64,000 nt of DNA. Source: Stutzerimonas zhaodongensis. Lineage in GTDB: Bacteria; Pseudomonadota; Gammaproteobacteria; Pseudomonadales; Pseudomonadaceae. How positions within the stretch are numbered: the stretch's first letter is position 1; every line of letters begins with the position of its first letter. The stretch is taken from NCBI RefSeq assembly GCF_003696365.1, contig NZ_RFFM01000001.1, forward strand, positions 1-64,000. Reading direction: 5' to 3'. This document shows, one piece after another, positions 1-64,000 of the stretch. The position numbers and the translations under genes are program-made. The notes under the pieces were generated by a model, which saw only the letters and a list, made by a program, of their open reading frames with translations, did no database searches and was not told the origin of the DNA.

Positions 1-41
1 AGGTAGGTTTTCAGTTGCGCTTTGAGATTGGAGTCGAGCAT
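1..41 (-). CDS. ahpF: AhpF N-terminus (partial), alkyl hydroperoxide reductase subunit F
   Basis: Only the first 13 full codons are in the window. The reverse complement of 41 to 1 reads MLDSNLKAQLKTYL, which matches the well-known AhpF start (E. coli begins MLDTNMKTQLKAYL). A GGGGA ribosome site lies about 7 bases upstream (49-53). AhpF is the flavin disulfide reductase that regenerates the peroxiredoxin AhpC. The ATG directly faces non-coding DNA, so this copy has its own promoter and is not cotranscribed with an upstream ahpC. Identification rests on 14 residues. Confidence 0.75.
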   Translation of the reverse strand, partial: MLDSNLKAQLKTY

Positions 42-62
42 GAATTTTTCCCCGGAATTGAT

Positions 63-81
63 GCGCTCTATATAAGAGCGC
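63..81. promoter_or_regulatory. Inverted repeat in the ahpF upstream region
   Basis: GCGCTCT-ATATA-AGAGCGC is a perfect 7-base inverted repeat 22 bases upstream of the ahpF start codon. Its AT-rich centre could hold a -10 element, and its position fits an operator. The regulator is unknown. OxyR is the expected peroxide regulator by family knowledge, but I could not assemble its four-part ATAG/CTAT pattern here. Confidence 0.35.
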
Positions 82-177
82 TGAAGATTGAGAATCTTTG
101 ATAGGGGAGATACTAGAGCTCAACGCCTACTCTTGAAAATTGATTAAACGAAGGGTCGTCATGGAGTATCACTATGA

Positions 178-193
178 CGTTCCACGTGGAACA
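178..193. other. parS: parS centromere-like site downstream of gyrB
   Basis: CGTTCCACGTGGAACA contains the complete 14-base palindrome GTTCCACGTGGAAC. It differs from the perfect Pseudomonas parS TGTTCCACGTGGAACA only in its first base. ParB binds such sites to organise origin segregation, and parA/parB lie at 19662-21332. Confidence 0.85.
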
Positions 194-194
194 A

Positions 195-218
195 AAAACC
201 CGGCTTGCGCCGGGTTTT
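195..218 (-). terminator. Rho-independent terminator of the dnaA-dnaN-recF-gyrB genes
   Basis: A perfect 10-bp stem AAAACCCGGC / GCCGGGTTTT with loop TTGC lies 45 bases beyond the gyrB stop. Read on the minus strand it ends in six T (complement of 193-198). It is also followed by four T on the plus strand, so it could work in both directions. It separates gyrB from ahpF. Confidence 0.85.
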
Positions 219-262
219 CAATTCCATCCGCAGCAGCGGATTATCCAACTACTAACGGATCA

Positions 263-3786
<3,524 letters not shown>

Positions 3787-3796
3787 TCAATGACTA

Positions 3797-4900
3797 TTAC
3801 AGACGCATCGGCATGACCACATACGCCGAGTCGTCGTTGTCGAATTCCTGTACCAGCGCGCTGCTATTGGCATCGGAAAGAATCAGACGCACCTGGTCGG
3901 TGGTCATAACACCTAGCACATCGAGCAAATAACTGACGTTAAAGCCGATTTCCAGCGAACCACCCGAATAATCGACCGCCACTTCTTCTTCAGCCTCTTC
4001 CTGCTCGGGGTTGTTGGCTTGAATCTTCAACAGTCCACTTTCGAGCTGTAAGCGAATACCGCGGTACTTTTCGTTGGAAAGAATTGCGGTGCGGCTGAAA
4101 GCCTCTCGAAGAGTCTGACGCTCGCCCACCACCAGCTTGTCTCCGCCGCGTGGCAGAACGCGTTCGTAGTCGGGAAACTTGCCGTCGACGAGCTTGGACG
4201 TGAAGGTGAATTCACCCGTCGTAGCTCGGATGTGATGCTGACCCAGCACGATGCTGACCTCGCCATCCTGATCCGTCAGCAGACGTGCAAGCTCCAGAAT
4301 ACCCTTGCGTGGGACGATGACCTGATGCCGGTCCGGTTGTTCGATGCCAGCCTGCATCGAACACATCGCAAGGCGGTGTCCATCGGTGGCAACCGCACGC
4401 AGCATGCCGCTGGAAACTTCGATCAGCATTCCATTCAGGTAGTAGCGTACGTCCTGCTGGGCCATGGCGAAGCTGCTGCGCTCGATCATGCGGCGCATCT
4501 TGCCCTGATTAACACTGAAGTTCAGCGAGCCGGGGCCCTCCTCAACCGTGGGAAAGTCGTTTGCCGGCAGGGTCGATAAAGAGAAACGGCTACGACCTGA
4601 TTTGATAACGACCTTCTGATCATCGAGACGAATGTCGATGAGTGCATCGGGCTGCAGGCTCTTGCAGATATCCATCAGCTTGCGTGCCGGAACTGTTATC
4701 TCGCCGGGCTCTGACGCATCTTCCAAAGTGACACGACCAACCAGCTCGACTTCGAGATCCGTGCCGGTGAGCGACAGTTGATGGTCCTGCACCACCAACA
4801 GAACGTTGGACAACACCGGTAGCGTCTGGCGACGCTCAACGACGCCGGCAACCAACTGCAGAGGTTTCAACAAGGCTTCGCGCTGGATAGTGAAATGCAT
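3797..4900 (-). CDS. dnaN: DNA polymerase III beta subunit (sliding clamp)
   Basis: 367 aa, the standard length for three repeated clamp domains. The dimeric ring tethers Pol III and other partners to DNA. It begins MHFTIQREALLKPLQLVAGVVERRQTLP and ends with the conserved YVVMPMRL tail. The start has a GGGACCAG-type site upstream and lies 37 bases after dnaA. The neighbours dnaA and recF make the identification certain. Confidence 0.97.
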   Translation of the reverse strand: MHFTIQREALLKPLQLVAGVVERRQTLPVLSNVLLVVQDHQLSLTGTDLEVELVGRVTLEDASEPGEITVPARKLMDICKSLQPDALIDIRLDDQKVVIKSGRSRFSLSTLPANDFPTVEEGPGSLNFSVNQGKMRRMIERSSFAMAQQDVRYYLNGMLIEVSSGMLRAVATDGHRLAMCSMQAGIEQPDRHQVIVPRKGILELARLLTDQDGEVSIVLGQHHIRATTGEFTFTSKLVDGKFPDYERVLPRGGDKLVVGERQTLREAFSRTAILSNEKYRGIRLQLESGLLKIQANNPEQEEAEEEVAVDYSGGSLEIGFNVSYLLDVLGVMTTDQVRLILSDANSSALVQEFDNDDSAYVVMPMRL

Positions 4901-4937
4901 GGTCTGGTCCCTTGCCTATTAATTGGCCGCAGTCTGT

Positions 4938-6392
4938 TCAGGTTGTCAAAGTGCGCAGCAGATTTTTGTAATCTTCGCGGATATCCGCATCTAATTCGCG
5001 AAGTTCGGCAATTTTACGACAGGCGTGAAGCACCGTCGTGTGATCCCGCCCTCCAAAAGCGTCGCCGATTTCAGGAAGGCTGTGATTGGTGAGCTCTTTG
5101 GACAACGCCATCGCAACCTGACGAGGGCGCGCAACGGAGCGTGACCTCCGCTTGGACAGCAAGTCAGAAATCTTGATCTTGTAGTATTCGGCGACAGTGC
5201 GCTGGATGTTGTCAACGCTTACCAACTTGTCTTGAAGCGCGAGCAAATCCTTCAACGATTCTCGAATAAGTTCGATCGTTATGTCCCTGCCCATGAAATG
5301 AGCGTGAGCGATGACGCGCTTCAGAGCGCCTTCCAGCTCGCGGACATTGGAGCGAATACGCTGGGCGATGAAGAACGCTGCGTCGTGGGGGAGATCGACG
5401 TTGGCCTGGTCCGCCTTCTTCATCAGGATCGCCACCCGGGTTTCCAACTCCGGAGGCTCGACCGCGACAGTCAGACCCCAGCCGAACCGGGACTTGAGAC
5501 GTTCTTCCAGGCCGTCGATTTCCTTGGGGTAGCGATCGCTGGTCAGAATCACCTGCTGACCCCCTTCGAGCAACGCGTTGAAGGTGTGGAAAAACTCTTC
5601 CTGAGACCGCTCTTTCTTGGCGAAAAACTGAATGTCGTCGATCAGCAACGCGTCGACAGAGCGATAAAAGCGCTTGAACTCGTTGATGGCATTGAGTTGC
5701 AGAGCCTTGACCATATCCGCCACGAACCGCTCAGAGTGCAGGTATACCACCTTCGCATTGGGGTTTTTCTTGAGCAGATGATTGCCAACCGCGTGCATCA
5801 GGTGCGTTTTACCCAAGCCGACTCCGCCGTAAAGAAACAACGGGTTGTAGCCATGCTTGGGGTTGTCAGCAACCTGCCAGGCTGCTGCGCGCGCCAATTG
5901 GTTCGATTTACCTTCGACGAAGTTCTCGAAGGTAAATGTTCGGTTGAGGTAGCTCGTGTGCTTGAGCCCACCCTCGACCTGAACGGTACGCTCGGGTGAG
6001 CGAGAAGGCACAGGAGCGGCCGGCTCAGGAGTAGTACTTGCAGACTGAGGCTCGTAGTGCGGCGCAGCCGGTGGCGCAGCGGCAGCAGGTGCGCCGGCCG
6101 GTGTCTGAGGGCGCGGAACGCTTCCCGCTATCTGCTGGCCTGGCGTGCGCCTACTTCCTATCAATAGGGAAAGGGATGGAGTAACCCCTGTGGATCGCTC
6201 AGACAACAGCTCGATCAAACGGGACAGATACTTCTCGTTGACCCAATCCAGAACAAACCGGTTGGGGGCATAAACCCGCAACTCGTCGCCATCAGATTCG
6301 ACCTGAAGCGGGCGAATCCAGGTGTTGAATTGTTGGGCTGGCAGTTCATCTCGCAAGAGGTCAATGCACTGCTGCCAAAGTTCCACCGACAC
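4938..6392 (-). CDS. dnaA: Chromosomal replication initiator protein DnaA
   Basis: 484 aa. ATP-dependent initiator that binds DnaA boxes and melts oriC. Domain I is at residues 1-85, a Pro/Ala-rich linker at about 90-135, the AAA+ module has Walker [10 protein letters not shown] at 189-197 and Walker [10 protein letters not shown], and the DNA-binding signature [15 protein letters not shown] is near the C terminus. I chose GTG 6392 (product starts MSVELWQQ) over an upstream ATG at 6431: AGGAG lies five bases before the GTG and the family starts there. It is transcribed away from oriC. Confidence 0.96.
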
Positions 6393-6429
6393 GAGTACTC
6401 CTAGCTGTAGCAGCTGCAAAATGGCGCCC

Positions 6430-6461
6430 ATTGTAGCGCTTGAGTTGAGCAGTTATCCACA
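6430..6461 (-). promoter_or_regulatory. dnaA promoter -10 with overlapping DnaA box
   Basis: On the minus strand a -10 hexamer TACAAT occupies 6435-6430, 38 bases before the GTG of dnaA. The only perfect DnaA box of this intergenic region (TTATCCACA, 6453-6461) covers the expected -35 position. This is the classical arrangement for dnaA autorepression; repression itself is inferred. Confidence 0.55.
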
Positions 6462-6814
6462 ATCAAAGCCCCATACGAATGAAACGAAGCAGAAGAATCC
6501 AAAACTTTTCCTGTACCCGACGCATTTAACCCTGTTGATAAGCCAAACTGACCCATATGGAAAAGGCTGTGCATAACATAGTGATTTAGGCGTCTGTTGA
6601 TAAGTAGATGATTCATCCACAGCTTGCTCAACGGATCTACACCGTGGGCGCACCGGTTCGTCAGAGGTTTTCTATCCGCTGAAAGCTGCACAGCTGTTGG
6701 GCTCTAGCACTCTATCCACAGAAATCCGTGTCACCATCTATAAACACAGTTTTAAGAAGAGCTTTAATCTTTCTTTCTTATTTAAATTTCTCTGCAGATG
6801 AGGCTGGTTGGAAA

Positions 6815-6843
6815 TTGACCTGGCCTCACGGCTTCTCTACAAT
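6815..6843 (+). promoter_or_regulatory. Sigma-70 promoter of rpmH-rnpA
   Basis: TTGACC (6815-6820), a 17-base spacer and TACAAT (6838-6843) form a near-consensus promoter 59 bases upstream of the rpmH start. It lies just after the AT-rich part of oriC, so transcription from it would begin beside the unwinding region. Confidence 0.85.
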
Positions 6844-6901
6844 CGCCGGTCTCTTAAAAGGGGGCCATTCCGGTCCGCAACCGATTACCAGGTACCGCAT
6901 C

Positions 6902-7036
6902 ATGAAACGCACTTTTCAACCCAGCACCCTGAAGCGCGCTCGTACTCACGGTTTCCGTGCTCGCATGGCCACCAAGAACGGTCGTGCAGTCCTGTCGCGT
7001 CGTCGCGCCAAAGGTCGCAAGCGCCTGGCAGTCTGA
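6902..7036 (+). CDS. rpmH: 50S ribosomal protein L34
   Basis: 44 aa, highly basic, begins [24 protein letters not shown] and ends KGRKRLAV, which is the almost invariant L34 sequence. L34 sits in the core of the large ribosomal subunit. The frame is open upstream into the origin, but the family start and length fix the ATG at 6902. First gene of the conserved rpmH-rnpA-yidD-yidC-mnmE string. Confidence 0.98.
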
Positions 7037-7053
7037 ACACGTCAGAAAAGGTA

Positions 7054-7449
7054 GTGAGTCGAGACTTCGGTCGGGAAAAGCGGCTGCTTACCCCGAGTCA
7101 GTTCAAAGCAGTCTTCGACTCCCCCTCTGGCAAGTTACCGGGCAGGAACGTCCTGTTACTGGTGCGCGAAAACGGATTGCCTCATCCCCGGATCGGGTTG
7201 GTGATCGGCAAGAAGAGCGTCAAGCTCTCGGTAGAGCGCAATCGCATCAAGCGGCAACTGCGTGAAACCTTTCGTCTCCACCAGGTGGATCTGACGGGGT
7301 GGGACATCGTGGTCATCGCACGCAAGGGCTTGGCAGATCTGGACAATGCCGAACTGGCTAAGCAATTTGCCAAGCTCTGGAGACGGTTGTCTCGCACCCC
7401 CTCCCAGAACGACACAAAGACGGAACAGGCCAAATCCGCTCATGCGTAA
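7054..7449 (+). CDS. rnpA: Ribonuclease P protein component
   Basis: 131 aa. Protein cofactor of RNase P, which matures tRNA 5' ends. The family signature [22 protein letters not shown] is present in the centre (RNR-type motif). I place the start at GTG 7054 (product [14 protein letters not shown]) with AAAGG just upstream; the longer open frame overlaps all of rpmH and would not be a realistic start. The Lys/Ser-rich C-terminal tail is longer than in E. coli. It overlaps yidD by eight bases. Confidence 0.93.
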
Positions 7450-7687
7450 GTTGGCTGTGCTCCCGATCAAGTTCTACCGGTACGCCATCAGTCCAATGAT
7501 GGCGAGCCATTGTCGTTTCTACCCCAGCTGCTCCTGCTACGCACAAGAGGCCATTGAACAACATGGCCTGCTGCGCGGTGGCTGGCTGAGCCTGCGCAGG
7601 CTCGGCCGTTGCCATCCATGGAACCCCGGCGGTTATGATCCGGTGCCTTCCAACCACACCTCCAATTCATCTTCGATGACCGAGTAA
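7442..7687 (+). CDS. yidD: Membrane protein insertion efficiency factor YidD
   Basis: 81 aa. Small membrane-associated protein thought to assist YidC/Sec insertion. The family core [24 protein letters not shown] carries the conserved cysteines, followed by [24 protein letters not shown]. The ATG at 7442 overlaps the rnpA stop by eight bases, a classic arrangement in this cluster; an upstream extension inside rnpA is not supported. Confidence 0.95.
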
Positions 7688-7689
7688 CC

Positions 7690-9363
7690 ATGGATATCAA
7701 ACGCTCGATTCTGCTTGTCGCCTTGGCAGTCGTTGCCTACCTGTTGGTTCTTCAGTGGAATCAGGACTACGGACAGGCAGCATTGCCTGCCGAGACAAGT
7801 CGGGAACAGTCCGCAAACGCTCAACTACCGGAAACGCCAACGACACAGACTTCTGAAGGCGTGCAGAGCGATATACCTGCCGTCGGTGGTGAACAGCCCA
7901 CAAGCGCGCTTCCTGACACCCAAGCGACCACCCAACTGATCCGCGTTCGAACCGATGTTCTGGACGTTGCGATCGACCCACGCGGTGGTGACATCATCGA
8001 CCTGCGCTTGCCGGAATTTCCTCGCCGCCAGGATCGTCCTGATATTCCGTTCCAGCTTTTCGAGCGTAGCGCAGAGCGCACCTATGAAGCCCAGAGCGGC
8101 TTGATTGGTGACGGCCCGGATAAGTCCAGTGGCAGACCTCTTTACACTACCGAGCAGCAGCAATATCAGCTTGCCGATGGCCAGGACCAGCTGGTCGTCG
8201 ACCTGAAACACAGCGAGAACGGCGTCAATTACATCAAGCGTTTCACGTTCGATCGAAGCAATTACGATCTGCGCGTCAGCTATCTCATTGATAACCAGAG
8301 CGACACACCCTGGACTGGATACATGTTCGGTCAGCTAAAGCGCGATAGCAGCGGCGACCCCTCATCCAGTACTGCCACCGGCACGGCTACCTATCTGGGT
8401 GCGGCGCTCTGGACGAAGGACGAGCCCTACACGAAGGTCTCCATGGGCGACATGGACGACAAGAGCCTGAAGAAGACTGTTGAAGGCGGATGGATCGCCT
8501 GGCTACAGCATTACTTCGTAACCGCGTGGATTCCAGCACCGGGCCAGACCAATCAGGTTCAAACCCGCAAGGATAGCCAGGGCAATTACATCATCGGCTT
8601 CACCGGCCCTGGCGTTACGGTCGCGCCTGGCAGCCAGGGTGAAACTTACGCCACGCTTTATGCGGGCCCCAAGAGCCAGGACGAGCTGGAAGAACTTTCG
8701 CCAGGCCTGCGCCTGACAGTCGACTACGGCATTCTCTGGTTCATTGCTCAGCCGATTTTCTGGTTGCTTCAGAATATCCATGCCCTGCTGGGTAACTGGG
8801 GCTGGTCGATCATCGTGCTGACCATCGTCATCAAGCTGGCGTTTTTCCCGCTTTCGGCAGCGAGTTACAGGTCGATGGCCCGCATGCGCGCCGTCTCGCC
8901 GAAGATGCAGGCGCTCAAGGAACAGTTTGGCGATGACCGCCAGAAGATGTCCCAGGCGATGATGGAGCTCTACAAGAAAGAGAAGATCAATCCGTTGGGT
9001 GGCTGCCTGCCGATCCTCGTGCAGATGCCGGTCTTCCTTGCGCTCTACTGGGTCTTGCTGGAAAGCGTCGAGATGCGCCAGGCGCCCTGGATGTTCTGGA
9101 TCACTGACCTGTCGATCAAGGATCCTTTCTTCATCCTGCCGATCATCATGGGCCTGACCATGTTCATCCAGCAGCAGTTGAACCCGACGCCACCGGATCC
9201 GATGCAGGCCAAGGTGATGAAGTTGCTGCCAATTATCTTCACCTTCTTCTTCCTCTGGTTCCCTGCAGGTCTGGTGCTGTACTGGGTCGTGAACAACGTC
9301 CTGTCCATCGCGCAGCAGTGGTACATTACCCGCAAGATCGAGGCTGCAGCGAAGACCGCCTGA
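7690..9363 (+). CDS. yidC: Membrane protein insertase YidC (Oxa1 family)
   Basis: 557 aa. Inserts and folds inner-membrane proteins alone or with SecYEG; among its clients is the AtpE subunit encoded at 22822. It has an N-terminal anchor (residues 6-22), a large periplasmic domain (to about residue 340) and five C-terminal membrane segments beginning near LGNWGWSIIVLTIVIKLAFFPL. The length is typical for gamma-proteobacteria. It starts two bases after yidD and is followed by a terminator. Confidence 0.97.
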   Translation: MDIKRSILLVALAVVAYLLVLQWNQDYGQAALPAETSREQSANAQLPETPTTQTSEGVQSDIPAVGGEQPTSALPDTQATTQLIRVRTDVLDVAIDPRGGDIIDLRLPEFPRRQDRPDIPFQLFERSAERTYEAQSGLIGDGPDKSSGRPLYTTEQQQYQLADGQDQLVVDLKHSENGVNYIKRFTFDRSNYDLRVSYLIDNQSDTPWTGYMFGQLKRDSSGDPSSSTATGTATYLGAALWTKDEPYTKVSMGDMDDKSLKKTVEGGWIAWLQHYFVTAWIPAPGQTNQVQTRKDSQGNYIIGFTGPGVTVAPGSQGETYATLYAGPKSQDELEELSPGLRLTVDYGILWFIAQPIFWLLQNIHALLGNWGWSIIVLTIVIKLAFFPLSAASYRSMARMRAVSPKMQALKEQFGDDRQKMSQAMMELYKKEKINPLGGCLPILVQMPVFLALYWVLLESVEMRQAPWMFWITDLSIKDPFFILPIIMGLTMFIQQQLNPTPPDPMQAKVMKLLPIIFTFFFLWFPAGLVLYWVVNNVLSIAQQWYITRKIEAAAKTA

Positions 9364-9383
9364 CACCTCAACCGCTCACACAG

Positions 9384-9407
9384 AACGCCCCTTGACTGGG
9401 GCGTTTT
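9384..9407 (+). terminator. Rho-independent terminator after yidC
   Basis: Stem AACGCCCC / GGGGCGTT with a six-base loop (TTGACT), ending in four T. It lies 20 bases after the yidC stop and 29 before mnmE, so mnmE probably depends on read-through or its own promoter. Confidence 0.75.
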
Positions 9408-9435
9408 GCTATCTGTTACCTGACAGGAGGCCCCC

Positions 9436-10803
9436 ATGAACGCAGCTATCGATACCATTGCTGCCGTCGCTACCGCCCCCGGACGTGGAGGGGTGGGTAT
9501 CGTGCGAGTGTCAGGACCACGCGCGAAGGCGATCGCGATCACCCTGACCGGCCGCGAGCCGACGCCACGTCATGCGCACTACGGTGCGTTTCATGCCGAC
9601 GATGGTGAAGTGATCGACGAGGGTGTGCTGTTGTTCTTCGCGGGTCCACATTCGTTCACCGGTGAGGACGTCGTCGAACTGCAGGGGCACGGCGGCACGG
9701 TTGTCATGGACATGCTGTTGCAGCGTTGTGTCGAACTTGGGTCACGCCTGGCGCGCCCTGGCGAATTCAGCGAGCGCGCCTTCCTTAACGACAAGCTCGA
9801 TCTCGCTCAGGCGGAGGCGATCGCCGATCTGATCGAGGCGAGCTCTGCTCAAGCGGCCCGCAACGCGGTTCGATCACTGCAAGGCGATTTCTCGCGGCTC
9901 GTTCATCAGTTGACCGAAAAACTGATTCAACTGCGGATCTACGTCGAGGCAGCGATCGATTTCCCTGAGGAGGAGATCGACTTTCTTGCCGACGGGCATG
10001 TCCTGGCTCAATTGGATGGCGTACGAACAGAGTTATCCACAGTGCAGCGCGAGGCGGGGCAAGGCGCCTTGTTGCGTGATGGAATGAGCGTGGTGATCGC
10101 GGGTCGTCCCAATGCCGGCAAGTCCAGCCTGCTCAACGCATTGGCTGGACGAGAGGCTGCAATCGTGACGGATATCGCTGGCACGACCCGCGATGTTTTG
10201 CGCGAACACATTCTCATCGACGGCATGCCGTTGCACGTAGTGGATACAGCAGGCCTGCGGGACACCGAAGACCAGGTGGAACGCATCGGTGTGCAACGGG
10301 CCCTTAGTGCAATCAGCGATGCCGACCGCATTCTGTTGATGGTCGATGCCAGTGCACCTGAAGCGCGAGATCCGCTTGCGCTGTGGCCTGAGTTTCTGGA
10401 TTTCAATCCGGATCCGAAAAAGGTGACATTGATCCGAAACAAAGCCGACCTGAGTGGCGAAGCAATCGCACTGAGCATCAGTCCGGAGGGTCAGGTTGTC
10501 CTGAATATGTCTGCCCGCTCAGGTGAAGGTATCGAACTGCTGCGCGAGCATCTCAAACAGTGCATGGGCTACGAGCAAACTGCTGAGAGCAGTTTCAGCG
10601 CTCGCCGTCGACATCTGGATGCGTTGCGCCTGGCTGAACAGCACCTGCTGCACGGCTATGAGCAACTGACCCTGGCCGGGGCGGGCGAGCTGCTCGCCGA
10701 AGATCTTCGCCTGGCGCAGCAGGCTCTCGGCGAAATCACTGGTGCATTCAGCTCCGATGACCTGTTAGGACGCATCTTTTCGAGCTTCTGCATAGGCAAG
10801 TAA
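9436..10803 (+). CDS. mnmE: tRNA uridine-5-carboxymethylaminomethyl modification GTPase MnmE
   Basis: 455 aa. With MnmG (17104) it builds the cmnm5 group on wobble U34 of several tRNAs. The N-terminal folate-binding part is followed by a G domain with G1 GRPNAGKSS from residue 223, GTTRD, DTAG and NKAD, and by the C-terminal FCIGK whose Cys is essential in the family. AGGAGG precedes the ATG. Usually close to mnmG; here the two are separated by the Mrp operon. A perfect DnaA box is embedded at 10033-10041. Confidence 0.97.
10033..10041 (+). other. Perfect DnaA box inside mnmE
   Basis: TTATCCACA, identical to the strongest DnaA-binding 9-mer, lies within the coding sequence 3.1 kb from oriC. 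A single 9-mer can occur by chance, but three such exact boxes fall in coding DNA between 10 and 20 kb. Confidence 0.45.
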
Positions 10804-10876
10804 CAATTGCAGAACCGTCCGGGCAATCCTGTTCGGACGGAAGCCAATTCTCCCTCCTGGTTAACAAACCAAACGC

Positions 10877-11017
10877 TCAAGCCCGCGAAATGCGGCGCTC
10901 CCTGAGTTGCGTAGCTTGTTTAGCATCCTCTGCTTGATACGTCTGACAGCTGACGCCCCGTTGCGCCTGAAACAGCCGGTAACAGGCCTCGGCGAATCCT
11001 TGAACTACCTTTGTCAT
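10877..11017 (-). CDS. Possible small protein, 46 aa, between mnmE and mrpA
   Basis: A short open frame from ATG 11017 encodes a product beginning MTKVVQGFAEACYRLFQAQR and ending RERRISRA, basic at its C terminus. A weak GCGAG ribosome site is eight bases upstream. I recognise no family. It is the only feature in the 273-base gap before mrpA apart from an imperfect hairpin (10815-10840, CCGTCCG/CGGACGG without a T-run). It could be chance. Confidence 0.3.
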   Translation of the reverse strand: MTKVVQGFAEACYRLFQAQRGVSCQTYQAEDAKQATQLRERRISRA

Positions 11018-11076
11018 CAAAACACTCGCTATCGGCTCAGCCGTTTCCACAGCACCACGACAAAAAGGATGGCGCC

Positions 11077-13386
11077 GTGCTTGCCGCAATGTTTGTATCG
11101 TTCCTGGGCGCAATTTTCGCCAGGTTCCTCGTTAGCCGCACCTTTCCCCATGGGGGTTGGATCGCTGCGTTGCTGCCGGCGGGGCTGTTCGTATTCTTTC
11201 TGACGCAGGGCGCAGCCCTGGGCGAAACCCCTGTCATTAGTGAAACGTTGAACTGGGTTCCAGCGCTGGGTATCTCGCTGAGCCTGCGACTCGATGGATT
11301 CGCGCTGCTTTTCGTACTCCTGATCACCGGCATTGGCACGCTCGTGACGATCTACGCAGGCGCCTACTTTTCGCATTCGCCACGTGAGGAGGGCGCCCGC
11401 TTCCTGTCTCTGATTCTGCTGTTCATGACCGCGATGCTGGGGACTGTACTGTCCGACAATCTCATCGTGATGTTCGTGTTCTGGGAAGCAACCAGCCTGT
11501 TGTCGTTCATGTTGATCGGCTTCAACTCCAGCCGTCCGCAAGCTCGCAAGGCAGCGTTGCAGTCACTGGTGGTTACCGGCGGGGGCGGGCTGGCCTTGTT
11601 CGGCGGTATCTTGCTGATCGGCATCGCACTTGGCACCTACTCGCTGTCTGAGGTGGCGCTGCGTGCGCCCGAGCTGTTGGCCAGCCCGCTCGCCATTCCT
11701 GCAATGATCCTCATCATGCTGGGTGCGTTCACCAAATCAGCACAATTCCCGTTCCATTTCTGGCTACCTCAAGCCATGGAAGCTCCAGCGCCAGCTTCCG
11801 CATTTCTGCATTCGGCCACCATGGTCAAGCTCGGCGTCTACCTGCTGGCGCGCTTCGATCTGATTTTCGAAGGCGTACCGGCATTCAATACGACCCTGGT
11901 CACGATTGGTTGCCTGACCATGCTGCTGGCGGCCGTACGGGCCCTTTCCACAGATGGTTTCAAGGATGTCCTGGCGCATTCAACAGTGGGCTCACTTGGC
12001 GTCCTGGTGATGTTGATCGGCTTGGATGGTGACTATTCGGTGACGGCGCTGATTGCTTTCATCATTGCGCATGCCTTGTACAAGGCTGCGCTCTTCTTCT
12101 GCGCCGGTACCACGATCCATGCGGTAGGCGAGAGTAGATTGAGCCGCATCGGCGGGCTGGCGCGACGCTTGCCGGTGACTACCGTAGCGGCCGGGATGGC
12201 TGCGATCTCCATGGCCGGGCTTCCGCCGACGCTGGGATTCATTACCAAGGAATACCTATTCGAGAGCCAACTCAACGCGTCTTCTGGCTGGGTGATAGTG
12301 GCCGTTGCGGTACTGGTCAATGCGGTGTTCGCGGCGATCGCCGGGGTCGCGGCGATCCGCCCTTACTACCTTGGCAAGACGCGCAGTGAAATCAAGCACC
12401 CCGAGACCCCAGGGCTGTATCTCGGTCCGCTGGTTCTGGGCGGGCTGGGATTCATGTTTGGTCTAGCCCCGGATTTTCTGGTGCGCGGCCTTATTCAGCC
12501 AGCCAACGACGTACTGGTCGGGCACACGGTAGACCTGTCATTTTCGCTCTGGCACGGCTTCACACCGATGCTTGCGCTCAGCGCGACCGTGGTCGCTTTC
12601 GCGGGCGGGCTTATTGCCTACTGGCACCGCATCCACTATGCGCTTTCGCTGAACAAACGGTTGGCACGCGTGCTTGGTGACTTTGGTTTCAATGCGCTAT
12701 TCGCTGCCACCCTGCGCCTGGCCGAGCGCTGCACACGGCTCCTGCAGAACGGAGACCAGCATCGCTATACCTCCACAGTAGCTGCAGCAGTGCTGTTGAT
12801 CATTGGCTACGGCGTTCTTGCCAGCGGCACCCACCCGGTATTTACCCTTAATGGTGGGCGCTTCGACATGCCTTCGGCCGTCGTACTGCTGTTGATGTGC
12901 GTGGGTGCCATCGCTGCTACCCGCACGCCATCGCTGCTGCGGGCTATGATTGCAGTCGGTGTGGTGGGCTTTGGTTCGGCCCTGATCTTCCTGCTCAATG
13001 GGGCCCCGGATGTAGCGCTTACACAGTTTTCTGTCGAGGTTCTGCTGGTGCTGATCCTGGTGGCGCTGCTGCTGCGCGTGCCGGAGCGCGCAGCGTCGAC
13101 CCGTCAGCCTGGGGAAAAACGCTTTGATATCGTGCTCGCGGTCGGGTTCGCGATAGTGGTGTTCGTTGCGCTGGCCGCCACGATCACGCTGCCACTGGAC
13201 AGCACCATTTCCGATTTCTACGCCGCTACCAGTTACCTGCAAGCCCATGGCCGCAACGTGGTCAACGTGGTACTGGTCGATTACCGGGCCATCGATACCC
13301 TGGGCGAAGTCATTGTGGTGGCCTTCGCAGCCATGAGTGTGTGGGGACTTCTACGGGCATTACCGCGCAGGAGGACCACGCCATGA
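11077..13386 (+). CDS. mrpA: Mrp-type Na+/H+ antiporter subunit A
   Basis: 769 aa (also called MnhA/PhaA/ShaA). Large membrane subunit of the seven-subunit Mrp antiporter, related to NuoL. Proton-channel motifs are visible: the conserved Glu in [15 protein letters not shown], and [37 protein letters not shown]-terminal MrpA-specific region ([32 protein letters not shown]) is present. I choose GTG 11077, preceded by AAGGAT at nine bases, which starts just before the first membrane helix; ATG 11011 would add a polar 22-residue tail. The stop overlaps mrpB (ATGA). Confidence 0.92.
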
Positions 13387-13784
13387 ATTCGCTGATCTTC
13401 GCTACCTTCTCGCGGATCCTCTTTGGCCTGATGCTCGTCGTTTCGATCTTCGTGCTCTACCGGGGACACAACGAGCCCGGAGGCGGTTTCGTCGGTGGGC
13501 TGATTGCAGCTGCCGGGTTCGCCACCCTGGCGCTGGCCCGCGGCGTCGAAGCGGCTCGCGCCGCCCTACGATTCGAACCCATGACGGTTATCGGCCTCGG
13601 CATCCTCGCCGCGCTGTTTAGCGGTTTGTCCGGCCTCTGGCTGGACGGCTCGTTCCTGACACACCAGTGGGCAATCTTAGGCAGCTTCCACATCGGCACC
13701 ACGTTGCTGTTCGATATCGGCGTTTACCTGGTGGTGCTGGGCGGCATTCTTTCCCTGATCCTGCGCTTCTACGAGGGCCTCTGA
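13383..13784 (+). CDS. mrpB: Mrp antiporter subunit B
   Basis: 133 aa with four hydrophobic segments. The conserved MrpB motifs [16 protein letters not shown] (residues 23-38) and [19 protein letters not shown] are present. The ATG at 13383 overlaps the mrpA stop; a longer open frame begins inside mrpA and is rejected. A separate mrpB shows a group 1 type operon, not the group 2 type in which A and B are fused. Confidence 0.95.
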
Positions 13785-13785
13785 C

Positions 13786-14165
13786 ATGCATCTGCTCTTC
13801 GCATTCGCTATTGCCGTGATCGCTGGCTGCAGTCTGTACCTGATCCTGTCCCGGCACATCGTGCGAATTCTCCTGGGCGTCACCATGCTTTCGGCGGCGA
13901 TCAACCTGGTGATCTTTCTGTCCGGGCGGATCGTATCCAATGTGCCGGCGGTCATTCGAGCCGGAGAGAGCAGCCTGACGGCTGACGCGGCCAACCCATT
14001 GCCACAGGCACTGGTGCTCACAGCCATCGTGATCGGATTTTCGCTGACCGCTTTTTTTGCTGCGCTGGCGCTTCAAACCTATCGCAGTTTTGGCAGCGTC
14101 GATACACGTGACATCGGCGCCGCCGAGCGCCTGGGTTCGCCATTTACGTCAACTAAGGATCACAC

Positions 14166-14169
<4 letters not shown>
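13786..14169 (+). CDS. mrpC: Mrp antiporter subunit C
   Basis: 127 aa, NuoK-like, three membrane helices. Typical motifs are LSRHIVRILLGVTMLSAAINLVIFL and the block ANPLPQALVLTAIVIGFSLTAFF, which is the MrpC/NuoK signature. It starts one base after mrpB and overlaps mrpD by four bases (GTGA). The polar C-terminal tail after residue 100 is unremarkable. Confidence 0.95.
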
Positions 14170-15682
<1,513 letters not shown>

Positions 15683-15686
<4 letters not shown>

Positions 15687-16027
15687 AGACAGGCATCCTG
15701 CGACGCGTCATCGATGTAGCTGAATTGCTGGGGATCTATCTCTATGAACTGATCGTCTCCTCGGTGGCGGTCGCTCGCGCCGCGTTCTCGAGATCCCCGA
15801 ACATGCGCAGCTCGATCATCGCGGTGCCGATCGAACTGCGTACCGACATGGGCATTTCCGTGCTGGCCAGCCTGGTATCGCTGACACCGGGAAACTGCGC
15901 GCTGCACGTCAGTGATGATCGCCGCCTGCTGTATGTTCACGCGCTTGATGGTCGCGCTCCAGAGCAGATCATCAAATCGATCCGCGATGTCTTCGAGCGT
16001 CGCATTGCGCGCATCGAGAGGTGGTAA
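15683..16027 (+). CDS. mrpE: Mrp antiporter subunit E, short form
   Basis: 114 aa against about 158 for Bacillus MrpE. The C-terminal soluble module is conserved (IAVPIELRTDMGISVLASLVSLTPGNCALHVSDDRRLLYVHALD, then the FERRI helix), but the roughly 45-residue N-terminal hydrophobic hairpin is missing; only one short hydrophobic stretch (VAELLGIYLYELIVSSVAVA) remains. The ATG overlaps the mrpD stop, so the short form is not a start-calling artefact. Confidence 0.9.
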
Positions 16028-16029
16028 GC

Positions 16030-16290
16030 ATGATCGAAACACTGTTGATGCTGGTCATGCTGCCGTTAGGGCTGACCCTGTGGCGCATGATCGTTGCCCG
16101 AACGCTTGTAGACCGGGTTGTAGCACTGGACATGCTGACCGGAGTAGGCGTGGCCATCGCCGCGCTCGTAGCGGCCATGACCGGACGTAGAGAATTTCTC
16201 GACGTCGGGTTCGGACTCGGGCTGATCGGTTTTGTTGGAACCTGCGCCTTTGCGGTTTTCATCATGCGCAAGGGGAGGAGTAAGCAATGA
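16030..16290 (+). CDS. mrpF: Mrp antiporter subunit F
   Basis: 86 aa, three membrane helices. The LWRMIVARTLVDRVVALDMLTGVGVAIAAL region is the MrpF signature, with the conserved Asp in the second helix. I choose ATG 16030, preceded by GAGAGG; a GTG at 16021 would lie inside mrpE. It overlaps mrpG by four bases (ATGA). Confidence 0.93.
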   Translation: MIETLLMLVMLPLGLTLWRMIVARTLVDRVVALDMLTGVGVAIAALVAAMTGRREFLDVGFGLGLIGFVGTCAFAVFIMRKGRSKQ

Positions 16291-16676
16291 CAGATGTCCT
16301 GGCGGTAGTTTTCATGCTGGCTGGCGTGATTTTCCTGTTCGCCGCAGTGTTCGGCCTACTGCGTTTCGCCGACCCACTGCAGCGAATCCATGCCACGACC
16401 AAATCCGGAACTGTAGGTGCAGGCCTGATTCTGGTCGGCGTCATGATCCATATGGGGGATGTACAGGCGATTTTCATTGGATCAGCTACGGTGGTATTTC
16501 TGATGCTTACCATTCCAATCGCCGGCCACCTCCTTGGCCGTGCCGCCTATGTATCCGGAGCCCGCCTCGAAGGCTTGCATGGCAAGGACGCGCTTGAAGG
16601 CGTACTTGAACGCAGCCCTATCACGCTCGACGAAAGCCTGGCGCAGGCCGAACAGCATTCAAAAAAACGTTACTGA
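16287..16676 (+). CDS. mrpG: Mrp antiporter subunit G
   Basis: 129 aa, three membrane helices and a polar C-terminal tail. The family motif GLLRFADPLQRIHATTKSGTVGAGLILVGVMIHMG is intact. Last gene of the translationally coupled mrpABCDEFG operon; all junctions overlap or are at most two bases apart. No clear hairpin terminator follows; instead the second origin-like element begins within 60 bases. Confidence 0.95.
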   Translation: MTDVLAVVFMLAGVIFLFAAVFGLLRFADPLQRIHATTKSGTVGAGLILVGVMIHMGDVQAIFIGSATVVFLMLTIPIAGHLLGRAAYVSGARLEGLHGKDALEGVLERSPITLDESLAQAEQHSKKRY

Positions 16677-16732
16677 TGCTTCTTCACAACTCGAACACCA
16701 TGAAAATATGGTCGTTTCCCGCCTCCAAGCCC

Positions 16733-16995
16733 TGTAGATAACTGCGCTTAAGATAGGTAGATAACCGGGGGTCGAAGGGCCTGCATAACTCACCTGTGCA
16801 TAACTCCTCCTGTTATCAACAGCTAAATCACCTGATCCTAACTGGATCCGCCCAGGCGCAGCACAGGCTTTTGAAACCCTAGAACCCTTTCAGGGCTTGG
16901 CGTCCGTTAAGTTATCCACAGATACCCGCACCACCATTAACAAACATATCTACAAGCTCTTTATATATTTCTCTTTATTTATAAAGCTGATTCTC
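16733..16995. other. Second origin-like element upstream of mnmG
   Basis: The mrpG-mnmG gap (16677-17103, no gene) holds DnaA-box-like 9-mers at 16733-16741 (TGTAGATAA), 16756-16764 (GGTAGATAA), 16795-16803 (TGTGCATAA), 16813-16821 (TTATCAACA) and 16912-16920 (TTATCCACA, perfect). An AT-rich run follows at about 16936-16986. The right part resembles oriC at 6712-6791: both read TATCCACAGA, then CACCAT, AAACA, AGCT and a T/A-rich tract ending TTATTTA. A second autonomously replicating element next to gidA/mnmG is known in pseudomonads; activity here is not shown. Confidence 0.75.
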
Positions 16996-17034
16996 CTCTA
17001 TTGGTGGTTGATCAATTTTTGTGCAGAGCCCTTC

Positions 17035-17060
17035 TTTACAGGGGCCTAAGCCCCTATACT
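17035..17060 (+). promoter_or_regulatory. Palindrome and -10 element upstream of mnmG
   Basis: AGGGGC-CTAA-GCCCCT (17040-17055) is a perfect inverted repeat that runs directly into a -10-like TATACT (17055-17060), with TTTACA at 17035-17040 on its left. The TTTACA-TATACT spacing is 14 bases, short for sigma-70, so the true -35 may differ. The palindrome could be an operator or form a hairpin. Confidence 0.4.
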
Positions 17061-17103
17061 TGCGCGTTTCCCCAAACTCATCTGAACAGGCACGAGGTGC
17101 GTG

Positions 17104-18996
17104 GTGGATTTCCCTTCCCGTTTTGATGTCATCGTTATCGGCGGTGGCCATGCCGGTACCGAAGCTGCTTTGGCAGCAGCACGAATCGGCGTGAAGACAT
17201 TGCTGCTTACCCACAATGTGGAAACCCTTGGGCAGATGAGCTGCAATCCCGCCATCGGTGGGATAGGCAAAAGTCATCTGGTCAAGGAAATCGACGCATT
17301 AGGCGGAGCGATGGCCGCTGCAACGGACAAGAGCGGTATTCAGTTTCGTGTACTGAACAGCCGCAAAGGGCCGGCTGTTCGCGCTACTCGTGCCCAAGCG
17401 GACCGGATCTTGTACAAGGCGGCTGTCCGGGAGACTCTGGAAAACCAGGCGAACCTGTGGATATTCCAGCAAGCCGCAGATGACCTGATCGTTGAAGGCG
17501 AGGAGGTCAAAGGCGTCATTACTCAGATGGGGCTGCGGTTTTTCGCCGATTCCGTTGTGCTGACGACCGGTACCTTCTTGGGTGGACTTATCCACATAGG
17601 TATGGAGAACTATTCAGGTGGGCGCGCTGGAGATCCGCCATCCATTGCATTGGCTAGACGTTTGCGAGAGCTGCCGCTGCGGGTGGGTCGTCTCAAGACA
17701 GGTACCCCACCGAGAATCGATGGGCGAACCGTCGATTTTTCGGTGATGACCGAACAGCCAGGCGATACACCTATCCCCCCAATGTCATTTCTCGGCCACG
17801 CTGCCCAGCATCCAAGGCAAGTGAGCTGCTGGATTACCCATACCAACGCTCGGACACATGAAATCATCGCGGCCAATCTTGATCGTTCGCCGATGTACTC
17901 GGGGGTTATCGAAGGGGTAGGCCCGCGGTATTGCCCATCGATCGAAGACAAGATTCATCGTTTCGCCGATAAAGACAGCCATCAGGTTTTCATTGAACCT
18001 GAAGGGCTGACTACCCATGAGCTTTACCCCAATGGAATCTCCACGTCGTTGCCTTTCGACGTACAGCTGCAGATCGTGCAAAGCATCCGTGGAATGGAGC
18101 AGGCACATATTGTGCGTCCAGGCTATGCCATCGAATACGACTATTTCGATCCGCGCGATTTGAAATACAGCCTGGAAACCAAGGTTATCGCCGGGCTGTT
18201 CTTCGCGGGCCAGATCAACGGCACGACCGGATATGAAGAAGCGGGCGCTCAAGGGTTGCTAGCCGGAACCAACGCTGCCTTGCGCTCGCAAGGTAAGGAC
18301 AGCTGGTGTCCTCGGCGCGACGAGGCTTATCTGGGTGTGTTGGTCGACGACCTGATCACGCTCGGGACTCAGGAGCCTTATCGGATGTTCACCTCCCGGG
18401 CCGAATATCGGTTGATTCTCAGGGAGGACAACGCCGATCTCAGACTCACCGAAAAAGGCCGCGAGTTGGGTTTGGTGGATGATGTCCGGTGGTCCGCATT
18501 CGAACGCAAGCGCGAAGCTATCGTGCAGGAAGAGCAACGCCTTAAGAGCACCTGGGTCCGCCCATCAACGCCCCAAGGCGATGCCATAGCTCAACGTTTC
18601 GGTACGCCTCTGACGCACGAGTACAACTTGCTCAACCTCCTGGCGCGACCGGAAATCGATTACCGAAGCCTGGTTGCACTCACTGGTGAAGGCGTCGAGG
18701 ATGCGCAGGTTGCCGAGCAGGTCGAAATAAAAACCAAGTACGCTGGCTACATCGATCGGCAACAGGAAGAGATTGCCCGTCTTCGTGCCAGTGAGGACAT
18801 CGCGCTACCGATGGAACTGGATTATTCCTCGATATCCGGGTTATCCAAGGAGATCCAGCACAAGCTCTCCCTTGCCCGCCCCGAAACCCTCGGACAAGCC
18901 TCCAGGATTCCTGGCGTAACGCCAGCGGCTGTATCGCTTCTGATGATTCATCTGAAAAAACGCGGCGCCGGTCAGAAGCTGGAGCAGAGTGCTTGA
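17104..18996 (+). CDS. mnmG: tRNA uridine-5-carboxymethylaminomethyl modification enzyme MnmG (GidA)
   Basis: 630 aa. FAD-dependent partner of MnmE in U34 modification. The dinucleotide-binding motif [21 protein letters not shown] starts near residue 9, with the family blocks [22 protein letters not shown] and [11 protein letters not shown]. Two GTG codons stand in tandem; I choose the second (17104), six bases from GAGG and giving the usual MDFPSRF start, over 17101 (three bases). A perfect DnaA box lies at 17588. The stop abuts rsmG. Confidence 0.96.
17588..17596 (+). other. Perfect DnaA box inside mnmG
   Basis: TTATCCACA lies within coding sequence, 668 bases to the right of the perfect box of the second origin-like element. 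Confidence 0.45.
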
Positions 18997-19643
18997 TGGA
19001 CCTTGAATACGCAGGTTACGCCGAGGAACTTAAGGAGGGGGCACAACAGCTAGGTGTCGTGCTCAGCGATAATCAGCGAGACCAGTTGCTCGCCTATCTC
19101 GCGCTGCTCAGCAAGTGGAACAAGGCCTACAACCTAACGGCTGTTCGCGATACGGCTGAAATGGTTTCCCGCCATCTGCTCGATAGCCTGAGCGTTGCAC
19201 CCCATGTTCAGCCCGGTGGTTCGCGCTGGCTCGATGTGGGTAGCGGGGGAGGGATGCCCGGGATTCCGCTGGCTATTCTATTTCCGGAGCGGCATTTCAC
19301 ACTGCTCGATTCCAATGGGAAAAAAACACGCTTTCTTACTCAAGTTAAACTTGAACTGAAACTCGCCAATCTCGAAGTTGTCCACAGCCGCGTCGAGCAA
19401 TTCAAGCCGGCTCAGCCCTTCAACGGAATCACGTCGAGGGCGTTCAGCTCTCTTGAAGATTTCACCAGCTGGACACGTCATCTGGGCGATCTTGATTCCT
19501 GCTGGCTCGCCATGAAAGGCATTCAGCCTGACGACGAGCTGCAAGCGTTACCGGTCGATTTCCAACTCGAGCGCTGTGTGGTCCTCAAGGTTCCCGGTTG
19601 CCAAGGGCAACGCCACCTGTTGATACTGCGCCGCACCTCATGA
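18996..19643 (+). CDS. rsmG: 16S rRNA (guanine-527-N7) methyltransferase RsmG (GidB)
   Basis: 215 aa. Methylates G527 of 16S rRNA; loss gives low-level streptomycin resistance in several bacteria. The SAM-binding motif [18 protein letters not shown] is near residues 73-90 and [10 protein letters not shown] follows. ATG 18996 overlaps the mnmG stop by one base; a TTG at 18993 in the same frame is possible because GGAG is eight bases from it. Part of the conserved mnmG-rsmG-parA-parB string. Confidence 0.95.
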
Positions 19644-19661
19644 CCCGGACAGACACTGACC

Positions 19662-20450
19662 ATGGCTAAAGTATTTGCCATCGCCAACCAGAAGGGCGGT
19701 GTCGCCAAGACCACCACCTGCATCAATTTGGCCGCTTCGCTTGTAGCGACGCGCCGAAGGGTGCTGCTCATCGACCTCGATCCTCAGGGCAATGCCACTA
19801 CGGGCAGTGGTGTGGATAAGTTGAGTCTCGAATATTCGATCTATGATGTTTTGATCGGTGAATGCAGCCTGGTCGATGCCATGCAGTATTCCGAACACGG
19901 CGGTTATCAGTTGTTGCCCGCCAACCGAGATCTGACGGCAGCGGAAGTCGCGCTTTTGAAACTGCCGACCAAAGAGCATCGGCTTCGCGAGGCCCTTGCA
20001 CCGGTTCGAGAGAACTACGATTACATTTTGATCGACTGCCCGCCTTCCCTTTCGATGTTAACGATCAACGCGCTGACGGCAGCTGACGGCGTGATCATAC
20101 CGATGCAGTGTGAATACTACGCCCTGGAAGGATTGACCGATCTGGTCAACTCTATTCAGCGAATCGGGCAGGCCCTTAACCCATCCCTGAAGATCGAGGG
20201 GCTATTGCGGACGATGTACGATCCGCGTAGCAGTCTTACGAACGATGTCACCGAACAGCTCAAGACCCATTTTGGCGAAAAGCTCTACGACACGGTGATC
20301 CCCCGCAATGTACGGCTTGCCGAAGCACCGAGTCATGGCATGCCGGCACTGGTCTATGACAAGCAATCGAAAGGCGCCTTGGCCTATCTGGCGTTGGCGG
20401 GTGAGTTATCGCGCCGCCAGCGTCGATCCGCCCGCAGCGTAACCGCATAA
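19662..20450 (+). CDS. parA: Chromosome partitioning ATPase ParA (Soj)
   Basis: 262 aa. Deviant Walker A ATPase that moves ParB-parS complexes after replication. The KGGVAKTT loop is at residues 11-18, the second motif is LLIDLDPQGNAT and the third is YILIDCPPSLSMLT. There is no N-terminal HTH, as expected for chromosomal (Soj-type) ParA. It lies nine bases before parB. A perfect DnaA box on the minus strand is embedded at 19811; ParA/Soj is known to modulate DnaA in B. subtilis. Confidence 0.96.
   Translation: MAKVFAIANQKGGVAKTTTCINLAASLVATRRRVLLIDLDPQGNATTGSGVDKLSLEYSIYDVLIGECSLVDAMQYSEHGGYQLLPANRDLTAAEVALLKLPTKEHRLREALAPVRENYDYILIDCPPSLSMLTINALTAADGVIIPMQCEYYALEGLTDLVNSIQRIGQALNPSLKIEGLLRTMYDPRSSLTNDVTEQLKTHFGEKLYDTVIPRNVRLAEAPSHGMPALVYDKQSKGALAYLALAGELSRRQRRSARSVTA
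19811..19819 (-). other. Perfect DnaA box inside parA
   Basis: TGTGGATAA is the reverse complement of TTATCCACA. It lies near the 5' end of parA. Binding by DnaA is untested. Confidence 0.45.
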
Positions 20451-20459
20451 GGAATATTC

Positions 20460-21332
20460 ATGGCGACCAAAAAACGAGGCCTAGGACGCGGACTGGATGC
20501 CCTGCTCGGTGGCGCTAACGTGGCGACTACGCAGGAAAGCACCGCTCAACTTGATGAGCGCGAGCTGCAACAGTTGCCGCTTGATGTCATACAACGCGGT
20601 AAATATCAGCCTAGGCGCGATATCGATCCGGTGACTCTGGAAGAACTGGCGCATTCGATCCGCAGCCAAGGCGTCATGCAACCTATCGTCGTTCGTTCGA
20701 TCGGCTCGGGTCGATACGAAATCATCGCAGGCGAACGCCGCTGGCGCGCCAGTCAACAGGCTGGCCTGGACAAGATCCCAGCATTGGTGCAGGACGTTTC
20801 CGACGAAGCCGCAATCGCCATGGCGCTGATAGAGAATATCCAGCGCGAAGACCTGAACCCCATTGAGGAGGCAGTGGCGTTGCAACGCCTCCAGCAGGAA
20901 TTTCAGCTGACGCAGCAGCAGGTAGCCGATGCTGTAGGCAAGTCTCGTGTAACCATCAGCAACCTGTTGCGACTGATCGCGCTGCCTGAAGAGATCAAAA
21001 CGCTTCTTTCCCACGGGGACCTGGAGATGGGCCATGCGCGCGCATTGCTAGGACTCCCAGCGGATCAGCAGGTTGAAGGGGCGCGGCATGTTGTCGCACG
21101 CGGGCTAACCGTACGCCAGACCGAAGCACTGGTACGGCAATGGTTGAACAGTTCCGAGCGCACCAAGGAGCAGCCAAAAAGTGACCCGGATATCGTCCGG
21201 CTGGAGCAAAGACTTGCTGAGCGATTGGGCTCGCCGGTTCAGATCAAGCACGGCGAAAAGGGCAAAGGACAGCTGGTGATCCGCTACAATTCGCTGGATG
21301 AGCTGCAGGGCGTGCTTGCGCACATTCGTTGA
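20460..21332 (+). CDS. parB: Chromosome partitioning protein ParB (CTPase, parS-binding)
   Basis: 290 aa. Binds parS, uses CTP to clamp and spread on DNA, and stimulates ParA. The N-terminal GLGRGLDALLGG is the ParA-contact region, the CTP-binding box II GERRWRA is at residues 91-97, the ENIQREDLNPIEEA block follows, and the HTH (VADAVGKSRVTISNLLRL) is near residue 155. A C-terminal dimerisation region ends the protein. Its likely targets in this window are the palindromes at 178, 2720, 3350 and 44214. Confidence 0.97.
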   Translation: MATKKRGLGRGLDALLGGANVATTQESTAQLDERELQQLPLDVIQRGKYQPRRDIDPVTLEELAHSIRSQGVMQPIVVRSIGSGRYEIIAGERRWRASQQAGLDKIPALVQDVSDEAAIAMALIENIQREDLNPIEEAVALQRLQQEFQLTQQQVADAVGKSRVTISNLLRLIALPEEIKTLLSHGDLEMGHARALLGLPADQQVEGARHVVARGLTVRQTEALVRQWLNSSERTKEQPKSDPDIVRLEQRLAERLGSPVQIKHGEKGKGQLVIRYNSLDELQGVLAHIR

Positions 21333-21375
21333 TACAAAGTTTATGTAGTGCCGGTCAGAAACTGCTACCTGCTGG

Positions 21376-21404
21376 TTGAATGCGGTGTGGGCTGCTCCTA
21401 TACT
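21376..21404 (+). promoter_or_regulatory. Sigma-70 promoter of the atp operon
   Basis: TTGAAT (21376-21381), a 17-base spacer and TATACT (21399-21404) lie 62 bases upstream of the atpI start. Both hexamers differ from consensus by one or two bases, fitting a strong housekeeping promoter. Confidence 0.8.
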
Positions 21405-21466
21405 CGCGGCGCTTTTTTGACTGCAGTCAATGTGGACGGCAGACGCGTTTTAGCTATGGATGCACG

Positions 21467-22752
<1,286 letters not shown>

Positions 22753-22806
22753 CCGCTGAACCGGTTCAAACTGTTTCGCTTCAACCAAGAAAACCTTAAC
22801 CCTTAG

Positions 22807-23049
<243 letters not shown>

Positions 23050-23068
23050 GACTTTTCCGGTTCCTGAT

Positions 23069-23089
23069 GGGGTTCGCCTGCCGAGCCCC
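23069..23089 (+). other. Intercistronic hairpin atpE-atpF
   Basis: Stem GGGGTTCG / CGAGCCCC (one U-G pair) with a five-base loop and no T-run. It lies directly after atpE and probably protects or partly uncouples the atpE message; it is not a typical terminator. Confidence 0.5.
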
Positions 23090-23142
23090 GTTGCCGTGGA
23101 ATTGACAACCGCGTCGAACGAGATAGCACGAGGTATATCGCT

Positions 23143-23613
23143 GTGAACATTAACTTGACGCTGTTCGGTCAAACGTTCGCTTTCGCTATTTTCGTCTGGT
23201 TCTGCATGAAGTACGTATGGCCGCCAATCACCAAGGCCATGCAAGAACGCCAGAAGAAAATTGCCGAAGGTCTGGACGCCGCAGGCCGTGCGCAGCAAGA
23301 CCTAAAGTTGGCTCAGGAAAAGGTGTCCAACACCCTCCGTGAGACCAAAGGGCAAGCTGCCCAGATCCTAGAGCAGGCTAACAAGCAGGCCAACGCCATT
23401 GTTGAGGAAGCCAAGCAACAGGCGCGCGTTGAAGGCGAGCGACTGGTAGCTGGCGCCCGTGCCGAAATCGAGCAGGAAGTGAATCGTGCCAAGGAGCAAC
23501 TGCGTAACCAGGTAGCCGTACTGGCTGTCATGGGTGCGGAGAAGATCCTGGAGTCCCAAGTGGACGCCAAGGCGCACAACGATCTGGTCGAAAAACTGGC
23601 CTCCCAACTCTAA
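23143..23613 (+). CDS. atpF: ATP synthase Fo subunit b
   Basis: 156 aa. One N-terminal membrane helix (residues 5-25, [21 protein letters not shown]) followed by a long Ala/Glu/Gln/Lys-rich helix that dimerises as the peripheral stalk. The GTG start at 23143 gives the usual [11 protein letters not shown] terminus. It precedes atpH by 12 bases. Confidence 0.96.
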
Positions 23614-23625
23614 GCGAGGCAAGCG

Positions 23626-24162
23626 ATGATCAATACCCAGACGCTTGCTCGGCCCTATGCAAAGGCCGCTTTCGAATTCGCCAGTGCTGCTGGCCGGATT
23701 GATGCCTGGTCGGGCATGTTGAGCCTGGCTGCGGTCGCCGTTGACGTTCCCCAAGTTGCCGAACTGCTGAAGAACCCGCGTCTTACCAGCGAAAGCAAGG
23801 TCAAGACGCTGGTACAGCTATTCGGTAGCGACATCGATGAAGCGTTCCGAAACTTCGTCTCCACCCTGGGCGATAACGATCGCCTGGACGTGTTGCCGAT
23901 GATTCGGGAGCTGTTCGAGGAGCTCAAGGCTGAAGCTGAAAAGACACTCGACGTTGAAGTGCAGACAGCTTTTGAGCTGACTCCTGCGCAACTCCAAACT
24001 TTGGCTGCCGCCTTGTCGAAGCGGCTAGATCGTACCGTCAACCCCCAGCAGGTCGTGAACCCTGCGCTGATCGGCGGCGTTGTCATCCGCGCCGGCGATG
24101 TGGTTGTCGATGGTTCGGTCCGCGGCAAACTGAGCCAGTTGGCCGAATCGTTGAAATCCTGA
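23626..24162 (+). CDS. atpH: ATP synthase F1 subunit delta
   Basis: 178 aa, normal length. Joins the b-subunit stalk to the top of F1. It begins LARPYAKAAFEFA, the N-terminal helical signature, and ends with the conserved block NPALIGGVVIRAGDVVVDGSVRGKLSQL. It is followed 15 bases later by atpA. Confidence 0.96.
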   Translation: MINTQTLARPYAKAAFEFASAAGRIDAWSGMLSLAAVAVDVPQVAELLKNPRLTSESKVKTLVQLFGSDIDEAFRNFVSTLGDNDRLDVLPMIRELFEELKAEAEKTLDVEVQTAFELTPAQLQTLAAALSKRLDRTVNPQQVVNPALIGGVVIRAGDVVVDGSVRGKLSQLAESLKS

Positions 24163-24177
24163 TTTGAGGGTCGTGGC

Positions 24178-25722
<1,545 letters not shown>

Positions 25723-25728
25723 GCCGCA

Positions 25729-25750
25729 GCGAGAGCCGCAAGGCTCTCGC
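25729..25750 (+). other. Intercistronic hairpin atpA-atpG
   Basis: Perfect 9-bp stem GCGAGAGCC / GGCTCTCGC capped by the stable tetraloop GCAA. No T-run follows. It begins six bases after the atpA stop. Confidence 0.6.
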
Positions 25751-25772
25751 TTGCTAACCCGATAGGTGTCAA

Positions 25773-26636
25773 ATGGCAGGCGCAAAAGAGATTCGCAGCA
25801 AGATTGCGAGCATCAAAAGCACGCAGAAGATCACCAGCGCCATGGAAAAGGTGGCGGTCAGCAAGATGCGCAAGGCACAGATGCGTATGGCTGCCAGCCG
25901 TCCCTATGCGGAGCGGATCCAGCAGGTAATCGGCCATCTGGCCAATACCAACCCGGAGTACCGCCACCCGTTCATGGTGGAGCGTTCGGTCAAGCGCGTC
26001 GGCTACATCGTCGTGTCTTCCGATCGTGGCCTGTGCGGCGGCTTGAACACTAACCTGTTCAAGGTGCTGATCAAGAGCATGAAGGAATGGCACGACAGCA
26101 AGGTCGAAGCCGATCTGTGCGTGATCGGCAACAAGGGCGCGAGCTTCTTCCGCAGCTTCGGCGGCAATGTGGTCGCGGCAGTCAATGGGCTTGGCGAAGA
26201 GCCATCGATCAATGATCTGATCGGTAGCGTCAAGGTCATGCTGGATGCCTTCGATCAGGGCCGTCTGGACCGTCTTTACCTGGTGTCGAACAAGTTCATC
26301 AACACCATGACGCAGAAGCCTACCGTGGCGCAATTGCTACCGTTGGCCGCGAGTGACGATCAGACCGCGCCGAAAGGTCAATGGGATTACCTATACGAAC
26401 CCGACGCTCGCTTGTTGCTGGACGCGTTGCTGGTTCGCTACGTCGAGTCCCAGGTTTACCAGGCTGTGGTCGAGAACGGTGCAGCTGAACAAGCCGCCCG
26501 GATGATCGCCATGAAGAACGCAACCGACAATGCCGGTGAGCTGATCAGCGACTTGCAACTGGTCTATAACAAGGCCCGTCAGGCTGCGATCACCCAGGAA
26601 ATTTCGGAAATCGTCGGCGGCGCTGCCGCGGTTTAA
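25773..26636 (+). CDS. atpG: ATP synthase F1 subunit gamma
   Basis: 287 aa, typical length. Central rotor shaft of F1. N-terminal helix [35 protein letters not shown] and C-terminal helix ([40 protein letters not shown]) form the coiled coil; [16 protein letters not shown] is the conserved middle block. The ATG follows a GATAGGTG site. Confidence 0.97.
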
Positions 26637-28043
<1,407 letters not shown>

Positions 28044-28047
28044 CTGC

Positions 28048-28104
28048 GCGCCCGCTCGCGGGCGCCAATAAGCCCGGCCGGAGGCGTGTGCCAACAGCCG
28101 GGCT
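28048..28104 (+). other. Two intercistronic hairpins atpD-atpC
   Basis: First stem GCGCCCG / CGGGCGC with loop CTCG (28048-28065); second AGCCCGGC / GCCGGGCT enclosing 18 bases (28071-28104). No T-run follows either. They lie between the catalytic beta gene and epsilon, where a drop in expression is useful. Confidence 0.55.
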
Positions 28105-28122
28105 GATTACCGAGGCATATGT

Positions 28123-28551
28123 ATGGCTATGACAGTCCACTGCGACATCGTCAGTGCGGAAGAAGAGCTGTTCTCGGGGCTGGTAGAGATGGTTGTCGCT
28201 CATGGACACCTGGGCGACCTGGGTATCCTGCCGGGCCACGCCCCTCTGCTGACCGATCTCAAGCCCGGTCCGGTCCGTGTCATCAAGCAAGGCGGTGAGG
28301 AGGACATCTTCTACATTTCCGGCGGTTTCATTGAAATCCAGCCGAACATGGTGAAGGTGCTTGCCGATACCGCTACGCGCGCCAAGGATCTGGATGCAGC
28401 GGCCGCACAGGCTGCGGTTACAGCTGCTGAAAAAGCGCTGCATGAGAAAGGAGCAGAGTTCGATTACGGCTCCGCTGCTGCGCGTCTGGCCGAAGCTGCA
28501 GCGCAGCTGCGGACCATCGAGGCAATGCGCAAGAAGTACGGTCGCGGTTGA
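28123..28551 (+). CDS. atpC: ATP synthase F1 subunit epsilon
   Basis: 142 aa. Rotor-foot subunit that can inhibit ATPase activity. The N-terminal beta sandwich ([64 protein letters not shown]) is followed by a helical hairpin (residues 88-138). ATG 28123 lies seven bases from GAGG; a second ATG two codons later is possible. Last gene before the operon terminator. Confidence 0.96.
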
Positions 28552-28579
28552 TCCGCTAACGGTTTCATCGCTGATGAGT

Positions 28580-28614
28580 AAAAGGGTAGCCTTGGCTACC
28601 CTTTTCTTTTTTTT
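28580..28614 (+). terminator. Rho-independent terminator of the atp operon
   Basis: A 12-bp perfect stem AAAAGGGTAGCC / GGCTACCCTTTT with a two-base loop, followed by CTTTTTTTT. It starts 29 bases after the atpC stop and is the strongest terminator in the window. Confidence 0.95.
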
Positions 28615-28672
28615 GCGTTTGGCACAACGTCTCGCCTAGGCAACACAAAGCCAACTCTGTTCAGGACCCGTC

Positions 28673-30037
28673 ATGTCTCTCGATATCGTCATTCTCGCTG
28701 CTGGTCAGGGCACGCGTATGCGTTCCGCACTACCCAAGGTTCTCCACCCAGTTGCTGGAAAATCCATGCTTGGGCACGTCATCGATACGGCTCGCGAGCT
28801 AAAGCCGCAAGCCATACACGTAGTGATTGGTCATGGTGCGGAGCGAGTTCGTGAACGGCTGTCGGCGGATGATCTGAATTTCGTGGTGCAAGCCGAGCAG
28901 TTGGGGACCGGGCATGCGGTTGCGCAGGCGCTCCCGTCAATTACCGCGGAGCGAGTGCTGATCCTTTATGGCGACGTTCCGCTGATCGAACTGGCGACAC
29001 TCGAGCGACTCCTGCAAAGGGTCAGCGTTGATCAGCTAGCGCTTCTGACCGTGAAGCTAACCGATCCGACCGGCTATGGCCGCATCGTACGTGATGAGCA
29101 GGGCGTGGTTCAGGCGATCATCGAACACAAGGATGCTACGCCCGAGCAAAGGCTCATAGCGGAAGGCAATACTGGCATTCTGGCCGTTCCAGGTGCGCGG
29201 CTGGGCGACTGGCTGGGCCGGCTGTCCAACAGCAATGCGCAGGGTGAGTATTACCTGACCGACGTGATCGCCATGGCCGTGTCCGACGGTCTGGTGGTCG
29301 CGACCGAACTACCGTTGCATGCAATGGAAGTGCAGGGCGCGAATGATCGGATTCAGCTGTCCGAGCTTGAGCGTCACTATCAGCAGCGCGCCGCCCATCG
29401 TCTTATGGCCCAGGGTGTCACGCTGCGCGATCCCGCTCGCTTCGACCTTCGCGGCGAGGTTACCGTGGGACGTGACGTGCTGATCGACGTGAACGTGATC
29501 CTTGAAGGGAAAGTCGTGATCGAGGATGGCGTCGAGATCGGCCCCAACTGCGTCATCATTAACAGCACCCTCCGCCGCGGCGCGGTGGTCAAAGCCAATA
29601 GCCATCTGGATGGGGCAGAGCTGGGTGAGGGCGCTGATTGCGGGCCGTTTGCGCGTCTGCGCCCCGGTGCCCTGCTGGGGGAAAAAGCACATGTCGGCAA
29701 TTTCGTCGAGGTGAAGAATACGCGGATGGGTGAGGGGGCCAAGGCTGGTCATCTGGCGTATTTAGGCGACGCGGAAATTGGTGCGCGGACCAATATCGGT
29801 GCCGGCACCATCACCTGCAATTACGACGGCGCCAACAAGTCTCGTACGGTCATGGGTGAAGATGTGTTCATTGGCTCCAACAGTTCGCTCGTCGCGCCGG
29901 TCTCGCTGGGCGATGGAGCGACAACCGGAGCGGGTTCAGTGATCACGGCAGACGTCCCGGCCGGTACTCTGGCCTTGGGGCGTGCACGGCAGGCGTTGAT
30001 CCAGGGTTGGCAGCGGCCGCAAAAAAGGCCCAAGTAG
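28673..30037 (+). CDS. glmU: Bifunctional UDP-N-acetylglucosamine pyrophosphorylase / glucosamine-1-phosphate N-acetyltransferase
   Basis: 454 aa. Makes UDP-GlcNAc for peptidoglycan and LPS in two steps. The N-terminal nucleotidyltransferase motif [23 protein letters not shown] is at residues 8-30, and the C-terminal left-handed beta helix has hexapeptide repeats and the acetyltransferase block [28 protein letters not shown]. The length is standard. It has its own upstream space after the atp terminator. The partner enzyme glmS is at 33156, separated by two other genes. Confidence 0.97.
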
Positions 30038-30072
30038 AAATGCTTTGGGAGCGTCCGACCCTCACTCGGTAA

Positions 30073-30090
30073 GCCGCCTGCTCAGGCGGC
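30073..30090 (+). other. Hairpin between glmU and the chemoreceptor gene
   Basis: Perfect 8-bp stem GCCGCCTG / CAGGCGGC with a two-base spacer. No T-run follows, so it may be a weak or Rho-assisted terminator or a processing site. Confidence 0.45.
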
Positions 30091-30147
30091 GTTCAAGAGA
30101 TCCTATCTTCCGCCGATCTACAGGGCATACCGAAGAAGGACGCGACC

Positions 30148-32295
30148 ATGCCCGCCGTAATCCGTCTATCCATCCAGTGGAAACTCACTCTACTGGCTGG
30201 CCTCTGCCTGCTTTTGATCGTCTGCCTGCTGATTGGAGCCTCGCTCTTTCAGTCTCGTCAGACTGTTGCCCTCGTCAGCGCTTCCAGCGGAAAGATGCTT
30301 GAAGCGTCCGCCCGCGAGAATCTGCACGCGCTTGGTCAGGCTCAAGCCCTGCGCATCGAGCGTCAGTTCAATGATGCCTACCAGTACGGTCTGGGCTTCA
30401 CTCGTCAGGTGCTGTCGCTGCGTGAGCAGGCGATCGAGCGGATGTATAACGCCTTCGAACTGCGTGAGGACCTGCATCGCCAGGCCAAAAACGCACTGCA
30501 GGCAAATCCGGACCTGATCGGCCTCTATGTCGTGTTCGAAACGGATGCCTTGGACGACAAGGACGGCATGTTCGTCGGCAATTCAGAAATGGGCGGCAAC
30601 GACACGGGTAGATTTTCTCTGTACTGGTCTCAGCGAACCCCGGGACAGCTGAGCGCAGAGATCATGGACGAGGAAGATCTTGCCGATGCCACGCCGGGCA
30701 TCAGCGGTGCGCCGTACAACGCCTGGTACAGCTGCCCCCTTAACGGCGCGAAGGTCTGTCTCCTCGATCCCTATTTCGATGAGGTTGAAGGCCGCCCATT
30801 GCTGATGACCAGCGTTGCATTCCCGCTGATTGAGAATGGGAAGGTCATAGGAGTGGTTGGGGTCGACATCAGCCTGGCGTCGCTCCAGCAACTTAGCGAG
30901 CAGGCTCACCATGAGCTGTATCAGGGCGAGGGCCACTTGAGCGTCATCAGTCCTGCCAGGCTGCTGGGTGGTTACAGCCGTGATGCAGGGTTGCTGGGCA
31001 AGCCGCTGGGGGCTGCATTCGGCTCGGAGACCGACGCGATCAGTCGCGCCGTTGCCGCAGGACAGAAAGTGATGCTCGAAGACGGCGACATGCTCCGTGT
31101 TCTGCAGCCGGTGCGGGCGATCCCCGACCTTGCACCATGGGCGATCCTGCTTGAAGTACCACGGCAGGTGCTGCTCGCGCCTGCGTTACGCCTCGAACAG
31201 GAGCTTCAGGATCAAAGTCACAAGGACAGCATGATTGCTCTGGCCCTCGGGCTTGCAGCGGTTCTGGGGGGGTTGGCGCTGATGTGGCTGACGGCACGTG
31301 GCGTCACCCGGCCAATCGAAGGCGTTGCGGCAATGCTCAAGGATATCGCCAGCGGCGAAGGCGATCTCACTCGTCGCCTGGACTATTCTCGTGATGATGA
31401 ACTGGGAGCGCTGGCCGGCTGGTTCAATCGCTTCCTGGACAAGCTTCAGCCCACCATCGCCGATGTCAAACGCTCGGTGCAGGACGCGCGTAGCAGCGCT
31501 GATCAGTCGGCCGCGATCGCCAGTCAGACCAGCGCCGGCATGCAGCAGCAGTTCCGCGAAGTCGACCAGGTCGCCACGGCTTCACAGGAAATGAGCGCAA
31601 CCGCGCAGGATGTGGCACGCAATGCAGCACAAGCCGCTGAAGCGGCACGCGACGTGGATCAGGCGACGCACGAAGGGCTGACCATTATCGATCAGACCAC
31701 CCGTAGCATCGGCAGCCTCGCCAGTGAGCTGAATCAGGCCATGACGCAGGTCGAAAGCCTGGCTGACAGCAGCATGCAGATCGGATCGGTTCTGGAGGTG
31801 ATCCGCGGGATAGCCGAACAGACCAATCTACTAGCGCTCAACGCCGCTATCGAGGCCGCGCGCGCCGGGGAGGCTGGGCGTGGTTTTGCGGTGGTTGCCG
31901 ATGAGGTACGAGGTTTGGCGCGACGTACGCAGGAGTCCATCGAGGAAATTCGCCAGGTCATCGAACGGCTGCAGAACGAGACCCGCGATGTGGTGACGGC
32001 GATGCAAGGCAGCCGCGACCAGGCCCAAGGCAGCGTCGATCAAGTGGGGAATGCTGTCGCGGCCCTGCAAAGAATTGGTGATGCGGTTGCGGTGATATCC
32101 GACATGAACCTTCAGATAGCCAGCGCGGCCGAGGAGCAGAGCGCCGTTGCCGAGGAGATCAACCGCAACGTCGCCGGCATTCGTGACGTGACCGAATCGC
32201 TATCCGGTCAGGCAGAGGAATCAGCCAGGGTCAGCCAGTCACTCAATCAGCTCGCTAATCATCAGCAGGACCTGATGGGCTATTTCCGCGTCTGA
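30148..32295 (+). CDS. Methyl-accepting chemotaxis protein with periplasmic sensor (Cache-like) domain
   Basis: 715 aa. Order: membrane helix at residues 13-34, a large periplasmic domain (about 35-350) with dCache-like sequence ([16 protein letters not shown]), second membrane helix near 357-380, HAMP domain beginning [10 protein letters not shown], then a long cytoplasmic signalling helix whose tip carries [37 protein letters not shown]. There is no C-terminal CheR-binding pentapeptide (it ends DLMGYFRV). GAAGGA precedes the ATG. The ligand cannot be told from sequence. It separates glmU from glmR and glmS, which are more usually close together. Confidence 0.93.
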
Positions 32296-32308
32296 CATAG
32301 ATCAGGAG

Positions 32309-32363
32309 TTGACTGCCGCGAGCGATTAGGTTTTGATTCGCGAACTTTACTTTCGAATCGAAA
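32309..32363 (+). promoter_or_regulatory. Promoter and DeoR-type operator upstream of the regulator gene
   Basis: TTGACT (32309-32314), 17 bases, TTTGAT (32332-32337) is a plausible promoter. It is followed by TTTCGAATCGAAA (32351-32363), palindromic apart from its central base, and overlapped by TTTTGATTCGCGAA at 32331-32344. TTCG/CGAA half-sites are typical of DeoR-family operators, and the site lies 7 bases before the ATG. Autoregulation is inferred. Confidence 0.5.
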
Positions 32364-32370
32364 CTTAAGA

Positions 32371-33153
32371 ATGTCGAAACGCAACACACCGCAGCGTCGT
32401 CATGCCATTCTTTCCTTGCTCAGCGAGCAAGGAGAGGTGAGCGTGGACGAATTGTCGAAGCGTTTCGAAACCTCTGAAGTCACCATCCGCAAGGATCTTG
32501 CCGCGCTCGAAAAAAACGGCTTGTTATTGCGACGTTATGGCGGGGCGGTCCCTCTTCCACAAGAATTGATCGGCGACGGCGTGCAACCTGTCTCCCCTTG
32601 GAAGCAAGCGATCGCGGGAGCGGCGGTTGGCTGCATTCGCGAGCACGCCCGCATCATCATCGACAGCGGCACCACAACTGCGGCCATGATTCCTCAACTC
32701 GGTCATAAGCACGGACTGCTCGTGATGACCAATTCGCTGGGTGTGGTCAATGCGCTGCGTGAGTTGGAGCATGAGCCTACGCTGCTGATGACGGGTGGAA
32801 CCTGGGATCCTCACTCCGAGTCCTTTCAAGGGCAGGTGGCCGAGCAGGTGCTTCGCTCCTATGATTTCGACCAATTGTTCATAGGCGCTGACGGCATCGA
32901 CCTTCAGCGTGGCACCACCACCTTCAACGAGCTGCTTGGCCTGTCGCGCGTCATGGCTGAAGTCGCACGGGAAGTCATCGTGCTCGCGGAGTCCGACAAG
33001 ATCGGTCGGCGAATACCCAACCTGGAGTTGCCCTGGGGCGACATCCATACCCTTATTACGGACGACCGGCTTACCGCCGAGGCGCGTTCCAGCATTCAGG
33101 CCCGCGGGATCAAGCTGATCTGCGCGGCCGTCGAAAACCATCAGGAGATCTAG
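32371..33153 (+). CDS. glmR: DeoR-family transcriptional regulator next to glmS (GlmR type)
   Basis: 260 aa. N-terminal DeoR HTH at residues 7-60 ([35 protein letters not shown]) and C-terminal sugar-phosphate isomerase-like sensor ([34 protein letters not shown]). A regulator in this position is called GlmR in P. aeruginosa; the likely ligand is an amino-sugar phosphate, which is inference. It precedes glmS by two bases, so the two are cotranscribed and GlmR probably controls glmS and itself through the operator at 32331-32363. The ribosome site is poor. Confidence 0.85.
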
Positions 33154-33155
33154 AC

Positions 33156-35006
33156 ATGTGTGGCATCGTTGGCGGCGTCGCTGAACGCAACATCACCGCA
33201 ATCCTGATCGAGGGGCTCAAGCGTCTCGAATACCGTGGGTATGACAGCGCAGGCTTCGCCGTGATTGACGATGACGGCGTTCTCCAACGGCTGCGCAGGG
33301 TCGGCAAGGTAGCCGAGCTGGATCAGGCCCAACAGCAGGAGCCGTTGGCCGGGCGGCTGGGCATTGCCCATACGCGCTGGGCGACTCACGGTGCGCCCAG
33401 CGAGCGCAACGCGCATCCGCACTTTTCAGGTGGTGAGCTCGCCGTTGTGCATAACGGCATCATCGAGAATCACGAAGCCCTGCGTCATCAGCTCAAAGGC
33501 CTTGGCTATGTATTCACCTCCGAGACCGACACTGAAGTCATCGTCCACCTGTTGGACCATAAACTGAAGATGTTCGGCGATCTGGCCGATGCACTGAAGG
33601 CTGCGGTCAAGGAGTTGCACGGTGCCTACGGCTTATCGGTGATCAACGCTGCACAGCCGGACCGCCTCCTGGCTGCACGTAGCGGCAGCCCGTTGGTGAT
33701 CGGCCTGGGTCTTGGCGAAAATTTCCTCGCTTCCGATCAACTGGCGTTGCGCCAAGTCACTGACCGTTTCATGTACCTGGAGGAGGGTGACATCGCCGAG
33801 ATCCGCCGCGACAGCGTGCAGATCTGGGACGCGGCCGGTCAGTTGGTTGAGCGCGAGACGGCGCAGTACCACGAGGGCGCCGAGGCCGCCGACAAAGGCG
33901 AATATCGCCACTTCATGCTCAAGGAAATTCACGAACAGCCCAAGGTCGTGCAGCGCACTCTCGAAGGCCGACTCGGTGATCGTCAGGTGCTGGTGCAAGC
34001 GTTCGGTCCCCAGGCAGCCGAGTTGTTTGCCAAGGTCCGCAACGTCCAGATAGTTGCCTGCGGTACCAGTTATCACGCCGGTATGGTCGCCCGTTACTGG
34101 TTGGAAGAGCTGGCCGGCATTCCTTGTCAGGTAGAAGTTGCCAGCGAGTTTCGCTACCGCAAGGTGGTGGTGCAGCCAGACACCCTGTTCGTCACGATTT
34201 CCCAGTCCGGCGAGACCGCCGATTCCCTAGCAGCGCTACGCAATGCCAAGGCGCGCACCGAAGGAGAGGGGCGCTATCTGGCGAGCCTGGCGATCTGCAA
34301 CGTCGGGATCAGCTCGCTGGTGCGTGAATCCGATCTGACCTTGCTGACCCAGGCTGGTCCGGAGATTGGCGTGGCATCGACCAAGGCCTTCACCACGCAG
34401 CTGGTGGGCCTGCTGCTGCTGACGCTATCGTTAGGACAGGTTCGCGGCACGCTTTCCTCCGCGCTGGAGGCTGAACTGGTCGACGAATTGCGACGCCTGC
34501 CGACCCGGCTAGGGGAAGCGCTGGCAATGGATGCGACGGTCGAAAAAATATCCGAGCACTTCGCTGAAAAGCACCACACGTTGTTTCTCGGGCGCGGTGC
34601 GCAGTATCCGGTCGCGATGGAGGGTGCGCTCAAGCTCAAGGAAATTTCCTACATCCATGCGGAGGCCTACCCGGCAGGCGAGTTGAAGCATGGTCCGCTG
34701 GCCCTCGTCGATGCCGATATGCCGGTGGTTACGGTCGCGCCGAACAACGAACTGCTGGAGAAGCTGAAATCCAATTTGCAGGAAGTGCGAGCCCGTGGCG
34801 GCGAGCTGATCGTATTCGCCGATCGGGAAGCAGGCATCGAGGATGGTGAGGGCACCTTTATCGTCAGCATGCCGCATATCCATGATGTGCTTGCCCCGAT
34901 TCTCTACACACTGCCTTTGCAGCTCCTGTCGTATTACGTAGCGGTTCTGCGTGGAACTGACGTCGATCAGCCGCGCAATCTGGCCAAGTCGGTAACCGTG
35001 GAGTGA
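33156..35006 (+). CDS. glmS: Glutamine-fructose-6-phosphate aminotransferase (isomerizing)
   Basis: 616 aa. Commits fructose-6-phosphate to amino-sugar synthesis. Cys2 (after Met removal) is the N-terminal nucleophile of the glutaminase ([11 protein letters not shown]), with HTRWATHG later in that domain; two SIS domains follow ([42 protein letters not shown]) and the C-terminal [11 protein letters not shown] is conserved. The upstream gap is two bases, so no glmS ribozyme is present. The stop overlaps the next gene. Confidence 0.97.
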
Positions 35007-35860
35007 GCCTCTTCGGAGGCTGGTTGCGTACCTGCGCCACCATGCTCGGCGCTTTGCTGCTGGGCGCCGCGAATGCCGGCCATGCCGAGCCCGTGCCATT
35101 GGACGGCACCGAGCAGTGGATGATGAAAAGCGCCGAGGGCCGGGAATATCGAGTCATGGTCAGCCTGCCGGAGGGCGAGGTGCCCTATACCGGCGGCCAT
35201 CGAGTGATCTACCTGCTCGATGCCAATGCCTATTTCCCGGCCTTTCATGCAGCCAAGCGCGCCCAGGAGCGGATGCAATCGACGATCCTCGTGGGCATCG
35301 GCTACCCGAGCGATACTCCCTTGGACTTCGAGCGCCGCGCGTTCGATTTGACGCCACCGCAACTCGCCGAGCGCAATGACCCGCCACAAGGCGGTCAAGA
35401 CCTCTTGCTCGATTTCATCGAGAAACGCCTGATGCCTCAAGTCGACCAGCGCTTCGAGGTCGATCAGGACCAGCGCAGCCTGGTGGGCCACTCGTTTGGC
35501 GGGATGTTCAGCCTTTACGCACTGTTCACTCGGCCAACGATGTTTCAGCACGTGGTGGCGATAAGTCCGAGCCTTTGGTGGCGTGACCGCTTTCTGCTGG
35601 AGCATGAACGGGCCTTCAGCCAACAGGCTCAGGAAGGGAAACTGGATCTGGTCCACAAGAGCCTGACGATGTGGGTCGGCGACCGCGAGATGCCTCAGGC
35701 AATCCATGACACGCGCGCGCTGCAGCTGCGGCTGCAGGATCTTTCGCAATATGGATTGCGCACGGACTTCCAGGTCGTGGCAGGGGAAGACCACATGTCG
35801 GTGCCGTTTCGTGTGGTCAATCAGGTGCTGGACGAGTTGACCAGTACGCGTCGCTACTGA
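35003..35860 (+). CDS. Secreted alpha/beta-hydrolase (esterase D / IroE-like)
   Basis: 285 aa. N-terminal signal peptide (residues 1-28, hydrophobic [14 protein letters not shown], cut before EPVPLDG). The nucleophile elbow is GHSFGG near residue 165, and the C-terminal His is in GEDHMSVP. Similar to the putative esterases that hydrolyse trilactone siderophores or S-acyl groups; the substrate is unknown. GTG 35003 overlaps the glmS stop (GTGA), suggesting coupling; an internal ATG at 35042 would shorten but not abolish the signal peptide. It converges with bphO. Confidence 0.8.
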
Positions 35861-35931
35861 GCGAATGACCCCGCAGGCTTCAGATAGTGACCAGGGCCGC
35901 TTCGCAGCACGCCTGCCCTCGCTTCAGGCGG

Positions 35932-36477
35932 TCAGTGGCCTGCCGCAGCCGCGACGAACAGATCGAAACAGTCGCTCGCTCCGGCTAGCAGTTCCTGCCA
36001 TGGCTGGAGCCGAGCGCTTTGTTCGAACTCCTCAAGAAAACCCGGCCAGGACGGGCTGGTATCCGTGTGTGCCAGGTAGTTCAGTGGTGCCGCTGGGTTG
36101 GCTGCAGCTACCCGCCTGGCGAGCAGGCGGCCTCCCAGTCGCGATCCTTCCAGGACGTAGCACGCGCCCAGGCACCAACCCGGTGTAGGTTCGACGACAA
36201 GCGGCGCGGGCAGAGCAATGCGGTTCTCACCCAGTTCATGAAGATCCGCCATGAGTGCGTGGCGTCGCTGACGGTTGGCCCAGTCGTGGATCAGCCTGTC
36301 GATGCCGGCCGCTTCCAGGGCAACTTCCAGCGGGTGGACCACCTGTAGATGCGCCCCGAGAAATGCGCGGTAGCCCTTGATACTTTCGAGGTCGAAAGAG
36401 GAAAAGGCGACGTCCACTCGTTCATGTTGGCCAGCCGTGGCGGCTTTCAGCCTCTGACGTAGGGAATCGTGCGTCAA
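35932..36477 (-). CDS. bphO: Heme oxygenase of the bacteriophytochrome cluster (BphO)
   Basis: 181 aa. Cleaves heme to biliverdin, the chromophore of BphP (39443). The N-terminal RLKAATAGQHERVD contains the proximal heme ligand His18; the distal helix glycines are in YVLEGSRLGG. The start is TTG 36477, overlapping the stop of the kinase gene by four bases; no ATG or GTG is available nearby. A weak start may keep the enzyme low. Last gene of the minus-strand cluster. Confidence 0.88.
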   Translation of the reverse strand: MTHDSLRQRLKAATAGQHERVDVAFSSFDLESIKGYRAFLGAHLQVVHPLEVALEAAGIDRLIHDWANRQRRHALMADLHELGENRIALPAPLVVEPTPGWCLGACYVLEGSRLGGRLLARRVAAANPAAPLNYLAHTDTSPSWPGFLEEFEQSARLQPWQELLAGASDCFDLFVAAAAGH

Positions 36478-38873
36478 GCCAGTGCGTTCTCTTTGAGTAC
36501 CATGCTCAACTTGCCTGCCAACTGCTCTTCGCGGAACGGCTTCTGGATGATCGTCGATGTGCCCATGCCCAGCTCACCCAGCTCGGCATAGCCGGTAATG
36601 AACACCACGGGCAGCTTTGGATAGCGGGACAGTACGGCCCGCGCCAGCTCACCACCGTTCATGCCAGGCATCGCAAAGTCAGCCAGCAGCAGGTCGACAC
36701 GGGTACCTTCTTCCAGCAATTGCAGCGCCAACCGGCCGCTGTCGGCCTGGATCACCGCGTAACCGAGGTTGGCGAGCATCTGCGCGGTTACCTCTCGAAC
36801 GCTGTTGTCATCATCGACCAGTAACACCGTATTGGAGGCATCCCCCACTGGCGTACCCGGATCGTACTCCGGTAGTCCGATGGGTTTTTCGGGTGCCTGA
36901 GCGCGGGGGAGGTAAACCTTCACGGTCGTGCCCACACCCACTTCGGACTCGATGCATGCGCCGCCGCCGGACTGTTTGGCGAACCCAAACACCTGCGCCA
37001 GGCCAAGTCCCGAGCCCTTGCCCACTTCCTTGGTGGTGAAAAACGGCTCGAATGCCTTTTGCAGGACTTCACTGCTCATGCCCGTCCCGGTATCGCTTAC
37101 GGACAGCACCACGTATTCGCCAGGCCCAGGCTCCTCCGCTCTCTGCGCGGGCACATTGATCACCGCATTCTCTGTACTGAGGACCAGCCGCCCACCGGAG
37201 CCCATGGCATCGCGTGCGTTGATCGCAAGGTTGAGAATGATCATCTCGATCTGGGTCGGGTCGACCAGTGCATGCCAGAGCCCGCCGCAGGTATCGGTTT
37301 CGATAGTGACTGCGCCGCCGAGGGTGCTGTGCAACAGGCTGAGCAGCCCCACCAGCGTGTCGTTGAGGTCAATGGCCTTGGGCGCCAACTGCTGACGCCG
37401 GGCGAAGGCAAGCAGCTGGCTGGTGAGTGTGGCTCCGCGTTCGCCGGATTCCTGGATGTACTGAAGCCGGCTGAGCGCCTTTGTCACCGGCGCACCGCGC
37501 TCCAGATCGTTCTTCAGGAAGCTGGCACTGGTAAGGATGACGGTGAGCAGGTTATTGAAGTCGTGGGCGACGCCCGCGGTGAGTTGGCCCACCGCTTCCA
37601 GACGCTGCATCTGCTGGAGCGTGGCCTCGATGCGTTCACGCTCCTTGATCTGCTCGGTCAACTCGCGATTGGCTGCTGCGAGCCGATCCACCGCTGCGAT
37701 TTCGCTGGTGATATCGCGTCCAGCGGCATACAGCATTTCGGCCTCGGGAACGGCGGTCCAGGATAGCCAGCGGTAGCTGCCGTCACTGTGCTGCATCCGA
37801 TTGACGAAGCGGTCGGTGACGTTGCCGCGGCGGATCCGTTCGGTCTCTTCATGGGTCGCAATCAGATCATCGGGGTGCACCAGTGCCCAGAGCGGCTGAT
37901 CGAGCAGTTTCTCTCTGGGCCAGCCGAGCGTGGTTTCCCAGACCGGGTTCAGGGCCAGCACCCTGGTATCGAAGTGCATTACGGCAAGCAGGTCGCGGGA
38001 CAGTTCCCATGTACGGTCGCGCTCGCGGGTCCGGGCCTCGACGCGCTCGCCAAGGGTCTCGTTCATGCGTTTCAGGGCTTCGGTGGCCATCTTCTGTTCG
38101 GTGACATCCATCACCACGCCAATGAAGCGCTGGCAGACACCCCGTTCAAAGAAGCCCTGACCCCGGGTTTCGACCCATCGCACCCGGCCGTCATCCAACA
38201 GAATGCGGAAATCAACAGTGAAATCCTTGTCACCGTCGTGGTTGATCGCCCCCCAGAGCTGTTCCCGAATACGCGGCAGATCGTCCGGGTGACACAGCGA
38301 TTCGAACATGCCGATGTCCACAGGCGCATCGTCGGTGAGTGCGAACATTCTGCGGCATCGATGATCGATGATCATCGATCCACTTTGCGGCTCGTAATCC
38401 CACATCCCCAATCCTGCCGCGTCGATCGCCAGCCGCGCACGAACTTCCACCTCGCGTAATGCGGTTTCGGCGCGCAGACGACCTCGGCGCTCTTGCACCT
38501 CGCCAAGCGCGCGCTCGACGGCTTTCGGCAAGAAGCCTAGGTTTTGCTTGAGTACGTAATCGACGGCACCGGAACGCATCATGTTCACGGCATGCTCCTC
38601 TCCGAAGACACCGGAGAGGAATATGAATGGTGTGTCAGGGGCCAGCTGCCCGGCTTCCTGCAGTGCCTGGCTACCCGAGTAGCCAGGAAGAATGAAATCT
38701 GAAAGAACCAGGTCGAAGCTGCGTCGTTGCAGCGCCTCGGTGACACCGGCCCGGTCGTAGACCACTTCGGCATCGATGGCATAGCCGCTACGTTCGAGGG
38801 TCAGCAGTGCTAATTCTGCATCGTGTGGGCTGTCTTCGATGAACAGGACGCTGATAGGTGTTGTCGCCGGCAT
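36474..38873 (-). CDS. Hybrid histidine kinase, REC-PAS-PAS-HisKA-HATPase-REC
   Basis: 799 aa, no membrane segment. N-terminal receiver with Asp59 (DLVLSDFILPG), two PAS domains (about residues 145-260 and 290-395), HisKA with His437 in GQLTAGVAHDFNNLLTVIL, HATPase with NLAINARDAM and GSGLGLAQVFGF, and a C-terminal receiver with Asp732 (LLLADFAMPGMNGG). A receiver at each end suggests it takes phosphate from another kinase and passes signal on. I choose ATG 38873 (MPATTP), five bases from AGGA; ATG 38879 is too close to that site. It lies between the response regulator and bphO. Confidence 0.9.
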   Translation of the reverse strand: MPATTPISVLFIEDSPHDAELALLTLERSGYAIDAEVVYDRAGVTEALQRRSFDLVLSDFILPGYSGSQALQEAGQLAPDTPFIFLSGVFGEEHAVNMMRSGAVDYVLKQNLGFLPKAVERALGEVQERRGRLRAETALREVEVRARLAIDAAGLGMWDYEPQSGSMIIDHRCRRMFALTDDAPVDIGMFESLCHPDDLPRIREQLWGAINHDGDKDFTVDFRILLDDGRVRWVETRGQGFFERGVCQRFIGVVMDVTEQKMATEALKRMNETLGERVEARTRERDRTWELSRDLLAVMHFDTRVLALNPVWETTLGWPREKLLDQPLWALVHPDDLIATHEETERIRRGNVTDRFVNRMQHSDGSYRWLSWTAVPEAEMLYAAGRDITSEIAAVDRLAAANRELTEQIKERERIEATLQQMQRLEAVGQLTAGVAHDFNNLLTVILTSASFLKNDLERGAPVTKALSRLQYIQESGERGATLTSQLLAFARRQQLAPKAIDLNDTLVGLLSLLHSTLGGAVTIETDTCGGLWHALVDPTQIEMIILNLAINARDAMGSGGRLVLSTENAVINVPAQRAEEPGPGEYVVLSVSDTGTGMSSEVLQKAFEPFFTTKEVGKGSGLGLAQVFGFAKQSGGGACIESEVGVGTTVKVYLPRAQAPEKPIGLPEYDPGTPVGDASNTVLLVDDDNSVREVTAQMLANLGYAVIQADSGRLALQLLEEGTRVDLLLADFAMPGMNGGELARAVLSRYPKLPVVFITGYAELGELGMGTSTIIQKPFREEQLAGKLSMVLKENALA

Positions 38874-38943
38874 AACCATCCTGTCACGGATATCACACTG
38901 CTCGAAAGGACGTTGCTTTCGAATGAGTCGGAGCCGCGGCGTT

Positions 38944-39429
38944 TCAGCTCGGCTGTTCTTCGCCTTTGCGGTCCCGGCGCTGACGCTGCAGCCGTAACGA
39001 GCCCGGTGGCGGTTCGTTGAGCACAGCCCAGAAAATACCCAGGTCGGAAATGGCCGTCACGAAATCTCGGAATTCGACCGGTTTGACCACGTAAGCGTTC
39101 ACCCCGAGTTCATAGGCTTTCATCAGGTCCGGCTCTTCGCGCGAAGAGGTCAGCATCACTACAGGGATGCTGCGCAGCTCGGTGGTTTCGCGAACGGTCT
39201 TGAGAACTTCCAGGCCATCAATCTTGGGCAGCTTGAGGTCGAGCAGCAGGACCGCTGGATTGCCGTCCGCCCGCTCGGCATGCTCGCCCCGCCGCAGCAG
39301 ATAATCCAGGGCCTCGGCGCCGTCACGCATGACGATCACGTCGTTGGCCAGCTGGCTGCGTTCAAGCGCCACCAGCGTCAGTTCCAGGTCTCGAGGATTA
39401 TCCTCGACCAGCAGAATGGGTTTGAGCAT
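38944..39429 (-). CDS. Single-domain response regulator (Rcp1-like)
   Basis: 161 aa. Receiver domain only: acidic pair ED at residues 9-10, phospho-acceptor Asp64 (LLLDLKLPKIDG), Thr/Ser in VMLTSS, Lys116 (YVVKPVEF), then a short basic tail (RLQRQRRDRKGEE). The RRGE insertion after LDYLL is typical of phytochrome-associated Rcp1 regulators. It starts 14 bases after bphP, so BphP is the expected phosphodonor. No DNA-binding output, so the signal must pass to a partner protein such as the neighbouring hybrid kinase. Confidence 0.92.
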   Translation of the reverse strand: MLKPILLVEDNPRDLELTLVALERSQLANDVIVMRDGAEALDYLLRRGEHAERADGNPAVLLLDLKLPKIDGLEVLKTVRETTELRSIPVVMLTSSREEPDLMKAYELGVNAYVVKPVEFRDFVTAISDLGIFWAVLNEPPPGSLRLQRQRRDRKGEEQPS

Positions 39430-39442
39430 TTAGGGTCCTGTA

Positions 39443-41701
39443 CTAAAGGGATGTCGCATAGCTCAGTCTGGGCAGCGAAAAGAAGAACGTCGCGCCCTGG
39501 TTGATCTCGCCGTTGGCCCAGACTTGTCCGTCATGCCGCTCGATGATGCGGCGTACGCTGGCCAGCCCGATACCGGTGCCTTCGAATTCCTCCATTCGGT
39601 GCAGGCGCTGGAATACACCAAACAGCTTGTTGGCATACTGCATGTTGAAGCCCACACCGTTGTCCCGGATGAAGACAATGATTTCCTCTGGCCGCTCCTC
39701 TGCGCCGATCTCGATGATCGCGTGCTCGCGCTTGCGGCTGTACTTGATGGCGTTCGAGATAAGGTTACGCAGCGCCATGTGGATAAAGGCTGCATCGGCC
39801 ACTACTACTGGCATCGGGGAGACTCGCCATTCTATCTCCCGGTTTTCGCAATCCGGAGCCATTTCCTGACGAATGGATTCGACCAGGGCGTGGAGATTGA
39901 CGTCCGAGAGGCGCAAGGCCGCACGTCCCATCTGGGAGAAGCTCAGCAGGTTGTCGACAAGGGTGCCGGCGAACCGCGCCGCATCGCCGATGTTGTCGAG
40001 AAAACGCAGGCCTCTGTCGCTCAGTTTGCTGCCTTCAAGCTCCCCAAGCAGCTCGGTGTAGCCTGCGATATGCCTCAGCGGCGCACGCAGGTCGTGGGAA
40101 ACGCTGTAGGAGAACGATTCGAGCTCTTTGTTGCTCTCACGCAATTCGCCGGCGAGCTGTGCCATCTCCTCGGCCTTGCGCAACACGATACCCAGGACCG
40201 AGGTGCGCAGCTCGAGGGCGCCATCCAGCTCCACTTCCTGCCAGGGCGGTGCGTAACCGCGCACTGTCTCACGCCAGCTTTCGAAGCTGTTGCGTGGCGA
40301 CAGAGCACCGTGGCTATCGATTCGTTTGTCCGAGTGCCCAGCCCAGTCCACCGTCTTGACCTGCTCGCGGCGAAACCACAACAGGTAATGCGGATGCAGC
40401 CGTGAAATGGAGATTGCAAGCAGCCCAGCACAATGCTCGGCCAGCTCTGGCACAGCAGGGATGTCACGGGAAACGCAATCACTGCTGAACACCACGCGCT
40501 CATGCTGAAGCGACAACCATTGCGTCAGTCTTGTCAGCAATTCAGCAGGTGGTGTCTCGCCGATCACTTCATGACGCTCGCCGGAAACGATGGCCGCGCC
40601 ATTGGCACCAGCGAAACCAAGTACGACGGAGGGTAACGTCTTAAAGCCCTCGATCACGCTGTCGCGGTCGGCCATCGCCGACAGCAGTTCGACGATCTGA
40701 CGACGCAGCTCGAGTTTGCGCTGAGCCAGTACAGCCGCTTCCTTGGCTTCGATCTGCAGTGAAAGAATGCGACCCAGCAGTTCGCAGGCCGTGCGGGTCT
40801 GGTAGCTCACGGCTTTAGGCTCTGCGTTATGGCAGGAAATCATCCCCCATAGCTTGCCCTGAACCACGATGGAGATGGACATCGACGCGAGGGTGCCCAT
40901 GTTGCGCATGTATTGCAGATGGATCGGCGACACGCTGCGCAGCGAGGCGAAGCTGAGATCCAGCGGTTTACCTGACGTTGGGTTCAGCACTGGGACCAAC
41001 GGAGAGGCCCGGTAGTTGGCATCCTGAATCACGCGGATCAGGTTGTTGCAGTACAACTGCCGCGCCTGGGGAGGGATGTCCGAAGCCGGGAAGCACAAGC
41101 CGAGATAGCGCGGATAACCCTCGTCGGCCTCTTCGGCAAGTACCAGACCGTTGCCCTGTGCATCGAATCGGTACGCCTTGACCCGACCAAAGCCGGTGAT
41201 GCGCTTGACCTCGCGCACGGCCAGCTGGCAGATCAGGTCCAGCTCCTGGGCCTCCTGCAGCTGCACGACAAATGTCCGCATCAACGGGTAGAGCGTGTCG
41301 TATGCCTTGCTGGAACTGCCGGCGGTCTCGAATTCGACGATCAGCTGTCCGTCGTAACGATGGGCTAACAACGCGAACGAGGGGCGGTCACTGCTTTCCG
41401 GAAGGCTGAATTTGATATCGCTCAGGTGGAACGGGTTGTGGTCGTCGTCAGCCAGCTGCGCCAGACTTTCGGCAAAGCCGCAGTGACCAATCAGCTCAGT
41501 CAGCGGGCGGCCAAGCAACGTGTTCGCTTCGACCCCCAGCCATTGCCCGACATTCTCACTGGCTTGGATAACCGTCAGCTGTGGCTCCTGCAGCACCAGC
41601 AGAAAGCCATGGGGTTGAATGCCGCCGGGGATATGAATGGCCTCACTGGCACACTGTGCCAATGCCGCCTCTAGCCGGTCGTGTTCTTCGATGGATTGCA
41701 A
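39443..41701 (-). CDS. bphP: Bacteriophytochrome photosensory histidine kinase
   Basis: 752 aa. PAS-GAF-PHY-HisKA-HATPase. The biliverdin-attaching Cys is Cys17 (CASEAIHIPGGIQPHG); GAF residues Asp208 (PASDIPPQAR), His261 and His291 fit those around the chromophore in Deinococcus BphP; the PHY tongue PRNSF motif is at 469-473; the kinase His is 536 (SHDLRAPLRHI), followed by NLISNAIKYS, DNGVGF and GTGIGLA. I choose TTG 41701, five bases after AGGAG; an ATG at 41752 would add 17 residues. First gene of a four-gene red/far-red signalling cluster. Confidence 0.93.
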   Translation of the reverse strand: MQSIEEHDRLEAALAQCASEAIHIPGGIQPHGFLLVLQEPQLTVIQASENVGQWLGVEANTLLGRPLTELIGHCGFAESLAQLADDDHNPFHLSDIKFSLPESSDRPSFALLAHRYDGQLIVEFETAGSSSKAYDTLYPLMRTFVVQLQEAQELDLICQLAVREVKRITGFGRVKAYRFDAQGNGLVLAEEADEGYPRYLGLCFPASDIPPQARQLYCNNLIRVIQDANYRASPLVPVLNPTSGKPLDLSFASLRSVSPIHLQYMRNMGTLASMSISIVVQGKLWGMISCHNAEPKAVSYQTRTACELLGRILSLQIEAKEAAVLAQRKLELRRQIVELLSAMADRDSVIEGFKTLPSVVLGFAGANGAAIVSGERHEVIGETPPAELLTRLTQWLSLQHERVVFSSDCVSRDIPAVPELAEHCAGLLAISISRLHPHYLLWFRREQVKTVDWAGHSDKRIDSHGALSPRNSFESWRETVRGYAPPWQEVELDGALELRTSVLGIVLRKAEEMAQLAGELRESNKELESFSYSVSHDLRAPLRHIAGYTELLGELEGSKLSDRGLRFLDNIGDAARFAGTLVDNLLSFSQMGRAALRLSDVNLHALVESIRQEMAPDCENREIEWRVSPMPVVVADAAFIHMALRNLISNAIKYSRKREHAIIEIGAEERPEEIIVFIRDNGVGFNMQYANKLFGVFQRLHRMEEFEGTGIGLASVRRIIERHDGQVWANGEINQGATFFFSLPRLSYATSL

Positions 41702-41904
41702 AATAACTCCTGCTTCGAACTCGAGCGGCCAGTATGACCTGCACGCGCTCATCGGGTGCCAGCGGGGCTGTCAGGCGCTGCATTGGGTAGGCATAGCACA
41801 CCAGGATTTTCGAGCGGCAGTCACTTTAGCGCGACTGCCACTGGCTAGCCAATGCAGGGGCTTGTATAAACGGCGCATTTCCTGACGATTGAAAGGGGGC
41901 AGTC

Positions 41905-42312
41905 ATGGAAGAAGTGATCGAACAACTGCGTGAACTCAATGAGCCAGTACCTGTGCCATTGGAATTACCGGATGACGACCGACTGGTCGAGGTCGAAGAG
42001 GAACTGCTGATCAACTTGCCGTTTGGCCTGCGCGAATTTCTCCTGACGGTCAGCGATGTCGTGTACGGCCGCCTTGAGCCAGTTACCGCCGCGGATCCGC
42101 AATCTCATACCTACCTGCCGGAAGTTGCCGCAAACGCGTGGGATGCCGGAGTAGAGCGCGATCTGCTGCCAATCTGTCAGGATGGCCCTGACTACTACGT
42201 CGTTGATCTGGAGGGAGAGGTCAAGCTGTTCGACGGCAGTGAGCATGAGATGACCGACCAGAGCTGGGAGACGGTCTGGCATTGGGCGCGCGACGTCTGG
42301 CTGGAAAGTTGA
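41905..42312 (+). CDS. SMI1/KNR4-like (SUKH superfamily) protein
   Basis: 135 aa, acidic, no signal peptide. It resembles the SUKH fold: N-terminal LPDDDRLVEVEEELLINLPFGLREFLLTVSDVVYGRLEP, then YLPEVAANAWDAGV and the DLLPICQDGPDYYVVDLEGEVKLFDG strand block, and a C-terminal Trp-rich helix. SUKH proteins often give immunity to toxins, but single copies next to no toxin gene, as here, have no known job. AAGGGGG precedes the ATG. It is divergent from bphP. Confidence 0.65.
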   Translation: MEEVIEQLRELNEPVPVPLELPDDDRLVEVEEELLINLPFGLREFLLTVSDVVYGRLEPVTAADPQSHTYLPEVAANAWDAGVERDLLPICQDGPDYYVVDLEGEVKLFDGSEHEMTDQSWETVWHWARDVWLES

Positions 42313-42403
42313 GCACTTCGCTTGGAGGCGTCTGCCGGTACATCCTCAAGGTATCGGCTATGTGCTTGCCGCACTTAAAGGCTACGGGTGGGGAGTACCG
42401 CTC

Positions 42404-42778
42404 GTGGTAACGCTCGGAAATCTGTTCATATTCCTACTGCTGATGGCGGTTGCCGCCTGGTTCTGGCACTCACACGGCATACGTGAGCGCGCATTGTCGG
42501 CAGTACGCCGCCACTGCAAGAAGATGGATGTCGAGCTCCTCGACGGCAATGTCGCATTCCGCCGCCTTGGTTTGATCCGCGATACGCGAGGGCAGCGCCG
42601 TTTCGCGCGTATCTACGGGTTCGAGTTCACCGTGACTGGTGAACAGCGGCATCAGGGCAGCGTCGTCATGTTCGGCGGCCGCCCCGGGCCCATCGAAATG
42701 GACGCACATCCCTATCGGGAGCCACTCGATTCAGGTCGCATCATTCAGATGGATGACTGGCGTCGGCGCGACGACTGA
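42404..42778 (+). CDS. DUF3301-like small membrane-anchored protein
   Basis: 124 aa with one N-terminal helix (NLFIFLLLMAVAAWFWHSHG) and a cytoplasmic beta-rich part (HCKKMDVELLDGNVAFRRLGLIRD). The pattern matches DUF3301 of gamma-proteobacteria, function unknown. I choose GTG 42404, eight bases after GGAG, so that the helix begins near the N terminus; GTG 42362 would add 14 residues and has a poorer ribosome site. Its last 48 bases overlap the 3' end of the convergent GTPase gene. Confidence 0.6.
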   Translation: MVTLGNLFIFLLLMAVAAWFWHSHGIRERALSAVRRHCKKMDVELLDGNVAFRRLGLIRDTRGQRRFARIYGFEFTVTGEQRHQGSVVMFGGRPGPIEMDAHPYREPLDSGRIIQMDDWRRRDD

Positions 42779-43756
42779 TGCTGCTGGTCCAAGTCGGCAT
42801 GTCCCGATCGCGGCCGCTAACGTCTTCTCGTTCTGCGGATCGTCGAATATCAGTTCGAGGCGCGAATCTCTTCGCCACTCGCTTGGCTTGAACAAGAGTG
42901 GATCGCTGGCCAGGGCGTTGGCCGAACGCCAGCCTTCGGCCCCATGCATGACCATCTTCGCCCGCCTCCAGCCCATGCCCTTCAGGGTGTCTGCGATGCG
43001 TTGCAGGTCGAAACGCTGACTGGGGTGCCAGCGCCAGCCGATGCTCCAGCCATCACTATTTCCCTGGCTCATGCAGAATGGCTGGGTCTGGTCCAGCCAG
43101 ACGCCACCCAACGCCGCCGGGGCTGTAGTGGGCGGTAGAGGCGTCTGTATTGGGTCAAATCCGGCTGGTGCTCCGAAACCTGGCAGTCGGACGATCGGCA
43201 ACTCGCCTTGCCGGGTCCAGTGCAGCGGTAAGGGCGGCAGGGTGGTGATTACGCTATCGCGTTCGGCCTGCGTCAGGCTTTCGCTCTTGTTCAAAAGCAA
43301 CAGCCCGCTGTGTTTGAGCGCTTGCAGCTGACTGGTTGGCAAGGGCTCGCCGCGCGTCAACGCCGCTGCGTCAAGGACCGTCACGCTGGGGCGCAACGCC
43401 AGGATGCCGCGCCAGGGTGGGCTGTCCAGCTGAGAGAGCAGCTCCGCAGGGTGGCCGAGCCCCGAGGGTTCGATCAGCAGGCGATCCGGTTGCGCTTTGC
43501 GCAGCAACCGATTCAAGCCCACCTGAAAGGGCACACCGTTGACGCAGCACAGGCATCCCCCGGCCACTTCAGCCAGGGTGATCCCCGTGTCATCTGTGCT
43601 CAACAGTGCGGCGTCTAGCCCGATCTGGCCGAACTCGTTGATCAGAATAGCCCAGCGCTCGGTTGCCGGTTTTTGTGCAAGCAACGAACGGATGAGGCTG
43701 GTTTTGCCGGCCCCTAGCGGGCCGCTAATCATATGGGTAGGTATTTGATTCAGCAT
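42731..43756 (-). CDS. CobW/YjiA-type G3E GTPase (putative metal chaperone)
   Basis: 341 aa. Walker A SGPLGAGKTS at residues 11-20, metal-binding CxCC motif at Cys69, Cys71, Cys72 (GGCLCCVNG), guanine motif NKSE, and a C-terminal CobW_C domain ending in the FDDPQ region. G3E GTPases of this type deliver Zn or other metals. I choose ATG 43756 (MLNQIPTHMISG), where the family usually starts; ATG 43810 adds 18 residues and neither has a good ribosome site. There is no His-rich metal tract. The C terminus overlaps the convergent DUF3301 gene. Confidence 0.82.
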   Translation of the reverse strand: MLNQIPTHMISGPLGAGKTSLIRSLLAQKPATERWAILINEFGQIGLDAALLSTDDTGITLAEVAGGCLCCVNGVPFQVGLNRLLRKAQPDRLLIEPSGLGHPAELLSQLDSPPWRGILALRPSVTVLDAAALTRGEPLPTSQLQALKHSGLLLLNKSESLTQAERDSVITTLPPLPLHWTRQGELPIVRLPGFGAPAGFDPIQTPLPPTTAPAALGGVWLDQTQPFCMSQGNSDGWSIGWRWHPSQRFDLQRIADTLKGMGWRRAKMVMHGAEGWRSANALASDPLLFKPSEWRRDSRLELIFDDPQNEKTLAAAIGTCRLGPAASVVAPTPVIHLNDAT

Positions 43757-43846
43757 CTGGCTATGGTGCGCATCCGGACGGTGAGATGAAAGCGATTTCA
43801 GGTCCTGCATGCTAGAGTCGCGGCGGACAGGTCAAGGTGATTGAAG

Positions 43847-44203
43847 ATGCGCGCTAGTGGAATTTTGCTGTTGGCTGTAGTCGTGGCTGGAGAGGCGTGG
43901 GCCGAGGGCTGCGTCATCCACAGTCATGATGAACGTATCGAAGTGAAGCTCTGTCAGCAGAACCGTACGATCCCCGCCGAGCTGTTTCGCTCAGGCTTCT
44001 GTCAGCCGGAGCTTCCAGGCCAGGAAGTCGAAGTCACTTTCGTCGATCAATGCCCCACCGGCGCTTTCGGTGTGTGCCGCAATGCGCAGGTATCTAACAT
44101 GCCTTACCGGCAGGATATCCATTACTACGGCATTGCGTCGGATGCACGTTTTCTGCAGCCAGCGTGCGAGCAGACCAATAAAGGCGAATGGGCTGTCGAG
44201 TAG
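43847..44203 (+). CDS. Secreted Cys-containing hypothetical protein
   Basis: 118 aa. Clear signal peptide (MRASGILLLAVVVAGEAWA, cut before EGC) and a mature part with six Cys (in EGCV, KLCQ, GFCQ, DQCP, GVCR, PACE), which could form three disulfides in the periplasm. I recognise no family. ATG 43847 has AGGTGA seven bases upstream. Convergent with the DUF3617 gene, with a parS-like palindrome in the 26-base gap. Confidence 0.65.
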   Translation: MRASGILLLAVVVAGEAWAEGCVIHSHDERIEVKLCQQNRTIPAELFRSGFCQPELPGQEVEVTFVDQCPTGAFGVCRNAQVSNMPYRQDIHYYGIASDARFLQPACEQTNKGEWAVE

Positions 44204-44213
44204 TGCCTGCTGA

Positions 44214-44229
44214 GGTTCCACGTGAAACC
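44214..44229. other. parS: Distal parS-like site
   Basis: GGTTCCACGTGAAACC contains the full 14-base core GTTCCACGTGAAAC of the 2720-2735 site; both outer bases differ from TGTT...AACA. It lies between two convergent stops, 37 kb right of oriC, a range over which Pseudomonas parS sites are found. Confidence 0.65.
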
Positions 44230-44751
44230 CTATTGATTTAGCGGCTTCAGCTGACCGCAGTGATCGCTTATCCACTTCCCGCGTGATTGCATACGGCTGC
44301 TGCCTTCCTGAGTACCGGTGCGATATTGGCTATCGATGATACTGACGACCTCGCGATCACTGATCAGTCGCGTTTCGCCTTTGCCAGTTGCATCAGGGCA
44401 GTCGAAGCTGAACTCCCATAGATCATCCTTCTGGTTGGTGACCTCCTGCTGACAGCCCGCTTCGTCCTGAAATGGCAGCTGACGCGATTTCACCTGCGCA
44501 GCGCTCAGGCACATACGAATACCGCCAGTGCCCAGCTCAACGCCTTGTGCGGCGAGCATATCCTCCATCATCTTGCGTTGCTCTGCCGGCAGCGCCTTCA
44601 TTTGTTCGACCATTTCGTCCATGCCTGGCATCTCGGTGCCGTTCACCTGGATGTCATCACTGGTGATTTCCCAGAGGCCGGGTCGCATTTCCAAGGAAAA
44701 GGCAGGGGCTGAGGCAATCAGCAATGCAGCTGCGAAGATCGTGTATTTCAT
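44230..44751 (-). CDS. DUF3617 family exported protein
   Basis: 173 aa. Signal peptide MKYTIFAAALLIASAPAFS, then LEMRPGLWEITSDDIQVNG, the DUF3617 opening, a Met/Glu-rich helix (MDEMVEQMKALPAEQRKMMEDML), MCLSAAQVKSRQLPF and Cys residues at C-x-x-E and DC. The function of the family is unknown; it is periplasmic. ATG 44751 is seven bases from GGAG; an upstream in-frame ATG (44778) would bury the signal peptide and is rejected. Confidence 0.85.
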   Translation of the reverse strand: MKYTIFAAALLIASAPAFSLEMRPGLWEITSDDIQVNGTEMPGMDEMVEQMKALPAEQRKMMEDMLAAQGVELGTGGIRMCLSAAQVKSRQLPFQDEAGCQQEVTNQKDDLWEFSFDCPDATGKGETRLISDREVVSIIDSQYRTGTQEGSSRMQSRGKWISDHCGQLKPLNQ

Positions 44752-44839
44752 GTCAAAGCTCCAATTCGATTTGAACACAGCCTAGCCCAGCCAGCGTTTG
44801 ACGCAGTGGCGTGATTGCTGGTCATAGCTTTGCGTTTAT

Positions 44840-44858
44840 GAGAAGCGTTAGCATTAGC
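44840..44858 (+). promoter_or_regulatory. Candidate Fur box upstream of the sigma factor gene
   Basis: GAGAAGCGTTAGCATTAGC matches 12 of 19 positions of the Fur consensus GATAATGATAATCATTATC and lies 28 bases before the ATG of the fecI-like gene. Iron repression of such sigma factors is well established; this site is only a pattern match. Confidence 0.45.
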
Positions 44859-44885
44859 AACTCGCAATACCAAAGGGCATGATGG

Positions 44886-45404
44886 ATGGCGACCGAGGGT
44901 GTGGTCCGGCAACACCAACTGGTGCATCGACTTTATGTCGATCATCAGGGCTGGCTGAACGGTTGGTTTCGCCGGCAGCTCGGCTGTACCCAGAAGGCCG
45001 CGGATTTGGCTCAGGATACATTCGTACGTCTGCTGGCCAAGGGCAATGGGCTCGATGCCATCCACGAGCCGCGTGCCTATCTGCATACCATTGCCCGAGG
45101 CTTGCTGATCAACCATTGGCGCCGCAAGCAGATCGAGCAGGCTTATCTGGATGTGATCGCTCTGCAACCTGAAGCGGTCGCGCCCTCGCCGGAGGAGCAG
45201 GCACTGGTCATCGAAACGCTGATGCAGGTCGATGCCATGTTGGCGCGCCTGCCAGCCAAGGTGCGCCAAGCTTTCCTGCTGTCACAGCTGCACGGGATGA
45301 CCTATGCGACCATCGCGATTGAACTTGGCGTGTCTGAAAGGATGATCAAGAAGTACATGGCGCAAGCCATGTTGCACTGCCTGACGCTGCTTGAGGACGA
45401 ATAG
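44886..45404 (+). CDS. fecI: ECF sigma factor, FecI family
   Basis: 172 aa. Extracytoplasmic-function sigma factor of cell-surface signalling. Region 2 includes LVHRLYVDHQGWLNGWFRRQLGCTQKAADLAQDTFVRLL and the region 4 HTH is LPAKVRQAFLLSQLHGMTYATIAIELGVSERMIKKYMAQAM. Expected to transcribe the receptor gene at 46455 when released by the FecR-like protein. Its stop is directly followed by the fecR start. The symbol denotes the family, not ferric citrate specificity. Confidence 0.9.
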   Translation: MATEGVVRQHQLVHRLYVDHQGWLNGWFRRQLGCTQKAADLAQDTFVRLLAKGNGLDAIHEPRAYLHTIARGLLINHWRRKQIEQAYLDVIALQPEAVAPSPEEQALVIETLMQVDAMLARLPAKVRQAFLLSQLHGMTYATIAIELGVSERMIKKYMAQAMLHCLTLLEDE

Positions 45405-46352
45405 GTGAGGTTTGATTATCAAGTCCTGCAGGCGGCGGCGCAGTGGTTCGCGGTGCTGCAGTCGGAAAGCGTCTCTGACGATGACCGCCAGGCGTGGCGC
45501 TGCTGGGTCGAGGTTCCTGAGCACGCACGAGCCTGGCAGCGCGTGGAACAGATCAGCGGTCGCTTCGAGCCCATCGCTCGTGATCCGTTTGGTCACCAGG
45601 CCAGCGCCTTGCTTCAGCACCAGCCGAGTCGGCGCCGCGCATTGAAAGCCTTGTCCGTCCTGTTGGGCGGAGGGGTCCTGACGCTGGCCGGGGGCGCCGC
45701 GCCCTGGCGTAGCTGGACGGCAGATCAGCGTACTGCTATTGGCGAGGTGCGCGACTGGCATCTGCCTGATGGCTCGCAGCTTTGGCTCAACACCGATAGC
45801 GCGGTAGATGTCGCCTTCGAAACAGGCGTTCGCAATATCGCCTTGTACCGCGGGGAACTGCTGATCCAGGCAGTGGATGAGCAACGCCCAGTGGTTCTGC
45901 GAACAGCCGAGGGCAGCCTCAAGACCCGTAATGCCGCGCACTTTTCCGTTATGCAGCGCGACGGCGCCACGCAGCTTAGTGTGTTCGAGGGCACGGTCGA
46001 GGTTCGGCCCACCACCGGGCGGCCGCGCATTGCGGTACAAGGGCAGCAGGTTGGTTTCGACAGTCGGGATGTCCAGCTGGATCGTCCGGCTCAGGCCGGA
46101 AGACAGGCTTGGACGACCGGCGTACTGCTCGCAGACAACCTGCGGCTGGACGATTTCGTCGCGGAGCTCAGCCGTTATCGTCCAGGGTATCTCGGCTGTG
46201 ATCCGCGCATTGCTGGCCTGCGTGTGGTGGGGGCTTATCCACTTGCCGACACTGAGCGCGTGCTCGATGTGCTTGCCAGCACCCTGGGGCTGCGGGTCAA
46301 CCGCCGGATGCCGTGGTGGGTCAGCCTGGAGCCGGCGCAAGCGAGCGTCTGA
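45405..46352 (+). CDS. fecR: FecR-family anti-sigma factor / transmembrane sensor
   Basis: 315 aa. An N-terminal cytoplasmic anti-sigma domain (to about residue 75, with the DDRQAWRCWVEVPEHARAWQRVE block), RRRALKALSVLLGGGVLTLAGG as the single membrane helix preceded by twin-Arg-like residues, then the periplasmic FecR domain (HLPDGSQLWLNTDSAVDV, YRGELLIQ, FSVMQRDGATQLSVFEGTVEV) and a C-terminal STN-like region. GTG 45405 abuts the sigma-factor stop. It relays the occupied state of the receptor to the sigma factor. Confidence 0.9.
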   Translation: MRFDYQVLQAAAQWFAVLQSESVSDDDRQAWRCWVEVPEHARAWQRVEQISGRFEPIARDPFGHQASALLQHQPSRRRALKALSVLLGGGVLTLAGGAAPWRSWTADQRTAIGEVRDWHLPDGSQLWLNTDSAVDVAFETGVRNIALYRGELLIQAVDEQRPVVLRTAEGSLKTRNAAHFSVMQRDGATQLSVFEGTVEVRPTTGRPRIAVQGQQVGFDSRDVQLDRPAQAGRQAWTTGVLLADNLRLDDFVAELSRYRPGYLGCDPRIAGLRVVGAYPLADTERVLDVLASTLGLRVNRRMPWWVSLEPAQASV

Positions 46353-46454
46353 AAAATCAATCGGAAAATATTCTCATCTGCAGTTCCCCTTTTAGCGGCA
46401 TCGCTGGGCATAACCGCAACGATCACGATTTTGCCCATGCAAAAAGGATGAATC

Positions 46455-48926
46455 ATGCGCTCCAGTGCTTTGCCGCTTCGCTGTCATATCTCGTTATCTC
46501 AGGCCATTCGCGCCGCCATGTTCTGTCTGCCTTTGGGCACAATTGCCGCAGCACCGGTGGCGCTTGCTCAAACTGCCAGCCAGCATGCGGTGCGCAGTTA
46601 TGAGATACCTGCAGGCCCGCTCTCCAGCGCCTTGAGCCGTTTTGCTGGTGAGGCGGGCGTGATGCTGTCAGTCGATGGCAGTCTCATCGGCGACCGCCAG
46701 TCACAGGGGTTGCGAGGCCAGTATGGTGTGGAAGACGGCTTCGACACCCTATTGCGTGGCAGTGGTCTGCAGGCTGTTCGTGACGCACGCGGCGCCTATT
46801 CGCTGGCGTCCACCAGTGCAGCCGAGCAGGCGCAAGCCGTCGAGCTGAAGCCGATGGTGGTCGAAGGCTTTGCCCTGGGTAACGCATTGGGTGCGATGGA
46901 AGGCTACAACGCAACACACAGCAGCGTAGCCACCAAGACCAGTATGCCCTTGCTGGAAACGTCCCAGTCGGTCTCCGTGGTTACGCGTCAGCAGATGGAC
47001 GACCAGGGTGCGCAGACCGTTTCCCAGGCCATGCGTTACACCCCTGGTGTCATGACCAATCCGTACGGCGCCACCCATCGCTACGATTACCTGGCGATAC
47101 GTGGCTTCAATGACGGCTCGGTCGACAACATCTTCCTCGATGGGCTGAAGATGATGGGCGACAGCGGCACCTACAGCAGCATGCAGATCGACCCGTATTT
47201 CCTGGAGCGCATCGATGTCCTTAAAGGGCCCTCGTCGGTCCTCTACGGCCGCAGCCTGCCGGGAGGCCTGGCTGCGTTGACCAGCAAGAAGCCTACGCAG
47301 GAGCAGTACCGGCAGGTGCAGGCGACGGTTGGAAACAACGATCAGCGTGGCGTGGGTTTCGACTTCAGTGGTCCGCTGGATGAAGAGGGACGTGTCGGCT
47401 ATCGCCTGATCGGCCTGGCGGATCAGGCTGACACTCAGTTCGATCATGTCGAAGAAAAGCGATATGCGCTGGCGCCAACCCTGAGCATCGAGTTCAGCCC
47501 CGATACCTCGTTGACGCTGCAGGCCTATCTGCAGAAGGACCCCGAAAGCGGCTACCACGGCGGTCTGCCCGCCGAGGGCACGCTCTACCGACGCAACGGT
47601 CGCTATCTCGCCGATGATTTCTTCGAGGGGGAGCCGGGCGCCGAGAAGTTCGAGCGTACGCAGCAGATGCTGGGTTATCAGTTTCAGCATCGCTTCAATG
47701 ACGTCTGGTCGATGCGGCAGAACTTCCGCTATCTGGACTCCACAGTGGAGAGCGAGCAGGTATACAGCGCCGGTTGGGGCTCAGGCGCTTCCGAGCTGGC
47801 CCGTGCCTACACGGGCGCTGACGAAGCCATCCACTCCTGGATCATCGATAACATGCTGCAGGCGGAGTTCTACACCGGGGCCGCTCAGCATACTGTTGTC
47901 ACGGGTCTGGATTACCAGAGACGCAAGGCAAAGGTCGATTACACCGCGGGCACCGCGAGCAGCCTGGACGCCTTCGATCCGGTCTACGGCGGAACGGTCA
48001 CGCTCAACCCGGCGTGGTCGTCCAGCTCCACTCGGCGCCTCGAGCAGACCGGGCTCTACCTGCAGGACCTCATGGAGATCGACCGGTGGCGCGTTTCGCT
48101 TGGGCTGCGTCAGGACTGGGTCGAGATCAGTGACGAGGACGAGATCTATGGTGGCAAGACCGAGGCCGACCCAACCCAGTTCACTGGCCGTGCCGGGCTG
48201 CTGTATCTATTCGATAACGGCTTGGCGCCGTACCTGAGCTATTCCGAGTCGTTCAACCCAAATTCCTTCGCTGATGCCGACGGCAAGCCGCTTGCACCTA
48301 CGGAGGGCAAGCAATGGGAGCTGGGGCTGAAATACCAACCGGTGGGGACGGACGATCTCTACACGGCATCGCTGTTCCACATCGAACAGGAGAATCTGGC
48401 CTCCAAGCTGCCGCAGGAAGATTTCTATCGCCCCATCGGAGCGGTGCGTTCGCAAGGTCTTGAGCTCGAAGCGCGCATGCAGCTGACAGATAGCCTGCGC
48501 CTGCTTGGCAGCTACACCTATACGGATATCGAATATTCGAAAACTACGTTCAGCACTCTGTTCGGCCAGGAAAACCTCGACAACCGGGGTAACACCCCGC
48601 CGCAGTCTGCAAAGCACATGGCTTCGCTCTGGGTAGATTACCGTGTGCTAGGCGGCAGCCTGGACGGGCTCAACAGCGGGGCAGGGGTTCGCTACGTAGG
48701 TGAGGGCTGGGCCGATGCGGAAAACACCGTTCGAGTGCCGTCCTACACGCTGTTCGATGCGTCAGTGGGATACGACCTCGGCAGGGTTGGCCTGCACGGT
48801 GTGGACGTTCGCCTCAACGCCAACAATCTGACCGATGAGCGCTACGTGGCGTCCTGCGCCAGCCTCGGCTATTGCTACATGGGAGAAGAGCGAAACGTAA
48901 CGGCGACGGTCAGCTACGAGTTCTGA
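46455..48926 (+). CDS. TonB-dependent siderophore receptor with STN signalling domain (FpvA/FecA type)
   Basis: 823 aa. Signal peptide (about residues 1-38, cut near ALAQ), an STN signalling domain (about 47-118, YEIPAGPLSSALSRFAGEAGVMLSVDGSLIGDRQ), TonB box region (LKPMVVEG), plug (SVVTRQQMDDQGAQTVSQAMRYTPGV, DVLKGPSSVLYG) and a 22-strand barrel ending in the terminal Phe (TATVSYEF). The STN domain contacts FecR, so this is a signalling receptor. The ligand is probably a ferri-siderophore. The gap 46353-46454 holds GGAAAATATTCTCATC (46363-46378), a weak Fur/FecI-promoter-like stretch. Confidence 0.92.
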   Translation: MRSSALPLRCHISLSQAIRAAMFCLPLGTIAAAPVALAQTASQHAVRSYEIPAGPLSSALSRFAGEAGVMLSVDGSLIGDRQSQGLRGQYGVEDGFDTLLRGSGLQAVRDARGAYSLASTSAAEQAQAVELKPMVVEGFALGNALGAMEGYNATHSSVATKTSMPLLETSQSVSVVTRQQMDDQGAQTVSQAMRYTPGVMTNPYGATHRYDYLAIRGFNDGSVDNIFLDGLKMMGDSGTYSSMQIDPYFLERIDVLKGPSSVLYGRSLPGGLAALTSKKPTQEQYRQVQATVGNNDQRGVGFDFSGPLDEEGRVGYRLIGLADQADTQFDHVEEKRYALAPTLSIEFSPDTSLTLQAYLQKDPESGYHGGLPAEGTLYRRNGRYLADDFFEGEPGAEKFERTQQMLGYQFQHRFNDVWSMRQNFRYLDSTVESEQVYSAGWGSGASELARAYTGADEAIHSWIIDNMLQAEFYTGAAQHTVVTGLDYQRRKAKVDYTAGTASSLDAFDPVYGGTVTLNPAWSSSSTRRLEQTGLYLQDLMEIDRWRVSLGLRQDWVEISDEDEIYGGKTEADPTQFTGRAGLLYLFDNGLAPYLSYSESFNPNSFADADGKPLAPTEGKQWELGLKYQPVGTDDLYTASLFHIEQENLASKLPQEDFYRPIGAVRSQGLELEARMQLTDSLRLLGSYTYTDIEYSKTTFSTLFGQENLDNRGNTPPQSAKHMASLWVDYRVLGGSLDGLNSGAGVRYVGEGWADAENTVRVPSYTLFDASVGYDLGRVGLHGVDVRLNANNLTDERYVASCASLGYCYMGEERNVTATVSYEF

Positions 48927-48942
48927 TTCGCAATTGTTACCA

Positions 48943-48975
48943 GCCGCCTGGCATCGATGCCGGCGGCTTTCGTGT
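48943..48975 (+). terminator. Terminator-like hairpin after the receptor gene
   Basis: GCCGCC-(T)-GGCATC pairs with GATGCC-GGCGGC (48943-48967, one bulged T, minimal loop) and is followed by TTTCGTGTTTTT. It lies 17 bases after the receptor stop and before the chosen start of the PepSY gene. Confidence 0.65.
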
Positions 48976-48995
48976 TTTTACAGTTGGTAGATGCG

Positions 48996-50180
48996 ATGCG
49001 ACCCATCCTCGTTCTTCTGCACCGCTACGTTGGCCTGGCGACGGCGCTGTTCCTGTTTCTGGCGGGCATCACTGGCAGCGTTCTGGCCTTTCATCACGAG
49101 CTGGATGAGTGGCTGAACCCCGTGTTCTATCACACCTCCAGCGAGGGCGCGGTGCTGTCGCCGGGCACGCTGGTCGAGCGGGTCCAGCAGGCCAACCCGC
49201 GCATGCAGGTCTGGTACATGGAGTTCCCGGACGAGCCCGGCCATGCCGCGCTGCTGGCGCTGGTGCCGCGCAATGACCCGGCTACCGGTAAACCCTATGA
49301 AGACAAGCCGGTGGTGCAGTATCTCGATGCCGTAACGGGTGACCTGGTCGGCACACGCCACTGGGGTGAGTGCTGTTTTTCCAGGCAGAACCTGGTGCCT
49401 TTCCTGCTGGAGTTTCATTACAACCTGACGTTGCCGGGCAGTTGGGGAATCTGGCTGATGGGCATCGTTGCGATCTTCTGGGTGCTGGACTGCCTGGTCT
49501 CGCTGCTGCTGACGTTCCCCCGTGGTCGACCTTTCTTCGGCAAGTGGAGGACGGCCTGGAAGATCAAACGCCAGCGGCTCAACCACGACGTGCATCGCGC
49601 CGGTGGCTTGTGGTTGTGGCTGCTGCTTACCCCGGTGGCGGTCAGCAGCATCGCCATGAACCTGCCTGAGCAGGTGTTCAAGCCGGTAGTGTCGCTGGTA
49701 TCAGCGGTCGAGCCGAGCGTCTACGCAGCACGTGGCAAGTTGCCCAAGGATGAGCTGGGCGTGACTGGGTATGACTTCCACCAAGCTTACGACTACGCCA
49801 TGCAGCACGCCGCCGACCTGGGTTTGAGCGAACCCATCGGTGAGCTGTACTACAGCTTCGAATACAACTTCTACGGCGCCGGTTTCGGTGATCACGACAG
49901 CAACCAGGGCAACGCCTGGCTGTTCTTCCACGGCAGCGACGGCACGCAACTGCTGGGGCAGGAGATTCCGGGGCAGGGCACCTTGGGCGAGCGGTTCCAT
50001 CTGCTGCAGCCGGCTATACACGGCGGGCGTATTCTCGGCATGCCGGGACGCGTTCTTATCGCGCTATTGGGTGTGGTGATTGCAGGGCTGTCGGTGACCG
50101 GCGTGGTGATCTGGTGGCGCAAGCTGCGCGCCAGACGCGTGGCGGCGAGCAAACGCAGAGAGGCGCTGCAGGCGATCTGA
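48996..50180 (+). CDS. PepSY-associated TM protein (iron-regulated membrane protein)
   Basis: 394 aa with four membrane segments and PepSY domains. The N-terminal LHRYVGLATALFLFLAGITGSVLAFHHELDEWLNP is the family hallmark, with paired His. Later segments are IWLMGIVAIFWVLDCLVSLLL, LWLWLLLTPVAVSS and VLIALLGVVIAGLSVTGVVIWW. Members next to siderophore receptors are thought to be ferric-siderophore reductases or assist uptake. I choose ATG 48996 (MRPILVLL); the ATG at 48957 lies inside the terminator hairpin. Confidence 0.88.
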   Translation: MRPILVLLHRYVGLATALFLFLAGITGSVLAFHHELDEWLNPVFYHTSSEGAVLSPGTLVERVQQANPRMQVWYMEFPDEPGHAALLALVPRNDPATGKPYEDKPVVQYLDAVTGDLVGTRHWGECCFSRQNLVPFLLEFHYNLTLPGSWGIWLMGIVAIFWVLDCLVSLLLTFPRGRPFFGKWRTAWKIKRQRLNHDVHRAGGLWLWLLLTPVAVSSIAMNLPEQVFKPVVSLVSAVEPSVYAARGKLPKDELGVTGYDFHQAYDYAMQHAADLGLSEPIGELYYSFEYNFYGAGFGDHDSNQGNAWLFFHGSDGTQLLGQEIPGQGTLGERFHLLQPAIHGGRILGMPGRVLIALLGVVIAGLSVTGVVIWWRKLRARRVAASKRREALQAI

Positions 50181-50208
50181 CAACCGCTCTCGGCGCTGAG
50201 CCATGTAG

Positions 50209-50234
50209 GGTGGATCACGCTTTAACGATCCACC
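50209..50234. repeat. Single REP-like inverted repeat between convergent genes
   Basis: GGTGGATC-N10-GATCCACC, preceded by TAG (TAGGGTGGATCACGC...). This TAGGGTGGAT...ATCCACC style of palindrome recurs in P. stutzeri intergenic regions as far as I know; only one copy is in this window. It may end transcription of both flanking genes. The rest of 50181-50293 shows nothing else. Confidence 0.45.
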
Positions 50235-50293
50235 AGGCGACCTGTGCATCCCGTACGTGGCAAGGCCTTCAGCACAGGTTGCACGATCATTAA

Positions 50294-50695
50294 TTAGGTG
50301 GAGCCGACCGCTTGCGCGGCGCAGCTCCAGAGTTCCAGCGCGGGCTGCTCCGCTTTTGGCGGACCGAGCCATTCGCTCATGGCGTGACAACGCTGGTTGA
50401 AACACAGTTGGTAATCCCCTGCTTCGGGGGTTCGCCCCACGCGCAGCGGTTGCAACGGCGGCATCTGGCGCTGGTAGTGCCAGGCCCCGTCACGCAGTTC
50501 GGCGTCATCCGGAATTTCCATCCCGGCACCTGAACCCTTGACCCGCGCTTCGCCGAGCAGCAGCCCCTCCGACGTCACGCGGTAATCTTCTTCCCAGCGG
50601 ATCTTCTCGATCGTGTGGTTCCAGGCCAGGGTGAATTCGGCCGTAGGCACTTCTGCCCACACCACCCCAGCCAAGCCCAGACATAGGCCTATCAC
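50294..50695 (-). CDS. DUF1850 protein of a TAXI-TRAP cluster
   Basis: 133 aa. N-terminal hydrophobic stretch MIGLCLGLAGVVWA (possible signal peptide), then FTLAWNHTIEKIRWEEDYRVTSEGLLLGEARVKGSGAGMEIP, which is the DUF1850 signature (W-x-H-S/T-V/I-E). DUF1850 genes are regularly found directly after fused 4TM/12TM TRAP genes; its function is unknown. It overlaps the permease gene by four bases. Confidence 0.85.
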   Translation of the reverse strand: MIGLCLGLAGVVWAEVPTAEFTLAWNHTIEKIRWEEDYRVTSEGLLLGEARVKGSGAGMEIPDDAELRDGAWHYQRQMPPLQPLRVGRTPEAGDYQLCFNQRCHAMSEWLGPPKAEQPALELWSCAAQAVGST

Positions 50696-52725
50696 GCCAG
50701 CGCTGGCCGCGCGCGGCGGGCGCGGATAAGGTGCTGGGCAAGCAGCAGGATGCCGATGCCAAAGCCGATTTCATCGGTGATCGGCAGCGCCATGATCAGC
50801 GTCGCGCCGGCGGCAAAGGCCAGCATCCGCTCCCACCACGCCAAGGGGCGTTGCAAGTAGCCAATGGTGGCGACGCCCCAGAGGCAGATGGCGAAACCTG
50901 CCTTGAGCACCATGTAAGCCGTCATCCACAGGCTGTCGCCCTGCATCATCAGCGCCGGGTTGTAGACCGCCATGAAGGGCACCACGAACCCGGCAATGGC
51001 AATACGCACCGCCCACATGCTGATCTTCAACCCGGTCTCTTTCGCTATGGGCGCCGCTGCAAAGCAGGCCAGCGCTACGGGAGGCGTAAGGTCGGCGAGG
51101 ATGCCGAAGTAGAAGACGAACATGTGCGACACGATCAGCGGCACGCCCAGGTCCAGCAGGGCCGGCGCTGCAATCGAGCTGGTGATGATGTAGTTGGGAA
51201 TGGTTGGAATACCCATGCCCAGCACCAGGCAGGTCAGCATCGTCAGGATCAGCGACAGGAACAGGTTGTTCTCGCCGACCGCCAGGATGTACCCGGCAAA
51301 GGTCGAGGCCACACCCGTCAGCGAGACCACACCGATGATCACGCCGACCAGCGTACAGGCGATACCAACCGGGACTGCGTGGCGTGCCCCTTCAACCAGC
51401 GCATGCAGGCAGATCACCAGCGTGTCCCGGCCGCCCTTGATGAACCAGCACACTGCAACCAGCGCGGCGATCACTCCGAAAATCACCCCGATGCCCAGCT
51501 GGAAGAACCCGGCACAGAGCACACCCAGGGCTATCCAGAACGCAATGCGCAACGCAAATGACGAGACCCTGAGAATGATCGCCGAGCCAAGGATGACGAT
51601 CGCTGTCAGCGCAAGGCCGATCATTCCCGAGAACAGCGGTGTGCGGCCCGAGAACAGCAGGTAAACGAGCACGAACAACGGAATCAGCAGGAACCAGCGT
51701 TGCCTCACGGCGGCCCAGGCGCTTGGGCACTCTTCCTTTGGCAGACCCTTGAGGTCGGCGCGCTTGGCTTCCAGATGGACCATCCAGAATACCGAGCCGA
51801 AGTAGAGAAGGGCCGGAATCAGCGCCGCCTTGGCGATCTCGATGAAGGGGACATTGATGGTTTCAGCCATGATGAAGGCCACGGCGCCCATCACCGGCGG
51901 CATCATCTGGCTGCCCATCGAGGAGGTGGCTTCGACGCCACCGGCAAAGGCGGGGCGATAGCCGAAACGCTTCATGAGCGGGATGGTGAACTGCCCGGTG
52001 GTGACCACGTTGGCCACGCCGGAGCCGGTGATGGTGCCCATCAATGCCGACGACACCACCGACACCTTGGCCGGCCCGCCCAGCTTGTGGCCGAACAGGC
52101 CCATGGCGAAGTCGGTGAACAGCTTGATCATGCCGGCCTGTTCGAGAAATGCACCGAACAGGATGAACAGGAAGATGTAGGTCGCCGACACATAGGTTGG
52201 CGTGCCGTAAAGCCCCTCGGTGCCAAATGCCAGCTGATTGACCATCTGATCGAGAGCGTAGCCGCGATGCGCCAGATCGCCTGGCAAATACTGGCCGAGC
52301 AGACCATAGGCCAGGAACAGCGCACAGATGATCGGGAGCGCGATGCCCATGACGCGGCGGGCAGCCTCGAACACCAGCACGATCAGCACGATGCCGACGT
52401 AGAAGTCCAGCGTGGTCAGGTCGCCGGAGCGTTGGATCAGATCGCCCTCGAAGTACCATTGGTAGAACGCAGTGCCCATGCCTGCCAGCGCCAAGACCCA
52501 CGCCAGCGGCTGCCAGGGGCGACCATTGCCTTTCGCCGGAAAGCACAGATAGACCACCATCAGCAGGAAGCCGACGTGACCAGCACGCAGTACCTGACTC
52601 GATACCGGATGGAAGGCCGCCATGATGATCTGATAGGTGGAAAACAGCAGGGCGACGTAGAAGAGCGCCTTTGGCCAATTGGCCGCACTGCCTGCAAGGC
52701 CCTGTTCTTGTTGTAGTTCGCTCAT
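50692..52725 (-). CDS. TRAP transporter permease, fused 4TM/12TM subunits
   Basis: 677 aa with about 16-18 membrane helices. The N-terminal part corresponds to DctQ and the C-terminal part to DctM (GAFLEQAGMIKLFTDFAMGLFGH, GTITGSGVANVVTTGQFTIPLMKRFGYRP, MGIPTIPNYIITSSIAAPALLDLGVPLIVSHMFVFYFGILADLTPPVALACFAA). It uses the ion gradient for uptake with the TAXI protein at 52894. ATG 52725 follows GAGG at seven bases; the in-frame ATG 52791 adds a polar tail and has no such site. Confidence 0.92.
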   Translation of the reverse strand: MSELQQEQGLAGSAANWPKALFYVALLFSTYQIIMAAFHPVSSQVLRAGHVGFLLMVVYLCFPAKGNGRPWQPLAWVLALAGMGTAFYQWYFEGDLIQRSGDLTTLDFYVGIVLIVLVFEAARRVMGIALPIICALFLAYGLLGQYLPGDLAHRGYALDQMVNQLAFGTEGLYGTPTYVSATYIFLFILFGAFLEQAGMIKLFTDFAMGLFGHKLGGPAKVSVVSSALMGTITGSGVANVVTTGQFTIPLMKRFGYRPAFAGGVEATSSMGSQMMPPVMGAVAFIMAETINVPFIEIAKAALIPALLYFGSVFWMVHLEAKRADLKGLPKEECPSAWAAVRQRWFLLIPLFVLVYLLFSGRTPLFSGMIGLALTAIVILGSAIILRVSSFALRIAFWIALGVLCAGFFQLGIGVIFGVIAALVAVCWFIKGGRDTLVICLHALVEGARHAVPVGIACTLVGVIIGVVSLTGVASTFAGYILAVGENNLFLSLILTMLTCLVLGMGIPTIPNYIITSSIAAPALLDLGVPLIVSHMFVFYFGILADLTPPVALACFAAAPIAKETGLKISMWAVRIAIAGFVVPFMAVYNPALMMQGDSLWMTAYMVLKAGFAICLWGVATIGYLQRPLAWWERMLAFAAGATLIMALPITDEIGFGIGILLLAQHLIRARRARPALA

Positions 52726-52862
52726 GAATTGCCTCGAGCTGATGAAAGCGTGGTCGCGTAGAGCCGCTAACAAAACCTGCCGTGGGTTCACGCTGGTTTT
52801 ACTAGCGCCTCTTCAATTTCGATTCGCGGAGCAGTGGCGCGAGCGCGCCTACTGGTCAGAGT

Positions 52863-52886
52863 AGGGGCAGCGCAGCCGCTGCCCCT
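52863..52886 (-). other. Intercistronic hairpin between the TAXI and permease genes
   Basis: Perfect 10-bp stem AGGGGCAGCG / CGCTGCCCCT with a four-base loop, eight bases after the TAXI stop. No T-run follows on the minus strand. Such a hairpin can stabilise the upstream binding-protein message and lower permease expression. Confidence 0.6.
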
Positions 52887-52893
52887 GGCGTCG

Positions 52894-53847
52894 TCACAGC
52901 GCGCCGGCTTCCTTGTAGAAGCGCTCGGCACCCGGATGCAGCGGGATCGGCAGATCCTTGGCAGCGTTCTCCAGCTTGATGTCCTTGGCCGCAGAGTGAG
53001 CATTGCCCAGCTGATTCAGGTTTTCGAACAGCAACTTGGTCATCTGGTAGGCAACGTCGTCGGACACACCTTCATGGGTCACGAGGATGTTGGTGATGGC
53101 GACCGTGGGGACATCAGCTTCCTGGCCGTCGTAGGTGCCTGCGGGGATCATCGCAGCCTGGTAGGCGGCATTGTTGATCTTGGCGACTACATCTTGCGGA
53201 ATCTCGACGTAGTTCAGCGGCATGGTCGAAGCCAGGTCGCGAATGGCAGCCATGCCCAGACCGGCCGATTGCAGGGTAGCGTCCAGCTGACGGTTCTTGA
53301 TCAGCTCGACCGACTCGGCGAAAGGAAGGTATTCCACCTTGCCCATATCTTCGTAGCTCAGGCCCGCGGCCTTGAGGATGGCGCGAGCATTGAGCTCGGT
53401 TCCGGACTTCGGCGCGCCCACGGAGAGCGATTTGCCTTTCAGGTCAGCCAGGGTCTTGATGCCAGATTCCTGACTTGCAACGATCTGGATGTAGTTCGGG
53501 TAGCTGCCGCCGATGGCACGCAGTTTCTTCAGCGGCGCCTTGAAGCCGGCTTCTTCCACGCCATTCCAGCCGTCAGCGACCGAATCGCCCAGGGCGAAGC
53601 CCAGCTCACCACGGCCTGCTTGTAGCAGGTTCAGGTTTTCGACCGAAGCCTTGGTTGCCTGTACAGAAGTCTTAGACCCCTCGATGCCCTTGCTGTACAG
53701 CTGGGAGATAGCGACGCCGATCGGGTAGTACACGCCGCTTGTGCCGCCCGTGAGGATGTTGATGAAGGTCGGCGCGGCCACCGCTGCGGTGCTGGCGGTG
53801 AGGGCCGCTGCGGCAGCGAGCAGGGCGAAACGTTTGGTCATTCTCAT
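52894..53847 (-). CDS. TAXI-family TRAP transporter solute-binding protein
   Basis: 317 aa. Signal peptide MRMTKRFALLAAAAALTASTAAVAA, then PTFINILTGGTSGVYYPIGVAIS, the TAXI hallmark, and DLKGKSLSVGAPKSGTELNARAIL. Periplasmic receptor for the permease at 50692; the ligand is unknown (TAXI members bind glutamate, 2-oxoacids or other acids). ATG 53847 is seven bases from GGAG; an upstream in-frame ATG (53865) lies before that site. First gene of the minus-strand transporter operon. Confidence 0.92.
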   Translation of the reverse strand: MRMTKRFALLAAAAALTASTAAVAAPTFINILTGGTSGVYYPIGVAISQLYSKGIEGSKTSVQATKASVENLNLLQAGRGELGFALGDSVADGWNGVEEAGFKAPLKKLRAIGGSYPNYIQIVASQESGIKTLADLKGKSLSVGAPKSGTELNARAILKAAGLSYEDMGKVEYLPFAESVELIKNRQLDATLQSAGLGMAAIRDLASTMPLNYVEIPQDVVAKINNAAYQAAMIPAGTYDGQEADVPTVAITNILVTHEGVSDDVAYQMTKLLFENLNQLGNAHSAAKDIKLENAAKDLPIPLHPGAERFYKEAGAL

Positions 53848-54208
53848 GGTGTCACTCCATTTCATTGTTATTGGTTTTGCAGAACTGACGATAGACGATC
53901 AGTCGCAGCCGTTGAGCTGCAAGCGGGACAAGAACGGACGGAGACACACGAATGGCTTTCGCTGGGAAAGCAGGGGTGCGCTGTGCGGCTTTTCTTGTCT
54001 TTGATCGCATCGGGCTATGACGCTATAGCACGAGCCGTGCCACAGCTTATGAAGGCTCTGGCGCGGCGCCGCATTGCGGAGCACCACGGTGCGTGCGCGG
54101 AAAGTCGCCTACTCCGCAGATAGCGTAGGCGGATTTTTGCCGACTCCCTGATGAAACCTGCGCCTTCGACTGGCGTCGCAAGGGAGTGGTTAATCGCAGG
54201 GGTGGGGT
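53848..54208. other. Divergent intergenic region, TAXI operon / HhH gene
   Basis: 361 bases without a gene. The promoters of both flanking genes must lie here. The only symmetric element noticed is ACTGA-N10-TCAGT around 53884-53903, a short inverted repeat close to the TAXI start. I see no convincing -35/-10 pair and no repeat family. Confidence 0.4.
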
Positions 54209-54637
54209 ATGGCAGAGGAAATCGGCGCGACGGCTTTGGGAATCGAGATCGAGAAAGGGGAAAAGGAGCTGTTCAAATGGTTCATCGCCAGCTTCCTGTT
54301 CGGCAAGCGCATACAGCGTGACATCGCCGCCGAGGCCTATCGCATCATCGTCGACAAGCATGGTCGTGACACACCGACAAAGCTTGGCAGCTGTAGCCGA
54401 CGCGCACTGGTCGGCATGCTTGGCGAAGCGCGTTACGTGCGTTATGACGAGTCCACTGCCGACCGGTTGATCAAGCTGTGCGAGAGGCTCGATCGTGAAT
54501 ACGGTGGAGCGCTCGGTGCCATTCGCGAGCGGAGCGAGGATCGCAGGGAGCTGGAGAAGCGTCTGGCGCAATTCGAGGGCGTTGGGCCAAAAACCGTAGA
54601 GATCTTCATGCGTGAGGCGCAGAAAGTCTGGTTTTGA
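54209..54637 (+). CDS. Small HhH-containing protein of unknown function
   Basis: 142 aa, no membrane segment. The C-terminal LAQFEGVGPKTVEIFMREAQ is a helix-hairpin-helix of the type in HhH-GPD DNA glycosylases (endonuclease III family), preceded by helices (FKWFIASFLFGKRIQRDIAAEAYRII). It is much shorter than a glycosylase (over 200 aa) and shows no Cys cluster for an iron-sulfur centre. It may bind DNA non-specifically. Its single-gene context gives no further clue. Confidence 0.65.
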   Translation: MAEEIGATALGIEIEKGEKELFKWFIASFLFGKRIQRDIAAEAYRIIVDKHGRDTPTKLGSCSRRALVGMLGEARYVRYDESTADRLIKLCERLDREYGGALGAIRERSEDRRELEKRLAQFEGVGPKTVEIFMREAQKVWF

Positions 54638-54859
54638 CAGACAGCTCAAGGGCAAAGCCAGTATCTGGCGACTGTCTTCAGCGCAGTCAGGGGCGGCTGT
54701 GCAGATAAGAGCTTCCTGGCGAGTTTACCGTCCTGCCTTCGACTGCCCCCACTTCGTCGGGTAATAAAGCCCAAGACGGTGACAGCGTCCGACCGGACGC
54801 GCTTGCGTCGTAAATCGATCCGGCTAAAGTGGCGCCAGCCTTTCATCGAAGCCCGACCT

Positions 54860-55102
54860 ATGCGTGACGTCCTCATTGCGTTCAGCCTGCTCCTGCCCCT
54901 GCTGGCCTCAGCCGCGCCGGCGCCGTATTACCAGTGGCAGAGCAAGGCTGACGGTACGGTAATCTGCCGGCAGACGTCGCCTGGACATGGCTGGGAACTG
55001 CTCAACGGCCAGCCCTTCCGGGACCTCAACTGCACCATGCCGGCTGCGCGTATCGAGCGCCCGAGCGCCGTGCCAGGGTTTCATCCGCAGCCTGGGCGCT
55101 GA
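54860..55102 (+). CDS. Small exported DUF4124-like protein
   Basis: 80 aa. Signal peptide MRDVLIAFSLLLPLLASAA, then PYYQWQSKADGTVICRQTSPGHGWE; the Y-x-W-x-x-x-x-G motif with a following Cys is the DUF4124 pattern. Periplasmic, function unknown. An upstream open frame is ignored because ATG 54860 gives a clean signal peptide. Nothing was found in 54638-54859 except a possible TTGCGT/TAAAGT promoter. Convergent with phnN, three bases apart. Confidence 0.65.
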   Translation: MRDVLIAFSLLLPLLASAAPAPYYQWQSKADGTVICRQTSPGHGWELLNGQPFRDLNCTMPAARIERPSAVPGFHPQPGR

Positions 55103-55105
55103 CGC

Positions 55106-55645
55106 CTAGCGGTCGATGAGCCGCAACAGTTTATCCACCGATTCCTGCAGATCGCCTGAGTTGTCCAGCAGGAACAGTTCGTCGAGTGAGTCCTCGAAGC
55201 GGGCGTTGCGCGCCAGACGGGCCTCGATCTGCTCCGGCGTTTCGCGGTTGCGCTTGAGCAGGCGCTGGCGCAGCACCTCGGGGCGAACGCTGAGCAACAC
55301 CGTCAGCATATCTGGATAACGCTGACGCGCCTGTTCGAAGTAAGCGCGTGAGCCATTGACCAGCACGTCCTCGCCCGCTGCCAGCCACTGGTCGATCTGC
55401 AGTGGAATGCCATAAGCCAGTTCGTTAGCCCGCCAGCTCATGGCAAAGGCACCGCTGCGCTCAAGCCGGTCGAACTCGTCATGGCTGACGGCCTCGGCGG
55501 ACTCGCCCACGGCCTCAGCAGAGCGCGTGATGACTCGCCGTGCGATGCGCACCCCGCGCGCGGTCAGCCGCTCGCGAGCAGCATCGAGCAGGCTGTCCTT
55601 GCCTGAGCCGGATGGGCCGATGAGATAGATCAACCTGCCTTTCAT
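55106..55645 (-). CDS. phnN: Ribose 1,5-bisphosphate phosphokinase PhnN
   Basis: 179 aa. Guanylate-kinase-like enzyme that converts ribose 1,5-bisphosphate to PRPP in the C-P lyase pathway. Walker A GPSGSGKD is at residues 10-17; RRVITRSAEAVGESAEAVSHDEF and NGSRAYFEQARQRYPDMLTVLL match PhnN. ATG 55645 is five bases from AGGA. No other phn gene is in the window, so it is solitary here. Its PRPP product is a precursor also for the phosphoribosyl group used in prosthetic groups such as that of MdcC; a link to mdc is speculation. Confidence 0.88.
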   Translation of the reverse strand: MKGRLIYLIGPSGSGKDSLLDAARERLTARGVRIARRVITRSAEAVGESAEAVSHDEFDRLERSGAFAMSWRANELAYGIPLQIDQWLAAGEDVLVNGSRAYFEQARQRYPDMLTVLLSVRPEVLRQRLLKRNRETPEQIEARLARNARFEDSLDELFLLDNSGDLQESVDKLLRLIDR

Positions 55646-55747
55646 CAAAATCCTCTGTTACCGTTTCGTTCGCTGAGCCTTGCTTCCGCTCGACGGCGCA
55701 CAAAGCGCTTCAATCCGACGTGTTTTCCATCCGCCAGTAGAGCCTCC

Positions 55748-56185
55748 ATGCTCGACGTGTCTGCCTATTTCGGCCTGTTCATCGCGGCATTCGCAGCGGC
55801 GACGCTGGTGCCGGCGCAATCCGAGGCCGTGCTGGTCGGGTTGCTGCTGCATGGCGCCTACTCGCCAGCCGTTCTGCTGTTCCTGGCAACCCTGGGCAAT
55901 GTGCTGGGGTCGCTGGTCAACTGGCTGCTGGGCCGTTCCGTCGAGCGGTTGCGGCATAAACGCTGGTTCCCGGTCAGCGATCAGCAGTTGGAGCGCGCCC
56001 AGCGACGTTACCACCGGTACGGACGCTGGTCGCTGCTGCTGAGCTGGGTGCCGATCATAGGCGATCCGCTGACCGTAATTGCTGGCACATTGCGGGAGCC
56101 GCTCTGGAGCTTCCTGCTGCTGGTTACCCTGGCCAAGGGCGCACGCTATCTGATTCTTGCCGGCCTCACGCTCGGCTGGTTGTGA
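55748..56185 (+). CDS. YqaA-type membrane protein (DedA/SNARE-associated superfamily)
   Basis: 145 aa, four hydrophobic segments. LVPAQSEAVLVGLLLHG near the N terminus, LGNVLGSLVNWLLGR and LLSWVPIIGDPLTVIAGTLR match the YqaA branch of the DedA-like family. Members are thought to be inner-membrane transport or lipid-handling proteins; the precise role is unknown. Divergent from phnN. Confidence 0.85.
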   Translation: MLDVSAYFGLFIAAFAAATLVPAQSEAVLVGLLLHGAYSPAVLLFLATLGNVLGSLVNWLLGRSVERLRHKRWFPVSDQQLERAQRRYHRYGRWSLLLSWVPIIGDPLTVIAGTLREPLWSFLLLVTLAKGARYLILAGLTLGWL

Positions 56186-56271
56186 CGCAGTGCAGCAGCA
56201 TCGTTAACTTCAGCGTAACAAAGCGCCCCTCTGCTTGATTGATGACCACATGATCAGGTCCCTACTGTGCG

Positions 56272-56296
56272 CTCCACATAGCGGAAAACTGTGGAG
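56272..56296 (+). promoter_or_regulatory. Inverted repeat covering the mdcA ribosome-binding site
   Basis: CTCCACA-N11-TGTGGAG is a perfect 7-bp inverted repeat. Its right arm contains the GGAG (56293-56296) five bases before the mdcA ATG. In RNA it would mask the ribosome site; in DNA it could be an operator for an MdcR-like LysR regulator or another activator. Nothing else regular was seen in 56186-56301. Confidence 0.45.
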
Positions 56297-56301
56297 TCAG
56301 C

Positions 56302-57969
56302 ATGACAACAACAATATCCCCACCGCCGCAGTGGTCGCGTCGTCGCGCTGAAAAAGCCCGGCGCCTCGATCAGGTGCGCGACCTCGCCGATGGCGTCGTG
56401 TTGCCCACTGACAAGATCGTTGCGGCGCTCGAAGCGCTGATCGCTCCCGGTGATCGGGTCGTGCTCGAAGGCAACAACCAGAAGCAGGCGGACTTCCTCT
56501 CGCGCTCCCTGGCCCAGGTTGATCCCGGCAAACTCCACGATCTGCACATGATCATGCCGAGCGTCAGTCGCGCCGAGCATCTGGATCTGTTCGAGCGCCA
56601 GATCGCGCGCAAGCTCGACTTCTCCTTTGCCGGCCCGCAGAGCCTGCGCATCAGCCAGTTGCTAGAAGACGGGCTGCTGGAAGTCGGCGCCATCCACACC
56701 TACATCGAACTCTATTCACGTCTGTTGGTGGACCTGATCCCCAATGTCGCGCTGGTCGCCGGCTTCCAGGCCGACCGCCACGGCAACATCTACACCGGGC
56801 CGAGCACCGAAGACACCCCAGCCCTTGTTGAACCAACGGCCTTTAGCGATGGCATCGTCATCTTTCAGGTCAACGAGATCGTCGACGAGCTGCCGCGTGT
56901 GGATATCCCGGCGAGCTGGGTCGACTTCGTCGTAGTGGCCGACAAGCCGTTCTACATCGAACCGCTGTTCACCCGCGACCCGCGCCACATCAAGCCGGTG
57001 CACGTGCTGATGGCGATGATGGCGATCCGCGGCATCTACGAAAAACACAAGGTGCAGTCGCTCAACCACGGCATCGGTTTCAACACGGCCGCCATCGAAT
57101 TGATCCTGCCGACCTACGGCGAATCCCTTGGCCTGAAAGGCAAGATCTGCCGAAACTGGACGCTCAACCCGCACCCGACGCTGATCCCGGCGATCGAGTC
57201 CGGCTGGGTCGAGAGCGTGCATTGCTTCGGCACAGAGCTGGGCATGGAGAACTACATCGCCCATCGCCCGGATGTGTTCTTCACCGGCCGCGACGGCTCG
57301 ATGCGTTCGAACCGCATGATGTGCCAGCTGGCCGGGCAGTACGCCGTTGACCTGTTCATCGGTGCCACCCTGCAGGTCGATGGCGACGGCCATTCCTCCA
57401 CCGTGACCCGCGGGCGTCTGGCCGGTTTCGGCGGCGCGCCGAACATGGGCCACGACCCGCGCGGTCGCCGCCACCCGACCCCGGCCTGGCTGGACATGGC
57501 CATGCCCGGCGGCGAGGCCCCGGTAACCCTGCTAGAGCGTGGGAAAAAGCTCGTGGTGCAGATGGTCGAGACCTTCCAGGAAGGCGGCAAACCCACCTTC
57601 GTCGAACAGCTCGACGCGGTGGAGGTGGCGAAGAAGAGCGGCATGCCGCTGGCGCCGATCATGATCTACGGCGACGACGTCACCCACCTGCTCACCGAGG
57701 AAGGCATCGCCTACCTCTACAAGGCCCGCTCGCTGGAGGAGCGCCAGGCGATGATCGCCGCGGTGGCCGGCGTCACCAGCATCGGCCTGCGCCACAACCC
57801 ATCGGTGACCGAGCGCATGCGCCGCGAAGGGTTGATCGCCCTGCCGGAAGACCTTGGCATTCGTCGCAACGACGCCAGCCGTGAGCTGCTGGCGGCCAAA
57901 AGCATTGCCGACCTGGTCGACTGGTCCGGCGGCCTCTACAACCCGCCTGCCAAGTTCAGGAGCTGGTGA
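56302..57969 (+). CDS. mdcA: Malonate decarboxylase alpha subunit (acetyl-ACP:malonate ACP transferase)
   Basis: 555 aa. Swaps acetate for malonate on the acyl carrier protein MdcC, the first step of biotin-independent malonate decarboxylation. MdcA family blocks include [65 protein letters not shown] and [22 protein letters not shown]. The length is typical. The ribosome site lies in a hairpin (56272-56296). First gene of mdcABCDEGH; its stop overlaps mdcB. Confidence 0.96.
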
Positions 57970-58844
57970 TGAGCGCACTCATAGCTAGACAGGCACAGCC
58001 GTCGCTGGCTGAGCGCCTGGCGGATCTTGCGGTGCAAGCGCTCATCGACGAAGCCGACCTCTCGCCCAAGCCCGGGCTGGTAGACCGGCGCGGCAACGGC
58101 GCACACAACGATCTTCATCTGGGCCTAATGCATGCCTCGGCCCATGCACTGTGGCCGGCATTCAAGGCAATGGCGCAAGCCGCGCAACTTTTCGGTGAAG
58201 TCGGCCAGCCCTTGCGCGAAGCGCTCGGTCAACTGGGACGCGAGGGCGAAACCGAAATGCTGCGGGTCACTGCTGGGGTGAACACTCATCGCGGCGCGAT
58301 CTGGGCGCTGGGGCTCCTTAGCGCCGCTGCCATGCTGAGACCGGATGCGGCGCCCGGGCAAGTCGCCACGACTGCCGCCACTCTGGCTCGGCTGAGCGAC
58401 CCGGCCGCACCGCACAACCCGGACAGCCACGGCGCGCGGGTCTGCCGCACCTACGGTGTGCTCGGGGCCCGTGAACAGGCGCAGCACGGCTTTCCCGCTG
58501 TGCTTGGTCACGGTCTGCCGCAGCTGCTGGCGAGCCGTCGCGCTGGGGCGGGCGAGCAGAATGCGCGGCTCGATGCATTGCTGGCGATCATGAGTGACCT
58601 GACCGACACCTGCGTGCTGCACCGTGCCGGCCTCCAAGGCCTTGGCCGCATGCAGCAGGGCGCCCGAGCGGTACTCGATGCTGGCGGTGCCGCCAGCCTC
58701 GATGGGCGTCGTCAGCTGCGCGAACTGGATCGCGACATGCTCGCCCTCAACGCCTCGCCGGGCGGCGCCGCTGACCTGCTGGCCGCCACCCTTTTCCTCG
58801 ACCGCCTGACGCCCGCTGCATCGGCGCCGACTGGGAGCAACTGA
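57969..58844 (+). CDS. mdcB: Triphosphoribosyl-dephospho-CoA synthase MdcB
   Basis: 291 aa, CitG/MdcB family. Joins ATP and dephospho-CoA into the precursor of the MdcC prosthetic group. Family motifs: [43 protein letters not shown], and [16 protein letters not shown] 57969 lies six bases from AGGAG and overlaps the mdcA stop by one base (TGATG); a GTG three bases upstream is possible but poorer. Confidence 0.95.
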
Positions 58845-58846
58845 TC

Positions 58847-59146
58847 ATGGAAACCCTGTCATTCGTATTCGCAGCCGGGCAACCCGCCCGCAGCAAGGCC
58901 CTGGTCGGCGTGGTCGGCTCGGGCGATCTGGAAGTGCTGCTCGAACCTGGCCAGGCCGGCAAGCTGGCGATCCAGGTAGTGACCTCGGTCAACGGCGCTG
59001 AGCAACGCTGGCGGCATCTGTTCGAAAGGATGTTCCGCGAGCAGACGCCGCCCGCTTTGAACATCGACATTCACGATTTTGGGGCCACTCCCGGCGTTGT
59101 GCGTTTGCGCCTGGAGCAGGGGCTGGAGGAGGTCGGCCATGACTGA
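58847..59146 (+). CDS. mdcC: Malonate decarboxylase acyl carrier protein (delta subunit)
   Basis: 99 aa. Carries the 2-(5''-triphosphoribosyl)-3'-dephospho-CoA group. The attachment residue by family knowledge is Ser25, found here in GVVGSGDLEVLLEP. The C-terminal NIDIHDFGATPGVVRLRLEQ is conserved. It overlaps mdcD by eight bases. Confidence 0.95.
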   Translation: METLSFVFAAGQPARSKALVGVVGSGDLEVLLEPGQAGKLAIQVVTSVNGAEQRWRHLFERMFREQTPPALNIDIHDFGATPGVVRLRLEQGLEEVGHD

Positions 59147-60005
59147 TTCGTCCGCTGATAATGTGGCCCGTTTACTCAAGTCGCGCAGCTTCGTCGAACT
59201 CGGTGCCCGCCAGCGTGCCCGCGCACTGCTGGACGAGGGCAGCTTCCGCGAACTGCTCGACCCGTTCGATCGCGTCACCTCGCCCTGGCTACCGAAGCAA
59301 GGCATCGTCACCCAGGCCGACGACGGTGTGGTGGTCGCCAAGGGCACCATTGATGGCCAGCCGGCGTTAATCGCCGCCATCGAAGGCGCTTTCCAGGGCG
59401 GCAGTATGGGTGAGGTTGGCGGCGCTAAGATTGCTGGCGCCTTGGAGCTGGCCGTCGAAGACAATTTGAAAGGCATCCCGACCCGCGCCGTGCTCCTGCT
59501 GGAAACCGGCGGCGTACGCCTGCAGGAAGCCAATCTGGGGCTGGCGGCCATCGCCGAGATCCAGGCTGCCATCGTAGAGCTGCGCGAGTACCAGCCTGTG
59601 ATCGGTGTAGTCGCAGGCTCGGTCGGCTGCTTCGGCGGCATGTCCATCGCTGCTGGGCTGTGCAGCTATCTGGTGGTCACCCGGGAGGCCCGTATCGGCC
59701 TCAATGGCCCGCAGGTGATCGAGCAGGAAGCCGGCATCGAGGAATACGACTCGCGCGATCGCCCCTTCATCTGGAGCCTGAGCGGGGGGGAGCAACGCTA
59801 CGCCAGTGGTTTGGCTGATGCTTATGTGGCCGACGACACCGATGCCATTCGCGAGCAGTTGCACGAACTCTTCGCGCTTGGCAAACCCGTTCAACCGCGT
59901 AGCCGCCGCCACGCCTGGTTCCTCCAGCGCTTGGCTGACGTCGATACCCTTGAGCAGCTCGACGCCGCCGCCGTGCGCGCCCTGTATGAAGGAGATGCCC
60001 GATGA
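59139..60005 (+). CDS. mdcD: Malonate decarboxylase beta subunit (carboxyltransferase fold)
   Basis: 288 aa. With MdcE it decarboxylates malonyl-S-ACP. Crotonase-like fold related to acetyl-CoA carboxylase: LLETGGVRLQEANLGLAAIAEI, GVVAGSVGCFGGMSIAAGLCSYLVV and RIGLNGPQVIEQEAGIEEYDSRDRP. ATG 59139 (MTDSSADNVARLLKSRSF) follows GGAGG; the longer open frame starts in mdcC. It overlaps mdcE by four bases (ATGA). Confidence 0.95.
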   Translation: MTDSSADNVARLLKSRSFVELGARQRARALLDEGSFRELLDPFDRVTSPWLPKQGIVTQADDGVVVAKGTIDGQPALIAAIEGAFQGGSMGEVGGAKIAGALELAVEDNLKGIPTRAVLLLETGGVRLQEANLGLAAIAEIQAAIVELREYQPVIGVVAGSVGCFGGMSIAAGLCSYLVVTREARIGLNGPQVIEQEAGIEEYDSRDRPFIWSLSGGEQRYASGLADAYVADDTDAIREQLHELFALGKPVQPRSRRHAWFLQRLADVDTLEQLDAAAVRALYEGDAR

Positions 60006-60787
60006 GCCGTGGACTGAACTGGTTGCAAGCGCTGGCCGGCGGCCAGGCCCTGGCGGGCTATCCGGCCTCGATAAAGGTCATCGACGGTTCACTTGGTGCA
60101 CGCGCCGCGCGTTTTGTCGCTGTTGTGCCGGATGTCGAAAATCCCTTTCCTCGCGCGCGTAACGGCGAGGTCGGGCTGCTAGAGGGCTGGGGTCTGGGTA
60201 AGGCCGTTGATGAAGCCATTGAAGCTGACCGAGAGAAAACAGAGAAACAGGTGCTGGTCGCTGTGGTCGATGTGCCGAGTCAGGCCTACGGGCGCCGCGA
60301 AGAAGCCCTCGGCATTCACCAGGCGCTCGCCGGTGCAGTGGACGCTTATGCACGCGCTCGTCTGGCTGGCCATCCCGTGGTCTCGCTGCTGGTGGGCAAG
60401 GCCATGTCCGGCGCCTTTCTCGCGCACGGTTACCAGGCTCAGCGGATCATCGCCCTGCGCGATCTGGGCGTGATGGTGCACGCCATGGGCAAGGCCGCCG
60501 CTGCGCGCATCACCCTGCGTAGCGTCGAGGAACTCGAAGCCTTGGCCGAATCGGTACCGCCGATGGCGTACGACATCGATAACTACGCCACCCTTGGTCT
60601 GCTTTGGAAAACCCTTTCGGTGGACGATATCGAGCAACCGGCGGGTGATGACCTGCAGCGGGTTCGCGATTGCCTGGAGCGGGCCGTGGAGGACATCGGC
60701 AACAGCAGCGATCTGCGTGGCCGCCTCGGTGCGTCGAATCGCGAGGCGTCTTCGCGAGTGCGGGAGATGCTGCGCGCGCAGTGGTGA
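60002..60787 (+). CDS. mdcE: Malonate decarboxylase gamma subunit
   Basis: 261 aa. Partner of MdcD in the decarboxylase. VVDVPSQAYGRREEALGIHQALAGAVDAYA and LLVGKAMSGAFLAHGYQAQRIIAL are typical, with the conserved Ser-Gly-Ala loop of the carboxyltransferase fold. It ends 84 bases before mdcG, the widest gap in this operon. Confidence 0.95.
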   Translation: MSRGLNWLQALAGGQALAGYPASIKVIDGSLGARAARFVAVVPDVENPFPRARNGEVGLLEGWGLGKAVDEAIEADREKTEKQVLVAVVDVPSQAYGRREEALGIHQALAGAVDAYARARLAGHPVVSLLVGKAMSGAFLAHGYQAQRIIALRDLGVMVHAMGKAAAARITLRSVEELEALAESVPPMAYDIDNYATLGLLWKTLSVDDIEQPAGDDLQRVRDCLERAVEDIGNSSDLRGRLGASNREASSRVREMLRAQW

Positions 60788-60871
60788 TCCGCTCACAGCT
60801 GTCCGATGAGTCCGAAATCAGCTTCGATTTTGCGTGTCTCACCTTCAACGACACTCACGAGGAGGCTGTAA

Positions 60872-61492
60872 ATGCATGACCGTCCATGCCCCCATGATCT
60901 GCTCTGGGGCATGAGCCCGGCGCAGTTGCCCGCTGACGCACCGGCGTGGGCGCGACAGGTGCTTGAAGCCGGCCAGCCGGTGGTGGTGCGACGGGCGATG
61001 GTAGCGAGCGGGCAGATAGCCGTGGGCATACGTGGCGCCTCGCGTGACCAGCGTTACGCCACGCTCATGCCCATGGACTCCGTGCGCCGGCGCGTGCGAC
61101 CTGAAGAACTGATCGAAGGCGTTCAAGCCGGTGATCTACCGCCATTGCGTGCGCTGGTGCAGCTGATGCCTGCAATGGATGAGCTCGGTCTGGACTGGGG
61201 GATAACCGGTTCGGTCGGCTATCAGCTGGCCACCGGCATTCCCGCTGCGCATGCCAATAGCGATCTCGATCTGCTCGTGCGAGCTCCGCGGGCGATCACG
61301 CGGCCGAGCGCCCGCGAGCTGCTGCGCCTGCTGGATGCCGCGCCATGCCGCGTTGACCTGCAATTGGAGACCCCAGCCGGCGCCATCGCGCTGCGCGAGT
61401 GGGCTGGCGACTCGGATCGAGTATTACTCAAGTGCCCGACCGGTGCGCGGCTGGTGGCCGATCCTTGGGCCAGGGCGGAGCAGGTGGCATGA
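60872..61492 (+). CDS. mdcG: Phosphoribosyl-dephospho-CoA transferase MdcG
   Basis: 206 aa. Transfers the prosthetic group precursor from MdcB onto MdcC Ser25. The catalytic nucleotidyltransferase Asp pair is Asp131 and Asp133 (ANSDLDLLVRAP), preceded by GITGSVGYQLATG. A strong GAGGAGG ribosome site compensates for the gap after mdcE. The stop overlaps mdcH (ATGA). Confidence 0.94.
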   Translation: MHDRPCPHDLLWGMSPAQLPADAPAWARQVLEAGQPVVVRRAMVASGQIAVGIRGASRDQRYATLMPMDSVRRRVRPEELIEGVQAGDLPPLRALVQLMPAMDELGLDWGITGSVGYQLATGIPAAHANSDLDLLVRAPRAITRPSARELLRLLDAAPCRVDLQLETPAGAIALREWAGDSDRVLLKCPTGARLVADPWARAEQVA

Positions 61493-62424
61493 GCAGCCTG
61501 TTCGCCTTTCCTGGGCAGGGCGCGCAGAAGCCCGGCATGTTGCACCGCTTGCCGCAGGAGGTTGAGGTTCTCGAGTGCCTCCGGCAAGCCAGCGAAGCGC
61601 TGGACGAGGATGCCCTGGTGCTGGACAGCGAAGCCGCGCTGAGATCCACCCGCGCCGTGCAGCTGTGCTTGCTGATTGCCGGCGTCTCCAGCGCGCGACT
61701 GCTTATGCGAAGCGGCCAGGTGCCCGATTATGTGGCTGGGCTGTCCATCGGTGCCTACGCCGCCGCGGTGGTAGCCGGCTCGCTGGACTTTCAGGACGCC
61801 GTGCGTCTGGTCGCGCTGCGCGGAGAACTGATGCAGAACGCCTATCCCGACGGCTTCGGCATGACCGCCCTGATCGGCCTTGATCTCGGCACCGTCGAAC
61901 GTTTGCTGTCCGAGGTGCACGATGAAAACACGCCGGTACACCTGGCCAACATCAACGCCGACAACCAGATCGTCATCGCCGGATCGGACGGGGCCATGGC
62001 GTTGGTCGGGCAGCGCGCCAAGTTGCTGGGCGCAAGCGGCGTGACGCGTCTGGCGGTCAGCGTGCCGTCCCACAGTGCGTTGCTGAGCGCACCTGCCGCT
62101 CGGCTCGCCGAAGCCTTCGCCGGCATCGAGCTTCGCACGCCTCGCCTGCGCTATCTGAGCAGCACCACGGCACGACCCATTTTCGATGCCGAGCGCCTGC
62201 GCAATGACCTGGCTTTCAACATGTGCCGCGTCGTCGACTGGTACGGCACCCTGCGCACCGCCTACGAGCGCGGCGTCCGGCTGCATATCGAATTGCCTCC
62301 TGGATCGGTACTCACGGGCCTGGCGCGCCGGGTTTTCGAGCAGGGCACGCTGGTTGCGTTCGACGGCGCCCGGCTCGACACGCTGGTTGCCTTGCTGCGT
62401 CAGGAAGCGGATCAGGCCCAGTAG
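61489..62424 (+). CDS. mdcH: Malonate decarboxylase epsilon subunit (malonyl-CoA:ACP transferase)
   Basis: 311 aa, FabD-like. Charges MdcC to start the cycle. FAFPGQGAQKPGM is at residues 5-17 and the acyl-transferase nucleophile is Ser86 in AGLSIGAYAA; the later His is in VPSHSAL. ATG 61489 overlaps the mdcG stop; the 30-codon longer frame lies within mdcG. Last gene of the operon; no mdcLM transporter genes or mdcR follow, but a convergent TRAP transporter does. Confidence 0.94.
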   Translation: MSSLFAFPGQGAQKPGMLHRLPQEVEVLECLRQASEALDEDALVLDSEAALRSTRAVQLCLLIAGVSSARLLMRSGQVPDYVAGLSIGAYAAAVVAGSLDFQDAVRLVALRGELMQNAYPDGFGMTALIGLDLGTVERLLSEVHDENTPVHLANINADNQIVIAGSDGAMALVGQRAKLLGASGVTRLAVSVPSHSALLSAPAARLAEAFAGIELRTPRLRYLSSTTARPIFDAERLRNDLAFNMCRVVDWYGTLRTAYERGVRLHIELPPGSVLTGLARRVFEQGTLVAFDGARLDTLVALLRQEADQAQ

Positions 62425-62528
62425 CGCTCAGCTTCAAGTGCCCCGGAACAACCTCTCACCAATCAAAGACGCCGCCCCTTGGTGGTCTGCCCTGATCGTC
62501 GTGTGTACGGGCAATCGCGCGAAAAAAA

Positions 62529-62553
62529 AACGGGCTTCAGATTGAAGCCCGTT
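62529..62553 (-). terminator. Bidirectional-looking terminator between mdcH and the TRAP genes
   Basis: An 11-bp stem AACGGGCTTCA / TGAAGCCCGTT with loop GAT. On the minus strand it is followed by nine T (complement of 62522-62530), a strong terminator for the TRAP operon; on the plus strand only two T follow, so it may stop mdc transcription less well. The remaining sequence of 62425-62587 shows nothing else. Confidence 0.85.
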
Positions 62554-62587
62554 AAATCGGCCTACGGCCAATGGCCAACATGCACCG

Positions 62588-63904
62588 TTAGATCGCTTCG
62601 CCCATCACGTAGTCCGGCAGGATGGTCGCGATCTGTGGGAACAGACACAGCACGATTATCGCCAGCACCATGACCAGCGCGTAGGGAAGCGCGCCCCAGA
62701 GAATTTCCCGTGTCGGCACCTGAGGCGCGATCCCGTTGATGACGAACAGGTTCAAGCCCAGCGGCGGGGTGATCAGACCGATCTCCATGTTGATGGTCAG
62801 CACCACCGCAAACCAGTAGGGATCGAAGCCCGCCTGTACGACGATCGGGAACAGCAGAGGCGCGGACATCACGATCACGGCCACTGGCGGCAGGAACATC
62901 CCGGCTACGAGCAGGAACACGTTGATCACGCCCATCAGCACCCAGCGATTGACCTCCAGGCTGGCGATCGCCTCGGCCAGTGACTGCGTGATGTACAGCG
63001 AGGACAAGGCAAAGGCGAACAGCTCGGCCGAAGCCAGGATCATCATGATCATGACGCTTTCGCGCATGCCGGAGCCGAAGATGTTGCGGAACGTACCCAT
63101 TTTGAACAGCCGGTACGCCAGCACTACCACCACCAGCGTGAGCATGGCACCCGCGCCGGCTGCTTCCGAAGGCGTCGCCACGCCGCCATATAGCACGTAG
63201 AGAACGCCAAGGATGATCAGCATCAGCGGCAGTATCCGCGGAAGAGCGGCAAGCTTGTCGCGCAGGCTGTAATACACGCCTTCAGCGCCGAAGCGGAAGC
63301 CCTTTCGGCGGGCATCGAGCATCGCCCAGGCCATGAACATGGCGGTCAGCATCAGGCCAGGCAGTACACCGGCGAGGAACAGCCGGCCAATGGAGGTTTC
63401 TGTCGCGATGCCGTAGATGATCATGGTGACCGATGGCGGCAGCAGAATGCCCAGCGTGCCGCCTGCCGCGATCGAACCGGTCGCGACTGAGGATGGGTAG
63501 CCTCGGTTGAGCATCTCCGGAATGCCGAGCTTGCCGATGGCCGCGCAGGTCGCAGGGCTCGAGCCGGTCATTCCGGAAAACACAGCGCAGGCGCCGATGT
63601 TCGACAGCACCAGGCCACCCGGTACCTTGTACATCCAGCGGTCCAGTGCGCGATAAAGGTCGGCTCCGGCGGGCGTGCCCGCAACGATAGCGCCCATCAG
63701 TACGAACATCGGGATCGAAACGAAGGCCAGGTTGCCGATGCCGGCGAACATGGTCTCGGCCACCACGCCTATCACTTCGGGGCCCATCGCCATGAACAGA
63801 CCGCCCATGGCCGCGAGTCCGAGGGCAAATGCGATGGGCATGCCCGTGGCGAGAAACAGCAGCAAGGCACAAATCAGAATCACGCCTGCAAGGGTTGGAG
63901 TCAT
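62588..63904 (-). CDS. dctM: TRAP transporter large permease subunit DctM
   Basis: 438 aa, 12 or more membrane helices. Typical DctM blocks: MPIAFALGLAAMGGLFMAMG, IPMFVLMGAIVAGTPAGADLYRALDRWM, FSGMTGSSPATCAAIGKLGIPEMLNRGYPSSVATGSIAAGGTLGILLPPSVTMIIYGIATETSIGRLFLAGVLPG and EIGLITPPLGLNLFVINGIA. It belongs to the DctPQM branch. Its position facing mdcABCDEGH suggests a dicarboxylate such as malonate as substrate; that is inference. The start overlaps the dctQ stop (ATGA). Confidence 0.94.
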   Translation of the reverse strand: MTPTLAGVILICALLLFLATGMPIAFALGLAAMGGLFMAMGPEVIGVVAETMFAGIGNLAFVSIPMFVLMGAIVAGTPAGADLYRALDRWMYKVPGGLVLSNIGACAVFSGMTGSSPATCAAIGKLGIPEMLNRGYPSSVATGSIAAGGTLGILLPPSVTMIIYGIATETSIGRLFLAGVLPGLMLTAMFMAWAMLDARRKGFRFGAEGVYYSLRDKLAALPRILPLMLIILGVLYVLYGGVATPSEAAGAGAMLTLVVVVLAYRLFKMGTFRNIFGSGMRESVMIMMILASAELFAFALSSLYITQSLAEAIASLEVNRWVLMGVINVFLLVAGMFLPPVAVIVMSAPLLFPIVVQAGFDPYWFAVVLTINMEIGLITPPLGLNLFVINGIAPQVPTREILWGALPYALVMVLAIIVLCLFPQIATILPDYVMGEAI

Positions 63905-64000
63905 GGTGCTTCTCCGAATCTCTGATGGGAGTGCAGGGTGTTTTCGTCCTCGGCGGACGTGGGATTTTGCGCCGGCGATGTGGCCAGTTCGGGGTTGAAC
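63901..64000 (-). CDS. dctQ: TRAP transporter small permease DctQ, C-terminal end (partial)
   Basis: The last 32 codons of an open frame that runs off the window. The tail reads FNPELATSPAQNPTSAEDENT... and ends FGEAP before a TGA that overlaps the dctM ATG. The tail itself is not diagnostic; the call rests on the ATGA coupling and on the standard dctQ-dctM order. Confidence 0.65.
   Translation of the reverse strand, partial: FNPELATSPAQNPTSAEDENTLHSHQRFGEAP

Follow-up and report, generated by a model that had tools for sequence, protein, structure and literature searches.

Bacteria are generally taught to have one origin per chromosome. Two autonomously replicating elements have been isolated from Pseudomonas aeruginosa, one of which is essential under laboratory conditions (PMC4403523, in excerpt), and this work goes back to Yee and Smith 1990, Smith 1991 and Jiang 2006 (as credited in excerpts of PMC4403523, PMC3642087 and PMC4285127). 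The existence of a second replicating element in a pseudomonad is thus already in print and its kind is known; the preliminary description of the present locus had likewise named a second autonomously replicating segment for pseudomonads, near gidA. Excerpts of further papers state that the P. aeruginosa oriC adjoins dnaA (PMC3642087), that oriC lies between rpmH and dnaA in two Pseudomonas genomes (PMC3596284, PMC6053426) and that TATCCACAGA is among the oriC motifs that a machine-learning study found for Pseudomonadaceae (PMC7174414). Our literature search, with subscription papers mostly outside its coverage, returned no account of family-wide conservation or of a shared geometry of the mnmG-side element, and this absence of a prior account is weak evidence of novelty.

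The window (the whole stretch of DNA analysed here, 64,000 nucleotides) is the start of contig 1 of the host assembly (4.67 Mb in 27 contigs). NCBIfam models give the order dnaA, rpmH, yidC, mnmE, mrp-type antiporter genes, mnmG (Table 1); antiporter subunit G passes its curated cut-off (TIGR01300), subunits A, C and D have very low E-values yet remain below the NCBIfam cut-offs. We name the dnaA-rpmH element oriC1 and the mnmG-side element, at 16733-16991, oriC2. A dnaA-side oriC accompanied by a second origin-like element is the arrangement of P. aeruginosa, whose second element we take to be the gidA (mnmG)-side one; here, oriC2 is a putative origin, and the inserted mrp operon has moved the two elements 10.2 kb apart. 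Given its position beside mnmG and not beside dnaA, oriC2 is an oriC-like partner and not the dnaA-side oriC. Compared with the pseudomonad rpmH-dnaA oriC, oriC2 has different flanking genes and a different promoter, and oriC1 has an extra perfect box at 6453, near dnaA, and another box at 6568; the skeleton described below, its orientation, the AT-rich tract and spacer motifs are common to both, and TATCCACAGA is present at R1 of oriC1 and of oriC2.

Table 1. Genes and origin-type features of the locus, with positions in the window.
Feature	Position	Strand	Description
dnaA	4938..6431	-	NCBIfam TIGR00362, above cut-off
oriC1 R4	6533..6541	-	TTATCAACA
oriC1 R2	6595..6603	-	TTATCAACA
oriC1 Rm	6613..6621	+	TCATCCACA
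oriC1 R1	6712..6720	+	CTATCCACA
oriC1 AT-rich tract	6721..6791	+	putative unwinding element
rpmH promoter (probable)	6815..6843	+	TTGACC-17-TACAAT, conserved, outside shared block
rpmH (L34)	6902..7036	+	TIGR01030, above cut-off
mnmE	9436..10803		
mrp-type Na+/H+ antiporter operon	about 11011..16676	+	between mnmE and oriC2; NCBIfam models
oriC2 R4	16733..16741	-	DnaA box TTATCTACA, 1 mismatch, 179 bp before R1
Weak DnaA-box-like 9-mer	16756..16764	-	TTATCTACC, 2 mismatches, outside skeleton
oriC2 R2	16795..16803	-	DnaA box TTATGCACA, 1 mismatch, 117 bp before R1
oriC2 Rm	16813..16821	+	DnaA box TTATCAACA, 1 mismatch, 99 bp before R1
oriC2 R1	16912..16920	+	perfect DnaA box TTATCCACA, adjoins AT-rich tract
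oriC2 AT-rich tract	16921..16991	+	putative DNA unwinding element
mnmG -10 (probable)	17055..17060	+	TATACT, conserved, outside shared block; alignment
mnmG (gidA)	17101..18996	+	TIGR00136, above cut-off

DnaA boxes cluster in the mnmG gap beyond chance. Between 16677 and 17100 there are four boxes with at most one mismatch, a number that none of 2000 dinucleotide shuffles reaches (mean 0.11, largest 2), and seven with at most two mismatches, reached by two of 2000; the preliminary description had spoken of at least five box-like 9-mers, one of them perfect, and of an AT-rich tract beyond the last, and both are there, with the perfect box at 16912 and the tract directly after it. Averaged over the genus, the stretch from +20 to +80 after R1 of oriC2 is 77% A+T. 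The densest 300-bp stretches of the window are the dnaA-rpmH gap (six boxes) and then the mnmG gap (four).

The two elements share one skeleton: R4 on the minus strand, R2 on the minus strand 62 bp further, Rm on the plus strand after 18 bp, R1 on the plus strand after 99 bp, then the AT-rich tract. Scored over the whole window, this skeleton has three mismatches over its 36 box letters at 16912 and four at 6712, the next-best places in the 64 kb having 15 (plus strand) and 13 (minus strand), and the three-box pattern with at most three mismatches has exactly two matches in the 4.67-Mb assembly. Local alignment of 6440-6800 with 16720-17000, the comparison with shuffled controls put forward in the preliminary description, scores 39, the best of 1000 shuffles scoring 33. 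Without gaps, 6590-6799 is identical to 16790-16999 at 112 of 210 positions (next plus-strand place 80, best minus-strand place 77), and 6530-6799, aligned to 16730-16999 with R1 on R1 (offset 10,200), at 139 of 270 (runner-up places in the window: 96 on the plus and 96 on the minus strand). The earlier idea of a diverged oriC copy in the same order and orientation stands, but not its onset at the last box, because this longer match puts the start of the resemblance about 180 bp earlier, at the first box of the skeleton. Each R1 also lies about 190 bp before a start codon on the plus strand (-189 for mnmG, -190 for rpmH), in line with the placement of both elements upstream of plus-strand genes. 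The original observation is confirmed, and is stronger than first described.

This likeness is not limited to the boxes. With the boxes masked, oriC1 and oriC2 of the same genome (36 genomes) agree at 0.445 in the R4-R2 spacer, 0.442 in the Rm-R1 spacer and 0.417 in the AT-rich tract, against 0.25, 0.25 and 0.31 in shifted-register controls (largest 0.41, 0.35 and 0.40), and of the 76 columns outside the boxes where each element reaches a consensus of 60% or more, 62 have the same base (36 genomes). The flanks do not agree in these 36 genomes (0.274 and 0.259 against 0.255 and 0.257 when shifted), and the promoter regions that follow the elements, one for rpmH and one for mnmG, are each conserved and mutually unlike; the similarity ends at the edges of the elements, and the module alone is common to both loci. 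A high apparent conservation from +90 to +180 after realignment was attributed to gene-specific promoters and rejected as part of the module; a sigma-70 consensus scan did not call the TATACT at 17055..17060. Gene conversion between oriC1 and oriC2 is not supported: identity within genomes (0.480) is not above identity between genomes (0.484; 36 genomes), and there is no sign of recent conversion.

Across the genus of the host, oriC1 and oriC2 are conserved with similar strength. The three-box pattern (R4, R2 and R1, at most three mismatches) was sought in 56 genomes and has at least one match in 54 of them, with exactly two in the present genome. When the gaps before rpmH and mnmG were scored with 2 bp of slack and two mismatches allowed per box, at least three of the four boxes were found in 53/53 rpmH-side and 55/55 mnmG-side regions, and all four in 45/53 and 47/55; G019 (73% complete, no match) was left out on both sides, G003 and G030 on the rpmH side. 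Shuffled control regions (n=108) hold at most two boxes each; reverse complements of the same regions reach two of four boxes in 99 cases and three of four in nine, so that a score of three alone is no proof of orientation. Information content was computed ungapped from the R1 anchor over 42 oriC1 and 50 oriC2 rows, chosen because R4, R2 and R1, at exact spacing, had together no more than five mismatches, a choice that raises the box values. In bits per base, oriC1 and oriC2 then have 1.90/1.72 in R4, 1.69/1.78 in R2, 1.33/1.40 in Rm and 1.72/1.86 in R1; 0.73/0.72 in the R4-R2 spacer, 0.70/0.75 in the Rm-R1 spacer and 0.86/0.83 in the AT-rich tract; and 0.16/0.13 in the upstream flank, where the low values are partly due to indels (0.38/0.25 after realignment).

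The mnmG-side module has also been kept despite insertions. The preliminary description had placed it 10 kb from oriC, parted by an inserted antiporter operon, and this agrees with the genus comparison: the mnmE-mnmG gap is 6301 bp in this genome, whereas 43 of the 52 regions measured in the genus have 399-634 bp, with seven at 6.3 kb carrying the mrp genes and two further gaps of 2.5 and 3.3 kb. Eight genus genomes have the mrp operon between the elements, G030 being the eighth, and three Pseudomonas loci (L010, L014, L016) have about 4.6 kb between mnmE and mnmG without a match to mrpA or mrpD. The skeleton before mnmG retains at least three of its four boxes despite such insertions; in G030, where R2 has three mismatches and R4 is displaced by one, three boxes of oriC2 are left. 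The distance between oriC1 and oriC2 in the genus ranges from 4.3 to 10.2 kb (mostly 4.3-4.5 kb), and in the same-genus genomes tested the two elements have the same order and orientation.

In a family sample of 148 genomes, 18 of them from the host genus, 121 match at two mismatches or fewer, and several genomes with a single hit owe it to a 1-bp shift; same-strand pairs of pattern hits lie up to 24 kb apart among the matches listed. A close reading covered 30 genomes from 14 other genera, most of them chosen because they had a single match or none. The mnmG-side element (at least three boxes) is found in 25 of these 30 and is missing from all three g13 genomes read (G067, G083, G094), from G086 (g17) and from G081 (g11), and is in this sense dispensable in some lineages. 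The rpmH-side element is found in 27 of 28 scorable genomes, the exception being G081; G057 and G067 were excluded from this count, and G100 was counted as present, its element lying farther from rpmH than the scored stretch, where the score is 2. Both elements occur in 24 of the 28 genomes scorable on both sides, while three, from two genera (G083, G094, G086), have the rpmH side only and none of the 28 the mnmG side only, as would fit a main origin at oriC1. Where exact matches are missing, in g5 and in some genomes of g6 and g12, the cause is largely a 1-bp shift: Rm-R1 is 100 bp and not 99 in both elements of all five g5 genomes (G059, G075, G098, G109, G116), and of four g6 genomes three have a shift in one element only, as do the g14 genome and the g19 genome. 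An apparent loss of the dnaA side in genus g7 was rejected, since it is dnaA that has moved away (about 57 kb from rpmH in G061, L348, and about 32 kb in G100, L349) and the element stays with rpmH; both genomes still have one element before rpmH and one before mnmG.

In other families of the order, the three-box pattern matches in 12 of 186 genomes: eight times before mnmG (two of these, in f26, on the strand opposite to mnmG), twice before rpmH, once between rpmH and mnmG and once beside no query gene. Apart from those of family f6, we read 23 genomes beyond the family, eight of them chosen as matches, so that this sample gives no rate. In family f6, there is no box with at most one mismatch within 480 bp before mnmG in the seven genomes read, and all four skeleton boxes stand before rpmH in 6/6 scorable genomes (G232, G293 and G342 with the exact spacing, G267, G319 and G363 with a deviation of 1-2 bp). 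In Neptuniibacter (L022) and Amphritea (L023) the skeleton stands before mnmG, with five and six mismatches, and not at dnaA (17 and 18 mismatches); at loci titled Burkholderiales, Burkholderia, Janthinobacterium, Massilia and similar, no more than one box lies within 450 bp upstream of mnmG. Gene order also varies: L185/L289 (G289), L025 (Porticoccus) and L040 (Porticoccaceae) have the yidC-mnmE block inverted with respect to mnmG. The box cluster of L185 is flanked directly by rpmH (minus strand) and mnmG (plus strand), L289 and L025 have identical box lists and may be one organism, and L040 has a gene order like L185/L025, yet two boxes only.

The place and orientation of oriC2 are like those of E. 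coli oriC, which lies between mnmG and mioC with its perfect R1 and AT-rich tract facing mnmG. In E. coli (L089), boxes stand before mnmG at -356 (minus), -282 (minus) and -176 (plus), with weaker ones at -317 and -231. The R4-R1 distance is 180 bp there and 179 bp in oriC2; only this total agrees, since R2-R1 and R4-R2 are 106 and 74 bp in E. coli against 117 and 62 bp in oriC2, and E. coli oriC has no box with two mismatches or fewer 99 bp before R1, where oriC2 has Rm. After R1, E. coli oriC and oriC2 share 35 of 80 identities, equal to the best of 1200 registers; in the R1 register, E. coli oriC matches oriC1 at 98 of 265 positions (best of 1200 registers) and oriC2 at 79 of 265 (mean 66, best 90). 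Because E. coli oriC matches oriC1 better, its shared place with oriC2 shows no closer kinship; the comparison concerns how oriC2 is related to other origins and leaves its oriC-type character untouched.

Strand skew was tried as arbiter of the firing origin and rejected: measured at four-fold sites in genes on either side of the elements and between them, it does not tell the hypotheses apart. Right of both elements (where the genes are long ORFs, not annotated genes), plus- and minus-strand genes differ too little in GC skew (-0.065 and -0.037); they do differ in TA skew (0.34 versus 0.06), but the genes between the elements disagree. There, yidC (TA skew 0.33) looks leading, and mnmE (0.08), mrpA (-0.08) and mrpD (0.08) look lagging, the last three as expected with oriC2 as main origin. 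The cumulative GC skew, which dips near 16-17 kb, points the same way; TA skew and GC dip were both set aside as evidence. DnaA-trios, which the rule of the bacterial unwinding system (BUS) places 0-16 bp after a box (PMC8287927, in excerpt), are seen at oriC2 in the window as five NAN trios in a row, 8 bp after the box; across the genus, trios (at least three) are no commoner than in shuffles (oriC2 9/50 versus 32%, oriC1 8/42 versus 26%).

We hypothesize, with moderate confidence, that oriC2 is a selectively kept second oriC-type DnaA complex that would act as an auxiliary or conditional origin, oriC1 doing most of the initiation. By analogy with oriC in general, DnaA would fill R4, R2, Rm and R1 of oriC2, its oligomer would grow from R1 into the AT-rich tract and melt it, and the melted tract could then load helicase; most initiations would take place at oriC1, and oriC2 might also hold DnaA close to it. 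This reading of oriC2 as a competent, or conditionally competent, origin comes from the parts for a DnaA complex and for opening, which are kept about as in oriC1; since most examined relatives keep both copies, oriC2 would look like a maintained spare origin and not like a relic. A main start at oriC1 agrees with the P. aeruginosa literature, in which oriC is at dnaA and one element is essential (in the excerpts cited above), and is favoured by the pattern of losses and by gene direction: the genes named between the elements all point away from oriC1, and would be head-on to a leftward fork from oriC2.

A near-consensus box cluster so close to oriC1 could alternatively be a sink or timing element, as the preliminary description also offered, whose boxes bind DnaA and delay or time initiation without opening the strands. 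The datA element of E. coli binds DnaA and delays or times initiation in this manner, other DnaA box clusters exist in the present genome, and the loss of the mnmG-side element from some lineages also suits a sink. However, a sink should not need the 62/18/99 geometry, the AT-rich tract and the sequence between boxes, all of which are kept about as in oriC1, and we regard this explanation as less likely than an auxiliary origin, if worth keeping in mind. Within the genus the two elements keep one order and orientation in the genomes tested, usually with 4.3-4.5 kb between them, which could also suggest a split origin in which the DnaA complexes at oriC1 and oriC2 touch by DNA looping; this is distinctly improbable given a spacing anywhere between 4.3 and 10.2 kb among genus members, given pairs of pattern hits up to 24 kb apart in the family (among the matches listed), and given G083, G094 and G086, which keep the rpmH-side element only, and the seven f6 genomes without boxes before mnmG.

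There is little chance that the boxes serve in transcription control, with DnaA tying mnmG, and with it rsmG, parA and parB, to the replication cycle. DnaA is a known transcription factor (PMC8203912, in excerpt) and the conserved mnmG promoter lies directly downstream of oriC2, but about 140 bp separate R1 from the probable mnmG -10 that follows it, and a homologous module stands before the unrelated rpmH promoter, the downstream flanks sharing no sequence in register. Finally, the relic of an older origin in decay, an option left open by the preliminary description, now has hardly any credence: oriC2 is conserved like oriC1 across 50 aligned rows, and no fewer than three of its four boxes survive beside neighbouring insertions, even though the element is absent from some lineages and would be non-essential in P. 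aeruginosa (PMC4403523, in excerpt), provided that the second element there is the same one.

If oriC2 is a second oriC-type element as we hypothesize, a broader and doubtful idea can be raised tentatively: that Pseudomonadaceae would be true two-origin bacteria in which selection has preserved a duplicated oriC on the dnaA and the mnmG side, their dual state being a surviving intermediate of the gammaproteobacterial move of the origin between its two classic places. Family f6, with a dnaA-side copy only, of unchanged geometry, and other lineages and the enterics, with a mnmG-side copy only, are offered for this reading; if true, origin relocation would have proceeded by duplication and differential loss, not by rearrangement. 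Two alike and similarly conserved oriC modules, a few kb apart in most examined family members, are a test bed for the role of a second origin, and they also bear on how the E. coli origin came to lie away from dnaA.

Several other sightings of DnaA boxes and origin-region motifs were made along the way. Three parS-like palindromes lie on the dnaA side of the window, at 178, 2720 and 3350 (at most one mismatch to the consensus). The mnmG coding region itself contains a perfect box at 17588-17596 and one with a single mismatch at 17456-17464; two relatives from other genera (L347, L350) have them at roughly matching places, which may reflect codon conservation. Elsewhere in the genome, G000:C12:914500-916400 (L340) carries four perfect DnaA boxes, all on the same strand and spaced by about 190-270 bp. 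An intergenic element some 230 bp long, dispersed in the genome and without an Rfam match at gathering score, occurs in diverged copies at G000:C12 near 152709, 178562 and 250971 (L341-L343) and at C2:30972-31205, beside unrelated neighbours (gamma-glutamyltranspeptidase, GGDEF and HDOD proteins, flagellin). One copy, used as query, has matches in 20 of 59 family genomes (its own included), often barely extending beyond the box pair; the three copies that were aligned open with a perfect inverted DnaA box pair, TTATCCACA-N5-TGTGGATAA, and have a mean column identity of 75%.
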